Assembly (NCBI GenBank): GCA_036936605.1
Contig: JAUPFV010000002.1
Location: 268,468,770 to 268,532,769, forward strand
Direction: 5' to 3'
DNA: 64,000 bases
From: Limnanthes douglasii subsp. nivea
Taxonomy: Eukaryota; Streptophyta; Magnoliopsida; Brassicales; Limnanthaceae
Notes under the pieces: model-generated
What the model saw: only the letters and a program-made list of their open reading frames with translations
What the model was told of the DNA's origin: nothing
Database searches by the model: none
Translations under genes and position numbers: made by a program
In this document: piece by piece, positions 1-64,000 of the stretch
How positions within the stretch are numbered: position 1 is the first letter of the stretch
Layout: every line of letters begins with the position of its first letter

Positions 1-3000
1 TATTCTGCGAGTCTTTTCTATCTCATGATTGTGGAAACTTTTCGATCGTTTCAGAGAAGGCCTCGCCTCTTGAGATCCATCCTCTAGCCAGCCACTCGAA
101 GGAAAGAGTCTCTTCAATCGGTAACAGTTTCATATTTCACCTCTTCAACAACTGTTCTATAGAAGTTTTACTTTTCCTTCCGTTGTTTCATGTGTCTGAG
201 ATGTGGAATTAGGAAAAATAACCCAATTAATGTTGCTAACCACCCAAGGTTATCGAATGGGTTGGATTACCTGATTACCAAATACGATGTCCTTGCCCAC
301 AAAGTGCCAAGATCAAGCAAAATTGAAGCTATCCAAAAACAGTGTCTTTCTTACACATGTTCGACCTTCTTCAGGTAAAAACGACACGTATGCAAGGAAG
401 GTCTCGTGTTATTTTTGAATCATTGCCTCATTCAAACTCATTTGACAAGTCAAACATCTGTCGGAAAAAAAAAATGCGGGTAAGTCATGACAGCCGCGTA
501 TATTTGCCAACAATATGCGCATATTGTTTCTGCAACAGCTAGTTGCTTAGGTGGAATCCGAATTGGAGCTCAATACATGAACCCGTCCATTTTTGCTTTG
601 CGCAATTGCAGCGGATCAGCTAGATTCGTAGTCCACAATGGATAATGTGCTTTCTCGAATATGTCCAACCTTAGATCCACTTCTACCACAATCACCCCGG
701 AATTTCTACCGAAAAAGTCATTCGCTTTTGAAGGATATGTCTAATTTTTTAGTTAATGGCCAAGCTATGGTCTATCACCTCGGAGGGAACCCCGACAACA
801 TATATGATTTTACAAGCAAAACCCTCTAAATTATTGGACAAGTACCTTAACATTTGATAATGTAACATAGGCAACAACGTCTCTACTCGCAAACTTTTCC
901 CCATTAAGAAACACATATATTTCTACATTTTCATCGGCTACTAATGAACCCGTGGTCTCCCTCGGATCATCCACCCTGTCAGCATCTAAGGAAGATCCTT
1001 CTGACTGCTATTCTTGCATTTGGTCGATAGCTACACCCTTTTAGGTGTGCAGATCTGTCGCATAGCACTCTCTAGCCACTTGCTTATCGCTTTGAATTAC
1101 TCTGACGCGATCCTTAATCACATAATTCAAGCATTAATGGACTGTATAAGCTATAACATGCATTCTGGATAACCGTGATCTCCCGAGAATTACGTTGTAA
1201 CTAGTCGGACAATACACCATCATAAACAAGACTTGAACTCTTTTTTTGAATGGGTCGCGTCCTAATAATACTTTCTCTCAAATTCTTCAATGACATGCGT
1301 TGTCAACCCCATAAAGCCAACTATGGTGCTTTCAGATTGGAGAATTACAGGTGTAGTATGTATCTTCTCATATATTGACATATACAACACATTTATTGAA
1401 CTACCAATATCGATGATTATCTTTCGGATCTCAATACTTGTTATTTTCTTATTGATCACTATTGCATCTTCATGAGGACCAGTTATTCCCTTTAAATCAT
1501 CCTCATCAAATAAGATGAAAGGTGTGATATTTTTACGTAAATATTAGTAGACATTTTTCCCTCCAATTGAGTTGATAAACTTACTACATGAATTTTCCTA
1601 GAGCTTTTAGTGTTTCCAGTCATAGTATCCCCTCTAAAAATTTCCAAGGACTCAAAGTATTCAGATAAGTTTGGAACCCTTCCTAGTACCACTGGTTCAT
1701 TCACGACCATCCTTAGATTCAAAAATCATTAATGTATTCTCCTGCTTTGAAAAACAAATTACAAGATGTTGCGCAAGTGTACTAGTTCTCCAATTATTTC
1801 TACCACTTCTTTGTTTTTTAACAAAAGTTGTCAGCTTACCATTCTTTATCAAAATTTGAATCTCTTTTTCTAAAGTTATGTAGTTTGTTGTATCCTTCCC
1901 CACGTCATTGTGGTACTTGCAAAACTTATTATTTCATTCCTCCTCGATCTATTTATCGGTGGTGGTTTTTAAAAATTAACATGGTTCTTAGCTCTTTCAA
2001 AAATTATTGCCACATTCTCTTTCAATTGTATAAAATACTCTAGTCTTACCCACTGATTCGACTTGACCCAAAGTTGTTGATAGTTAGAGTGATGGGATGA
2101 TCATGACGGAGGAGGTAAATTAGTAAACACCTTTGTTCGTGATGGCCCTTGAGAATTCGAAGTATGTCCTTGATAACCTTGACCAATAGGGATCTTGTCT
2201 TGCCCTAAGTTTCTTTTAGATGAAATAAGTCTAATATGAACCATTGTTGATTTGTCCACTTTAATTTGCTCCTCAACTTGAGCTAAAGTTAATGCCCATA
2301 TCCCCATAGTTTCATTTGTTAAATCACGAGAAAGCAACCCTTGTCTAAAAGCTGCACATGATACCTACTCATCACAATCGTCCAACTCTGTCTTCGTTAC
2401 CACAAAGCGTCCAGTTATTCTTTTATTGTTTCTTCAACATCCTGTTTACATTGAATTATAGTATCAACATTAGCTCGCAATTCTTTGCTCCCCATAAAAC
2501 TACCTTCGGAAAGCTGTGTAGAAAGTTCCAAAGTTGGTTATCGAACCTCTCAGAATTCTGTTGTAGGACTTTAAAGTTGTGCTCGTGAAAGTTTGGGTAA
2601 AATATCCACACACTTACTTATCATCATCCTTGAAATTCATTATATAGTTCGTAAATTGTTCAATATGATCATCATGATCTTGCGTGGCATCAAATTTCTC
2701 TACCTTTATAATATCAAAACACCTCGGAAGAGGTATTGACCTTATTTCAGACGACAAAGGAGAATTTCTCCAGTCTACTCCTTGCGTGTATTGGTTAGCC
2801 CAATTCCACTTCCCATAATTGCATACAAGCTTCGATCCGCAGGATAGACGTATTGATTAGTTGTATTACCTTCAAAAATTTGAATTCTCCATCACAAATC
2901 TAAATCTATCATATTTCTTAGATTTATGCTATTTTCAAGATTTCTGAGTTCGATTATCATCCCTCCTCGAAGAACACATGCCTCTCTCTCGCCTATACGT

Positions 3001-3554
3001 ATCATCTTTCTCAATATTTTGAGAAAAATCCTCGAAGTCTGACGTAAAAGATTCACTTGTATCGGTCGGAATGTGTTGATGCTTATCATTTTTCTCTTCC
3101 TAGAGGAGTGATATCATTTTTCTGACTGAAACTGTATTTCTCGATGATCACTTCACGCTCTGTGAACATTGTAAGACTCGTCGAACGTATCTTCCAAATC
3201 CTTATTCTTATTTACTCATCGCACTTCAGACTATACCCTACCATATTGAAGTAATTGTTCCCTTTGATCAAGCTGATCGTTGAAATCAGTTATTCTTTCC
3301 AGTAATTAATTCATCTGATATTCCACATTAGGCTGGTCGCATTGATCATTTCCTTACATTTTACCTCGGTTTTCTCCTATAACCAAGTCTGCTCGAGCAC
3401 CTCTTTCTCCACCAATATTGCTGGATCAACTCGGATTTCGGAATCCATTATATTTCTGTAATCTGATCTTTTATCTTTAAGGTTTTAGATCTGAGATCGA
3501 GGTACCACATGAGCTTTCACTGTGGTCGTCAATGATTCAATGTGGTCGTCAATG
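1..3554 (-). mobile_element. Decayed Tat-clade Gypsy retrotransposon, internal region
   Basis: On the minus strand this stretch aligns by eye with the younger Gypsy element at 27485-33256. The gag start lies near 3.4 kb and the order runs down to reverse transcriptase below 1 kb. Clear shared blocks are a zinc-knuckle-side segment (1697-1903), the region before the protease (1492-1722), and the aspartic protease at 1262-1459. The protease reads DIGSSINVL where the younger copy has DTGSSANIL. The start of reverse transcriptase is recognisable at about 560-840. Stops and frameshifts break every domain, so it is a relic. The homology becomes unclear below about 540, where the element probably continues out of the window. 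Confidence 0.8.
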
Positions 3555-3960
3555 ATAAGTATGAATATTTATGAGGGAAAAAGTAATGTCTAAGAAGAAT
3601 TGTTGAGAGAGTTTCTAAAAGTAGAAGGTTGCTTAAGTTTTTGAAAGAGAAAGTAAGTAAGAGTTAAAAGTGTTCAAATGTATCTAATCCTCATCCCCAA
3701 GACAAGTACACCTATTTATAAGTGAGTTAGTTACACGTAACAAAACTAGTTTGTTACGTGGATACTTCACCCCACTTTACTACGTAGTACAAACACATTC
3801 ATTACAAATTACACATTTAGTCTTTTATATTTACACTTTACACCAAATCTCTCTCATACCTATAAAATACTCGGTTGAATAATTGTAAATTAATTATTTT
3901 TACTCCTCAATTATTTATATCCTGCAGAAAAAAAATTGGTTCGGATCTGGTGTGTACGAC
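3555..3960 (-). repeat. Probable 5' LTR of the decayed Gypsy element
   Basis: This follows a primer-binding-site-like sequence that appears twice (TGTGGTCGTCAATGA at about 3521-3535 and 3540-3554). The same sequence sits next to the LTR of the younger element as TGTGGTCGCCAATT. A minus-strand TATA-like box (TTATAAATAG) is present near 3711-3721, placed as in the younger LTR. The outer border could not be fixed because no partner LTR is in the window; the right limit is approximate. Confidence 0.5.
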
Positions 3961-6049
3961 CACAATAAACAAACTTAGTCGAGAGGCAAACGGTGTCGAT
4001 TTTTCTTGAATTTCAAACAACGTGTTTCTAATCCTTCAATCCGATCGGTTTGATTGTGATTTAGTGTTACGGTTCGGAAGAAATCCGCAAGTCGTCTTCA
4101 ATCTTCAAATGATCTTCGAACATCATTTTTTTCATATCTTTCAAACAGTTTCTTTTTCGCATCTTCTTCTTCGCATCTTTTTGTGTATAGTCTTCTTCAC
4201 ATTTTTCAACCATATCTCTAATCCCAATCTTAAATCCAAAATATCCATATTATTAGTCTTTTATATTATATTTGTATCATACATCATTATATCGTTATAC
4301 TCTTGGCATCTATATATATATATATATATATACTTTTATACCTAGTATGCTAATCTTTGTATCAAAATTATAATAAAAACCTAACCTTCCTTTTTTTTGT
4401 TTTATCTTTTACTAAAAAAAACATCATATATCACTTTGTGGGAGTAGGCTATATAATTCTTCTTATAGGATAAGGGAGATAGAAACATCACATACCACTT
4501 TGATTGCAACGATAAAAATATTTTTGTATTGACATTATATGGCTGATTTCTGTAAAGGTTTTCAATATAGCTTTTAGAAATGAAATGGAATTAAAATATA
4601 GGTTCTGGTTTGGATGAAAGACTATGTTGGATGAAAGACTATGTTGGATGAAAGACTATGTAAAATGTAAACAGATCGACATTAATATGATAATTGGTAT
4701 GCGAGGTATATGGACTACGTGATAATTCTTATAACATCTTGTTTCTATAAAAATAAAAAATAAAAAAAAGATAACGTTATTGATGATTGGATACAGTGAA
4801 TGCAAATGCGACCAAAAAAAAGGGATATTGGACAACGGGCACGCTTCTTTTTGAAATCAATGTACTAGCCTTTGTATTATACTTTACCATGAATCCAATT
4901 CGAGGAATGCAACAAAATATAGACTTCAAAATATCCAATTCGACTCGAAATTCTCGAAGGTAGTGAGTATAAAATATACAATCAAACTTTACCACCTTTC
5001 TAACCTACCTTTAATAATACACCATCAACGTTTAGAAATAGAGTGATGGAGAAATGGCAATATACATTCAGCTACCTACCAGGCTTACCTACCAAGCAAA
5101 CCACATGTAGAAAATATATCTAAAAAACCATAAACCTAGCTTTACTATAACTTTTTACTAAATACCATGCTCATAAATATTTGCTCAAATGGAAGCTAAT
5201 GCACAATGTGATACATTATATTATCAACAAGTTCTGACATTGGTTTCGTCCAACAATTTACATGATCACAATCATGGACGTTAGCACATTTATGGCTGGA
5301 ATCATGTAGAAGAATGATGCTCGCATTTTCGGTTGAATTTAGTTTGATGAAAAAGTTCGCAATAAGCTCTAGTCTCACAATTTTCTTGAGTCTAGCTCGG
5401 GCCCAAAAAATTATAGCTAATTTTGTTTATAAAATGACATAAGAATGTATGAGTTAAAAATATTACTTGCTTATATAATCATAAATAGTTGGCCTTTACC
5501 TAACTTTATCATCCTTTTCAAAATACAATAGAGCCGTTTACAAGTCTCCCTAAATGAGCAGTCTAAAATTCAAACTCAGCTGGAAATACCTTCGCAATCT
5601 TAATATTGGAGCTAGAGCTCGAGCTCAAGATGCTCGACCTTTGCCATCCTTAGTTGCAATCGGGTTCAAACCGAACATTTTTGGAAAAAGTAAAATTCAG
5701 TATATAGCTAAGCCTCCTTTTTTTTAAGGACTACTAGAACAAGGCAAGTAAGGTGAATACAAGATTTACTGTAGATCAAGTGAAGACTGAAGAGCCATTA
5801 TTAAGAAGCCACAATAGCCACTCATTTGAATTAGCCAAAACAAGCAGCCAAATCCAAACAATCATGTCTACTTTCTACTGAAAAATCTAAAAATACCAAA
5901 ATGATTCCTCCTCCACCCCACCATCAAATTTCCCTTTTTTTTCTTCTTCTTCTCCACCACATTTCATGGCCAAGAATTTTTTTCACTAATCCAATTCTCT
6001 TCATTACATAACATTCAACATTCACTTGCTCTGTGTACATACAGCGATC
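3961..6049. other. Intergenic sequence upstream of the phosphate transporter
   Basis: No gene could be supported here. It holds a short TA run (about 4311-4332), the 17-bp triple repeat listed separately, and AT-rich sequence with only short chance ORFs. The last 120 bases before 6050 are pyrimidine-rich, with CTTCTTCTTCTCC near 5942-5955. This resembles the leader or core promoter of many TATA-less plant nuclear genes for plastid proteins. No convincing TATA box was found. Confidence 0.5.
4612..4661. repeat. 17-bp tandem repeat, three copies
   Basis: The unit GGATGAAAGACTATGTT is repeated almost perfectly three times. It has no coding context. Confidence 0.85.
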
Positions 6050-8816
6050 ATGACTCTCCCTTACTGCTTTTCCTCTGCAAGAAACACAAATTCATCTCTT
6101 ATTTATAATTCTCATATCTATAGCAAAAGAGACTCTTTTGCTTCAGATTTCAAGTTGAAGCCTGTTTCACTGCCTATCAAGCCTTATCTACCTATCGTGA
6201 GACTTAAAACCTACAAACTCATAAAGCCCTTTGCAAGCCTATCCTCTTTTGCTGAACCAGAAAATGAAAAACACAATCCAGATGAAACACATATTAAAAA
6301 ACCCGAAGAAAAAGAAGATGACTTACCTGGAATGGCAAAAGCATTTAACATATCATCAAGAACTGCTTCTGCAATCACAATATTCATAGTCTTTGCAGCT
6401 CTCTGTCTTCCATTATGCATGAAGTCTCTTGGTCAAGGGCTAGGAATAAAGACTAAGATGCTCTCTTATGCAACTCTGTTGTTCGGATTTTATATGGCTT
6501 GGAATATTGGAGCTAATGATGTGGCTAATGCCATGGGGACTTCCGTCGGTTCAGGGGCATTGACATTGCGGCAAGCAGTGCTAACTGCTGCCGTTTTGGA
6601 GTTTTCCGGTGCGTTGTTGATGGGAACACATGTGACAAGTACAATGCAGAAGGGTATTTTGGTTGCTAATGTGTTTCAGGGCAAAGATACTCTGCTTTTA
6701 GCAGGGTTGCTTTCTTCTCTGGCAGCTGCTGGAACTTGGTTGCAGGTTTAGATTTTGGTCCTTGTACTCTCTATATTCGGCCACATTATATATGATGTAT
6801 GATTAGACAGCTTTTAATTAGTGACAAGACTAGTAAAACTTTTTAATACATGCCATGATGCAGTCACTACAATAAACAGGAATTATAGAATAATATCCCT
6901 AGACATTTTTTAGAATTAAATAACTCCAAGGATAATGAACTTGTTTCAATTCGCCATCTTCGTCAAGGGGTTAACTTTAGAATATTAAGAGTCAAAGAAT
7001 AAGTGATGTCAAGTTACTAGTTCCGGTGATGATATGACACAAGAATAGTTTCTAATGTGAGAACAGCCTAGAGAGGGTAATTTGATACGAATATCAGTCA
7101 AGGAAACGAACTCCAGAATTATATTGTATAGTTGAGGGAACATTTAGGATTCTATTGTAGTCTATGTATATAGGTAAAGTACCACCTTTCTTAGGCGATT
7201 ATAGAGATATCTTATAGATGTTTCATAACTAATGCAAAAAAATGGAAATTTAAACACGAACTTTGTTGCAACGTTGTAAATATACTAACACAAATTCATC
7301 ATTACCACAGTCAACTTCTAAGAAGTTAACTCTAGATCCTGATTGCTGTAAGATCCGCAGGTAGCATCTTATTACGGTTTGCCTGTCTCAACTACTCATT
7401 GCATAGTAGGATCGATGGTTGGTTTCGGTCTCGTCTATGGTGGACCGGGTGCAGTTTTCTGGAGTTCACTGGCAAGGGTGACTTCTTCATGGGTGATCTC
7501 ACCTTTGATGGGAGCAATGGTGTCTTTTCTAGTCTACAAGTGTATTCGTAGGGTATGTTCTTCCTCTTATAACTTATCAATATTACGTAGTTGTAGTTTG
7601 ATGTGTAGATTATAGACTAAACAGCTAACTTGATATAAGCAAATAAAACCAAGTTAGCTTCTCAGAATTAGTTCTAGATTGTTTGGGGCCTTATATAAAA
7701 ACACAAACTCTTAAGGTTCATAGAGTGTTTTATTATGAAAACAACATTCTGTAGAAAATAAATGGGTGAAAAAACATCAAGAATTTTATATCAGAAGTTT
7801 AAAAGCCAAAAAAAAAATTATAGCTTTTTAAGAATTTTGATTTTATAAGTTAAAAACTAGTTTTTTTAAGCCTAAGAAGTCAGACTACCCGCATATATTT
7901 AATCCTTATAACCGTGAAAGACACTAGAGAATCCCTTTCTAATGATCAATTGAATTCAACAAGTTCTAAAATACCTCTTCAGTTTGTCTACTGTGCTCCT
8001 AATCCAGGACGAGCTGCGGCCACAGCCGCACCAGTTGCTGTTTTTGTGGGTGTGACCGGAATATCGTTTGCAGCATTTCCTCTAAGCCAAGTCTTTCCTA
8101 TAGCATTAGCTCAGGCTTTAGGCTGTGGTGCTGCTGGTGCAATTGTAGTCAACAGAGTCATAAGAAAACAGCTAGGTCATCTACTTGTAAAATCAAATAC
8201 CCAGCCGGAACCAGAAAATGAACAAAAAGATAATACCGTACAGCAGAGCATTGGGTTCTTATCGGATATAGCCGGCCCGACAGGAACCCAGCTGGAAATT
8301 GTTTATGGAGTTTTTGGGTATATGCAAGTTCTGTCTGCTTGCTTCATGTCATTTGCACATGGTGGAAACGATGTCTCCAATGCAATTGGTCCTTTGGCAG
8401 CCGCGTTAAGCATTCTTCAAGGTGGAGCTGCAAGTGGAGCCCCGATCGTTATTCCTATAGATGTTCTTGCTTGGGGAGGATTCGGGATTGTTGCAGGGCT
8501 AATGATGTGGGGTCATAGAGTGATAGCTACAATTGGGAATAAGATTACAGAATTGACACCTACGAGAGGTTTTGCAGCTGAGTTTGCTGCAGCATCTGTG
8601 GTGTTGTTTGCATCAAAACTTGGACTACCAATCTCTGCTACACATACTTTGGTGGGTGCAGTAATGGGAGTTGGGTTTGCAAGAGGACTGAACAGTGTTA
8701 GAGCAGAGACGGTAAGAGAGATAGTGGCTTCTTGGGCTGTGACAATCCCTGTTGGTGCCACCTTGGCTGTTTTCTACACGTGGATCTTGACCAAGGTTTT
8801 GGCTATTCTACTATGA
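6050..8816 (+). CDS. PHT2;1: Plastid inorganic phosphate transporter PHT2;1-like (3 exons, 573 aa)
   Basis: PiT-family H+ or Na+/phosphate cotransporter, expected in the chloroplast inner envelope, where it imports phosphate into plastids. Exons: 6050-6745, 7361-7552, 7983-8816, all joined by GT-AG introns with no frame break. The ATG at 6050 starts MTLPY, the conserved family start, and is preferred to the in-frame ATG at 6026. The first ~75 residues look like a plastid transit peptide. The duplicated PiT signature is present twice: GANDVANAMG at about residues 154-163 and GGNDVSNAIG at about 423-432, each followed by hydrophobic helices. A hydrophilic loop joins the two halves, encoded from the start of exon 3. 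Length is close to the Arabidopsis protein (about 587 aa). The gene looks intact. Confidence 0.95.
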
Positions 8817-10025
8817 CACTACACTTGGAAAGATTATATGCCTGTGATTAAACTAAGATCACCGAGTTCTTAAATCTAATGTTTTCTCTGTTTCTTCGTT
8901 TGAGCGAAATAGCTCTTCAAATGATAATTATCGTATTGGGCTATCTATTGTGTTTTTTCTTTTGACAATTCCTGTTGTCACTATTTTCTAGATTACGAAG
9001 ACAAATCACTTTCTATGTGTTCTTTTCTTTCTCAGCTATAGTATGTATCATACAGAATTCTAGCAAAAGTATAGGTATTTATAGTACCTTTCTTGGTCCT
9101 CTATGCCTATATATTTAAAATGTATGCCCATAGATTCTAAAGTTACCAACTATGCAACTCTAAGCAGAAAGGAAAGCACTGGTTTAAGTGAAGTAATTAC
9201 CTTCTGATCAGCAGGGTTGGCCTCACTTGACTCGCACCAAAGCTAATTATATAAGTTTCAATCAACTGTAATTAGCACTCCTTCATTTAGAGAGCTACTG
9301 AATAATTCTGGCCACCTGCAGAAAGAGGAGAAATTACAAAGGTTTCTGAAAGTCTCTGACAAACAACATATGCCTGATTACTTACCCATCAACTAAAAGA
9401 AATGAAAACTTTGGTTGGTACAGCTCTACTAGCCAACCGATGGCAGGGTCATATTGTCCAAAACAGGAGCTCCTCCCACTTCCTTCTAGTCTATATGCCT
9501 TTCTGGTTAGCACCTCTCGTTTGAATAAATCTCATCTATACACCCACAGGTTAAGGGATACAGCTTTAACCCCGCAAACAATTGGTCAATCCATTTTAAT
9601 TAATATTGCATGTCCATATTAAATATTAACAGATAAATTAAAATTATATGTGAATCAAAATAATGTAGCATTGAATTAAGAAAAGAGAAGCAAAATGGTC
9701 CTCAATTCAAAAATTATGAGCCCACCAATCAAACTTGTATAAATTAATGTACTGGAAGATCGAAACATATGAAAATAAACATGAGGAAGTAAAATAAGAT
9801 TTTCGTCAAACTAAGCGGACTACTAACCAGATTCTTTAGCCTAATTTGATGATGTTATTTGAAGTCAAATGAGAGTAACCTATTCATGCAGACAACTGAC
9901 TATCTCCAGCGGTAGCATATTAGAGCTGCCATATATATAGGTATATACACAAAGAAAGAAATGATACGTGTTTTCCTCTTATGGCTGAGGAAACAAAGGT
10001 ACTTTAGCTTCGACTAGGTCTTCTG
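8817..10025. other. Intergenic region between convergent genes
   Basis: This lies between the stop of the phosphate transporter and the stop of the minus-strand glycosyltransferase, so it must hold both 3' UTRs. I see no coding region or mobile element with clear ends. Confidence 0.5.
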
Positions 10026-13000
10026 CTACCCCTGCAAACACATTCTTGTGCTAATATCGTACTCCCATAAACCTGTTGACATCTGACGTACTAACTTCTT
10101 CATCCTCCCATTAATCCAATTATTATGAAGAACATAACAGCCTTTCTTCATGCACACTGCTTTAACATCTTTCTTCTCCCATAAGTTCAAGTAAGCACCA
10201 TTTGGGAACAGGCCTCTGTCCAAGAAATGGACAGTTAAGTTTGTCTCTGGTTCAAGGCATCCACTATCACCTACGCGGTGGGACCCTCCTTCCCCGCATA
10301 ATGTGTCGTAGAAGCTGGGCTGCTCAGATAACCCAGAAGATGTAGCATGCTTCACTACCTTTTCTAAAGCAGCGATTGTTGCGCCATCAGAACGCGCAAA
10401 GTAGAAGCCAGAGTTTAACCGCCTAGGCAAGTTTATAGGTCCTGTAGATACATAAATGACAGCAGGAACCATCCCCTTTTCATAATCTAGACTGATAAAT
10501 AAAACAACGTAAAAAAGTACTAGAATTATGGTGCTCTTGGAATATTACCTGTTCTATTGTATTCATCGGATTGAGCCGCAAGAACAGCAGGGCCGTAAGA
10601 GTGAAGTAATGGTAGTGAGCTTTTGAACCAATATACATCTACATCGCTCAAAAGTACATTATAACCCAGCTTTAGTATCTTCAAAACTAGTCTGGATTTA
10701 ACTTTAGTAACCTTTTGGAAGCATTTTGTCCCAAAGTGACAATCGTCAAAGCTTACATTACGTGGTGCAGAAGGATCAAGGAATACTGGCAATCCCTGGT
10801 AGAATCAAAGAGCTTTGAAAATGTGTGCGATAATTATCTGAAAAAGTAAAGTTTTCTAGTCAAGGGTGTTTGGTGTCATCAAGCTTTGGGGCTGATAAGC
10901 GAAAGGGTTGTTTGGTTGGTTTGATGTTCTAGGCTTATAAATAACTAGTTTCTTAATCTTATACGATCAAAAAACTTAAAAAGCTAAAAGCTAGCTCTTT
11001 TAGCTTTTTAATTTTCCAACTCTTTTTCAGGATATCTTCTCACCGAAAGTTTTTATACATGTTACACAGTTCACGCTGTAATCATGTATTTATATGTTTA
11101 AGAGTGCTTTTTATCTACTTATTATAAAGATAAATTTCTAGCTCATAAGTTTGGCACCAAACAACTCCTTAGTCCAACTGAAAACATACAAACATGTCCA
11201 GTGAAACAGATTAAAATACAGCAATCAAGTACCTGCAAGATAGAGAACTGATAGGTTTCTTCATCAAGAGCACAAACTACAAAATTTGTAACAGCAAGGT
11301 GGCGTAACCTACATACCCAACTCATCAACATGTCTTTGTAACTATATCCAGCAACCGCAAGCACAATGGTGCTATTCTTATCTGCGGTGAGTTGGAGGAG
11401 CGACGGTAAGGGAAATGGAAAATATATCGGTGATGGCAGCTTTAGACGATCTTTGAAGGAGCAATCTAAAATCCTGTTTTGTGATAAAATACCATCAATA
11501 CAAGTCGCCAGTTTCTTCTTTGATCTCCAAGAATGAACAATTGATTTCCATGAGCTAATCCTCGGGTCCGTAAATGGATAAGCAACATTTTCTGTAGCAT
11601 TGACCAAAACATATTGCTCATTGCACTTCAAAAGTTTTGCTAAACTCGAGTAATTGATTTCACGGAAAACCAATGATCCATAATGTCTCCCAAGGTGGGA
11701 ATTTCCAGAATATTCCCAAATTCTTGTGTCTATAACTGTAGCATTATGGTCTCCAGAGCGGTTTCCTCGATCATCTAGAAAAAAACTCGACACGCTCCAG
11801 CTGGCATCAAACACAAACCTTAACCCACACGACAAAGCCTCGTTAATGATCCAGTGATTGTGTATACCCTTCTGATACAAAAAAGGAGGAAGGACTCCAC
11901 AGTGTAAGGGTACATCAAGACTGTTCCATGCCATAAGCATTCTTCCTTCACAAAAATCGGCCTGCCAGTTCTGATTGATCACCTTCTGCATCTAATTAAG
12001 TGGAGAGGTGTCAATGCAGTTTTGAAAAGATTCCATTAACTTCGACTAGGTTCCTTGGCTTGAAATCATCATTAGTCCTCCGACTTTTTGGATTTTGAGA
12101 AAGTAGTTCCCGAACTAGGTTTGTGTAATCGAGGGACTACTTTTTTTTTACGCTGATTTTAATAAGTCGGGGATTAATTTATCGACAATATCATAGCCGA
12201 AGGACTAAATAGCATTCAAAGGCAGATTCCTTCTTACCTTCTGGAGTTTTGCCTTTCTTCCATCCTGTCTTAGCCAATATTTGCCTTCCTTATCCAAGTC
12301 GAAGGGAAAATAGGAGACATTCCGTGACGAAGCAACAAGTAGCCAATCATGCTCGAGTTTCGAAGCGAAATTCAGAGCGGAAAATAGATCAGGCAAGACA
12401 ATAGTTTCAGGATCAATCATGATGACTATATCCGAATCGTACGTTTGCGATTTTGCCATCATGGAATGGAAGAATGGGGTACCAAGAAACCTAGAAATGC
12501 CAATACAAGCTTCAAAACAATAGTTTTCATATTAACAAATTGATAAAGCTTTAAAGCTGCAAGATTATATAAGCTCAGCAATCTAGTTCCCAGCTAGAGT
12601 AAACAGCACCAGCTAATTTCGAATTCTTCAACAGTTCAACAACATCAACTCAGCAAATTGAAATAAGAATGCTAAACCAACTATCGATTATCGAATGACT
12701 TACGTGAAATCAATACGACTATCGACCGAAACTCTCGATCCGAATTTCCTGGCGAAGGAGACAGCAGATGGATCTTGACTGAACATGACAACTTTGATCT
12801 GAGAAGACAAAGCGAGCCATGATCGAACAGCTAAGCCATGTCTATCACCAGCCGGACCATCAAAACGACTTGGCGATGTAAGCATAACGATTTTGAGGGC
12901 ACCGGAATTATCTAAAACTTTTCGACTCCGATCGAAATCGGATTTAACTACTCCGTCGTTAGAAGGAGGAAGTACCAGCCTCTTTGTAGCGTATAGAGAG

Positions 13001-13162
13001 AGAACAATGAGAGCAATACCAGATAGCCAAACAGACCATAACGCCGTTTGCATTCCCTGTACACACACAAAAATCCAGAAAGTTAACCGGAAATCGGAAG
13101 AAATAAACGAAGAGAAAACGGAAATGAACATGGAGAAGTTAGATCGGCGAGCTGACCTTCAT
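10026..13162 (-). CDS. RAY1: GT77 nucleotide-sugar transferase, RAY1-like arabinofuranosyltransferase (6 exons, 677 aa)
   Basis: Probable Golgi type II membrane glycosyltransferase acting on cell-wall arabinogalactan. Exons on the minus strand: 13162-13157, 13056-12704, 12490-12238, 11991-11233, 10795-10549, 10441-10026. All introns are GT-AG and the sum is 678 codons including stop. The first coding exon is only ATG AAG, joined to GGAATG. A hydrophobic signal-anchor follows (WLSGIALIVLSLY). The N-terminal half holds a GT-A-like fold with IMIDPETIVLPDL. The C-terminal half is the nucleotide-diphospho-sugar transferase domain (PF03407 type) with the metal-binding DVDVYW motif at about residues 508-513 and the NSGFYFARSDG segment. 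The symbol is by recognition; related GT77 members (RRA, XEG113, RGXT) are shorter or arranged differently. No break was seen. Confidence 0.85.
10862..11170. mobile_element. MITE-like element in intron 4 of the RAY1-like gene
   Basis: The left end AAGGGTGTTTGGTGTCA and the right end (reverse complement AAGGAGTTGTTTGGTGCCA) are imperfect terminal inverted repeats. AGTC flanks both ends (10858-10861 and 11171-11174). This flank is too short for a normal hAT duplication, so the superfamily is uncertain. It lies wholly within the intron 10796-11232. Confidence 0.5.
12071..12210. mobile_element. Small MITE-like element in intron 3 of the RAY1-like gene
   Basis: The ends ATTAGTCCTCCGAC and ATTTAGTCCTTCGGC (reverse complement of the right end) form an inverted repeat about 140 bp apart, within the intron 11992-12237. 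Internal text such as GTAGTTCCCGAACTA resembles common plant MITE ends. A target duplication was not clear. Confidence 0.45.
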
Positions 13163-13233
13163 TGTTGGGTGATTGAAGATAACAAATTGAGATAAATAGG
13201 TATTTAGAGAGAGAAAGTGGAGGATTAACTAAG

Positions 13234-13261
13234 AATGGTGATGGTGATGGTGATGGTGATA
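13234..13261. repeat. Hexamer microsatellite (ATGGTG)n
   Basis: A short run of about 4.5 units in the 5' leader or promoter of the RAY1-like gene. Confidence 0.85.
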
Positions 13262-13546
13262 GTACAGTACAACACCACCGAGACGGCGAGGAGAGAGGAA
13301 GTGCAGCGTCAGACATGTGAGAGAAGTCTTTGCGTCGTCTAATTAGTTGACTTTACTTTAACGTTTGATTTTGATTTGAATAATGGCGACCACTTTTTGC
13401 TTTTCCAGTTCTTTCGCTACTGTTCTGTATTTCGTTCTCCCGCCGAAATTATTTTATTTATTCATTTTTCATTTATATATATATATGGAGTTTATAAACT
13501 CCCCTAATTTCATGCGTTGCTGCCGGACATATTTTTTTATTAAAAA

Positions 13547-13551
<5 letters not shown>

Positions 13552-13611
<60 letters not shown>
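13552..13611. repeat. (AT)n microsatellite
   Basis: An uninterrupted AT dinucleotide run of about 60 bp. The flanks 13262-13551 and 13612-14290 are AT-rich and show no supportable gene. Confidence 0.95.
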
Positions 13612-13615
<4 letters not shown>

Positions 13616-14289
13616 ACAATAATTTTAGGTATTACAATTTAGTCCAGTCCGAACTGGTTCGATCCATTCCGAGTTCAATTTTGTTTGGTCCGAACATATA
13701 AAAAATCGGATATAAATATGAAAATTATGATCTGCATACGAAAAGTTCATCCAAATCCCTAAAATATAAATTATTATAAAAATTTAAAAATATGTATAAA
13801 AAATAATAATGATATATAAATTGAATCTTGATTTTACTGTTTTTATCAAAATTTATGAAATCATGTCGAATATTGAAGATAAACAATAAAAAAAAAGGCG
13901 ACGACGCTTTAGACTAATTTTTCATGAATAGCAATTTCTGCATCGGCTAAATTTCAACGAACACCATTTGAATTAGCAGAAAGATCAATAACCACCAACA
14001 CATACAGATTTTACACCCTTGAGCACTACTAGAACAAACCAAAATACAATTCTGGAAACAAGTGGCCAAAAATTGCAAATAACACACAACCTTACTTTTT
14101 GAGATACCAAAAAGTTGCAAGACCTTACAATCCATAAAATTTTATGCAGAAACTTTCTCTTACAACAAAATAAATCATTCATGAAGATGTCAAAATATAA
14201 GACAGTGAAGACTATATATCAGTTGAATTTCAAGCCAAGGATAAAGACAGATTAGAAAAATCAGCCAAGAGTACATTGATCGGTAAATT

Positions 14290-17200
14290 TTTTCAAATAA
14301 AACCATAAATGCCAAAAATCCAGAACTTCTTTAAATCACTAAAAATTTATGGATCATACAGCATTGCAACTTGGGACATCAGACATATAATGATAGAGTT
14401 GGATATGAAAGAAGACTTTAAAAGAATATGGTGCAGAGATGTTTGGAAGATTGGCAATTACACTATGCATCTACTAATTTGGTGCCCAAGTTTCACATCT
14501 AAAAGAGAAACTTCGATATCCCCGGTCTGGAACATTTCCAAACATCACAAAAATATATAGGAAATCTTATAGACGTATGGGTCCCTAAAATGAACCAAGC
14601 CATCTATAATAGTTGTCGGGCATGGACAGAGATCGATCTTTCCAAAAAACTTTAGATAAGATATGGATCGGCTTTGGAAAATCAGATGGATTCTGGCAGA
14701 ATATTGTATATGGACCAAGACCTGAATATCATTCATATTGTTACTATATAGGGTACAATCAAAAGGGCTGCAAAAAATACTCAGACAAGCTAATATGTAA
14801 GAAGAAATTAATCATTCAACACAACAAACAAACAAAGATACTATTGAGAATTCAACTACATGGATACCAAAACAGCCAAATTTCAAATCATTAATCGTCA
14901 AATGAACTTCTCAATAATACAATGAAACCACTAGTAAGATCAGTCCAAAGGCAAGTAGCAAAGATATGAATTCAGTGGATAAAACTGCATATATAAAAAA
15001 CCAGATAAAAGCCAAGAAAACAATGCCATGCAAGTCATACCTTCAATCCCTTTCTGAACCAGTTATACAAGAAGATGATAACATTGATACTGGCATGATG
15101 GTTGTACGAAATAAATATTCATTCTCACCTCATGCCCCCCTCCCCAAAAAAAACAATCACACAAAGCCTTCTTACTTCTTCACATGCCACCAATCAGACA
15201 AACAATAAGTTCAAAACTTATCTGACAATAAAAACCAAAAAAGGAAAATATAAGCAGTAAGAAGCTTAAATCCAGTTAAACAGTGTAACGCAAAGGGTCA
15301 GTCAGACCTCAATCTCACCCTTCATTTATCCAAATGAATATAAAGATATTATGTTGAAATGTTCGAGGGATAGAAAATAAGGCAACAATAAGACAATTTA
15401 AAGATCTTAAATACTCCATTCAAGTTTCAAAACATGTGAATGTTACACCCAGAGTTTAACAACATGTTTGACTCGAAATGGAAAGAACCTGTGAATGGAA
15501 GCCTTATACAAGTTCTATGGCAGAAGTTAAAAAAACTAAGAGTTAAGTTAAAAGCTTGGAACAAATAAACATTTGGAAACATTTTTTGCGCAATTAAACA
15601 AGTGGAATATGAGGTACAATTATATGAAAAATATTGTGAAGAATCAAATACAACTCATAATAAAATCAACTTATCAAAATCCAAGGCTACTCACCTACAA
15701 CTTATGACGAGAGAAGAGATGTTATGGGAACAAAGGTGTAGTGTTAAATGGACAAGAATACATCACATTTTAAAAATTATATGAAAAAAAGAAAGAAGAA
15801 TAAGATAAGTAGAATTCTTGATGGAACTATTTGGATTGATCAGCAAGAAAACTTTTAAAAATTAGCAGTCAAACACTTCTCTAATATTTAATCAAATCAA
15901 CCAACCAAAACAAAAATATATGACCTCACAAATATCATACCAAAAAAATAAAATTCTAAAATAATGCATCTACCCTCTAATGATGAAATGCACAAATCTA
16001 TAAGTGCTCAAAACTCATCAAGTGTTACAGGAGTGGATGGTTTTAACTCCACTTTCTTTCAAAAATGTAGTTCATCCATTAACAAAGATCTATGTGAAGC
16101 AGTTCAAGCATTCTTTAAAAGTATCACAGTTCCCCAAGGTGTTGTCTCGACAGCAATCTGTCTAATCTTAAAAAATGATTATCCAAAAATGTGGAATGAC
16201 TTCAAACTTATAAGCCTATGTTTTGTTTTCAATAGAATATTATCTAGAATCCTAAATGATATGATCTCTCATCTACTTCCTAAGCTAATATCACAAATAA
16301 CAAAGTGGTTTTATTTCAAACAGAAGTATACATGACAATATACTTCTAACTCAAGAGTTAGCTAATGAGCTAAACATAACTCAAGAGTTAGCTAATGAGC
16401 TAAACATATGATCAACATGAGGCAACCTAGTTATCAAACTATACATGGCAAAAGCATTCGATAAGTTATCATTCACATTTATCCTAGAGATCTTAAAAGT
16501 ATTTGGTTTTTCTCAAGAATTCATAAGTCTAGTCATGAGCCTGATTGCATCAGTCTGGTATTTAGTAATCATAAACGGATAATCAAAATGCTACTTTAAA
16601 TCTAATAGAGGAGTCAGGAAGGGGATCCTCTATCCCCCTGGCCTTTTTATTATTTCTGAAGAATTCATAATAAGAAGCCTAAAAGAGTTATACAATGTTA
16701 ATCCAACAATAAGATATAAATCAACAAGCTCAATTCATTTACATTATTTTGTGTATGCTGATGATATGGTAATCTTCTTAAATACAAATTATATAAGAAT
16801 ATCTAAGCTCATCATTTCCCTGCAAGTTTACCATGACTACTTAAGACAGGTAATCAACAAGAAGCAAACAATTTGTATCCCATCAACAAGCATATCATCA
16901 ACCAGGTTATCACTAATAGAACAAATGATTGCATTTAAAGTTATCAATCTCTTAATGAAACATCTCGGTATAAACATTCATCCTATAAACAAATTAATAC
17001 CCTTTAAATATTTGGTCTACAAAATAATAAAGAAAATACATGGCAAACATACTTTTTTACCACCTCTAATGTTTCACAATCCATAAGACAACATTCAAAA
17101 AATAAAGAGAATTTAAAAAAAAATATGGGACTCTAAAGATAATCAGCAGAAAATACATTAGGCAAGTTGGAGATCCCTTTGTAAACCATATGAAGAAAGA

Positions 17201-18730
17201 GGCATAAATCTAAGAAGTCTTGAGGATTCTCGGGTAACTTACTCATACAAATTTTTGTTTAAATCCAGAGAGAATAAGTCTATTTTGGACTCATTACATT
17301 CACTCAGCTTATTGAAAAAACCAACACCTATATGTAAGTCCAAGATATTAAGAAGAGAACAAAAACATGTAGAAGACTAATGTAGGTCAGAACTACACCA
17401 TAAGAGAATATTTACTGAAAGTTGGGAAAATGGGATGTAGAGTTTTGGTTGGACATATGGTGCCATCATCTTCCTTTAATATCTTTGGATACAGACACAC
17501 CCTACAAATGGTATAATGAAGAACGAGTCAATTTTTGTGGACAAATGGATCATGGAACAATGACAAGCTAAATCAAGCAGTTTTACCATCAGACATAGGA
17601 AGAATCAAGAGATTGGCTATTAAAGAAACAGAAGCAAACTCAATTATTTGGACAACCATCCAATAAGGTATACTCTCAACTAAAGACGCGTAGAATCAAG
17701 TAAGAACACATGAAACTAAATCAAAAAAATTTAAATAAATCTAGAATAATATATTTCGAAAGAAATTCTCTTTCTTTATCTGGAGATTATTAGAAAACAG
17801 GGTTTTAGAGGATTCAGTGATACATAATAAATGTCTATATTTGCCCTCTAAGTGTATATTCTGCAATAATTATGAAACTATCAACCCCTACTTTATTCAA
17901 TGTAAATCATCATAGGAAGTCTGGACTTACTTTGGAAGCATATTCAATGTAAGTATTACAAGTTATCTGACACTGCATCATATAACCAGACGTTGGTTAC
18001 GGTCCTCCTCAAAAGACATCCACATTTGACCATAATACCATCAATAATTTGTTGGACTCTCTGGAATCCAAAATACAAAATAAAATTCAATCAGCATAGC
18101 TCTACAGTCTTAGCAATCATCTAATAAATAACATATCAAATACAAAAGGTGTATATATCTAATCTTTTAAAAAAAGATCAGTGGTCTCTTGATATGGACA
18201 CAATATATATTATGGGTTTCTACAATCATCTAAATAATCCATTAAAGATAACTATTACAAAATGGAACAACCATATGGCTCGGAGACTAAAGATGAACAT
18301 AGATGGCTCATGCACACAATATGAAGAATCAAGTGGAGCAACGATCATAAGAAACAATCAAGGAGAACTAATCATAACTATTGGAAGAGTCTATAATAAA
18401 CAAAGTCATTTAATTGCTTAAAGTCGGGCTCCATTAGATGGTTTATATATATGTCACAATATAAATACTGAAATATTGATATATAAACAGACTATAACAT
18501 TAATAGATATGTTAAAGCATTTCAATACCCCATGGTACCTCTCTTATTTAATTTATTGTTGCAAGAAACGAATAGTTCCAGGAATAAAAATCACTCACAT
18601 TTATCGAGAACATAATGTAGCAGCCTATTAGCTAGCTAAATGGACACTTAAATGCAAATTCAAGCAAGATTTACATGCTAACGAGTTACCCAATCAACTC
18701 AAGCAAATCTTTTTATAGATAATATTAAAG
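14290..18730 (+). mobile_element. Decayed LINE (L1-type) with RNase H, copy A
   Basis: Fragments in LINE order on the plus strand. A zinc-knuckle-like remnant of ORF1 lies near 14737-14780 (GYNQKGCKK). The endonuclease start is near 15350 (NVRGIENKAT). Reverse transcriptase is at 15964-16335 (KLISLCFVFNRILSRILN). The polymerase motif YADDMVIF is near 16752-16775. A plant-type RNase H follows at 18270-18700 (MNIDGSC, then THIYREHNVAAYLAKW). Many stops and frameshifts show it is long dead. A 30-bp direct duplication (about 16348-16407) falls inside reverse transcriptase. Outer ends and target duplication were not resolved. Confidence 0.85.
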
Positions 18731-20510
18731 TAGGTACAATCATAGAGCTAACCTAACGTCTTAAACAACATATATCATTCTATGATTCCTTCGCAATTCT
18801 CGATTATACAAAGACTACCAACAATATTTTAGCAGGTAGATATACCTGAAAAAAATATATTATGCATAGCAACATCCAGATAAAACTCGAAGCACTTTGA
18901 GGACATTAAAATCAACACTGGAAGTAAGTTTCAACAGACAAAGTTGAAAATCGGAATTAAGGAAATCAAAATCATAAAAAAAATAAGAAAAACACAAAGA
19001 ACTTGAAAAGAGAACAAAGAAATCTTACCAAGAGAGCACACAAAGACATGAATGAAATATTTGATATGGAAGGTGATGATCTTGATTCGAAAACTCAATC
19101 ATCTTCAAGCTGGCAAAGTAAGAAAGTTTAATCACCAAGCTCAATCGTCTTTCTAAAATTCAAAGAATAAAGGTGAGACACATGCGCTAAAAAAATAATT
19201 TTTGGATGTTCACAAATTGGGCTAGGTCCAAAATTGGTACTAAAATGCTATTAAAGGTGGGGCCTCGTGTAATTCACCTAGTTTTAATAAAAATTATTTT
19301 ATTTATAATAATAATAATATATATAAATACATATATAATATTTGGTTAGGTAATTTAGAAAACAATGGAGATGGCTCTCTATCTCTCCAAGAACCCATTT
19401 CTCGATCCATAATCCATCAACAAACTTAAACCTTAAAACCTCCCACCTCTCAAATTAAACCTCAACTATGGAAATTCATATAGATCAACCTTGTCTCAAG
19501 GTTGAATCTAGCCTAAACGAAGAATAAATCATGTCTAAAAGTACTATAAATCAATAATTGAGGTGAAGAAAACACACATAAGTGAGATTTAAAGAACAAC
19601 AAGCTCATGTAATCGAAGAACAAAAGATCGATTTCCAACCTCTCACTAACTCAAAGAATAAAAACAACCAAAATGGAGTATATTAATCCTCAAAAGTCAG
19701 AATAAACCCAGTATTTAAAGGCTCGTCTTCAAATCATATTCAACAATTAACGGGTTTAAACACCAAGATGGCAAGATCATATGCTAATGTTGTTGGCCAC
19801 GAGAAGAATGATATCTACGTTGAAAAGTTGTATACGAGAGCAAGGACAACCATAAAGAAGTGATCTTTCCAGAAGCAGATGAGTATTCTTTACTTTCTGC
19901 ATCAATAAAATACTTATCGTTAAATTTTCTCAGGGTAGACAAAAAAAATTGATGTAATAAAACTTTCCTCAACTCTTTTAGATTTTCTAGACCTTTTAGT
20001 TTAGAAAAATATGATTATAAGACATGTGTAGTTGATTTAGAAAACATAGAAGATCTAAAAAACTATAGAAGATATATATATATATATAGTATAGGCCAAT
20101 TGTTTTTTCAAATTAAAAAATGCACACCGAAATTTAATCCAAAATTAGAGTTCCCTCACACTTCAATTTGGGTAACATTTCCAAAACTAGCTACGTATTT
20201 TTACAATTTTGATCCAATCAAATAGATTCTTAAGGCCCTTAGGATTTCCTTAAAAATTTGGCTCCCACACAACAATCGAGCAAGCTTTAACTCGTGTAAA
20301 GTTTGATTCATTGTTGATGTATATACTCATCTTCCTTAAAAACTATGGATTATTTTTTGGGAACATGATGGTTTCTTGCAGGATATCATCTATCGTGATA
20401 TTTATACCTGTTGTACAAAATGCAATCACCTTAAGCACAAAGAAAAATTTAGAAATAAAGAAAACAATGATTGATCCAATCTGATAAAAATAGATAAACA
20501 AAAACAAAAT
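18731..20510. other. Unassigned AT-rich sequence between two LINEs
   Basis: Nothing supportable was found. It has purine-rich stretches, a TATA run near 20070-20090 and only short chance ORFs. It may be unrecognised repeat sequence. Confidence 0.4.
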
Positions 20511-20748
20511 GTGATAACAACTCAAAATGAAAATAATCCACATCCTCCAAGGGACATGTGGGTTAAAAAGATAAAGTCTATCATTGTTAACAATAGACAC
20601 GAACAAAAAGCATATAATAATTTAGATTTAAATGAATTAAGAAACTCAACAAGGAATAGCCCTCATTTTAAACATTCAAATAACAACCTGTTATCTAAAT
20701 CCTCCTTACCAAAAACCACTCACTTTACAAGTAACATGGAAAATTTAT

Positions 20749-21012
20749 GCCCCCAAGGGGGGTAGCCGAGTTGGTTGAGTATGGCATTCTTATGACCAAA
20801 TGGTCATGAGTTCGAGTCCATCTACATACGCTTTCTCGGCTGAGCCTGTCACCTTGTGTGGTTTACCTTCTGGCGTTGGTTTGCAGGCTATCGCGTCAGA
20901 CTAAGGGTTTACCCTGTGCGCACTCATTGCACTCTATCGCGTCAGACTAAGGGTTTACCCTGTGCGCACTCATTGCACTCTGAGTAGCGGCTGCGGGTTC
21001 CCTCCAAAAAAA
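20749..21012 (+). mobile_element. tRNA-derived SINE with internal duplication
   Basis: A 264-bp element ending in an A run. It is flanked by a perfect 16-bp target duplication AACATGGAAAATTTAT at 20733-20748 and 21013-21028. The head has an RNA polymerase III A box (TAGCCGAGTTGG, 20763-20774) and B box (GTTCGAGTCC, 20810-20819) about 36 bp apart, as in tRNA genes. The rest is not tRNA-like. It resembles the plant Au SINE type, but that name is uncertain. It sits inside the ORF1 region of LINE copy B. Confidence 0.88.
20889..20980 (+). repeat. 46-bp perfect tandem duplication in the SINE body
   Basis: Two identical 46-bp units (20889-20934, 20935-20980), each beginning TATCGCGTCAGACTAAGGG. 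They are in the 3' half of the SINE. Confidence 0.95.
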
Positions 21013-24000
21013 AACATGGAAAATTTATAGTACACCATTAACATTAATTCTGAATAGAACAAGTTAATATTGATTTTAACACAAGAAGTATCTACTAAAG
21101 TCAATAACAAAGAAATAATTAATTCTCTTACATAATTGAATTAAGTAACAACGTCTTATTATCTAATGAGTTAAACTCAATTGGAAATGATATAGAATCT
21201 CATAAAACATTAATATTAAGAAGTTTTCCTTTAACTTCATATTGTGATAAGAAATTTTTCATGAAAACAACCAACAAAAACATTACAAAAAGATGGAAAA
21301 AGGTTAAGTAAAAAAACAATTTAAGGTCCAGTGACCTCAATGACTACAAACTTCAAAGGATCTTCAAGATCCATAAACTTGCTGTTTAAATAACTATAAC
21401 AATTTTAAGCTCAAATGTCTGTGGTGTGGGCAATAAAGGAACATTAAAATTATAAAAATCATTAATTAAAACTTAAAAAATTGATTTCATTTCTCTTCAA
21501 GAGCCAATGATCTCAATTGGAAAAATGAACAAAATATCTAAACATATTGGTCTTAACAATGGTTGAGCTTGTATAAATAAAAAATATATGAATCTTTTGG
21601 AAATATTAATTTCAAGTTTCAATCCCAAATAAAATGACTAATTTCTCCATATGATGGTGAAATAAACATTTTTAAACAAAAAGCTTATAGTCACCATTAT
21701 ATATGATAAATGCTCTAGGCATCAGAGACTATCTAACAATCTCATAGAACTCTCAACAACTAACCAAAAATGTTTACTTAATGATGACTTCAATGAAATA
21801 ATTAAATTCATATCAAAAACTTGCTTGCTCTACCCTCAACTTCAGAGGTATGAATGATTTCAACAGTATAATTCCGGATTGCCAACTTAAAGATCAATGA
21901 TGATTGGCTCAGAATACACATGGTCAAACAATAACAAATGGAAAAGACTTGACGGAACTTTACACAATTCAGCTTGGAGTGTCTATTTCAATATCACAAA
22001 GCAAACATCTAGCCATAACTGGCTCAGATCATTCACCCATAACAAACCAATCCCTTCATTTAAATTCCAAAATATGTGGATCACTCATAATGATTTCCTC
22101 AAAATTATTGAACATAGTTGGAAAGAATATCTCAGTGGTGATTCATTTACTGTCTTATGGTCAAAATTAAAAAGATTAAAGCAAAAATTAAAACTTGACA
22201 AAACTAGCTCTGGAAATATCTTTGATAGTATTGCCCAAGCTGCAGAAAATGTAAGGTATGTTGAATCTTGTTTTGAGAACACTCAAAGCATAAGTAATAA
22301 AATTATTCTTTCTAAGACCAAATCTATCCATTTGAACATCTTAGCAAGAGAATAAACATTCTGACAACATAAAAGTACCTCAAATTGGTATAAAATAAGA
22401 GACATAAACAGAAAAACCTTTCAAAATTATGTTAAATATAATAAGATACAAAAACAAGATTAATGGAATTCAAATTGATAATAAATGGATTTCCAAATCT
22501 ACAGTTGATCATTTCAAATCATTGATGCCAAACCAAACATCTCATGAATATCATGAAATCTCCTATGATATAATCCATGAAATTATTATTGATCAAAATA
22601 ATCATGTCTTATTGGCAATTCCATTAACTGGAGATACCTTATGATCTATCAAATCTCTCAACCTCAACAGTATTGCATGGGATGATGGATTAAATCCTAA
22701 ATTTTTATCAAACCTGTTAGCACGTCGTTAATGCAGATTTGTGTAATGTTATTCAAGCTTACTTCAATGTGATTTTTACCCCTTAAGGAATATATTCTAC
22801 TTTATATGCCTTACACCAAAGAACGATTCTCCCAAAATTTAACAAAACTATAGACTTATAAGTTTGTGTACAATATTTAATAGAATACTGTCCAAAATTC
22901 TTAATAATAGACTTGCTAAAATCCTGCCAAAAATCATATCTGAAAATCAAGTGGGCTTTTTTGAAAATAAAAGCATTCATGAGAATACATTAATCACGCA
23001 AGAATTGGCACATGATATAAACAAGAAAATAAGGGGTTGTAATATAATTTTAAATTGTACATCGCAAAAGTATTTGACAAAATAAAATTCCATTTCATCT
23101 TTAACATAACGATAGATTTTGGTTCCAGTAACCAAGACATTAATCTAATTAAGAAATGAATATAATCGGTTAATTACTCAATTTAAATAAATGATCAATC
23201 TGTAGGTTGCTTCAAATCTAGAAATGGTGGTGATCTTATATCACCCAGCCTTATTATCATTACTAAATAATATTTCTTAATGGAAGAAAAAAATCGTTTT
23301 CAAAAAAATATTGCAATGAAATATAACTCAAGAATTCAAATGGATATCCCATGTCTAGCATTTGCTAATGACATGATAATATTCATAAATGGTTATATCA
23401 ATAGTGTCGAGAAACTTTGTAAGTTTATTGATCATTGTCACTATATGTCTGGTCAATCAATAAACAATAAAAAACAAACTTTCTCACCTCAAATCAAATG
23501 AGTAACCAAAATATATTTATTATTGCAAGTGTTACTAGCTTTAAATACTCCCACTTTCCATTCAAATATTTTGATATATTAATTCACCTAAGAAACAAAA
23601 CATGTTTCTTTAATGATCTTGTTACCCAGATCTAAAAAAAATTCCAAGATTGGATAATAAAGTCTTATCATTTGGAGGTAGACTACTTCTGATACAATCA
23701 GTTATACTCTTTTTTCCAATTCACTATGCACAAAGCTGTCTAATTCTTAAATAAATTACAAATATAATAAATATTATATTCAATAAGTTTTTTTTGGGTT
23801 CCAAATACACTAACAAATCCATCATTTGGTGTAAATGGACTAATCTTTCTAAACCTTTTGAATAAGAAGATCTTAATATGAGAAAAATCAAAGATATTCA
23901 AATATACTTCTCATGTAAATTGTCACTCAACTTCATAAACAATAAATCTCTTTGAGACAGACTAATGCATTCAACTTATTTTCATTATTCTCGTCCTCTA

Positions 24001-25490
24001 TAGTCTCAATATAAACCTAAAGATTAAAAACGTGGAAAATTTAATCAACATAAAAGAATTAGGTGAAAATACATTTATTGGAAATTTGGAAAGGGTAATA
24101 TAAAATTTTGGATGGACAAATGGTGCCATTCTTATATTTTGATATTTGTGGCTTAAAATTAAAATAATTTGTGGTATAATCAAGATAAATTCATTGATTA
24201 TAGGATCAATCACTCCTGGAACCTTGATAAACTCAAAGACCAAGTTCTTCCTTCTGACATTAAAATAATATCTAAATTCAACATCAACCAAAATAATGAT
24301 GACTTAATCATTTGGAATGCTTCATCTAATTGATATTTTTGTATTAAAATAGACATGGGATATTATAAGGGAGAATAACAACCATTCAATGACATATAAA
24401 AAACTTTGGAACAATGTCACTCTAAAGAAATGCTCATTTCATTCTTGGAAAGTCTTGAAAGGCTCTATCTCTATTGATAATGTAATTCAAAAGAAAATTT
24501 CCAGTTTAGCATCAAAGAGTCAACACTGCTACAACTTTAAATCTATTTCTCTTTTATTTGTCTATTGTAATCAGACCTAGAAGTATGGAAATATTTCGCA
24601 GCTCTTTTGGGATCTTAATTTTAAAACATATGTCTATTACTAATATTATAAATTGTTGGTTCTCATCTAAAAATACACTCGCTCATACTAGAACTATTCT
24701 TTCTCCCACTATATTATGGTGGATATGGCCAACCATGAATAATCTAAAAATAAATAATAAGTTTTCTTCTTAAGAATCTATTATAGATAAAATACTATAT
24801 ATATATTGTCTAAGTTAGATTGCTCTTGTTTGTTAAAACACAAGTTATGATCTGGTGATAGGAATATTTTTCATGTTCTAGAGTGTTATCATTATATAGT
24901 TAGACATACGATACATTCTTTTGTAAAATGGACAATCCATTTGAGCAATAGATTAAAGTTAAATTGTGATGATGCTTGTCTGATTAATGAAGACTCCAGT
25001 GGTGGCATAATTATCAGAAACAATAATGGTGAATTAATTGAATCAATAGGAATATTATATGGGAAATAAACACCTTTAATTGATGAAGCTAAAGAAATGT
25101 TATATGTCCTATTGTTGTGTAAATAAAAATGTTACTATCTTGTTAACATTGAAAATCATTCTTTAGTTTTATTTAAAAAATAATTGTTATGGCAAAACCC
25201 CCTGGTTTCTCAAGTCTTTAATAAAATACTATAGAAATCTGATAGAATCAACAATGGTTATTACTCATATATATCGTGAGCAAAACTATGATGCCAATTT
25301 GGGTTGCAAAACACACCCTTAATCAACAAGTAAAATGTGATCAATCATTACCTCACACTCCAACTATTCTAAAAGCTATATTGTTGCTTGAAAGCCTTAA
25401 TTTAAGCTATCTAAAACTAGATAATTTAATAACTATATATGTAATCTTGTGTTTATACTTGGATCTCACTTTTATCTAACGAACTTATAC

Positions 25491-26279
25491 TTGACTATCA
25501 GTTTTATTGCATGCACAGCTAAAGAAATGGTGAAAGTTGATGGATTTGGAAGAAGTAGAAGACATCTGAATGTTAATGAATATAGAAGTCAGTTTCTTGG
25601 GAATCAATAAAGTCATCTCCTGATCAAGTTCAATATGTAGTTAACTGTAACCAATTGTATCAACCAAATACATCTACAACTTTGGACCTATCCTTAGGGT
25701 TTTATTACAAAGGATAATTTTATTAACCCTATGTATCTTCATACAAAACCTCAATAATGAGAGTATTGAGTCTAAAATTAGTCAAATTCTTGATACACTT
25801 CTCAAATGGCGTTGTATCTAAATGATCACGTACTTACTTTTGATGTACGAGACTTCACAATATCAAGCAGGTATAATGAGCATATAATTGTATGATAGTT
25901 CTCTCCTACAACACAAATTTAAAATATGTGATGTGAAATGGTATTTCTTTCATATAACATAAAATTAGCAAGTTTACTATTATCTTGATTGTCCATCTTG
26001 TTTCAGATACGTGTTTTTTGTAACTCATAAATAACCATTGTATCCGAGTTGGAAAAAAGCCTTTTCTTGCAATTTTTCAACTGTCCAACTTAGGAGTTGG
26101 AGGACTTTATATCTTATATTTGAACAAGAGATGATCTCATGGACATATCAAGATCGGTGTTATCTATCGGTTTTGATTGTGTGAAAGTACTAGGTTATTA
26201 TCTCCTCAAGCTCTTTTTCTTGACTCGTCTGGTATGCGATCCATCGACCTCATCCATAATATTTCCTGAAACAAATAAA
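25491..26279. other. Unassigned sequence between LINE B and a tandem repeat
   Basis: No gene or element with definable ends was found. Confidence 0.4.
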
Positions 26280-27479
26280 AAAATTAAGGTTTCACATATA
26301 AAATTCCTCAATATATTGGCATCACATCTATATACAATATTTTGTATTAATAGTTAATTAGATTTTGCAAATAATATGACATCTTTTCATATATTTTGCC
26401 TGAAGTTTGAAAATGATAAGAACATACATCTGAAGTCAAGATTTCACGATACCAAAACAACATGCATGTCCTATTGAAAGAAATAGATTTGTACTTGGAA
26501 TGATATAAATAAATTTATCATTACATTTGCGACGTAGTTAGTTTTATTTGTCAACAAAGTGGCAAAATAAGTAATGAATATTTTACATATAACATTCCTT
26601 ATATGTTGGTATCACAAATATTACGAAGTTTTGCATATAATTTATTTAATGTTTCACATTTATAACTAGTTGCATTTCACAAGTCATAGCATAATTTTTT
26701 TATGCATGGTCTAAGTTGGAAAATAATAAGAACAAGCATCTAAAATAATTTGTTTGCATAACTCTTGGTACCGCGATACCAAAATAACATATGGGTCCTA
26801 ATAAAACTAGGATATATGTGGTTGGAATGGTAGAAAATAATTTGTCATTACATTGGCGATGTAGTTAGTTTTATTCGTCCACAATGTGGCAAAATAATTA
26901 AGGAAAGTTTCACATATAGCATTTCTCAATATTCTTGAATCATAAATACTGTCGAGTTTGTGTATAATTTATACATGGTTTCATATTTATAATACCTTAG
27001 ATTGCGCAAATAATATGATATGTTTTTGTATTCCTAGCCTAGGTTTGAAAATAATAATAACAAACATATGAAGTTAATATTCCACATAAATATTGCCACC
27101 ATGACACTAAAACAACATGTGGATCCTAACAAAACTAGTAGATTTGTGGTTGGAGTGGTAGAAAATGATTAATCATTACATTTGCGACTTAGTAAGTTTT
27201 ATTCATCAATGATGTAGCGAAATTAATAAGGAAGGTTCTACATATAACACTCTTCAATATTTTTTCATCAAATATACTACAAGTTTCCACAAATAATTTT
27301 ATACATGGGTTTCATCTGTAATATATTAGATTTCACAAATAATATGGTACATTTTTGTATTAATGGCTTATGTTTGAAAACGAGAAGAACAAACATTTGA
27401 AGTTAATATTTTACGTAAATCTTGCTACCATGCCACTAAAACAACATATGAGTTATAAAAAACTAGGAAATTAGTGGTT
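26280..27479. repeat. ~327-bp tandem repeat (left block)
   Basis: Diverged tandem units can be anchored on CATTACATTTGCGACGTAG-like words near 26520, 26847 and 27175, a spacing of about 327 bp. A partial unit begins near 26280. Shared words include AATTTATACATGGTTTCA, ACCAAAACAACATG and CACAAATAATATG. The fourth unit is cut at 27479 by the Gypsy insertion and resumes at 33262. It has no coding capacity. Confidence 0.8.
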
Positions 27480-27484
27480 AAAAT

Positions 27485-27971
27485 TGGTGAGGATAAAAGT
27501 AGCCTGAGGGTAGGCTGGTAATTTCAAGTGGAGTTTTAGGGCGGCGTGAGGGTGTTTCACGGTGGTGTGTGTGTGTGTGTGTTTAAAGGTGTTTCAAAGT
27601 GTTTTTAATGTGGAGAGAGAATTGAGCAGCTTGGCAGCAGTAAATTTTTCTTACCCATAGTTAATGCTGGTGGTTGGGTATTTATAGTATGTAATTTGGG
27701 CCCTTATGGGCTTTCGGGTCAAGTTTAATGGACCCGGGTCATGTTTAAAGACCCATGAGTTTTAAGTAGATGAGCAGGTAGCTTAGTCAGATAATGTTTA
27801 GGTTTTTTAGTACTTTAGTCATAGTTCGAACTGCCTTAGACTTGCAGTGTTCGGAGTCATCTGTCCGATTCAAAAGTCCTGTCCGAATTAAGCTCTTGGA
27901 GTCTGTCCGGTTTACGGAGAGTTTTACCTTGGGATGCCCTTCCGGGGAGCACTCCGAATTCGGACTCATCA
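27485..27971 (-). repeat. 3' LTR of the Gypsy element
   Basis: 487 bp, bounded by TG and CA and read TGATGAGTCC...CTCACCA on the minus strand. It contains a (GT)n run longer by 6 bp than in the other LTR. Confidence 0.95.
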
Positions 27972-27985
27972 GGAGCCCCTTTTTT
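27972..27985 (-). promoter_or_regulatory. Polypurine tract of the Gypsy element
   Basis: On the minus strand AAAAAAGGGGCTCC abuts the 3' LTR, the expected position of the plus-strand DNA priming site. Confidence 0.75.
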
Positions 27986-28016
27986 AGGTATTTGAACAAG
28001 TATCCTTGTCAAAGAA

Positions 28017-30203
28017 CTAAAAAACAGTCCGATTCAGGAAGTGGTTTATCAATTCGGAGAGAGGCACTCTTCTTGTCAAAGCTCTAAATCCACAATGGGC
28101 TGATCCCTCACCATCATGCAATTCAGAGAGAACCATTTGTGACTCATGATTCCCTAAACAGCGTAGGAGAGGTTTGTTATAGGACTTTTTGTACAAGACT
28201 TCTCTAATCATAATGAAACCACGAGCCCTGTGTTTCAATGTTCTGGCTTGTGATTTATCCAAGGGCACGATGCCATCGGACAGATATTGCATTAGAGGAG
28301 ACCTCCAGTATTGAGGTCGGTTTACTTGTGTTTCAAATACTTCCTATTTTTCACCTTCATCAAGTTGAATTGAAGGGCTTTCAAGCACATGGATCCATGG
28401 GTAGGACTCCGTATATGCTATCGTTGCCAATGAGTCTGCTAATTCATTCTCTGCCCGGGGGATGTGCTCATAGACAACAGCTTTAAACTTTGATGCTTCA
28501 TTTTTAAGGAGGAGCAAGTATTTGATCAATTGCTCCTTTCTGGCCTCTGACATGCCTAGAGCATGGTGGACAAGCAATTGGGAGTCACTTAGTAGCTTGA
28601 CCCTTTTTGCTCCACAGATGTATGCCAATTTTAAACCAGCTATAGCTGCTTCGTATTCAGACTCATTATTGGATGCCCTGAAAGCAAAACAAATAGCCTG
28701 GAACATGTTGTCCCCATAGGGGGAAGTGAGACATATTCCTGCTCCAGATCCCATGGTACTGGATCCACCGTCTGTTCGGACAATCCACACTTTTTTGTCT
28801 TTTGAATCAGCAGGTTGTTCTGAATCCCTATCAGAATGGAATTCGACCAGAAAATCAGCCATAGCTTGAGCTTTTACTATTGTCCGAGGAGAAAATTCTA
28901 TGTCGAAGTCCCCCAATTCTACTGACCATTTTGTCATTCTGCTTGAAATGTCTGCTTTTTGAAGGACATTCTTTAAAGGGAAAGATGTCCGGACCATGAT
29001 AGGATGAGCCTGGAAGTAGGGCCTCATTTTTCTTGCAGCTATCACCAATGCCAAAGCTAGTTTTTCAAGTTTCAAGTATCGTCTCTCAGCATCAATCAAG
29101 CTTTTGCTGATGTAGTACACTGGGTGAGGATATCCATCGACCTCCCTTACCAACACAGCACTGATGGCACAACTTGAAACAGCCAGATATACAAAAAGAG
29201 TCTCCCCATCGACGGGTTTAAACAAGGTCTTGGGAGAGGACAGATGCTTCTTGATTTCATTAAATGCATCATCACACTGTGGTGTCCATTCGAACCCCCT
29301 TGCACCCCTCAAGGTTTGAAAGAATGGAGCACATCTGTCCGAAGACCTGGAGATGAATCTGTTCAAGGCTGCCAATCTCCCCGTTAACCGCTGTACTTCT
29401 TTAATGTTTCGAGGAGGCTCCATTTGGAACAAAGCATTGAGTTGGTCCGGGTCGGGTTGTATTCCACGCTCACTTATGACATACCCTAAGAACTTCCCGG
29501 ACTGCACTCCGAACACACACTATTCCGGGTTTAATTTTAAATTCACTTTGGCCAAGTTGGCAAAAGTCTCTTGGAGGTCGGACAAGTGCAACTGCTCATC
29601 CACACTTTTCACCATCATATCGTCAATGTAAACCTCCATATTTCTTCCAATTTGATCAGCAAATGCCTTATTGACCAACCTTTGATAAGTAGCCCCGACA
29701 TTTTTCAAACCAAAGGGCATCACCTTGTAGCAGTGTAAACCTCTATCAGTGACAAAAGTGGTATGCTCTTGATCTTTGGGATCCACTTGGATCTGATTGT
29801 ACCCGGAGAAGGCATCCATAAAGGAGAGTAGCTTGTTCCCCGAAGTAGAGTCTACTAACTGATCTATCCGGGGGACCGGATACAAGTCTTTTGGGCAAGC
29901 TCGATTGAGGTCTGTGAAGTCAATGCACATACGCCATTTACCATTCTTCTTTTTTACCAAGACAGGATTGGCAGTCCACAAAGGGTACTGAGATTCTTTA
30001 ATGTGCCCCATCTTTGTGAGTCTGTCAACCTCTTGTACAATGACATCAGCCTTTTCTTTTGAGAAAGCTCTCCTTTTTTGTACCACTGGTGCCACATCCC
30101 TCCGAACTGATAGGTGATGGGAAATCACCTCTGATGGAACTCCAGTAACATCAGCATTGCACCAAGCAAAAACATGCTGATGGTCTTTCAAGAATTTCAA
30201 CAT
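28017..30203 (-). pseudogene. Gypsy pol: RT, dual RNase H, truncated integrase
   Basis: Reverse transcriptase runs from 30203, with WRMCIDFTDLN and the catalytic YIDDMMV near 29613-29630. An in-frame TAG (29520-29522) falls where relatives read a sense codon in NPEKCVFG. RNase H domains follow to 28344: first the degenerate LAVSS type, then an archaeal-type RNase H with VRTDGG, NNESEYEA and LLSDSQ keeping the acidic residues. After the stop near 28344 an integrase zinc-binding remnant can be read to 28017 (LYKKSYNKPLLRCLGNHESQ). The DDE catalytic core and C-terminus are absent. Reading is continuous in one frame with gag, apart from in-frame stops. Confidence 0.9.
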
Positions 30204-30359
30204 TCATTCTTTCAACATCGGTGGCATTTTGGATCCTATCTTGACATTCTTTCCTTCTTCCAAGCAGTGTGTTTCAACCTCCCCGACTGGGATCAACACT
30301 CCGGGGGTCTCTCTGGGGTCATCAATTTCACCCTCACCCCCAGAAAGGCCCTCAAACTG

Positions 30360-32702
30360 CTATTGGTCATTTATTCGGACTGCCCCCAGCGTTCGTGGAG
30401 CCAAGGCAGTGGCATAGCATTCTCTTGCAACTTTTTGGCTGCTCCGGACAACCCCAACCTGCCCCTGAATAGCATATTTCAGACACTGATGGACTGTCGA
30501 CGCCACTGCATGCATCCTAGAGAGCCATGATCTCCCTAGAATAGCATTGTAACAGGTGGGACAATCCACCACAATGAAGAGTATTCTAACCATTTTCTTG
30601 AAAGGGCCCCTGCCCAACAACACTTCTTCTTCAAACTCCCCGATCACATCGGCTGAGCTGCCTGTGAAGCCCACGATTGATCTGTCCGACTTTTGTATCA
30701 CAGCTGGATTCCTCATTTTCTTATAAGTGTTTAGAAAAAGGATATTGGCAGAGCTTCCAGTATCCACCAGGATTCGCCTTATCTCATTGCCCCCTATAGA
30801 TGCTCCTATGACAACAGCATCCTCATGAGGGCCAGCAATATCTCTCAAATCATCCTCATCGAAAACTATGAATGGGAATGAGTTTGGAGATTGATAGGAT
30901 GTCATGCCTCCTTCTAGCTGGGAGGCCAGATTATGAACATGTCTTTTTCTTGAAGAGGTGGTAGGAGCTGTCATAGTGTCCCCTCCGAAGATTGTCAGTG
31001 ACTCAAAGAATTTAATGAGCCCGGAGACTGATCTAGAACGCTCCTCAATAGAACCCACTCTGTTTCTGGTTGGATCATGATCCAAATACTTGGACTCCAC
31101 GTCAAACCTTTCCACTATTACCATAGCCCCCTCCGGGGCAGCGTTGCTTGGACCAACCCTATGAGTGTTGTCAGGCCTGTTGCCTCCTCTTCTTTTAACG
31201 TATGCACCCAACTTTCCTCTTTCAATCAAGTTCTGTACCTCTTGCTTCAGCGCTATGCAATCATCGGTGGTATGGCCAACATCATTATGGTATTGGCAGA
31301 AGGAATTATTTCGATGTTCTCTGGGAGACTGCAAAGTTGCCGGTCTCTGATAGTGTACTTCATCTTTTGTTTTCTCGAAAATGGTTGCCACACTTTCTTT
31401 GAGCTCTGCAAACCACTCCGGTTGGACCCACGGCCCTCTTTTGTTTCTAGACTGTTGACTTTGTGCAGGAGCAGCTGGTTGAGACTGAGCCTTTCCCCTT
31501 CCATGCCCCTGTCCGGTTTCTCTTGCTTTGTTCCCGGACTGGTTTTGATTTGGTGTTGGTGCCACCGGGGTGGATCTCACTTGTCTGTGCACCCTGGTCT
31601 TTTTCGTTTCATCAACATTTATTTGCTTGCCAACTTGGTTCAGCAATCCTCCCCAGGTCATGGCTTTCTTCCTGGTCACCGAATCGGCCAGGTTGCCTGG
31701 GTTCAAACCTTGTCTCAGGGATGCTATTGCTACCTGCTCAAAGCAATCAACCAACCCATTCTTTGTGTTTACGAAGCGACTTATGTATTCCTTTAACGAT
31801 TCGTTTGGTTCCTGGGCACAATGGATTATGGTATCTCCATTACCCTTTAACTCCTTACTCCCCACAAATTGCCTTCGAAAGGCCACCCAAAAAGTATCAA
31901 AGTCTCTGATACAACCCTGAGGCAGGCTGTTGTACCACTTCAGAGCACTCCCCGTGAAGGATTGGGAGAATGCCCTATAGAGTAGTTTATCATCATCATC
32001 AAAATTCATCATGAAGTTCTTGAATTGCTCCAGATGATTGTCCGGATCAGTACTGCCATCGTACTTCTCTATCTTGGTGCTATCAAACCTCTTGGGGAGG
32101 TTTCCGGACAGTATTTTAGAAGACAATGGCGATTGCCTCCAATTCCTCCCACGACTGAACGCAGTATCCTCATTAGGAGTTGCAAAGATACCTGGCTCAT
32201 CATGGAAGGCAAAAGGATCCATCAGCATCCGGTCTACATGCCTCCGGTTGTGAGATGACCCTTTTCCAATGTGCCTTTTCATTCTTCCATAGTGATCTCT
32301 TTTTCGGGAATACTTTTTAACTTGCTTTTGTTTCTTCCTGGTTCGTCCCTCATCACTGCTAGAGGACAAGGACTTCTCATTTCCCTCACTGTCCGAAGAG
32401 CTGTCCGAAGACTCTGAACTTGAGTCAGAACTCTCCACAGGCTTGGACCGGTGAGACTTTTTAGAGCTGGCATGCGTCTTCTTAGTACTCTCATGAGTTT
32501 TGGAAACCCCATGCTCTCGAGGGTTGTCAGAGCGATGAGTAACGGACGCTTTGGATTTCTCTTTCACGCCCATCTTGGCCTTTTCAGCCCTCAGAGCTTC
32601 TATTTCAACCCTCAACCTGTCACGCTCTTGGACAGTATACTCATCGTTCTCCTCCACCACTTCAAGCAAAGCTGGTGGAAGCTCTGGATTATCCGGATTC
32701 AT
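30360..32702 (-). CDS. Gypsy gag-protease polyprotein (780 aa)
   Basis: A long open frame. It has a charged, Ser-rich N-terminus, the retrotransposon gag domain (FTGSALKWYNSLPQG, about residues 250-265), and a zinc-knuckle-like segment (CQYHNDVGHTTDDCIALK). The aspartic protease active site DTGSSANIL is near 30741-30767. It ends at an in-frame TAG (30360-30362) where CAG is likely ancestral. A second in-frame TGA at 30204-30206 separates it from pol. If translated it would give gag and protease but not polymerase. Confidence 0.9.
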   Translation of the reverse strand: MNPDNPELPPALLEVVEENDEYTVQERDRLRVEIEALRAEKAKMGVKEKSKASVTHRSDNPREHGVSKTHESTKKTHASSKKSHRSKPVESSDSSSESSDSSSDSEGNEKSLSSSSDEGRTRKKQKQVKKYSRKRDHYGRMKRHIGKGSSHNRRHVDRMLMDPFAFHDEPGIFATPNEDTAFSRGRNWRQSPLSSKILSGNLPKRFDSTKIEKYDGSTDPDNHLEQFKNFMMNFDDDDKLLYRAFSQSFTGSALKWYNSLPQGCIRDFDTFWVAFRRQFVGSKELKGNGDTIIHCAQEPNESLKEYISRFVNTKNGLVDCFEQVAIASLRQGLNPGNLADSVTRKKAMTWGGLLNQVGKQINVDETKKTRVHRQVRSTPVAPTPNQNQSGNKARETGQGHGRGKAQSQPAAPAQSQQSRNKRGPWVQPEWFAELKESVATIFEKTKDEVHYQRPATLQSPREHRNNSFCQYHNDVGHTTDDCIALKQEVQNLIERGKLGAYVKRRGGNRPDNTHRVGPSNAAPEGAMVIVERFDVESKYLDHDPTRNRVGSIEERSRSVSGLIKFFESLTIFGGDTMTAPTTSSRKRHVHNLASQLEGGMTSYQSPNSFPFIVFDEDDLRDIAGPHEDAVVIGASIGGNEIRRILVDTGSSANILFLNTYKKMRNPAVIQKSDRSIVGFTGSSADVIGEFEEEVLLGRGPFKKMVRILFIVVDCPTCYNAILGRSWLSRMHAVASTVHQCLKYAIQGQVGVVRSSQKVARECYATALAPRTLGAVRINDQ

Positions 32703-32754
32703 TCGGACAGAATTTCTTTACTTGGTTTTGAATACTTGATTCAGGCACCGTCTT

Positions 32755-32772
32755 CTCCCACTGTGGTCGCCA
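32755..32772 (-). promoter_or_regulatory. Primer-binding site of the Gypsy element
   Basis: TGGCGACCACAGTGGGAG on the minus strand begins three bases inside the 5' LTR (after AAT), as expected for a tRNA-primed start of reverse transcription. The tRNA species was not determined. Confidence 0.75.
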
Positions 32773-32775
32773 ATT

Positions 32776-33256
32776 TGGTGAGGATAAAAGTAGCCTGAGG
32801 GTAGGCTGGTAATTTCAAGTGGAGTTTTAAGGCGGCGTGAGGGTGTTTCACGGTGGTGTGTGTGTGTTTAAAGGTGTTTCAAAGTGTTTTTAATGTGGAG
32901 AGAGAATTGAGCAGCTTGGCAGCAGTAAATTTTTCTTACCCATAGTTAATGCTGGTGGTTGGGTATTTATAGTATGTAATTTGGGCCCTTATGGGCTTTC
33001 GGGTCAAGTTTAATGGACCCGGGTCATGTTTAAAGACCCATGAGTTTTAAGTAGATGAGCAGGTAGCTTAGTCAGATAATGTTTAGGTTTTTTAGTACTT
33101 TAGTCATAGTTCGAACTGCCTTAGACTTGCAGTGTTCGGAGTCATCTGTCTGATTCAAAAGTCCTGTCCGAATTAAGCTTTTGGAGTCTGTCCGGTTTAC
33201 GGAGAGTTTTACCTTGGGATGCCCTTCCGGGGAGCACTCCGAATTCGGACTCATCA
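32776..33256 (-). repeat. 5' LTR of the Gypsy element
   Basis: 481 bp, nearly identical to 27485-27971. A minus-strand TATAAATA box at 32964-32971 marks the probable promoter. Confidence 0.95.
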
Positions 33257-33261
33257 AAAAT

Positions 33262-33340
33262 AATAAAAAATAAGTCGTTATTACATTGGCGATGTAGTTA
33301 GTTTTATTCATCAACAATGTGTGAAATAAGTTAAAAATGT
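33262..33340. repeat. ~327-bp tandem repeat (right remnant)
   Basis: Directly after the AAAAT duplication the repeat resumes with TTACATTGGCGATGTAGTTA. When the Gypsy element is removed, this restores a ~327-bp spacing from the last unit on the left. The homology fades near 33340. Confidence 0.75.
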
Positions 33341-34739
33341 GTCCATTAACTTGTCGAATGATGGTATGAAATACATTAGTACGTGGGCAATTTTATTTTT
33401 GAATTCTTCATACTTCAGCATAATATGGCAAACCTCTATGAAATGTGTCAAGATACGTCGAATTCTAAGGCCACGTGTGAAATCTGATAATTTATCAAGA
33501 CAAGTATATTTTAGGTTTCACAATTTTAATAGTGTCTAGTTTTTCAAGTAACGAATCCTAATTTTGTTGGTCATATTTTACTAAAATAAATTTGACGTCC
33601 ATGTTTGCACCTAAAACATCCAAAGTTTTAAAAAAAACATCGCATTTCAGAAAATAACTAACACCACGTGTGAAACTAGATCAAATTTAATTATATTATC
33701 TTTGCAACGAATATATATATTACAATATGAATATCTGCATTTTTTCGTTTTGCTTACGACTTCATTCGATAGCCAAAATTGATTCATATAAGGGTATACA
33801 ATTCATTGTCTTTACGTGACAAAAATAATCTATCTTACAAAATACAGACTGATGGTCTTAAAAATATCGTTCTTTTATGTGTTAATGAAAAAGAAAGTTA
33901 TAAATTAAAAACCACTAACATCTAAAATGATAAGTTGGGTATGGATTTGTCAAAACAAGTACATCGACTACTGGTTTGAGTTTGTATTTGATGGAGAAGC
34001 TGAATAAATTTTAAAGAGAGAAGTTAGCTCTGGTAATTATGTTTAGTAACTCAATTTATGTGCTTAAAATGTGGTATAAAAAAGTACTACTATTATGAAT
34101 AGTAAAAAGTACTTTTGTATAACCATTATAATTTTTTACTTATTATCGTATATATATTGAATATTAAACTGTTGGAAAATTAAAATATTAATTTATCATT
34201 TTTGTATTTTTCTGTTTGAAAAATAACACAACAAATATGAAAATAAGAAAAAAGTTCAAATATGTAAGTTATTTACTAACTTTGGCAATAACAATATATT
34301 TAGTTTAAGTAGTGGACAATGATACACACCCTATTATATAAATTGCTATGAAATTTGTCATCCTGAAAATATCATCAAGTATGTCAAAGTAAATTTTATG
34401 CAAGAAGTTCCTCGGAGATATATGAATATCCATTTTAAAATTTTCCAATGTTACACCACAAAGGAATCAAACCTTTTTTACAACTGTCAAAGGGCTTGTT
34501 TGAGTCCATACAAACTCTTCTTTTATTTTCACATCAAGTGTTATTTGTTTTTAATATCAAACCTTTCAGGTTGCTTTATATAAATATCTTCTTCTAAATC
34601 ATCATAGGAAAAACAGTTTTCACATTAAGTTGTTTGACTTCCAATTTTCAGGTAGTGACTATTCCAATAACTACTCAAATGGATGATACTTTTAGGATAA
34701 ATGAAAATATTTCTCAAAATAAATTCCTTTTATCTGACT
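33341..34739. other. Unassigned AT-rich sequence
   Basis: No gene could be supported. The right part may be the decayed 3' part of the Copia element that follows. Confidence 0.4.
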
Positions 34740-35900
34740 AAATCATTTAACAACCAGTCGCCTTGTATTCTAGTTGTGGATCTCCTTCTTCAGTCTTTAA
34801 CTTAAATACCCATTTGTTCTTAAGTGCTTTTTCCATTTTGGTAATTATACCAAGTCATATGTGTGATTCTGAAACAACGAATTTATCTTTTATGGCATGG
34901 CATTCCATCATTATTTCTTTTGAATGTCCAATATAGTTTTTTCAAAACATTCCGGTTATCCTCTGTTAGTTAATAACACATACCCATTTGTAGGGTATTT
35001 AGTCAAATATCGACGATCTCTAATATATCTTCTCAAATGGGGTTCTTGAATATGATTTTCTCCAACTTCAACTGTTATTTTTTTATGATCAGAAGCCCTT
35101 CCATGATCATCATAATAAAATGGAAATGGGGCATCTGGAACTAAGTCAATTTTACTATTGTCATCTGATTTTATATTCTCAACGTTATTTACGTCTTTAA
35201 GAGTTCGGGCTTCGAAGAACACAACATCTCTATTTTGAATGATTTTTCTACTTTTTAGATTCCAAAGTCTATAATCAAACTTATAATGTATGTACCTAAT
35301 AAAGATAATTTTTTTTGGTTCTTTCATCCAACTCAGTTCTTTCATCTTGAGGGACATGTACGAACGTCTTAAAACTAAATAATTTCAAGTGTTGGTAGCT
35401 TATGTATTTTTTAGTCCATATTATTTCAGGAATCACGCCTTTTAAAGGAACAAAATGAGATAGATTGATAAGATCAACTATCATCATCAATGTTTTACCA
35501 TATAATGACTTTGAAAATCTTGAATAAGAGAGCCTGAATACGGTCTTGTTTGCAGATGGTTTCATTCATTCATTCTGTAACTCTATTATGTTGTGGGGTT
35601 TGAGGTAATGATCTTTTAAGCCTCATACCATGAACTCTCCAATATTCTTTAGATGGTCCAATATATTCACCACAATTATCATAGCAGCTATAATTTCTAA
35701 AGTTTCTAAAGTTTTCCTTTCAACACTAGAATGAAACTTCTTGAATATTTTAAACACTTAATATTTGGTCTTCAAAGAATAACCCCAAAATATTTTAGAA
35801 TGATCATCAATAGATGTAAGAAAGTATAAATAAATATTCGCTTATACTTTGGTCACCCATAGAACATATATATATATATTCCCCAAAAAAAATTATTGAT
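34740..35900 (-). mobile_element. Decayed Copia retrotransposon, integrase to RT segment
   Basis: On the minus strand, fragments follow Copia order. The end of the integrase core is at 35296-35565 (IPEIIWTKKYISYQHLK). The conserved downstream block is KFDYRLWNLKSRKIIQNRDV (35296-35190). Reverse transcriptase starts near 34745-34830 (NKWVFKLKTEEGDPQLEYKA). Frameshifts are frequent. It probably belongs to the same element as the gag pieces at 40.56-41.27 kb. Confidence 0.8.
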
Positions 35901-36399
35901 TCAAAGAGAAATTACAACAAGAAAGATCGTGATTGATGAAATACAAATTATGATTTCATTAACTAGCATATATAGAATTGTAACATAAGGACGACGTCAA
36001 TATAGAAACAATAAGATAATATTCACCTTCCAACATCTTCAAACAACAAACACAAGCAGCGACTAAGAAATTAATTATAACTTGGAATCCATTAGACTTC
36101 CATTTAAGCAAAATCAAAAGATCAACTACCTGCCAATTAAGAATAACATATGAGTATAGATTATTTGTAACTCAATCATTAAAATTAATATAATATGGAC
36201 CTAAACTTTCTAAAAACACAAATTCTTTTAAAGGGTCTAGGGTATTAATGTAGTCATAATCAAGTTTCATCTTACATTTTAGAGTTCAATGGGCAAGCCA
36301 TTCAAATGCCTGGTTTTTGTTTGATGTTCATAGAAGGATAAATCAAGTTTATGCAATAATACATTATGTTTTGAAGAAATCAGGGAGCTACTCCCTTAG
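35901..36399. other. Unassigned sequence
   Basis: AT-rich, with no recognisable coding region or element ends. Confidence 0.35.
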
Positions 36400-36840
36400 C
36401 TAACATATCAATAATTAACATGATATCATATTCTACATCTATATTTTTGTAGCTAACATATCCACATTCTTGATACCCTCCTTATCTGCCACCAAAATAG
36501 CCTCTCTAATGTCGACACTGAAATAGACTCGGAGCTTGTAGTTAACATGTTGGCTACTGGAAATGTTTCTAATCCTATTGGTGGTATCCTAAATTGCAAA
36601 CATTTGCTTATTAAGTCATCTATGGTCATTAAGCACATCAACGGAACCCAAAACAAAGCTGTGGGCTGGTTGGCCAAATGGACGCAAAAGTGTAAAAAAA
36701 GACTCTTCTTCAACTCTCATAATGCTCCAGCTTACCTCAAATCCATCATTCTCATTGAAATGCAGGGAACCTGATATGCCATGGAAGTTTCTTCACTCTG
36801 ATTCTTCCCCTCTATTTCTCTTTATTATATCTCAAACTTC
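36400..36840 (+). mobile_element. LINE 3' fragment, RNase H domain
   Basis: The open frame 36547-36774 carries HINGTQNKAVGWLAKW. This matches the C-terminal motif of the plant LINE RNase H domain (compare HIYREHNVAAYLAKW in LINE copy A). It seems to be a 5'-truncated insertion. Confidence 0.65.
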
Positions 36841-37599
36841 ATAAAATAAATTTATTTGTGTAGAATCAGTTCTTCTTTTCGCCGCTAGCACCATCCGTCT
36901 TTTGTTCTTGATGGAATTAAAAAGAGCTCTAAATCTCTGATGGATCATAGTCTTATTCAATACACCAAGTTTCTCCAGACTCCGGAATCATCATCACTCG
37001 GTGGATGTATGTTGATAATGTTACTTGAAATTGAAATTTGTCTTGAAGGCTCCACTGAAAAAATTAAATCCACATGTCTCTAATCTACATTTGTTAATTT
37101 ATAGGGAAATCGAAAATTTGTTTAAATTTTCATTTTGGTGCTTAAAATTGTATGACGTTAAGAGTCAAACTTCAATTACTCCTTGTAAACCCACGTGGGT
37201 ATTTCCTCTTAATAAAATATCATTAGCTAAAAAATTGAAAAAAAACAATAAAACAAACAAAACCAATAAAACAATATAAAAAAATTAAAAAAACAACAAA
37301 CAAAAACTTTTCTCATTCTATTAAATTTAATTATACATATAATGAAAGCTTCAAATGAATAATAAACGAATGAAGTCACACTCGCCAAGAGAAGCAAGAA
37401 AGAGAGATGAGACTTCATCTCTGAAGTCTAGCGTATCTTCTCAGTGTGTATAAAGTTAAAAAGGATTTGAACTCCCTGTTCATCCAGGAGAGCATCTAAA
37501 CTAATTTTAAATCGACGCAAAATCAAGTTTTTAAATCGGCACAAAATCAAGTTTCTAGGGTTTAAGATTCAAGAACAGATTCATCAAGAGGGGTAGTTA
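36841..37599. other. Unassigned sequence
   Basis: No gene was seen. A short direct repeat (CAAAATCAAGTTT twice, near 37516-37552) lies just left of the Tourist-like MITE. Confidence 0.35.
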
Positions 37600-37889
37600 G
37601 AGCATCCCCAACGGATACGGTACTCGACAGTTGAAAGTAAATTTAACAGATATGGTAAAAGATTATCTATATTTATTAGCGTAAATTATGCTATGTATAT
37701 TTGTAGTAGCAGTAACACAATATGTAAAGCTTATTTGTTATTTCCTTTATTTTTCTTCTATTATTGTAGGGATTAGTAACTATCTTAAATATACACTACA
37801 TGTTGGAACAAAAATGTAATATTTAAATTTACATTACTCAAATATAATCTATATTTACCTAAAAAGTAGAGTATTTGTTTGGGATGTTC
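37600..37889. mobile_element. Tourist-like (PIF/Harbinger) MITE
   Basis: 290 bp. The terminal inverted repeats are GAGCATCCCCAAC and, as reverse complement of the right end, GAACATCCCAAAC. They are flanked by TTA on both sides (37597-37599, 37890-37892), the target choice of this superfamily. There is no ORF. Confidence 0.8.
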
Positions 37890-38616
37890 TTACATTCCCA
37901 ACAACAAAGGTCTTCTAAATTGAAAAGAGACATCAAGAGAGCAGATAGTTCATCCAACTTAAAGAAATCAGGGTTTCAATTTGGGGTTTTCCCTTTTTTT
38001 AGTCTATTCGAGGATCGAATATGAAGTTAATCCAGGGATGTAAATTACCTCATAGAAAAAACAAAGTTAGAAGCTCAATTACAACCACGAAATTCCTCAC
38101 AACAATACTGAGAACCACGAACAAGAGATTGAAAAGACGAATACAAATTCAGGATTTGACCTTCATTTCCCACCTATTAACAACAAAACCTCACACTCTC
38201 AGTTCTTCCCTCCCAAGATTTCATACAAGGTGTTGTTCAACCAAAATCTATCATCAAGGAGGTCACTCATGATAAAGTAACTTACGAAAATAAAGATGGC
38301 TTCAAGTCTGTAAGTTTTGTAGAAAAAAATAAGTCTTTCCTCTTCAAATCTTCTATATACATATTAGTTGCGAACTTTGTTGTAGGTAGATCATCATTGT
38401 TTGTAATTAATCAGTTTCTTAACAAGCTTAAGCTTAAATGCATAGTCAATTTATCTGTCATGATGATAAATGGCAGTATTTATAGAGTTAACATTAATAG
38501 ATGATTTAAAAACTCTATGGAAAAGGAATGTTTGGTCTTTTGACCAACATTTCATGAGATTAATCAAATGGGAACCAAATTTCAATACAAAAAAGAATGC
38601 CAAGTTATCCTGTATG
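37890..38616. other. Sequence between two DNA transposons
   Basis: A short plus-strand ORF (38021-38272) has no recognisable domain and is probably chance. The last 8 bases are the left target duplication CCTGTATG. Confidence 0.4.
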
Positions 38617-40330
38617 TAGGGGTGAGCAAAAACCGAAAAACAGAACCGACCGACCGAACCAAACCAAAATGGGTCGGTTTGATCGGTTTTTTAAAACTAG
38701 ATTTCGGTTTCGGTTTTAATTTCTTAAACCGAATTTAATTTGGTCGGTGTTCGGTTTGTATGATTTAACCGACCAATTTAAACTGAACCGATCAAATCTA
38801 GAGAGTATATTGTATATGTTAATATATAGACCGTATTTGATATAAACACTGTGGCCACCTCTGGCCTAGTGGTTGTACACTTACAACTTAAGATATTTAA
38901 TTACACACTATTTTTTTTTTTTCGTTTCTCTTTCATTGATTAACATTCGCATATTTAGCCGCCAAATATCTTAGTAGACTAAACAAACAGACCTTAGGGT
39001 TGGTTCTTCTTTTTCGCAGAAGCACCGGGGAGAAATCAATGTCGAATTGGTGCCGAGACGGCAGAGAAATCCAAATCCGTACACTGGCTGGTGAATCGAC
39101 GATTCTTCGAACACCTCATGACTCAACCACCATACACAAACTTAAGCGTTCGTTGAAACTCTCTTTCCCTCCCACATCCTCTTCCAACTTCCACTTTTTT
39201 TTTAAGGTAACACATATTATACTTACTGTTGTTCTTGATTTCTATTTTTAGGTTTTGGATGAAATTATTCAAGATTTTTTAGAGTACTTTTACTACTTTA
39301 TGATTTCATTATAGTTTGACAGAATCTGTAATCTTTTCTTACCGTGTTTGTGTGTAATTGTTCTATTAGGGTGTGAAGCTAAGCTTGCAGAGTAGGGTTG
39401 ATGGTTTGTCGATAGAGCCTGGCGACTTTCTTGTTTTGATGCCATTTGCTAAAAAAGAACGGCCTCAAACCCAACCACCTGATTTTTCATCCAGTGGAAG
39501 TCGACAAACCTCGGTTTCAGATTTTGCTGATTCAACGTATCCGGATTTGATGCAAGAGTTTTCGTACATGGAGGAGAGTGATGATGGGGATACAAATAAA
39601 ATGAAGGATGATGATATGGCTTCTCCTGATTGTTCCCATGGAAAACGCAAAAGATACGTTGATTATGACGATCAAGAACGCAACTCTTATGACTTTTTGT
39701 GGGGTGTGTTGCAATCGTCTGACAAAGATTTACTGGAGGGAGAAAATTCTGAGAAGTTTGTCAATGTTCTAGAGTCTTTCAAATGTTTGTCTTCTCCACG
39801 ATCGAGGAAATGCTTGCTGCTAAAATAAGTGAATATACATGACGGTGATGGTTGGGGACTAGTTAAGACTAATGGTAGTTCCTGCTTGTGTCCAGTGTGG
39901 TTGAAAAATCTAATAGAGGCATTTGCATTTCTGAGTCATTTCTCCGCACTGCTTCAGTTACAGAAAGTAAAACTCACTTTGTCTCGTTTGAAGGGAGCAC
40001 TGGCCAAGCTAAAAAAGTTTAAAGTTCAGTTTGATCTCAATGACATAAACTATATTTCAGTTCTCTATCCTAAGGTAATTATTTGGTTTTTGTGTTTATC
40101 AGTTCTTAGTTAGATGAGCTTGCCTAATAAACTAATATCGTGAATTCAAACTGCCTAGTATACTAACCGCACCAAACCGCACCTCTATTAAAACAAAAAA
40201 ACCGACCGAAACCGAAAAAAATAAATCGAAAAAACAGATTTTTTTATTACTAAATCGGTTTAATAATATACAAACCGAATTATTTCGGTTTGGTTTAAGA
40301 ATTAAAAAAACCGACCGAATCTCACCCCTA
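38617..40330. mobile_element. Non-autonomous hAT element carrying a captured gene fragment (Pack-type)
   Basis: 1714 bp. The terminal inverted repeats are TAGGGGTGAG and CTCACCCCTA, flanked by a perfect 8-bp duplication CCTGTATG (38609-38616, 40331-40338), diagnostic of hAT. Both subterminal regions are packed with CGGTTTGGT / ACCGACCG type words, as in hAT subterminal motifs. There is no transposase. The interior holds a piece of a host gene with an intron. Confidence 0.93.
39039..40074 (+). pseudogene. Captured 5' fragment of an HRQ1-like ATP-dependent helicase gene
   Basis: Exon A (39039-39206) begins MSNWCRDGREIQIRTLAGES and is spliced by GT-AG to exon B (39370-). The joined frame continues with FFFKGVKLSLQ, IEPGDFLVLMPF and an acidic linker. 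Together this looks like the ubiquitin-like N-terminus of plant HRQ1/RecQ-family helicases. A TAA at 39826-39828 interrupts the frame. Beyond it homologous-looking sequence goes on (CLCPVWLKNLIEAFAFLS) to a GT donor at 40075. The helicase domains are absent. Because introns and leader are included, capture was from DNA rather than from mRNA. Assignment to HRQ1 is from memory of the family. Confidence 0.6.
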
Positions 40331-40554
40331 CCTGTATGGGTAACTTTCCCAAAACTCCCTGCTTACCATAGAATATATATATATATATGGATTAGTTTAA
40401 TAATATGATTATTTTATGTTGTTGTTTTGCTCGAAATGCAACTATATGTTTTTTTTTATTTCCAAACAAACAATGTATACATTTATTTAAAAGAGTATTT
40501 GGAAGGTTTGTTATATGATTTTATTTTTGGAAATTTTAAGTTATTTTTCACTCA

Positions 40555-41272
40555 TATAACCAAGTCTGGCGTGCCACAAATAGTCAGTTTTCATAGTTGA
40601 TCGTAGTTACTTATACTTCACTAGATTATTTTGTTTATATATAATATAAATAATCATTCTTATTACCAATGACTAGATTATTTTGTTTATATATAATATA
40701 AATAATCATTCTTATTACCAATGAGGACGACCATATTGCTTTTTCTAAGCTTTTAAACTTCATTGTTAAAAGTATTGTGTATCCTATATCATCAAGATGA
40801 CCAGTAGATTCCAAATTGACACGAATATGTGGAACATGTTGAACATATTCTAATAACAACTTGCAACTACTACTAGTTTATAGTGTCATATCATATTTAC
40901 CCATAATTTAATACTTGAATTTCTTCATCGTCAAAATGTCGAGAATCTTGTCAAATTTAGTCAATTGGTCAGATGCACTTTGTATATCATAAAGTTTCAG
41001 ACAAGTCTCATTATACTTAAAAAAATTATTTTGAGCATTTTTTTCTCATACATTTCTTCCAAATGATCCCATAATTTGAAAGTGTTTATTTCTTTGCGGT
41101 GCCGTGAATCGTCATTGATTCAACCTATTCTCGTATCACACTAATAACTTTACGGTTGAGTTTCTTCCAATCCACTAAAATGAAGCAAGTCTTTATAATA
41201 CAAAAAATCTTCCATTATTTTTTTCAAATGGATAGTTTGCTTTTGTGTATAAAATCATAAGAACTACCCATT
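40555..41272 (-). mobile_element. Decayed Copia gag and pre-integrase fragments
   Basis: Minus-strand gag begins MGSSYDF at 41272 and runs to about 40880, with KLYDIQSASDQLTKFDKI-like text as in UBN2-type Copia gag. The pre-integrase motif LWHARLGYM is at about 40560-40600. The pieces are frameshifted, and a 52-bp duplication lies between them. With the integrase-RT piece at 34.7-35.9 kb they are collinear on the same strand, so they may be one element split by later insertions. Confidence 0.7.
40621..40724. repeat. 52-bp perfect tandem duplication
   Basis: Two identical 52-bp units starting CTAGATTATTTTGTTTATAT. Confidence 0.95.
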
Positions 41273-42039
41273 GTTCGTACATTCCTCCATTTTTTACGAC
41301 AAATAAAACGATATATAATAAATGTCAAAAATCGATCGAGAAAAGGTTATGATGTCATTTATTAGGAAAAGTAACCTTATGGGTACGAAAATTTGATCAA
41401 ATCACACGAGATGGATTAACGTGGATCGACTAATTTTGCTTACATTTACGAAGAAAAGATAATTATCACTGTAACTCTAGAATATTATAAAATGGGAGTC
41501 TTACGTTACACAATTAAACACTACGTACTCCCTTTTCGAACTTTTAAATATAAAAAATACTAAAAAATTAATCAAACAAATAATATAAAGATACATGATT
41601 TTCACACGTCTTTAAAAAAAATCACATAAGTCATACATATATCTCATTTGTGTTCTCTTAAGCAATAAAATGATATTATAGAAAAAGAAAATTGTCAAGA
41701 AATAGTAACTTTTAACCTCCCATCTCAATCTATTACCCGGAGGTAACTTAGAAATTCATATAAGTCATATATTTCATTTGTGTTCTCTTAAACAATAAAA
41801 TGATATTATAGAAAAAGAAAATTGTTAAGAAACAGTAACTTTTAACCTAACATCTTTATATATATTCTCTAGAGGTAATTTAAAAATTCATTTTTCATTT
41901 ATCGTCACATGAGTCATTAATATAGAAGACGGATCAACGTGAGATAACAAAAATATTAATTTTCAAAGATCGCACATTACTAAACCTTCTAAAAAGAAGA
42001 AAATGAGGGTCATAACAAATACCACCCTTATAGAGAGAA
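41273..42039. repeat. AT-rich sequence with ~134-bp tandem duplication
   Basis: Copy 1 spans about 41631-41764 and copy 2 about 41765-41890, sharing AATAAAATGATATTATAG. A third, diverged copy lies at about 42950-43110, beyond the MITE. This may be LTR sequence of the Copia element, but no LTR ends could be set. Confidence 0.6.
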
Positions 42040-42908
42040 GGGCAGAGCTATTTCCTCCATAAGATCTATTATTTCCTCCATTTTAAATTTTTAATAAAAC
42101 ATCGAATACTTGTTTTTACCTTTTTGCCCTTTATTTACTTTCTAATTTATAATTTGATGTCACTCTCCACTATTCAACCCTCGTCATTAAGATAAATTAC
42201 AGCCAACATATATGATTTAACTTTTAAAATTAAACCCTAAAAACATAAAAACTCAATTATTTTTAAGATTAGTCACAAAATTACATGTTTTTTAAAAAGA
42301 AAACATGTAGTTCCGAGACAACCACTCCGAATAACATGTATTTTTTAAAAGTATGTGATTCTAAGTTAGGAACTCGGAATCACATATAATAGTTAAAAAA
42401 GAACTCAATAACAACCCAATCAACAGACACTAATCAAACCACACAAATAATTATATTTTGAACTCAATATACATGAAAGAAACAATTAAACCAGAAATTG
42501 ATATTAAAAACGATTAAACTAGTAACTCCATATGCAGGAACTCGATTAAACTATGAACAAGTTTTTTTTTTTCTGCATATAGAGTTCCTATAACTCATTA
42601 TGCAAAAAAAAATCATAGGTTTTAAAAAAAATTATTCGATATGTCAGCCCATATATTTAAAATAAAAATAAGATTAACGATAGATTTTTATTTTTGGAAC
42701 TCCATAAACTACTTCAAAATTGTTTGGTGGCTAGGGTTTTTTAAGGTTAGAAAAGACGAGGTCAAGATGGATAGTTACTGGAAAAATTTGGGTGTAAAAT
42801 TAAAACAAGGATAAATTAGGATTTTCCTTTATGGAGGAAATAACGAGATGGAGTTTTTTATGAATGATGGAGGAAATAATAAATTTTATGGGAAAAATAG
42901 CTTCACCC
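42040..42908. mobile_element. Mutator-type MITE
   Basis: 869 bp with long terminal inverted repeats of about 43-46 bp. The left end is GGGCAGAGCTATTTCCTCC and the right end as reverse complement is GGGTGAAGCTATTTTTCCC; both continue to TATTATTTCCTCCAT. The 9-bp flanks TAGAGAGAA (42031-42039) and TAGAAAGAA (42909-42917) match at 8 of 9 positions, the duplication size of Mutator elements. There is no ORF inside. Confidence 0.85.
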
Positions 42909-43715
42909 TAGAAAGAATAACATACAAAAAACACACTCTCCACAAATAATTTAAAAATACATGATTTCCACACATCTTTAAAAAAAACATAGCTGATAGA
43001 TATATCTCATTTGTGATCTCTTATAATTTTTTTATCAAGAAACAATAAATTTTAACCTACCATCTTTATCTATTATCCAGGGTAACTTAGAAATTCATTT
43101 TTCATCTATCATCACACGACTTGTTGTAAAGAAAGAGAGTAAATAAATAGGCCCATATATACACCTTACATACCATAATATAATATCCAGATTGATCCAA
43201 AAATTAACACCCAACGGTCGTCTCATGTAACAACATTAGCAATTGGATTTTAGTGTTTTTCTATTACGAGTTTATAATTATAAAATTTAACTACCTAACC
43301 CGAATAAGTATTTTAGTCACCACCTTTGATTATTAAATAGAAATCAAATCAGGCTTTTTTTTATTACCAGGTTATGAATTTTGAGCACTGTCATTACTTG
43401 AAACTTCAAACAGAGATACATAATTAGATTATTAAACCTTAGTTTTTGTTACCCAATAAAAACTGAAGGACATCAAATAGCTCAAAGCTAAAGAAAATAC
43501 AACAATACAAACATATATCATTTCGAGATTGTTTGATATTAAGATCAAGTTTGAAACATTAGAAAGATGTGAAGCTTGATTCGCAAGGGAACTACTTGTT
43601 GTTGTTCAACCATACTTACAAACCGAGTTTGGATTCTCAAGGAAGAAGATCACATCTTCAAGGAGTATTCCTTAAGCTTCAAAACTTGTACTGATCTGTG
43701 TTTTCACTTTTTTGC
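42909..43715. other. Intergenic and 3' UTR of the RS-protein gene
   Basis: The left part repeats the duplicated segment seen at 41.6-41.9 kb. The right part (about 43.5-43.7 kb) is probably the 3' UTR of the minus-strand gene that ends at 43716. Confidence 0.5.
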
Positions 43716-46700
43716 TCATCTATGGCGGTGGCGTCGAGGTGATCTGGATCTTGACCTCCTTTCCCTGGTAATAGGTGAGAAGATTTTATGAACATGAAAA
43801 CAGAGAAGGTTGATAAATCGAAAGTTTCACCTGAGACTACATCCTTAATTACACATATTGTAATAGATAACATTACCTGGTGGTCTCAAGAGAAGAGTAG
43901 GGAGAATGCCTGCGGTGAGAGCGGTTGCTATGTGGTGACCGTGAAACTTGTCTAGAAATGAAAACATCCATAATACTTTATTTTGTGAGAGGCATTGCTT
44001 TGTGATGACTGCAAGCTCATCTAGAATTTGAAAGATCTACCAAGCTTATTTAGAGGATTAAAAATGCATGTGAAATGCTTGGCCTTTGTAGAGGGTAAGA
44101 CTTGATACAAAATTAGTTTGTCAGCATATTTCTTTTCCAACTCATATATACACAAGGGGTCCCACTTCACTTCAATTGGTAATGGGTCATAATTAGATAG
44201 AATCTAAACTCAGTTTTCTTAGGTTTTTATAATAGTACCTTGCGGCAAAATATGCCTGGAATATCTCTAAGCTAAGGAACCCTATTTCCAGTTTCACAAG
44301 TTACGTTGTACCTGATGGGGTTATCGCTTATCAAGGGATCTTTTCAATTACCAAGACTATGTGATTAAGATTTAAGCACGCTAAGCACTACCCAAAAGTG
44401 AATACAAGTGTCATTTAGCTTCAATCAAAGTACGGATTCACAAAGCTTTATAATCACACAATTAATAGCACCAAAATATGTTTTCAAACGGATGTTTCTC
44501 AGCCATAGTTAAATATAGCTGGAAAAGTGAAAGGTCTATTGTATTATACCAATAAGCCACAATCAGCACTAAAATGTATACTCCTTCTGCAGATGTTACC
44601 CAATACCATCAAGCCACTAGTATTATGGTAGAAACGGACTCATTATTAAGTAGCTGAATCTGTTATATATAATACATGTAGACATATTAAACATCAACGA
44701 ATGAAATAAGTAAATACCTTTTCTTAGACCTGTCAGGAGATGGTGATGAGTTCCTCTTTCTTGAACTTCGCATTCTGCAGCACAGAAATTATACAAGATT
44801 AGGTACTGGTTCTAGTACAAGACCAAAGGGAATTGATGCACAGCCGCATTTCTTAACCTTTTTGAACCATCGGATGCTTCATCAGTCGAAGCATTTGGAT
44901 GCTTATCAGAATCTGATTTTCTGCCGCGACTGCTAACTGGAGATGAGTGCTTTCTTTTGTTCCTGTTTGGGTCACTAGGACGTTCACTTTGTGACCCACC
45001 TCTATCCTTGACACGCTCTCTTTTTCTATCAGCATCTTCCTTAGACCTAGTCGAATGAATTTTTTTTGGGTCTTTTACGTTCTCTCTGACATCAAGGTGA
45101 GTTGATCTTCTCATTGTTTCAGGCACAGCTTGCTCTCTTATCTTATCTTTTGAACCTTTCTCAGAACCTATCTTTTCCTTTCCAATGGGCCTCCCATCCT
45201 TTCTTCTACGACTCTCGTCTGTTCTGGTCCCATTAATATCAATCTTCTTGCTTGAGTCTTTCTTAGAACTATCTTTACTTTCATGCTGATCATTTTTATT
45301 CTCAGTTGCACTATCGTTACTTTGCCGCTCACTAGTAGTTTTTCCTCGGACACTGGCATTTTTTTGGTGAAGTTCAGTTTTCTCTTCCAAAGAACGATTT
45401 TGTCTATGTCCATCATTTCTATCAAGTTTATGTCCACTTTCAGTAATAACTTCACCGACCTTCTCTTCAGCGACCATTTTTGAAGACTGTGAATGCTCAC
45501 TTGATTTACCATTTTGAGGGTCGCGCCAGTCTGTTTTGCTCTTATCAGTCTTCTCATCTATCTGAACTCTATTGGGCTCTTCATGTTTTGCCTTTAAACT
45601 CCCATTCTCAGCTGCATCATGCAGATCTTCTGAAACCCCCTTAGCACTTGACTGCTGAAGAAGAGTATGATTTTTCGAATTTGTCACGCTGGAGCTCTGA
45701 AGTTCACCATCTCCATGGCCCTCATCATCCTCGTCATCATCAGATGCATAATTTGCAAGCCCTAGTAAATAGCCATGTGAGTTAGAGCTAGACTTTTGAC
45801 CAACACCCTCAGTCTTAAACTCCTTGTCTTCAACCACAGCCGAAATATTTGAATTAGTTTTCTGAGTACGGACTGCTAGGGGAGGAGATGATATCTTGTG
45901 ACCCGAAGGGACTGTCTCAACGGCATCTAAAGCAATAACAATCAAAACCATTAAAAGATTATGCAATCAGATTATTACACTAAAACATTGAAAGCAATAA
46001 GTAGGTTATTATAAAGAACCTTCACGCATTGCATTTTCCTCATTAAGTACTTTCTCTGCAATTTCATCGAATATCTCATCCGTGACCTATTTAAAGCAAA
46101 TTAATAACGATTGCAGGAAGACTGCAAATTAGCACACCATCTGCTTTCGAGCATTACTAACCTGTAAGAGAACTTCAGTTAGGATACGTTTGATTTCCTG
46201 GTTCATTGCTGCAGTTCTAGCTATCTCCACATCATCCTGCAAAGCACCAGACCATGGAAAACGAAATACTAAATTGGTCAAAGACAAGCACATAACTATG
46301 TCATCTGGAGTCCAAAAGGCATAGAAAGAATAATCAAATAAACATGAAGTACACAGACGCACCTCCTCATCTTCCTCTTCTTCAGTTGACATAGAAGAAT
46401 CAAGGCTTTTGCTATTCGCATGATCATACTTGGTAACCGATTTATCTGCTTCGTAATCCTCAATGGGCTGTGTTTCTTGTCTAGGATGATTAGAATTCGG
46501 CATAGCAGCTTTATTCTTAATTATTTCTTCTCTGAGCCAACTAGGCACAGACGCCTGGAAATGTCAAAGACAGGAAAGTTGAGAAAATACAATAAAACTT
46601 ATTAAAAGTCCCCCATAGCAACCATGCAATTACCTTTTTAGGACGGTCATAAAGACCAGATACCCCATATGCATCAATCGGAAAGGCTACCATAGGATGA

Positions 46701-49700
46701 GGTGGAAGGCCAGTAGTATGATCAAAAGGTGCTCCAACAGACGTACCAATAGGCTTAAAACTTGATGCAGGAAACCTTCCAAATGTATGTGTACCATGTC
46801 CAGACATAGGTGCTGGTACTGCAGAAGGATCATGCTGAAAAAGTACAGAAAGTTCAACTATATCTGTAGCGGAGAAAAAAATAATCGAAACCTAATAGCA
46901 GAGAAAAAAATAATCGAAACCAGACCTGTGCCCCTGCAGGGATAGTCGAAGTAATTGGAGGAAAAACCACACCAGGTGCAGCGCGGGGAGCCCAAGAATT
47001 CGAATGACCAGCATAATTGGGCTGCATAAGTGGATTGTGATCAGTACTAAAATTAGGAGCAAAATCTAAAGGCTGGTCAGTAAGATTGCTGGTGGGATGA
47101 TTTGCTTGATTGCCAAATGTCTGCGGAGGCTGTTCCATCAAAACTGATCTATCAACAGCAGCCAATGATGTCGGGGGATGAGGTGTTCCTCCTTGACCAG
47201 ATGAAATGGGCAAAGAAGTGTAAGACTGCTCCTTTGCATCTGCAGTCTGCTCTTTACCTGTCATTAATAAGAATAGTCAACCCCCGATATGAAACTGAGG
47301 AAGTCCCATCATTTTAATAGTTCTATACCAGAAGTCCTCAATTTGAGTGCTTCAAGTTCAATGTTGAATTATGTGACAATAAATACCTTATGAAAAACTA
47401 GACTCTAATTACTATCATGGCATGAGACACTCGAGCTGGAATCAGGTGGGTGGTACTAAACAAGGGTATAAGAGAGCTCTAGTCTCAAACAGGAACTAAA
47501 ATAACTCTGTTAAGAGTAAGTCTATCTAGTGAGCGAGTTAATGTTTATCAACGATAACCAAGCTCTAAGCCTGCAAACACTTGTAACTTCATCCGAAATA
47601 AGACCAATAAAATGAAAGTAATTTTGAAAAGTGCAGTTCTTGAGCAGAAGCCACATGCAACCTCGATTCTCTAAGTGAATGATTACCTGTAATAGAAGAA
47701 TAACTAGAAGGTACCTCCTGCTGATGAATAGATGAGCTGGTAGGCAAGCTTGACTGATTAGAATACGCAGCAGCAGGGTTTTCCTCTAAACTTTGATCTC
47801 TGACAGGGTAAGGTAGACTCCCATCAGGTACATAATATGGCCCAGAGCTGAAAGATGTATTCTCATGCGGGTAGGTCACTGGTCGTATGTGTTGAGCTGG
47901 CAGCTGTTGAAAGCCTGACGCTGGGAGTGGCTGATTTTCAACTCCTAAATAGCGAGAATCTGTAAATTGAGGATACTGATCCAGGACACGATTTTGTTCT
48001 TCTGGTCTGCCCGAAGGTCTGAAGTGAGATTGTGGGTGCTGATCATTATTGTCCGCGCCAGCAGCTGCCCATTCTCTAGCTTTGGCAGCCCAATCTTCAA
48101 CATTGCCGTGGGCTGACATTACAAATATAATTGGATGCAAAACCCAATATCAATAAAATGAGAAAAGTGTTGCTCAAGCACTCGTGGAGTAAAATAAATG
48201 TCTTGGTATGCGTAGCTTACATCTGAGTTTACATAGAACCAAAGGTATATAAAAAACAAGGCTAATTTGAGTCAGTTTACCTAATAGCAATTATATGGCA
48301 AGATGGTGATTAATCTCGAAATTAGGAGGTTTCAGTGCTGCTTTTCAGATTTAGAGTCATATAATTCTAAATATTAATGTAAATATTCCAACAATGTAAA
48401 AAAATATCTTTAAATATAATTTCTCTCTACTTATACTAATTAAATACTATAATAAACAAATAAAAACTTATCATAAAATAGAAAAAAAATAGATTTTTTA
48501 GCTTTATTTTGTAAGTTTAAGCCCCTTAAAAGGTTTAAAAGCCCCTGTAACCAAAACCTAACCATCAATATCGGGAAAGCTCAATCTTATTTTAGACACA
48601 ACCTAACCATCAATGTCGGGAATGCTCAATCTTATCTTAGTACACTGATAAAACTTACATTTGGATACACAAAGTGGTTTAAATAAGAGGAAACAAATCA
48701 AATACATGTCACATTTCACACCTTTATAGTACAAAAAGTAGTGCAAGCATAAAAGGTATACAGCATTGCATGAAAAAGAATTGGGTACAAACTACAAATA
48801 CACTAACCACCCTGTTACTCTTTCAAGTACAGTCAAGCATTGTATTATAAGTGAGCACTTTCTACCTTCTGTTGATACAATTGTATTAAGTTCTATGGGG
48901 CATTTCTATCTTCAAAGAAAAGTGAGGTTAATTTATGCAGGATAAAGTCGGATAAGTCAAGTAACAAGTGTCAATATGACACCCAACCAACAATGAAATC
49001 AAGCAACCTAGAGCCAAACTTGATTCAAAATTTAGAAATCAATGGGAAACAGTCAACTTCTGAAAACAAACGAAACAGTAATACTGAGCTTGGTACAGCG
49101 AAACAATATTCATTTCAATGGAAACTCTATAGTTAACCTTCTTGATGGACAAATCCAGAACTGCTCCAATCCTGCAAAAAGTTACAAAATTTACTCGCCT
49201 AAATACAAAAAAAAAACTACAAGATTATGCAGTCAATAAATGTGCCATTCTAATAATACTGAAACAGAGAATATCGAAGTAACCCTAGCTCCGTACTAAA
49301 TCTATAACTATTGTAAACCAAATTTCAACGAGTGCGAATAATATAAGTGATTACCTGACCGGGCTGAGGATACGGCGGCTGATATGATACAGGAGGACGA
49401 GGAGGCAAAGGAAATTGTGTATTAGTTGTGTTGTTAGCGTTGGCGACATGAGGAGGAAGTTGTTGGTGAGGTGGATGCGTATGAAAATGGGGTGGAGGTG
49501 GAGGATAAGAGGAATAATGAGGCTGAGGAATACGGTGGTCCGGATGCGTCGGTGCGCTCCACTGATGGTGGTGATGCGGCGGCGGGGGAGAAGGAGAGTG
49601 AGGGTACTGAAATTGATTGGGGTACCATGTTGGACCCTGCAAAGGAGGAGGAGGCAACTGAGGCGGCGGCGGACCCCATTGATAGTGATTATCCAACTGA

Positions 49701-49765
49701 GACGGCGGTGGTGGTGGCGGTGGTGGTCCCATGTAGTGGTGGTTAGGTTGCTGGTTCGTGTCCAT
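43716..49765 (-). CDS. Proline-rich, RS-tailed nuclear protein, cyclin-related annotation type (11 exons, 982 aa)
   Basis: Exons: 49765-49360, 48112-47687, 47257-46926, 46834-46634, 46554-46363, 46236-46162, 46086-46020, 45926-44858, 44774-44718, 43951-43877, 43764-43716. All joins are GT-AG, phases agree and the total is 983 codons. The first donor is chosen at 49359 (GTCAGG) because the stronger-looking GTAATC at 49354 breaks the phase. The protein starts with a Pro/His-rich region and has VEDWAAKAREWAAAGADN (about 141-158). It has PSWLREEIIKNK and a helical EIKRILTEVLLQVTDEIFDE segment, an acidic patch, a long Lys/Glu/Ser-rich stretch and a C-terminal RS domain ending RRSRSRSPRRHRHR. This suggests a nuclear, splicing-linked role. 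Function is not established; I recall Arabidopsis relatives annotated only as cyclin-related. Confidence 0.88.
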
Positions 49766-50266
49766 GGCTAGGTAGGCTCTTCTTTCGCGAGCTTTAGATT
49801 TTTTATGACATTTTACAATGTAAAGAGGTCATTAGGTGATTCCGTTTCGATTGTAAAAAGAGGTGGGTGCGCACAATACAGTATCGTACGGTCTCCTGTT
49901 GGTGATTCTGACTAATATTTATAAAAAAAAAAAATCATCAAACGAATATTATTATCAAAAGAATATTATTAGGGAAATTGCACCTAAAGTACCCACTCAA
50001 CTATTCAATTGTCACTTTATTACCCAAGGTTTGATCAATTGTTATTTAATACCCAACTCAACTATCTTATTGTCACTTACAACCTAATATTATTTTAATA
50101 CTCTAACTACCCTTAACCCATTATATAAGCATATTTTTCTGTTTTCTTTCTATTTTTTTTAGCTTTTTGAAGATTTGAATTTGTTAGCCGCTCTAACCAC
50201 CTAACCCTACGAACCACCACGGAGACCGGTTGAAATCACATTTCCGGTGATCGGAAGCTGCTGAAG

Positions 50267-51049
50267 GTTTGTTTATTTATGTAGGTTGTGGTGTTAGTCC
50301 TGTCTAACCACTGTTTTTTACGTATAAGAGTTGATCGTGGTTTTTTGCAATATGTTGGCTTTGAAGTAATCGTTTTGCTTGCTTTTCAGGTAATTACCTA
50401 ACGATTTCGAAGTTATTTATTGGTTTTCTCTGTTGGAATAGGGACTATTCTACTGTTTTTAGACGTCATTGCCTGATTTCGAGCTTTTCTCTGTTTTTTG
50501 GGTTATAGTGATCTGTTATTGTTTGTTTAATATTGTTCGTTATATACTTATGTCCTTGTTTTCTGATGTTATATACTATTTTTATAGTGCTTTAGTTTTT
50601 ATTTCATGTGTAGATTACGAGTTTTAGTTGTCCAGGCCTTACAGTAAAGATGCGAATTGTTTGGTGTATTCGATGAGAAAGATGCTAATTATATGATCAA
50701 TTCGCATGGTGACATGCGAATCACATGAACGAAGTTTACATACGTTTCGCATGTTAGGATGCGAACTATGTGAAACTATAGAGTAGTGTGTGTTGAAACA
50801 AATACCAGGACTTTAGAGAATTTTTTACACAGTTCGCATGTTATGATGCGAACTATTTATAACTTTTTAGAGTATTGTACATCAAAACAAATATCATGAC
50901 TTTTTTTACACACAAATATCAGGACAAGATGCGAATTACTCGATGTATGTATACACAATTCGCACGTTAGGATGCGAATTGTTTGATGCAGTGGTAAATA
51001 ATTTGCACATAGTTTTTGTGACTAATAACTAATAACTTGTTCTGTCCAG
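50267..51049 (+). other. Predicted 5' leader intron of the MULE transposase
   Basis: The donor AAG|GTTTGT at 50267 and acceptor GTCCAG|G before 51050 frame a 783-bp intron, placed just before the ATG at 51058. Its second half holds four TTCGCA...TGCGAA inverted pairs (see repeat entries). Confidence 0.5.
50640..50985. repeat. TGCGAA-type palindromic repeat cluster 1
   Basis: About ten TGCGAA or TTCGCA words. Inverted pairs include ATTCGCATG/CATGCGAAT near 50700-50721, and CAATTCGCA/TGCGAATTG with an 8-bp loop near 50955-50980. Two weaker pairs are near 50748 and 50832. Confidence 0.85.
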
Positions 51050-52274
51050 GGTAAGAGATGTCCAAATCACGAGTTTGTATTTTTAAATATGGTCACCAAA
51101 CCGCAATTTTTCCTTTCACGGAGTTTGAAAGCTTTCAAAGTATCCAAGAGTATGTGGAGAGCACATGGGAGGATCTTGCCACAGATGACTACCTAATTAC
51201 CTAATCCTGTGGGGATCACAATAATTGTTTCTTTAATAACCAGAATGATTTTGTTGGGTTGGTGTTATATCTTGATTTGGAGCGTTTAAAACGGGTTAGT
51301 TTTCTCATAGAACAGCACGTCTTCGATAAGGGTTCTGGTAATAAAAGTTATGTTGATAAGAGCTCTGGTGGTAAGGATTGTGGTGTAAAGCGTAAAGAGC
51401 GTAGCTTGATTTTGGGAGAACCATCTCTCAATCAACTAGTTAGCGGGGAGAGTAGTAACGGTTTAGTTAATTCTGATCACAGAAAAAAACAACTTGCTAC
51501 TGCTGGTTGGGCTGATGCTTTTACAGGAGTGGGTCAAGCTTTTGAAGAAGGTGTTGGCGGTCTGAGGTTATCTTTGTGCAAGTTTGCGTTAGACCATGGT
51601 TTTTCTTTCAAATACATGCACAACACAGCAAATAAGATCACTGCTTATTGTGAAAATAAGTTCACAAGTGGGTGCAAATGAAGGCTTTATGCATCTATTG
51701 ACTCAAGCACCAGCTTGATGACGATCAAGAAGTATGTCCCTCACCATACTTGTAGTCCTGTTTTCTCCCAAAAGCATAAGCATAAGCGGCACAGTCATTT
51801 GACATCAGATTTGATTGCAGAGGAAATTCAGGATTCTCTACGGACCTGTCATTCGTTGACAGCCAAAACCATACAATCGACTATCAAACAAGATTACGGT
51901 CTTGACATCTCTTATCGTTTGTCATGGAATGCTTTAGAAAAGGCTAGGAGGGGAGTTTTTGGAGATAGTTCAAGTTCTTTTATTTTACTCAGCGGATACT
52001 TCAAACGCTTGAAGAGTCGGGATATTACTTCAGACTTCCAGTTGGAGTTGTCAGCTGGAAACCGATTCAAGCACTGTTTTGTAGCATTCGGTTTGTCCCT
52101 TCGGGGTTTTCATTCATGCCGTCCAATGTTGTTTGTCGATGGAACCCACTTATATGGCAAGTACAAGGGTACCTTGCTCACTGATGTAGCTAGAGGTGTC
52201 TAATGGTTGAGGAACCACGGTTCAAAGCTGACAACCTGCTTAAGAACTGACGGTTTACCTGTGAAACTGGCCCA

Positions 52275-52436
52275 TTAGGACTGCAACCTGGCAGGACCGC
52301 AACCCGCCAGGACCGCAACCCGTCCGGACCGCATAAGGAGCAACCCGCCAGGACCGCAACCTGGCAGGACTGCAACCCGGCAGGACTGCAACCCGGCAGG
52401 ACTGCAACCCGGCAGGACTGCAACCTGGCAGGACTG
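52275..52436. repeat. 16-bp minisatellite near the left hAT end
   Basis: Tandem units GGCAGGACTGCAACCC and variants (GCCAGGACCGCAACCC), about ten copies. They include a variant block with CATAAGGAGCAACCC. It is GC-rich against an AT-rich background. Confidence 0.92.
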
Positions 52437-53005
52437 CGAAACCACGGTTTATTTGTAAAAAACCGGCGGTTTATTGGTAAATATTATGCTGATTTTATTT
52501 ATTTTATAACCAAAATGTTATATTTAAAAAATATTGAGATATTGCATATTATTATAGAATTATTATTACATTTTTGTTAATATTAATTTGTTTTGGTTAT
52601 TAATATTTTAAGTGTTGTAATTATTATATAGTCCAAAATTTTAAATATTACTTATGTTATTATCACATTTTGAATATTATTATTATGTTTTTAGATCTAA
52701 TACAAACGAAAACTATATCTTATCATGTTAAAATATTACAAATTCTATGGTTATAATTTTAATATTACATTTTGATTACTATTATGATTTGGTTATAAAT
52801 TTTACAAGTGTTTGTTATTATTTTTTAAACCAAAATTAGATCTTATGAAGTTATAAGTATTTCATAATACAGTTGTTGTTGTTATAATAAAAGATAAAGT
52901 CATTTTTGGATAATTTAGTCGTTCACAGTTTATACTCGTGCGGGCCAGGAGTTGTACAAATGTTTTCAAATTACAATACAAAATAGCAAAAAACTATTAC
53001 AAACA

Positions 53006-55141
53006 TCATTCATCTCCAGCTTCGTCTTCTTCGTAAGTAAAATCTTCGTCGTCATTTTCGTTTTCTTCCGCAATTTCTTGTTCAAGTATCTCTTCGTAAT
53101 CATCCGGATAATCTTCGAAGATGTCGTCTACGTTCACTTCGTCTCTGAACTCTATGTCTTGCATCCTTTTATCCGCCGCTGTCCAATCCTTAACTGCCAC
53201 AAGCACTCCAAGTGCTTTTCCCGTCAATCTTGTTCTCTTAGTCGTGTATTGCAACCTCGCTTGGCTGAAAGCACACTTACTTGCAACTGTAGACATAGGT
53301 ATAACATAAATCTCTTTTACAATCCTGCAAAGAATAGGAAACTCTTCAGTTTTGGTACCCCGCCATCTTATGATATCTTCAATACCTTGGTGGGGATAAT
53401 TCGTAAAATCAAACCTAGTGCTCCAATATCTATACAGCTCATTATCAGATTGAGGGGTTTCTGTAACATTGTTTCGTAACATTGCCAATTGAACATAGTT
53501 AGTAGATCTCCCTCTACCCCTATTGTTACCACTCCTTACATTTGTAGATGTATTTGATCTATATCTTGCAGCATACTTATCACAGATATTATACAAACTA
53601 TCATATATACCGCTAATATACCCTTCAGGGTCAATTGGTTCGGTCGGTGGTTTATCTGTAGGAAACCGTACAGACTTATAAAAGCATCTAACTAGCAATT
53701 CAAATTGTTCTTTTCGTGAAAAAGGATCTAAAAGGCAAGCAAATAAATAACTATCAGGGATTGGATGAAAATACTTTGTGAACTTATATTCCATTCCAGG
53801 CACCATGTCTACGCATGCATAATGTGATCTAAATTCATCCATATGCATGGCAAGATTAGCAATCGTGAAAAGGGCCAAATGAGCATTAGGTTGATTTTGT
53901 GAAGAAAAGGTTAGGGTGTTTTCTTTAAAAAGTCTTAAAAATCTTAACATGTGTGCACAAAATTTCCAATGATCTGGTTCAATTGGTGTTTCACGATATG
54001 CATTATAAAACGTCGTAATCTCTTCTTTAAAAACATGCGCACGTGCAAGCATTGTGTAAGTAGAATTCCATCTAGTTTCGACATCTAATAAAAGTTTCTT
54101 ATATTTTTTCCCATTTGAAGTAACAAGTGTTTTAAAAGCTCTTTTTTTAGCAGCGGATGTCGAGCAAAATAGGATCCCATTTTTTATAGGGGTAATATAA
54201 TCACCATGAACCATACGTATTCCTTCTTTTGCAATTAATTGAAGTACGTGGCATAAACATTTGGTGTGAAACAATTTTGGAAAAGGGGGATTGCAATCTT
54301 GTATAAGCAATTGTATAGCACTAATGTTAGAAGATGCATTATCCAACGAAATAGACATAATCTTGTTTTTAATGCCATAAACATTCATGCATTCAATCAT
54401 ACTCTCCCTAATTATTTGTGCGTTATGCTTCCCAATTGATTCAAACCATATAATTCTCCTTTGGATGACCCATTGGGCGTACATCCAATGGAGGGTAACA
54501 CATATCATATCTAAATCAGTAAAAGTAGCTATGTCACTAGTAATCGAAACATTCCATGGCAAAGTCTGCATAGTTTGAATAATCTCTTTTTTTCTTTGTA
54601 AATAATATTTAAAGGCTAGCGATCTCAAAGAGGTACGTGGAATGCGTGTTGCCTGTGGGTTTACCCCAGCTTGCATCCAATTTTCGTATCTCCAAGAATC
54701 CCCAAAACTAAATGGTTGTAAACTACCGACTGCATAAATCATTGTTTCTTCCTTATACGTATCGTGGTTAAACTCAAAAGGAAGACCTGTTTGAGGGTTC
54801 GTGCAAACATTAGTTGGGTTAGGTTTTGTAGGATCATATACTGAATGTTTCATTAAATGTTTTACCATAGTGCTAGTGCCCATATTTATAGATCCACTTA
54901 CGTGAAGATAAGTTTTTTTGCACACGTTACAAATACAAGACAAACCATCTTCTGATAGATGGTAGTGTTTCCAAATCCAAGATCTTTTCTTACGAGATCT
55001 CCCCCCACTAGTACTTCCACCACCACTTTCGTGGGAGGAGAGTGTGTCAATGTAAGGGAATTCTGGAGAAAAATCATCCATGGTATTGAGATCCACATTA
55101 GATGGTTGGTTTATCCTAGTATTTCTACGTTTTGAAGTCAT
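53006..55141 (-). CDS. hAT transposase, intact ORF (711 aa)
   Basis: Single-exon ORF of typical hAT length. Domains in order: a basic Ser/Gly-rich start; a BED zinc finger at about residues 54-102 (CNVCKKTY with HLMKHSVYD); an RNase H-like catalytic region with SLDNASSN and the TRWNSTYTM block; a DUF4413-like middle; and a C-terminal dimerisation domain (IPMSTVASKCAFSQ, about 625-640). In that last motif the usual Glu of ASE is Lys. The Asp/Asp/Glu triad could not be fully assigned by eye. The start at 55141 precedes a leader of about 90 bp with tandem repeats. No stops or frameshifts were seen, so the protein may still be functional. Confidence 0.93.
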   Translation of the reverse strand: MTSKRRNTRINQPSNVDLNTMDDFSPEFPYIDTLSSHESGGGSTSGGRSRKKRSWIWKHYHLSEDGLSCICNVCKKTYLHVSGSINMGTSTMVKHLMKHSVYDPTKPNPTNVCTNPQTGLPFEFNHDTYKEETMIYAVGSLQPFSFGDSWRYENWMQAGVNPQATRIPRTSLRSLAFKYYLQRKKEIIQTMQTLPWNVSITSDIATFTDLDMICVTLHWMYAQWVIQRRIIWFESIGKHNAQIIRESMIECMNVYGIKNKIMSISLDNASSNISAIQLLIQDCNPPFPKLFHTKCLCHVLQLIAKEGIRMVHGDYITPIKNGILFCSTSAAKKRAFKTLVTSNGKKYKKLLLDVETRWNSTYTMLARAHVFKEEITTFYNAYRETPIEPDHWKFCAHMLRFLRLFKENTLTFSSQNQPNAHLALFTIANLAMHMDEFRSHYACVDMVPGMEYKFTKYFHPIPDSYLFACLLDPFSRKEQFELLVRCFYKSVRFPTDKPPTEPIDPEGYISGIYDSLYNICDKYAARYRSNTSTNVRSGNNRGRGRSTNYVQLAMLRNNVTETPQSDNELYRYWSTRFDFTNYPHQGIEDIIRWRGTKTEEFPILCRIVKEIYVIPMSTVASKCAFSQARLQYTTKRTRLTGKALGVLVAVKDWTAADKRMQDIEFRDEVNVDDIFEDYPDDYEEILEQEIAEENENDDEDFTYEEDEAGDE

Positions 55142-55197
55142 TTTAAAACTAATAACAATTTTTTTTTTAAATATGCAATAAAATACTAATAATAAAA

Positions 55198-55292
55198 TCT
55201 AAATTTAGACTAATAACAAGATATAACAACTAAATTTAGACTAATAACAAGATAGAACAACTAAATTTAGACTAATAACAATTAAGAAACAA
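55198..55292. repeat. Short tandem repeat in the hAT promoter region
   Basis: About three units of roughly 33-35 bp built on AAATTTAGACTAATAACAAG. They lie just upstream of the transposase start. Confidence 0.8.
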
Positions 55293-55458
55293 TTTGCGGA
55301 AAAACAAAAATCAAACAATTTCGAAAGTAGGAGTAGAATATGTAAAATAAGTAATTGTAGTTTTCTAGAACTTTTCGAACAAATAGATAGATTTAGAGAG
55401 AAGTAGAGAGTTGTTTGAGAGGTGTGAGTATTGGTGTCCGGATGCTAGGCCGGATGGT

Positions 55459-55493
55459 CCGTTTGATGACGTCATGCTGACGTCATCAAACGG
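55459..55493. promoter_or_regulatory. Perfect 16-bp inverted repeat with two TGACGTCA sites
   Basis: The arms CCGTTTGATGACGTCA and TGACGTCATCAAACGG are exact complements around a TGC loop. TGACGTCA is the palindromic core bound by plant bZIP (TGA/CRE-type) factors. It lies about 320 bp upstream of the transposase ATG and just upstream of a plus-strand TATA box. It is well placed to act on both divergent genes; that role is inferred. Confidence 0.8.
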
Positions 55494-55515
55494 CTAGTAG
55501 GAGAAAAAAAAAACC

Positions 55516-55523
55516 TATAAATA
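55516..55523 (+). promoter_or_regulatory. TATA box of the second hAT gene
   Basis: TATAAATA stands 23 bp after the palindrome. It is followed by a CT-rich, ACTACAAATCT-repeating leader toward the coding region that becomes open by 55700. Confidence 0.7.
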
Positions 55524-55737
55524 CTACATACATCCTCCTATATTTTTCACTCCAACTCCACTACAAATCTCTCCCCTCTCTCCCTCTCCACTACAAATCT
55601 ATCCCCTCTCTCTACTACACTTCTCTAAATTTTTTTATATTTTTCAAACTCTATTTAAATTTCAGGTTTCGCAAATATCTTCAAAAAGAAAAAAGAATGC
55701 TCGTAAAGGTGGATGTAGTGAACCAACCCCTTCCGAA

Positions 55738-57166
55738 TTGAGAGAGGTGGAACATATGTTGTTTCAATCCATGGAGCGGGAGGTAACGGAGAGCGAGACT
55801 ATCGAACATCGCCCCGAGGGGGAGATTTGCATCCGTGGTAATCAGCAAGGAGGTCGAGGTGTAACAAAAATTTGGTCCGGTATGTTTCTGGACTACGAGG
55901 AACTGATCCAAATAGAGGGTATGCAAAAAAATTTCAAACTTATTGAACCTACTAATGGCCTAGGTTGGATGACACTAGCTACATTCAAATGTGATTGGTA
56001 TATAGAACTAGTGCGAAGGTTTTATGCCACAGCTAGATTAATTGAAAATGATCCAAGAGGTTTAGGAATGAATTGTTTCATTAATGGTAAAGAGTATAGT
56101 TTTTTTGAAACTGATTTCGGAGATCTTTTTTCCGTTCCAACCCATGATATGTATACCGGTAATAAATTACCTACCATTAGTTATCGCCCTACGATCTGGA
56201 GTGATGATTGGCCTTTGTCTTACGAAGAAGCAGTAGAGATTCTTACTTGTGCTGGTGCGGAAGCTCCGAAAATTAGCGGTAAATTTCGAGCCATGCGGGG
56301 TAATTTGGATGGTATTGGGAAATTAGCTTTGAAATTGGTAAATAGTATATTTCTCCCCCTAGTAACAATGATTCGCAGCTTTCATATATTCAAACATTTG
56401 TTACTGCTTTTATCATTCGAAATCAGGGAATAATTAATTTACCTAGCTTGATGATTCGAAATATGGTTACGAGGTGTGGTACGGATAAACTACCTTATGG
56501 GATGATATTGAGTAAATTGCTTGTTTCGAAAGGAGCTGATGTGAGTATGTACACTCCGGTGAATGTGAGGCCGACTAGTGCTATAGGTAGAAACTCTTTG
56601 CGTTTGCAGGAAATATACTCTTAGGGATGGAGAGTTGATTTCGAAATTGGAGGCATGGAACAACCATAGACAATACTTGAATCAGATATATACTGCGAAC
56701 GGTCTTACAAAACCGCCAAATCCACCTACTCAGTATCGAGTTGAGGCTGCAGCGTCTTTCGATCTAAATGCTAGTGCTTCTTCTGGAGTACCGCCACAAC
56801 AAATACGAACCGATCGCGAATTTGCTGAGTTTGCACATACTCAACAAAAGGAATGGCATGATGATTTTACAAAATGGCAAGGTGAATTTCAAAATTGGCA
56901 GGGGGGGGGGGGTAAATGACCACCTTAGCCAGATATAGCAGTGGCAAGTAGGGGTGAATGATCAACTTGGTCACCTCCAGCAGTGGCATGGTCAATACGA
57001 GCAGTGGCATGGTCAATACGAGCAGTGGCATCATGGACAAGATCAATGGAATGAGCGATTTGCAAACTCTCAAGCCCAACAGTCGGAGTATATGCGACAG
57101 ATGATGGAGAACATGCATTTGCAAGGTCAACCACCTAACAACAACAACAACGATGAAGCTCCTTAG
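55738..57166 (+). pseudogene. Second hAT-borne gene, plant transposon protein of unknown function, frameshifted
   Basis: The coding frame is open upstream as SKRKKNARKGG, but no in-frame ATG was found before the one at 55756. The body (VRRFYATARLIENDPRGLGM, INGKEYSFFETDFGDLF) resembles the putative plant transposon protein domain found in several plant elements. The frame shifts near 56345: the matching text continues in another frame (FVTAFIIRNQGIINLPSLM) to a stop near 56624. A C-terminal part follows at 56635-57166, with WHDDFTKWQGEFQNW, an 11-G homopolymer (near 56901-56911) that ends the frame, and 21-bp repeats encoding QWHGQYE. Function is unknown. Confidence 0.6.
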
Positions 57167-57819
57167 TTTTTCGCATTTGATTTTCATTATCGTTGTAATG
57201 TTTGTCTTTTTTATTTGATTAAACAACTATGTTACTTGTTTGGTTTTTTTTAATGAATTGTTTGTTTTGCTTCTATTTTTTATTAAATGTTATTTAAATC
57301 ACTTACCTAGCTTTCAATTTTTATTTTGTTCTTTACAATTTACAAGTAATTTATGTTTATGCATATAAAATTCTAATATTGAATAGTTCGAAAATACAAT
57401 AAACTATATAATGCATCTAACCATAAACACTTCAAGCTTGAAAGAATCTAAAGAATCACCTAATAATTTAAAATTTTAATACAATTATATGTCTAATAGG
57501 TATATAATATTTAATAGTAATATATTATTCAAACGTATCAAAATCAAATTACAATTATTTTTTTAGAATGTAATTGATGATTATAAAATTTCGATTAAAA
57601 TGATAACATATTTAAATTAAAATACATGAAATAGAATAATTAACTCAATTATTGAAATTAGATTCAATTAAACACTTACAAATTAATTTTAAATAACATT
57701 ATAAAATATTCTGATAAACGGTTCTTAAATGGTTAAATGGTTTGGGTGATGGTTTGAACTGGTAAACGGTGCTTAAATGGTTCGTCTGGTGGTTTAACTG
57801 TGAAACTGTCCCATTAGGA

Positions 57820-57981
57820 CTGCAACCTGGCAGGACCGCAACCCGCCAGGACTGCATAAGGAGCAACCCGGCAGGACTGCAACCTGGCAGGACCGCAACC
57901 CGGCAGGACTGCAACCCGGCAGGACTGCAACCCGCCAGGACCGCAACCCGGCAGGACTGCAACCCGGCAGGACTGCAACCC
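57820..57981. repeat. 16-bp minisatellite near the right hAT end
   Basis: Same unit and same orientation as the left array (GGCAGGACTGCAACCC). It starts with the same lead-in CCCATTAGGACTGCAACC and includes the same CATAAGGAGCAACCC variant. Confidence 0.92.
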
Positions 57982-58114
57982 GTTGTTCTGATTTAAACGG
58001 TGCGGGTTGGTGCTGGTTCAACCCGTTTGACACCTCTAGATGTAGCAAAGGACGGAAACAACGGTTAGTTACATTTATCTAGTTAATCTGAATGATGTTT
58101 TTGTGTGAAAATGC

Positions 58115-58360
58115 TGATGCAATTCGCATCAGAGGCTGCGAATTAAACAGTGTTATGATCTTAACCTTTCGCATCTTGTGCTGCGAACAAGGTATTATCT
58201 GAAACTGTACTTACCTCGCAGCTTGAATTAGGTATTATTTGAAGTTTTCACAAACAATTCGCATGCCAAGCTGCGAATTCCATGTATGAGCAATTAAAAT
58301 GTCCCATATAATTCGCATGACAAGCTGCGAATTGTTTGTTCCAGGACAGCATGCGAATGA
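58115..58360. repeat. TGCGAA-type palindromic repeat cluster 2 (transposase intron)
   Basis: Inside the intron 58064-58420, four inverted pairs: near 58119, 58168, 58258 and 58311. For example AATTCGCA, an 8-bp loop and TGCGAATT. A single CATGCGAATG follows near 58351. Confidence 0.88.
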
Positions 58361-59486
58361 TTTACAATTTTTAACACTTTGGGTACTGTTGTACTGTTCA
58401 TTTGATCTGCTTTTTTCCAGGACTATTCCCTGTTGCTGTTGGTGTAGTTAACATTGAAGATTGTGACAATTGGATGTGGTTTTTAGGGTGTTTGAAACCA
58501 CATTTGCTGGATCGGCAGATCACATTTGCTGGATCGGCAGATCACATTTATTTCAGACCGTCATTTTGGTATCATTAATGCTGTTTCTGTCTTGTATCCA
58601 AACTGCTATCATGCGTACTGTTATTTCCATCTCATGCAGAATTTGAAAGCCAAACTGGAACATACTAACAGAGACTATAAAAAAAGGATGTTGAGTTTCT
58701 TCCATCGTCTTGCTTATGCTCCCAGTCGAGAGTTTTTTAAAGATATACTAACGGTTTTTCTATGTGAAGGTGGTGACAGAATGAGTGATTTTCTTGCAAA
58801 TTTACCCCTTGAAAAGTACGAGCAGGCTTACGTAAAAGGGAAGCGATACGGCTATATGGGTTCTACTGCAGCTGAATCGTTTAACAATCAGATTAAAAAA
58901 TATTGCGGCCTACCTATTGTTGAGTTTATTGATTGGATTAGAGTCTTGCTTATGACTCAAGTTTCACGAAGATATGAAGAAGGTCTCAGCTGGAGTACTA
59001 ATTTGGTTCCCGAGTACGAGAAGAAGCTAAAGCAGAATGTTGACATGTGCCAGAACTTGGGTAGTACGTAAGTCCTCTACCGCCATGTTCGAAGTCTTTT
59101 CGAATCTTGTGGCTGTTGTTAATCTGTTGGATTTCAAGTGTTCATACGGATCATGGCAACAAGAGTGTTTTCCATGTCCTCATGCTTTAGCGGCATTATA
59201 ATACACCGACCAAGATCCATTGACTGTAATAGAACCCTTTTTTACGGTTAAGAATTACAGGGAAAGTTACTCTTTCAACATACCAGCTTTAACTGATTTT
59301 GGCGAAGGGTCCAGCGCTAACGATCCTTCTTTTGTTGAAGTTCTGCCTCCGAACGTTAAGAGACGCTCAGGAAGGCCTAAGAAAAAACGAATCCCTTCTA
59401 GAGGAGAAATCTCAACCAAGCAGTTGAGGTGTGGCCGATGTTCGAAATCAGGCCATAACCGGAGGACTTGTGATGTTCCAGTTTAA

Positions 59487-60235
59487 GGACAATCCGTGTT
59501 GTGGACAATTCTGGTTGGCCAGATCACATTTATTTGTAGTACTGTTATTGTTCTGTACAACAAACTAAACATTTTTACATTCTTATGTTTTGTAATGTTA
59601 TTATTAGAGTTACGAAATGTTAAGTGCTTTGGGTTGTAAGCATTTCGCATCATGTGTTGCGAATTGTGTACAATATGTTGGTATATTGTTGCAAACATCT
59701 ATCAGGATTACATGCGATTTTTGTGTGAAATTCACCAGGATGCGAATCGTTAGTAAAATCATATCAAACATTTATCAACATTTGAGGCTGCGAACTGTGT
59801 TGAGCTATAACGTAATGCCTTTTCATATAAATATCAGGACTCCTGGCTGCGAATTATGACCAGAACATATGATAATAATTATGCGCATACGTTTCACATG
59901 ATAGGCTGCGAATTATGGCCAGAATTATGATGCGAATGGAGAACAATTAGAAGTCCTGATATTTGTCATATGATAAGCTGCGAAGTGTGCTTTAATAAAA
60001 ATACCAGGATATTCAGTAAGGTTGAAAATAAGTAATATATCAGGTTAACATGCGAATGATTTGCAAATTGTAATTGGATGCGAATCGTTTATATGATTGA
60101 AAGTCTGTAAACAAATTGGATTACAAAAAAAAAGATTACAATATTGTCATGCACTAACAAATGTTTACATAGATCACTACAAGCTACTGCTGTTAGTTAG
60201 TTTCATTCCAAAAAATCAAAAAACAAAAACCAACT
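59487..60235. repeat. MULE spacer with TGCGAA-type repeat cluster 3
   Basis: After the transposase stop the spacer has no ORF. It carries about ten TGCGAA words between 59645 and 60085, mostly as GCTGCGAAT or GATGCGAAT. One is paired (TTTCGCATCATGTGTTGCGAA near 59644). The phrase TATCAGGA or ACCAGGA often precedes a copy. Confidence 0.8.
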
Positions 60236-60718
60236 CTAGCAGTTAGTAGAGGATTCATCACCATCCTTTTCCTCTTTCTCCTCTTTGTGCTGATCATCTT
60301 TCTCTTTCTCCTCTTTCTCTTCCACTTCCTCTTCATCTTCAATATCTACGTCCACCATGCTTAAAAAATTTGTCCTTGGTGGACCAGCTTCGTCTTCCCT
60401 CTTCCTTTTGTTGTTTCGAACCACTGTCGTTTGAGGTTGCACATTTTCTGGCTGAGGTGCAGCAGCAAGCATTGGAACCTCTTCTGGCTGAGGTTCAGCA
60501 GCAACCAGTGGAACAACTTCCACTGGTTGAGAGTCAGCAGAGTAGTAGTCATCATACATGTCTAACCCAAAAATAGATATTGGGCTGTTTGGTGGTGCTG
60601 CTGGCATGATCAACTCATCACTCCAGTTAACGGTTAAGGATGACCAGGAGTCACCCAGAGAACCGAGTGAACCAGAGTTTGAGTATGAGGTGGTGGTTGT
60701 GGTGGTGGAAAAAGACAT
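60236..60718 (-). CDS. Small acidic nuclear-type protein in the MULE (160 aa)
   Basis: Single-exon ORF. It has a Ser/Thr-rich start (MSFSTTTTTTSYSNSGSL), a short repeat of EPQPEEVPMLAAAPQPENV type, a basic cluster NNKRKRE that could be a nuclear localisation signal, and a C-terminal Glu/Lys-rich tract likely to form a helix. A minus-strand TATA box stands about 85 bp upstream. I do not recognise a family. It lies between the transposase and the protease gene, on the protease strand, and is open, which argues for a real accessory gene of the MULE. It could also be a remnant of a longer gene. Confidence 0.6.
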   Translation of the reverse strand: MSFSTTTTTTSYSNSGSLGSLGDSWSSLTVNWSDELIMPAAPPNSPISIFGLDMYDDYYSADSQPVEVVPLVAAEPQPEEVPMLAAAPQPENVQPQTTVVRNNKRKREDEAGPPRTNFLSMVDVDIEDEEEVEEKEEKEKDDQHKEEKEEKDGDESSTNC

Positions 60719-60802
60719 GACTGTTTGAATTCGAAGAGAACAAGAGGTGTTTTTAAAAAAATATAGAGTTTGTTGTAAAATTAGCCTCTGGTTACTAGAG
60801 GT

Positions 60803-60810
60803 ATTTATAG
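60803..60810 (-). promoter_or_regulatory. TATA box of the small acidic-protein gene
   Basis: TATAAATA on the minus strand in the context CCCTATAAATACC. It is 85 bp before the ATG at 60718. Confidence 0.7.
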
Positions 60811-60974
60811 GGAAAATAGGTAATCATTACATAGCCTCCATGTCCAATCAGCATTTAATGGGTTATGTACTTGATTATATTGTTTTGTGTGTGCTCAATG
60901 GAGAAAACGTTTACCAAGGCATAAGCCACAACTTGTTCGTATCCTTGAACTTTATATTTTGAATTTTTTATTTC

Positions 60975-61225
60975 TGCACCAGGCTGCGAACTGTTTTTAA
61001 GGTATATACCAGGCTGCGAACTGTTTGTGTAGTGATAAGTACGCATCTATCAGGTTAGGATGCGAACTATTTGCATATAAGTTAGGCTGCGAATTATTTA
61101 CTGATAAATAAGCATCTATCAGGTTAGGCTGCGAACTGTTCACACATACCAGGGATTTGCTGCGAATTATTTGGTTGGAATTAGTAGAATATTAATCAAC
61201 CCTTATAGATCAGGTTATGATGCGA
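60975..61225. repeat. TGCGAA-type repeat cluster 4
   Basis: About seven unpaired copies in one orientation, mostly as CAGGCTGCGAACTGTTT or AGGATGCGAACTATTT. They lie in the spacer between the small gene and the protease gene. Confidence 0.85.
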
Positions 61226-61655
61226 ACTATAAGCTAAGTAATATTCACATTTCTGAAAATGTAATTTGTTTATGTATGCACAACAAACTAAAAATTACAA
61301 CCAATGTATTTACAAGCAAAAGCATAGTGTTTTAAATCGAATCAGCCATATGTGATGCGGTCTTTGTCATTTAAAAAGTAATAAAACATTTTTGCTCTGA
61401 AGGTAGTTACCATATCTGCATCGTATTTTTTCTGCACGGATCCATGCTCGATAATATCTCTTGCATATTTGCAGACAAATATACCACAGTCCAGGGTGCC
61501 TTGCTTTTGTTGTACGATACCTCTTTCAACTTTCACCCTCCACCCTGTCTTATATTTAGGTAGGAATCCTCTATCCAACAAATATTTGATCTGTTTATAA
61601 TAATTAGTGTTAGGAATAAGCACAAAAACAACAACAGTTGGTGTCATACAATTCG

Positions 61656-61870
61656 CACATTAGGCTGCGAATTGTATGACAACAAATCCAACATGGGCAT
61701 GTCACACGATTCGCAGCTTAAGCTGCGAATTATTTGATATGCAATCTATTTTTTTTGAAATGCCCCGTTCAACACAATTCGCATCATATGCTGCGAATTG
61801 AGTTATGGATAGGCTGCGAAAAGCAATTGATTTACTCACATTTCGCAGCATATCCCGATCACAGTTCGCA
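61656..61870. repeat. TGCGAA-type palindromic repeat cluster 5 (protease intron)
   Basis: In the intron 61591-61923, three inverted pairs are present near 61656, 61709 and 61777, plus unpaired copies. The one at 61709-61730 is a perfect 22-bp palindrome centred on CTTAAG. Confidence 0.9.
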
Positions 61871-62797
61871 ACATGCATACTTAAAATGTGTTTAAATTTA
61901 AGTGTATGGTTTGGAATATTTACCAGTTGTGCAGGTGTCCTTGTGGTGTAGTCTATGGCTTTCAGCTTAGGCAGAAGCGGATTGTAGTTTGAAATTGTCC
62001 TGCCGTCGACGTCAATGACGAGCAACGTCCAGTGGTTTATCTGGTCCTTTGTCTCGGTGCATACTGGAACCATGATGATGTTGGCATCTTTGCGCCCCAT
62101 TCTAAAAGCCATGTCCACCAAATTTTCTACTTGCCAGCCTGCTTTCATTTGATGCTGCATCCAAGCAAGAGTATGTTAAAATGAGAACATTTTCTGAAAT
62201 CTTTGTTCAATTTACCTGAGCTAAACTTACTGCAGTCATGCCCGAAATCAGTACGGTGTCATGATGCTCTCCTTTAGCTTTAGTGCATGGAACTTTGAAG
62301 TCTGCTTCTTCAAGTATCTTTCGAATCCAAGCATCGATAACCTAAGAAAGAAGTTGTAGATTTATGTTAAATATACAAGACATATTTGAAACATTAAAAA
62401 TAGAATTGGTTGACAATTGGATACCTTTACGTCCAACTCCAGTTCTAAAGGTAGTGCCATTGCATCACTCGCTTGCATTCTGATTCTGTATGTAAACTTG
62501 GTCTCTGGTAACTGCCATACCACTGGATCAGGGGTGTTGCTCTCGTAGGCTTTAGCTAACTGTATTTTGTGGTATTCTGCCACATCGATACGGTCAGTTA
62601 CTTTTGTTTTCTTTGACCAGTCGCTGTATTCTACTTTTGGCGGTTCCCGTACTGTTATAATGAACTCTTCCTCTTCCTCTGCCACTTGAGGCTGTGTTTG
62701 TGTCAGTAGAGTAAAAACTGGCTCCTCTATCTCTTTACTGGGCTCGAGCTTAGTAAATAACAAAAATCAAAAGTAGAAGGGTGTCAGTAATTATAAT

Positions 62798-62955
62798 TGC
62801 GAACTGTTTGGTTCCAGATGAATAAATTTCATAGTATCTATCAGGGTAGGATGCGAACTGTTCGAGGTTCCACTAAACAGTTCGCATGATACCCTGATAT
62901 TCGTTTGTAATACCCCAATCAGTTTGCTAACACAAATCTTATGTTATGATGCGAA
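62798..62955. repeat. TGCGAA-type repeat cluster 6 (protease intron)
   Basis: Four copies in the intron 62749-62976: GCGAACTG near 62800, GATGCGAACTG near 62851, GTTCGCATG near 62881 and GATGCGAAA near 62949. Confidence 0.85.
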
Positions 62956-63424
62956 ATCATTATAAGTAGCCCTTACCGCACGGTCAGCGACAACCAATGC
63001 CGTTGACTTGTTTGGCATAGGATCTAGATCGTGTCGGCATAAATCATTAATGTCATCCTCCGACATGTTCTCCAAGGACCGTTGTATTATAGAATCGTAA
63101 TATACATTATCAATTTCATTTAAAAATGTCTGTGAAACTTGAGTGTAAATACCATCAACAAAAGCATCGGGTAAACCTACTGTGTTATCGTGGGATTCTG
63201 GATCTTGCAGTTGATTTGTTACCGGGCCTACAGTTTCATGTTGGCTTAACAATTCTGACTTTGTTGACAGCACCGTTGGTCTTTGAGGTTCCACTGAAGA
63301 AGTGGTGTTGTCTTCTAAGGATGGTCCTTCTTGGCTGAGTAGTTCTGTCTTCTCACCGGGATGGACAGGTTCTGACTCTTGAGGTGCTATCTCTTGCGTT
63401 AGCCTTTCTCTCTTTGCCAAGGTT

Positions 63425-63765
63425 ATCTGTTGCTGCTGTTGTTGTTCTTGTTGTCCTTGTTACTCTCGGTGTTGTTCTTGTTATTGTTCTTGTTGCCGGT
63501 CTTCGTGTTGAACTTGTGGCTGCTGGTGTTGTTGCTGTTGTTCTTCTTGTTGTTGCTGTTGGTGTTGTTGTTGTTGTTCTTCTTGTTGTTGTTGGTGGTG
63601 TTGTTGTTGTTCTTCTTCTTGTTGTTGCTGTTGGTGTTGTTGTTGTTGTTGTTCTTGTTGCTATTGTTGTGGTTGCTATTGTTGTTCTTGTTCTTGTTGT
63701 TGTTCTTGTTGTTGATGCTGGTGTTCCTGTTTCTGCTGTTATTGTTGTTGTCTTTCGTCTATCTC
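63425..63765 (-). repeat. Glutamine-codon-rich low-complexity tract
   Basis: CAA/CAG repeats on the minus strand encode a poly-Gln/Glu/His stretch in the protease gene N-terminal half. At least three TAA codons interrupt it in frame. Confidence 0.9.
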
Positions 63766-64000
63766 CTTTGGGTCATTCGGAGGAGACTCGTGTCTTTCTT
63801 TCTCTGTCTGTGGCTCCATGATGTCTATCTCTGCAGATTGTACCGGTATGGGTGAATGGTTGGTATCATCGTCCCTTTCTTCTGGCAGTATTCCATCAGC
63901 ATGGTGCTGATCAGCATTAGACACGGATGCTTGCTGATCAGTGGATTCTTCTCTGTCTGGAAATGCTGGTACCTGCTCAGCTATTGGGCTTTCAATCCGA

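Follow-up and report, generated by a model that had tools for sequence, protein, structure and literature searches.

The question raised by this locus is why one six-letter word, TGCGAA or its complement TTCGCA, is so dense in the non-coding DNA of a single transposable element. The window, that is the whole stretch of 64,000 nucleotides analysed, contains most of a 17-kb MULE with transposase, Ulp1-type protease and small-ORF genes. The element (+ strand) has imperfect terminal inverted repeats and occupies 49972 to the window edge at 64000; its right end lies 3,046 bp past the window (G000:C112:268535815), so that the element extends well beyond 62955, the last position of the originally noted stretch. 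A perfect 9-bp target duplication, ATATTATTA, was computed at 49963-49971 and directly after the right end. In other copies the target duplications, judged by eye from the ends, were perfect 9-bp ones in D03, I133 and F72 and imperfect in B12.

Counting over window positions gave 55 TGCGAA/TTCGCA hexamers within 50640-62955. The MULE non-coding DNA holds 49 in 2,879 bp, where a first-order Markov model expects 1.6, and in 500 dinucleotide shuffles of this DNA the number averaged 1.6 and never exceeded 7, bearing out the original count of about 50 copies. Outside the motif, the CpG observed/expected ratio of this DNA is 0.38. The MULE exons (4,681 bp) contain none; with 1.6 expected from the same model, zero is the background level, so the absence from exons stands and the avoidance read into it is not shown. 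The nested hAT element, in which none had been noticed earlier, has six scattered hexamers against 2.1 expected by first-order Markov, which is nearer background than the count in MULE non-coding DNA. Over the whole element there are 67 copies, 18 of them past the window, and none of the 67 falls in an exon as these were drawn by hand in the analysis.

The half-sites form six clusters along the window part of the element. Cluster 1 (50651..50978, 10 half-sites) lies in the 5' leader of the transposase gene, with inverted pairs (dyads) at 50701-50720, 50746-50765, 50833-50852 and 50959-50978. The transposase exon that follows (51059..52190, + strand) is motif-free, and is disrupted by stop codons as well as by the nested hAT (52191..58038, 8-bp target duplication GATGTAGC). 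Cluster 2 (58123..58357, nine half-sites) occupies the transposase intron, with dyads at 58123-58142, 58168-58187, 58258-58277 and 58312-58331, and is followed by the second transposase exon (58420..59485, + strand), which again lacks the motif, has a broken frame and carries the MULE transposase domain (PF10551, E 2.5e-06 in the window and 1.2e-09 in copy A17). This exon also has what was labelled in this analysis a zinc-knuckle-like C terminus. Cluster 3 (59644..60084, 10 half-sites, single dyad at 59644-59663) lies in the spacer 3' of the transposase. Next comes a 160-aa acidic ORF (60236..60718, - strand), which matched no known family and has similar stretches in 11 of the 12 other copies. 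Cluster 4 (60985..61226), in a spacer, has seven half-sites in a single orientation, two of them within a 27-bp tandem repeat. The exons of the Ulp1-type (C48) protease gene, with hand-drawn limits, span 61342..62755 on the - strand; introns of this gene contain cluster 5 (61652..61870, nine half-sites, dyads at 61652-61671, 61710-61729 and 61778-61797) and cluster 6 (62798..62955, four half-sites, no dyads).

With regard to the arrangement of the half-sites, at least a dozen pairs with spacers of 6-10 bp had been proposed. The dozen is there, and the range of spacers is not: each of the 12 close pairs in the window reads TTCGCA-8 bp-TGCGAA, with no spacer of 6, 7, 9 or 10. The same rigidity is seen among 13 copies of the element, in which spacer 8 occurs in 117 dyads, spacer 9 in one and any other spacer from 0 to 25 in none. 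Of 5,960 such dyads in the host genome, 5,548 are AATTCGCA-N8-TGCGAATT and the other 412 have a spacer of 6, 7, 9 or 10; a reversed-pattern control gave no matches. Among 662 half-sites from the 13 copies, the position at -14 held an exact partner arm in 234 cases (the 117 dyads), an arm with one mismatch in 88 and with two in 51, compared to means of 0.2, 2.2 and 8.1 at nine control offsets. Arms are conserved and loops variable, as had been noted: the loops of unique dyads have a mean identity of 0.45, with conserved letters in the loop centre and the flanks. The unit centres showed no clear helical periodicity, with no peak at 10.5 bp, and same-orientation hexamers gave spacing peaks at 8.5, 10-10.5 and 14.5-15 bp; related copies confound both results.

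Inverted arms could pair in transcripts, as RNA hairpins or small-RNA precursors, and complementarity does reach slightly beyond the core. The two letters just outside it match between arms in 17 of 24 cases (13.9 by permutation, P 0.036), and outer-arm matches exceed permutation when the long-armed dyad at 61652 is included (84/192 vs 72.9, P 0.015); without this dyad they are 70/176 vs 64.6 (P 0.12). Against pairing, however, 25 of the 49 half-sites in the window have no partner arm (22 on the + strand and three on the - strand), sites occur in genes of opposite reading directions, and letters are conserved in loop centre and flanks. Most directly, changes compensated in the other arm were greatly outnumbered by one-sided ones (0 vs 21, 1 vs 20, 2 vs 21 and 2 vs 8); since decayed arms are rarely compensated, what is conserved is the DNA sequence and not a hairpin, and we regard the hairpin suggestion as very improbable. 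Across the 13 copies the unpaired unique half-sites also favour one orientation (203 against 60), the dyads themselves being inverted pairs.

A tiny inserting palindrome, likewise suggested originally, would account for many similar short units dispersed in non-coding DNA, and direct repeats of 4 bp do flank dyads more often than random places (0.443 vs 0.306). Those of at least 5 bp, on the other hand, flank 112 unique dyads less often than random places (0.054 vs 0.122), and a whole dyad was found in just one of 45 indels of 12-80 bp from six copy pairs. We consider insertion footprints next to incredible.

The motif was present in all 13 copies examined and TGCGAA was the top-ranked hexamer in 12 of them, in agreement with the claim that it characterises the element as a whole. 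Many copies have long open reading frames. A symmetric retention test was applied to 25 comparisons between copies. Motif arms survived more often than control hexamers in 23 of these, and P was <0.05 in 16 of the 25 and >=0.05 in nine; the comparisons were picked by the analyst and are not independent, given the common ancestry and shared tandem repeats of the 13 copies. In the two exceptions, J1725 from F72=C14 and G937 from J1725=K1736, the motif had no advantage over controls, and in D03 from A17=B12 its retention was below that of CpG-holding controls (0.72 vs 0.78). This test supersedes a first one which leans towards the motif, because its sites were chosen as intact in the window copy. 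In subfamily I the words expected from CpG decay stood at expectation (TGTGAA 38 vs 37, TGCAAA 47 vs 46).

Such a motif set might also arise by neutral spread of a repeat unit through tandem duplication and gene conversion. All 13 copies have tandem repeats holding at least two motifs, of sizes and at places that vary by copy, the motif is carried by 14 of the 45 indels mentioned above, and the nine non-significant retention comparisons point the same way. Neutral spread nevertheless leaves unexplained that arms and the 8-bp spacer are fixed while loops differ, that arms outlast control hexamers between subfamilies, and that the exons of the window element are free of motifs, with exon-like stretches of six other copies holding one each. 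Taken together, this explanation seems distinctly improbable.

The sites could also be those of host transcription factors driving expression of the element genes, as would suit conserved sites dense beside and inside genes. Window positions 1-50,000 are, however, at background (13 sites vs 12.9 expected), and all 50 genome dyads listed lie in copies of the window MULE family, 46 within blocks that align to the window element and four in the gaps separating such blocks of a copy. Sites moreover run throughout introns and spacers of all element genes, and a sister MULE family has a different dyad, TARCAG, with 53 sites genome-wide and none for the control; among 50 of these listed, 29 are no more than 15 kb away from one of 10 transposase matches, where 0.06 would be expected. 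TGCGAA was absent from the sister-family sequence read, which is a small part of that family. Host factors are thus quite unlikely to explain the motif. L038, which has a MULE-like gene and an ORF labelled PB1-like in this analysis, showed no enrichment (2 TGCGAA in 5,501 bp). A 12-bp tandem array in L037, considered as a dispersed motif, was rejected as a single local array.

Could the sites bind the MULE's own transposase through its N-terminal DBD_Tnp_Mut domain, for transposition or autoregulation and not for anti-silencing? A MuDR-type DNA-binding domain is indeed encoded in the element (PF03108, below cut-off); ATGCGG-like sites are bound by related zinc fingers, those of the WRKY-GCM1 type; and En/Spm elements carry subterminal transposase-binding arrays. 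The distribution of the motif speaks against it: in nine copies measured, about 680 bp at the left end and 240 bp at the right are motif-free, the terminal inverted repeats inspected contain no motif, and the sites occupy the leader, the introns and the spacers. Transposase binding had been one of the roles suggested originally; at the element ends it is disfavoured, and we judge transposase sites in general to be rather unlikely.

A protein-bound dyad, put forward as one candidate role, appears to fit these observations best. We propose, with a rough probability of 0.6, that the motifs are binding sites of a MULE-encoded, probably dimeric, VANC-like anti-silencing protein; we infer alike the binding of a protein, its encoding by the element and its anti-silencing effect. 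According to this model, TGCGAA half-sites and 8-bp-spaced dyads would be recognised by a protein which the MULE family itself encodes and which binds DNA sequence-specifically. This protein would bind densely in its own family's leader, introns and spacers, where the host methylates, and would remove or block silent marks so that the element genes can be expressed. The dyad form suggests a symmetric dimer; single half-sites might be bound more weakly or cooperatively. The motif set would grow and turn over via small tandem duplications, with selection keeping the motif in active lineages.

Our first candidate for the binder is the Ulp1 gene, whose N-terminal domain is unclassified. This gene lies inside the MULE element, is matched by homologous stretches, several of them broken, in all 12 other copies, and contains a C48 protease domain (PF02902, E 1.2e-05, above cut-off); its well conserved N-terminal exon lies outside the window (L005:2408-2938). 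The position which we take to be that of the usual catalytic Asp is mostly Asn, so protease activity is uncertain. Single-sequence scans, which a diverged domain could escape, gave no convincing Pfam, NCBIfam or PDB match for the N-terminal domain, and DUF1985/DUF287, the domains named for VANC, were therefore not found; in a search with the Ulp1 protein, none of 391 candidates proved to be a homologue at E<=0.001. A more specific version, which we consider unlikely, is that TTCGCA-N8-TGCGAA is read by a symmetric, dimeric, MULE-encoded protein in physical connection with the Ulp1 domain, so that silencing proteins would lose their SUMO wherever dyads occur. If true, this would be sequence-addressed anti-silencing through deSUMOylation, amplified to over 5,500 dyads within a single plant genome, and the dyads of sister families would be separate addresses. 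In the literature surveyed, release from silencing restricted to an element's own copies has been worked out for Arabidopsis VANDALs. The target code here would be legible from sequence, as a dyad of rigid form that recurs at thousands of sites and is replaced by a different one in a sister family; protein-motif coevolution would become testable in another plant genome, and the dyad could offer a natural palindromic address for sequence-specific demethylation.

Among known systems, En/Spm has many short subterminal motifs, direct and inverted, which are bound by the element-encoded TNPA with a demethylating effect; it belongs, however, to the CACTA superfamily and has its motifs near the ends, which are motif-free here. 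A closer precedent is the VANC21 target motif YAGTATTAY of Arabidopsis VANDAL21/Hiun; VANC motifs are family-specific, dense in intronic, intergenic and terminal non-coding DNA, and found in tandem repeats (PMC5735166). Like that motif, TGCGAA is short, enriched in the introns, spacers and terminal non-coding DNA of a single MULE family, mainly non-exonic, rare elsewhere, and contained in tandem repeats varying by copy (PMC5735166). The VANC6 motifs AGTTGTCC/AGTTGTAC of VANDAL6/8 are a related family's own motifs, comparable to the TARCAG dyad in the little sister-family sequence read, but differ in sequence and are not reported as palindromic (PMC5735166). Ulp1-carrying VANC genes also occur in MULEs, and Kaonashi/KIU VANDAL MULEs combine non-coding motifs with an Ulp1-domain gene as one of three genes, according to the review PMC13317346. 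Unlike VANC21 elements, the present one has terminal inverted repeats and no VANC protein recognised by sequence, and its motif has another sequence with a CpG in the core. About half of its half-sites form inverted pairs with fixed 8-bp spacing, whereas VANC21 motifs are described as arrayed in single orientation. The words "palindrom", "inverted" and "dimer" are absent from PMC5735166, as is "palindrom" from PMC10398659 and PMC13317346. Titles and abstract beginnings yielded no palindromic VANC-type motif, of which Sasaki 2022 (EMBO J) may describe one, and by title nothing relevant linked TGCGAA to transposons or MULEs. The original statement that no such feature had been described may thus hold for this motif and its palindromic form, and not for VANC target motifs at large: the palindromic form and the TGCGAA word appear to be new, and the kind of system appears to be that known from Arabidopsis.

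Counting TGCGAA on both strands gave 68 occurrences across the whole window, 55 of them within 50640-62955. The non-coding DNA of the MULE (2,879 bp) held 49 copies, close to the fifty or so of the original prediction, where a Markov model expects 1.6, and TGCGAA was by a wide margin the most over-represented hexamer there. Positions 1-50,000 carried 13 copies (12.9 expected). The nested hAT element (52191-58038), in which no copy had been noticed, contained six (2.1 expected). The MULE exons had none, as had been claimed, but with 1.6 expected this zero is the background level; over the complete element the count was 67, again with none in exons, the limits of which were drawn by us. The 49 non-coding motifs comprised 12 dyads (TTCGCA and TGCGAA as an inverted pair) and 25 single half-sites, so that the predicted dozen palindromes were present, but with a spacer of 8 bp in all rather than loops of 6-10 bp.

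Pooling the copies gives a half-site of approximately TANG[AC]TGCGAA[TC]TGTNTG, and a dyad consists of two such half-sites overlapping head to head with TA at the centre. The flanks of single sites are much as in dyad half-sites, and the missing arm is replaced by a second recurrent word, [AC]TATCA, in all four of the subfamilies into which we grouped the copies by sequence. One dyad, 61652 (window 61636-61687), matches at 14 of 16 letters past each core arm, far longer than the other dyads, as if from a recent inverted duplication.

The element runs from 49972 to 3,046 bp past the window edge (17,075 bp including about 5.85 kb of hAT). Its terminal inverted repeats are imperfect, and the 9-bp target duplication that flanks it, ATATTATTA, is perfect. 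Within it lie a MULE transposase gene, which is disrupted in this copy, an acidic ORF of 160 aa and, on the strand opposite to the transposase, Ulp1-type exons that we read as one protease gene. The Ulp1 domain was aligned between the window (61342-62160) and other copies at three presumed catalytic residues: most copies keep the His, which is changed in A17; J1725, K1736 and E37 have lost the Cys; and Asn stands where Asp is usual in every aligned copy except G937. The conserved N-terminal exon of this gene lies beyond the window; its domain (L005:2408-2938, L005 being the stretch past the right edge) is well conserved among copies and had no convincing match among Pfam, NCBIfam and PDB entries in single-sequence scans. 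Both ends of the nested hAT bear arrays of a 16-bp unit (AGGACTGCAACCCGGC), with about 10.5 copies at 52277-52437 and about 10.9 at 57816-57982. The window also holds a phosphate-transporter gene, called PHT2;1-like here after its homologues; it shows at most 84% identity to proteins, the named sources being plants, which makes the host a flowering plant.

The host genome (1.78 Gb) contained 5,960 sites of the form AATTCGCA-N{6,10}-TGCGAATT, with a spacer of exactly 8 in 5,548, against none for the reversed-pattern control. From an initial set of 16,327 candidates, at least 150 transposase matches of 88-95% identity were scored, and many of these have long open frames. The clusters behind the first-listed dyad sites supplied 12 further copies, some partial, and four smaller stretches, in which homologous sequence contains 64 of the 65 motifs. 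Among 50 listed genomic dyads, 46 are covered by blocks that align with the window element; the other four sit in the intervals between such blocks, still within a copy of the element (three placed by script, the fourth by position, its copy spanning two sequence stretches). Identity to the window copy was 66-91% in blocks longer than 150 bp. TGCGAA ranked first among hexamers in 12 of the 13 copies (a TA repeat did so in H939), in line with the proposed property of the whole element. When spacers of 0-25 were scanned in these copies, 117 pairs had 8, one had 9 and none had any other; exon-like stretches held one motif each in six copies and none in seven.

It is also evident that arms match while loops vary, as originally suggested. 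Loop identity was 45%, whereas the partner arm at -14 of an intact arm was exact at 234 of 662 sites, one off at 88 and two off at 51 (each dyad entering twice), compared with 0.2, 2.2 and 8.1 as the mean of nine control offsets; the window copy had 32 exact and 1 one-off. We then asked whether a hexamer identical in two chosen copies is kept by a third, a design that avoids one-sided ascertainment. Of 25 comparisons, which involve copies with common history, 23 had the motif kept more often than control hexamers, and P, with controls thinned to one in six, was below 0.05 in 16 (for example, 42/53 vs 1884/3786 and 11/13 vs 1067/3596). The contrary cases were two comparisons without excess, one under CpG-holding controls, and nine that were not significant.

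Outside the motif, CpG observed/expected was 0.38 in the non-coding DNA of the window MULE and 0.60 in its exons (0.59-0.77 over whole elements). CpG-decay forms of the motif showed no excess in subfamilies I and II and were somewhat raised in subfamily IV (71 and 78 vs 52 and 58 expected); CpG changes made up 41 of the 88 one-off partner arms. Subfamily IV had 46 exact and 35 one-off partner arms, and its surplus of TACGAA (52 vs 20 expected), TGCGAG (24 vs 9) and TGCGAT (32 vs 16) points to a motif that has changed or decayed, and may represent motif evolution rather than decay. The arm ATCGCA was also raised in its copies (E37, G937, H939, J1725 and K1736). TTCGAA, one letter off the motif, exceeded expectation in subfamilies I-III (60, 36 and 44 vs 18, 12 and 21).

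Two other suggested origins of the pairing were rejected. An RNA hairpin calls for compensatory changes, but one-sided arm changes exceeded compensated ones (TTTGCA 21:0, TTCACA 20:1, ATCGCA 21:2, TTCTCA 8:2, CTCGCA 4:0); arm-arm matching beyond the core was slightly above permutation, dyad 61652 supplying most of it. A tiny inserting palindrome should leave flanking duplications, but direct repeats of at least 5 bp were not in excess at dyads; 4-bp repeats were. Small tandem duplication is visible instead and adds motifs: motif-bearing arrays with units of 24-261 bp are placed differently from copy to copy, and the motif is present in 14 of 45 indels in six copy pairs. In the non-coding DNA of the protease gene just past the window, a 25-bp repeat of 4.5 copies (L005:1553-1665) carries five TGCGAA.

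A Liquidambar MULE protein query matched 136 stretches of the host genome, of which we examined three loci (about 6 kb, 5.5 kb and 6 kb long) plus 1.8 kb from a fourth. Locus L037 held four TARCAG-N10/11-CTGYTA dyads in the transposase intron and 3' spacer (1820-1950, 3133-3271; Markov null 0.02) and no TGCGAA. L040, 97% identical to L037 across 937 bp, had two TARCAG dyads, and L039 one with spacer 8, plus one TGCGAA; the 13 TGCGAA-family copies had none. Genome-wide, TTTARCAGTA-N{4,9}-TACTGYTAAA occurred at 53 sites (control 0), of which 50 were listed. Of 71 transposase matches drawn from the 136, 10 had listed sites no more than 15 kb away, and these sites numbered 29 (0.06 expected). Since tandem copying relates some of the dyads to one another, these data give real but modest support for a sister MULE family that has a palindrome of its own. 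L037 also has a single local 12-bp tandem array of CCGATGATTGTG (1138-1310) close to the transposase.

We propose that a dimeric protein encoded by the element would read the dyads, and that dense sites in every longer non-coding block would hold the element genes free of silencing. New sites would come from small tandem duplications; selection in active copies would preserve arms and spacer, and arms would decay once activity is lost. Of this chain, the sequence steps alone were observed. In Arabidopsis VANDAL MULEs, VANC anti-silencing proteins are described as removing DNA methylation sequence-specifically; the VANC21 target YAGTATTAY is densely packed into VANDAL21 introns and the intergenic and terminal non-coding DNA of that family, within tandem repeats that vary from copy to copy, and VANDAL6/8 have VANC6 with other motifs (PMC5735166). 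RdDM is described as targeting the same non-coding regions (PMC10398659), and a review describes VANC genes with a Ulp1 domain, conserved in eudicots, in some VANDAL elements (PMC13317346). A Pfam scan recognised neither DUF1985 nor DUF287, the domains named for VANC, in proteins of the present family. This family further differs in its strict palindrome, CpG core and terminal inverted repeats. The anatomy of the window element matches that of the VANDAL elements, and the best reading is therefore that the putative TGCGAA system works like VANC.
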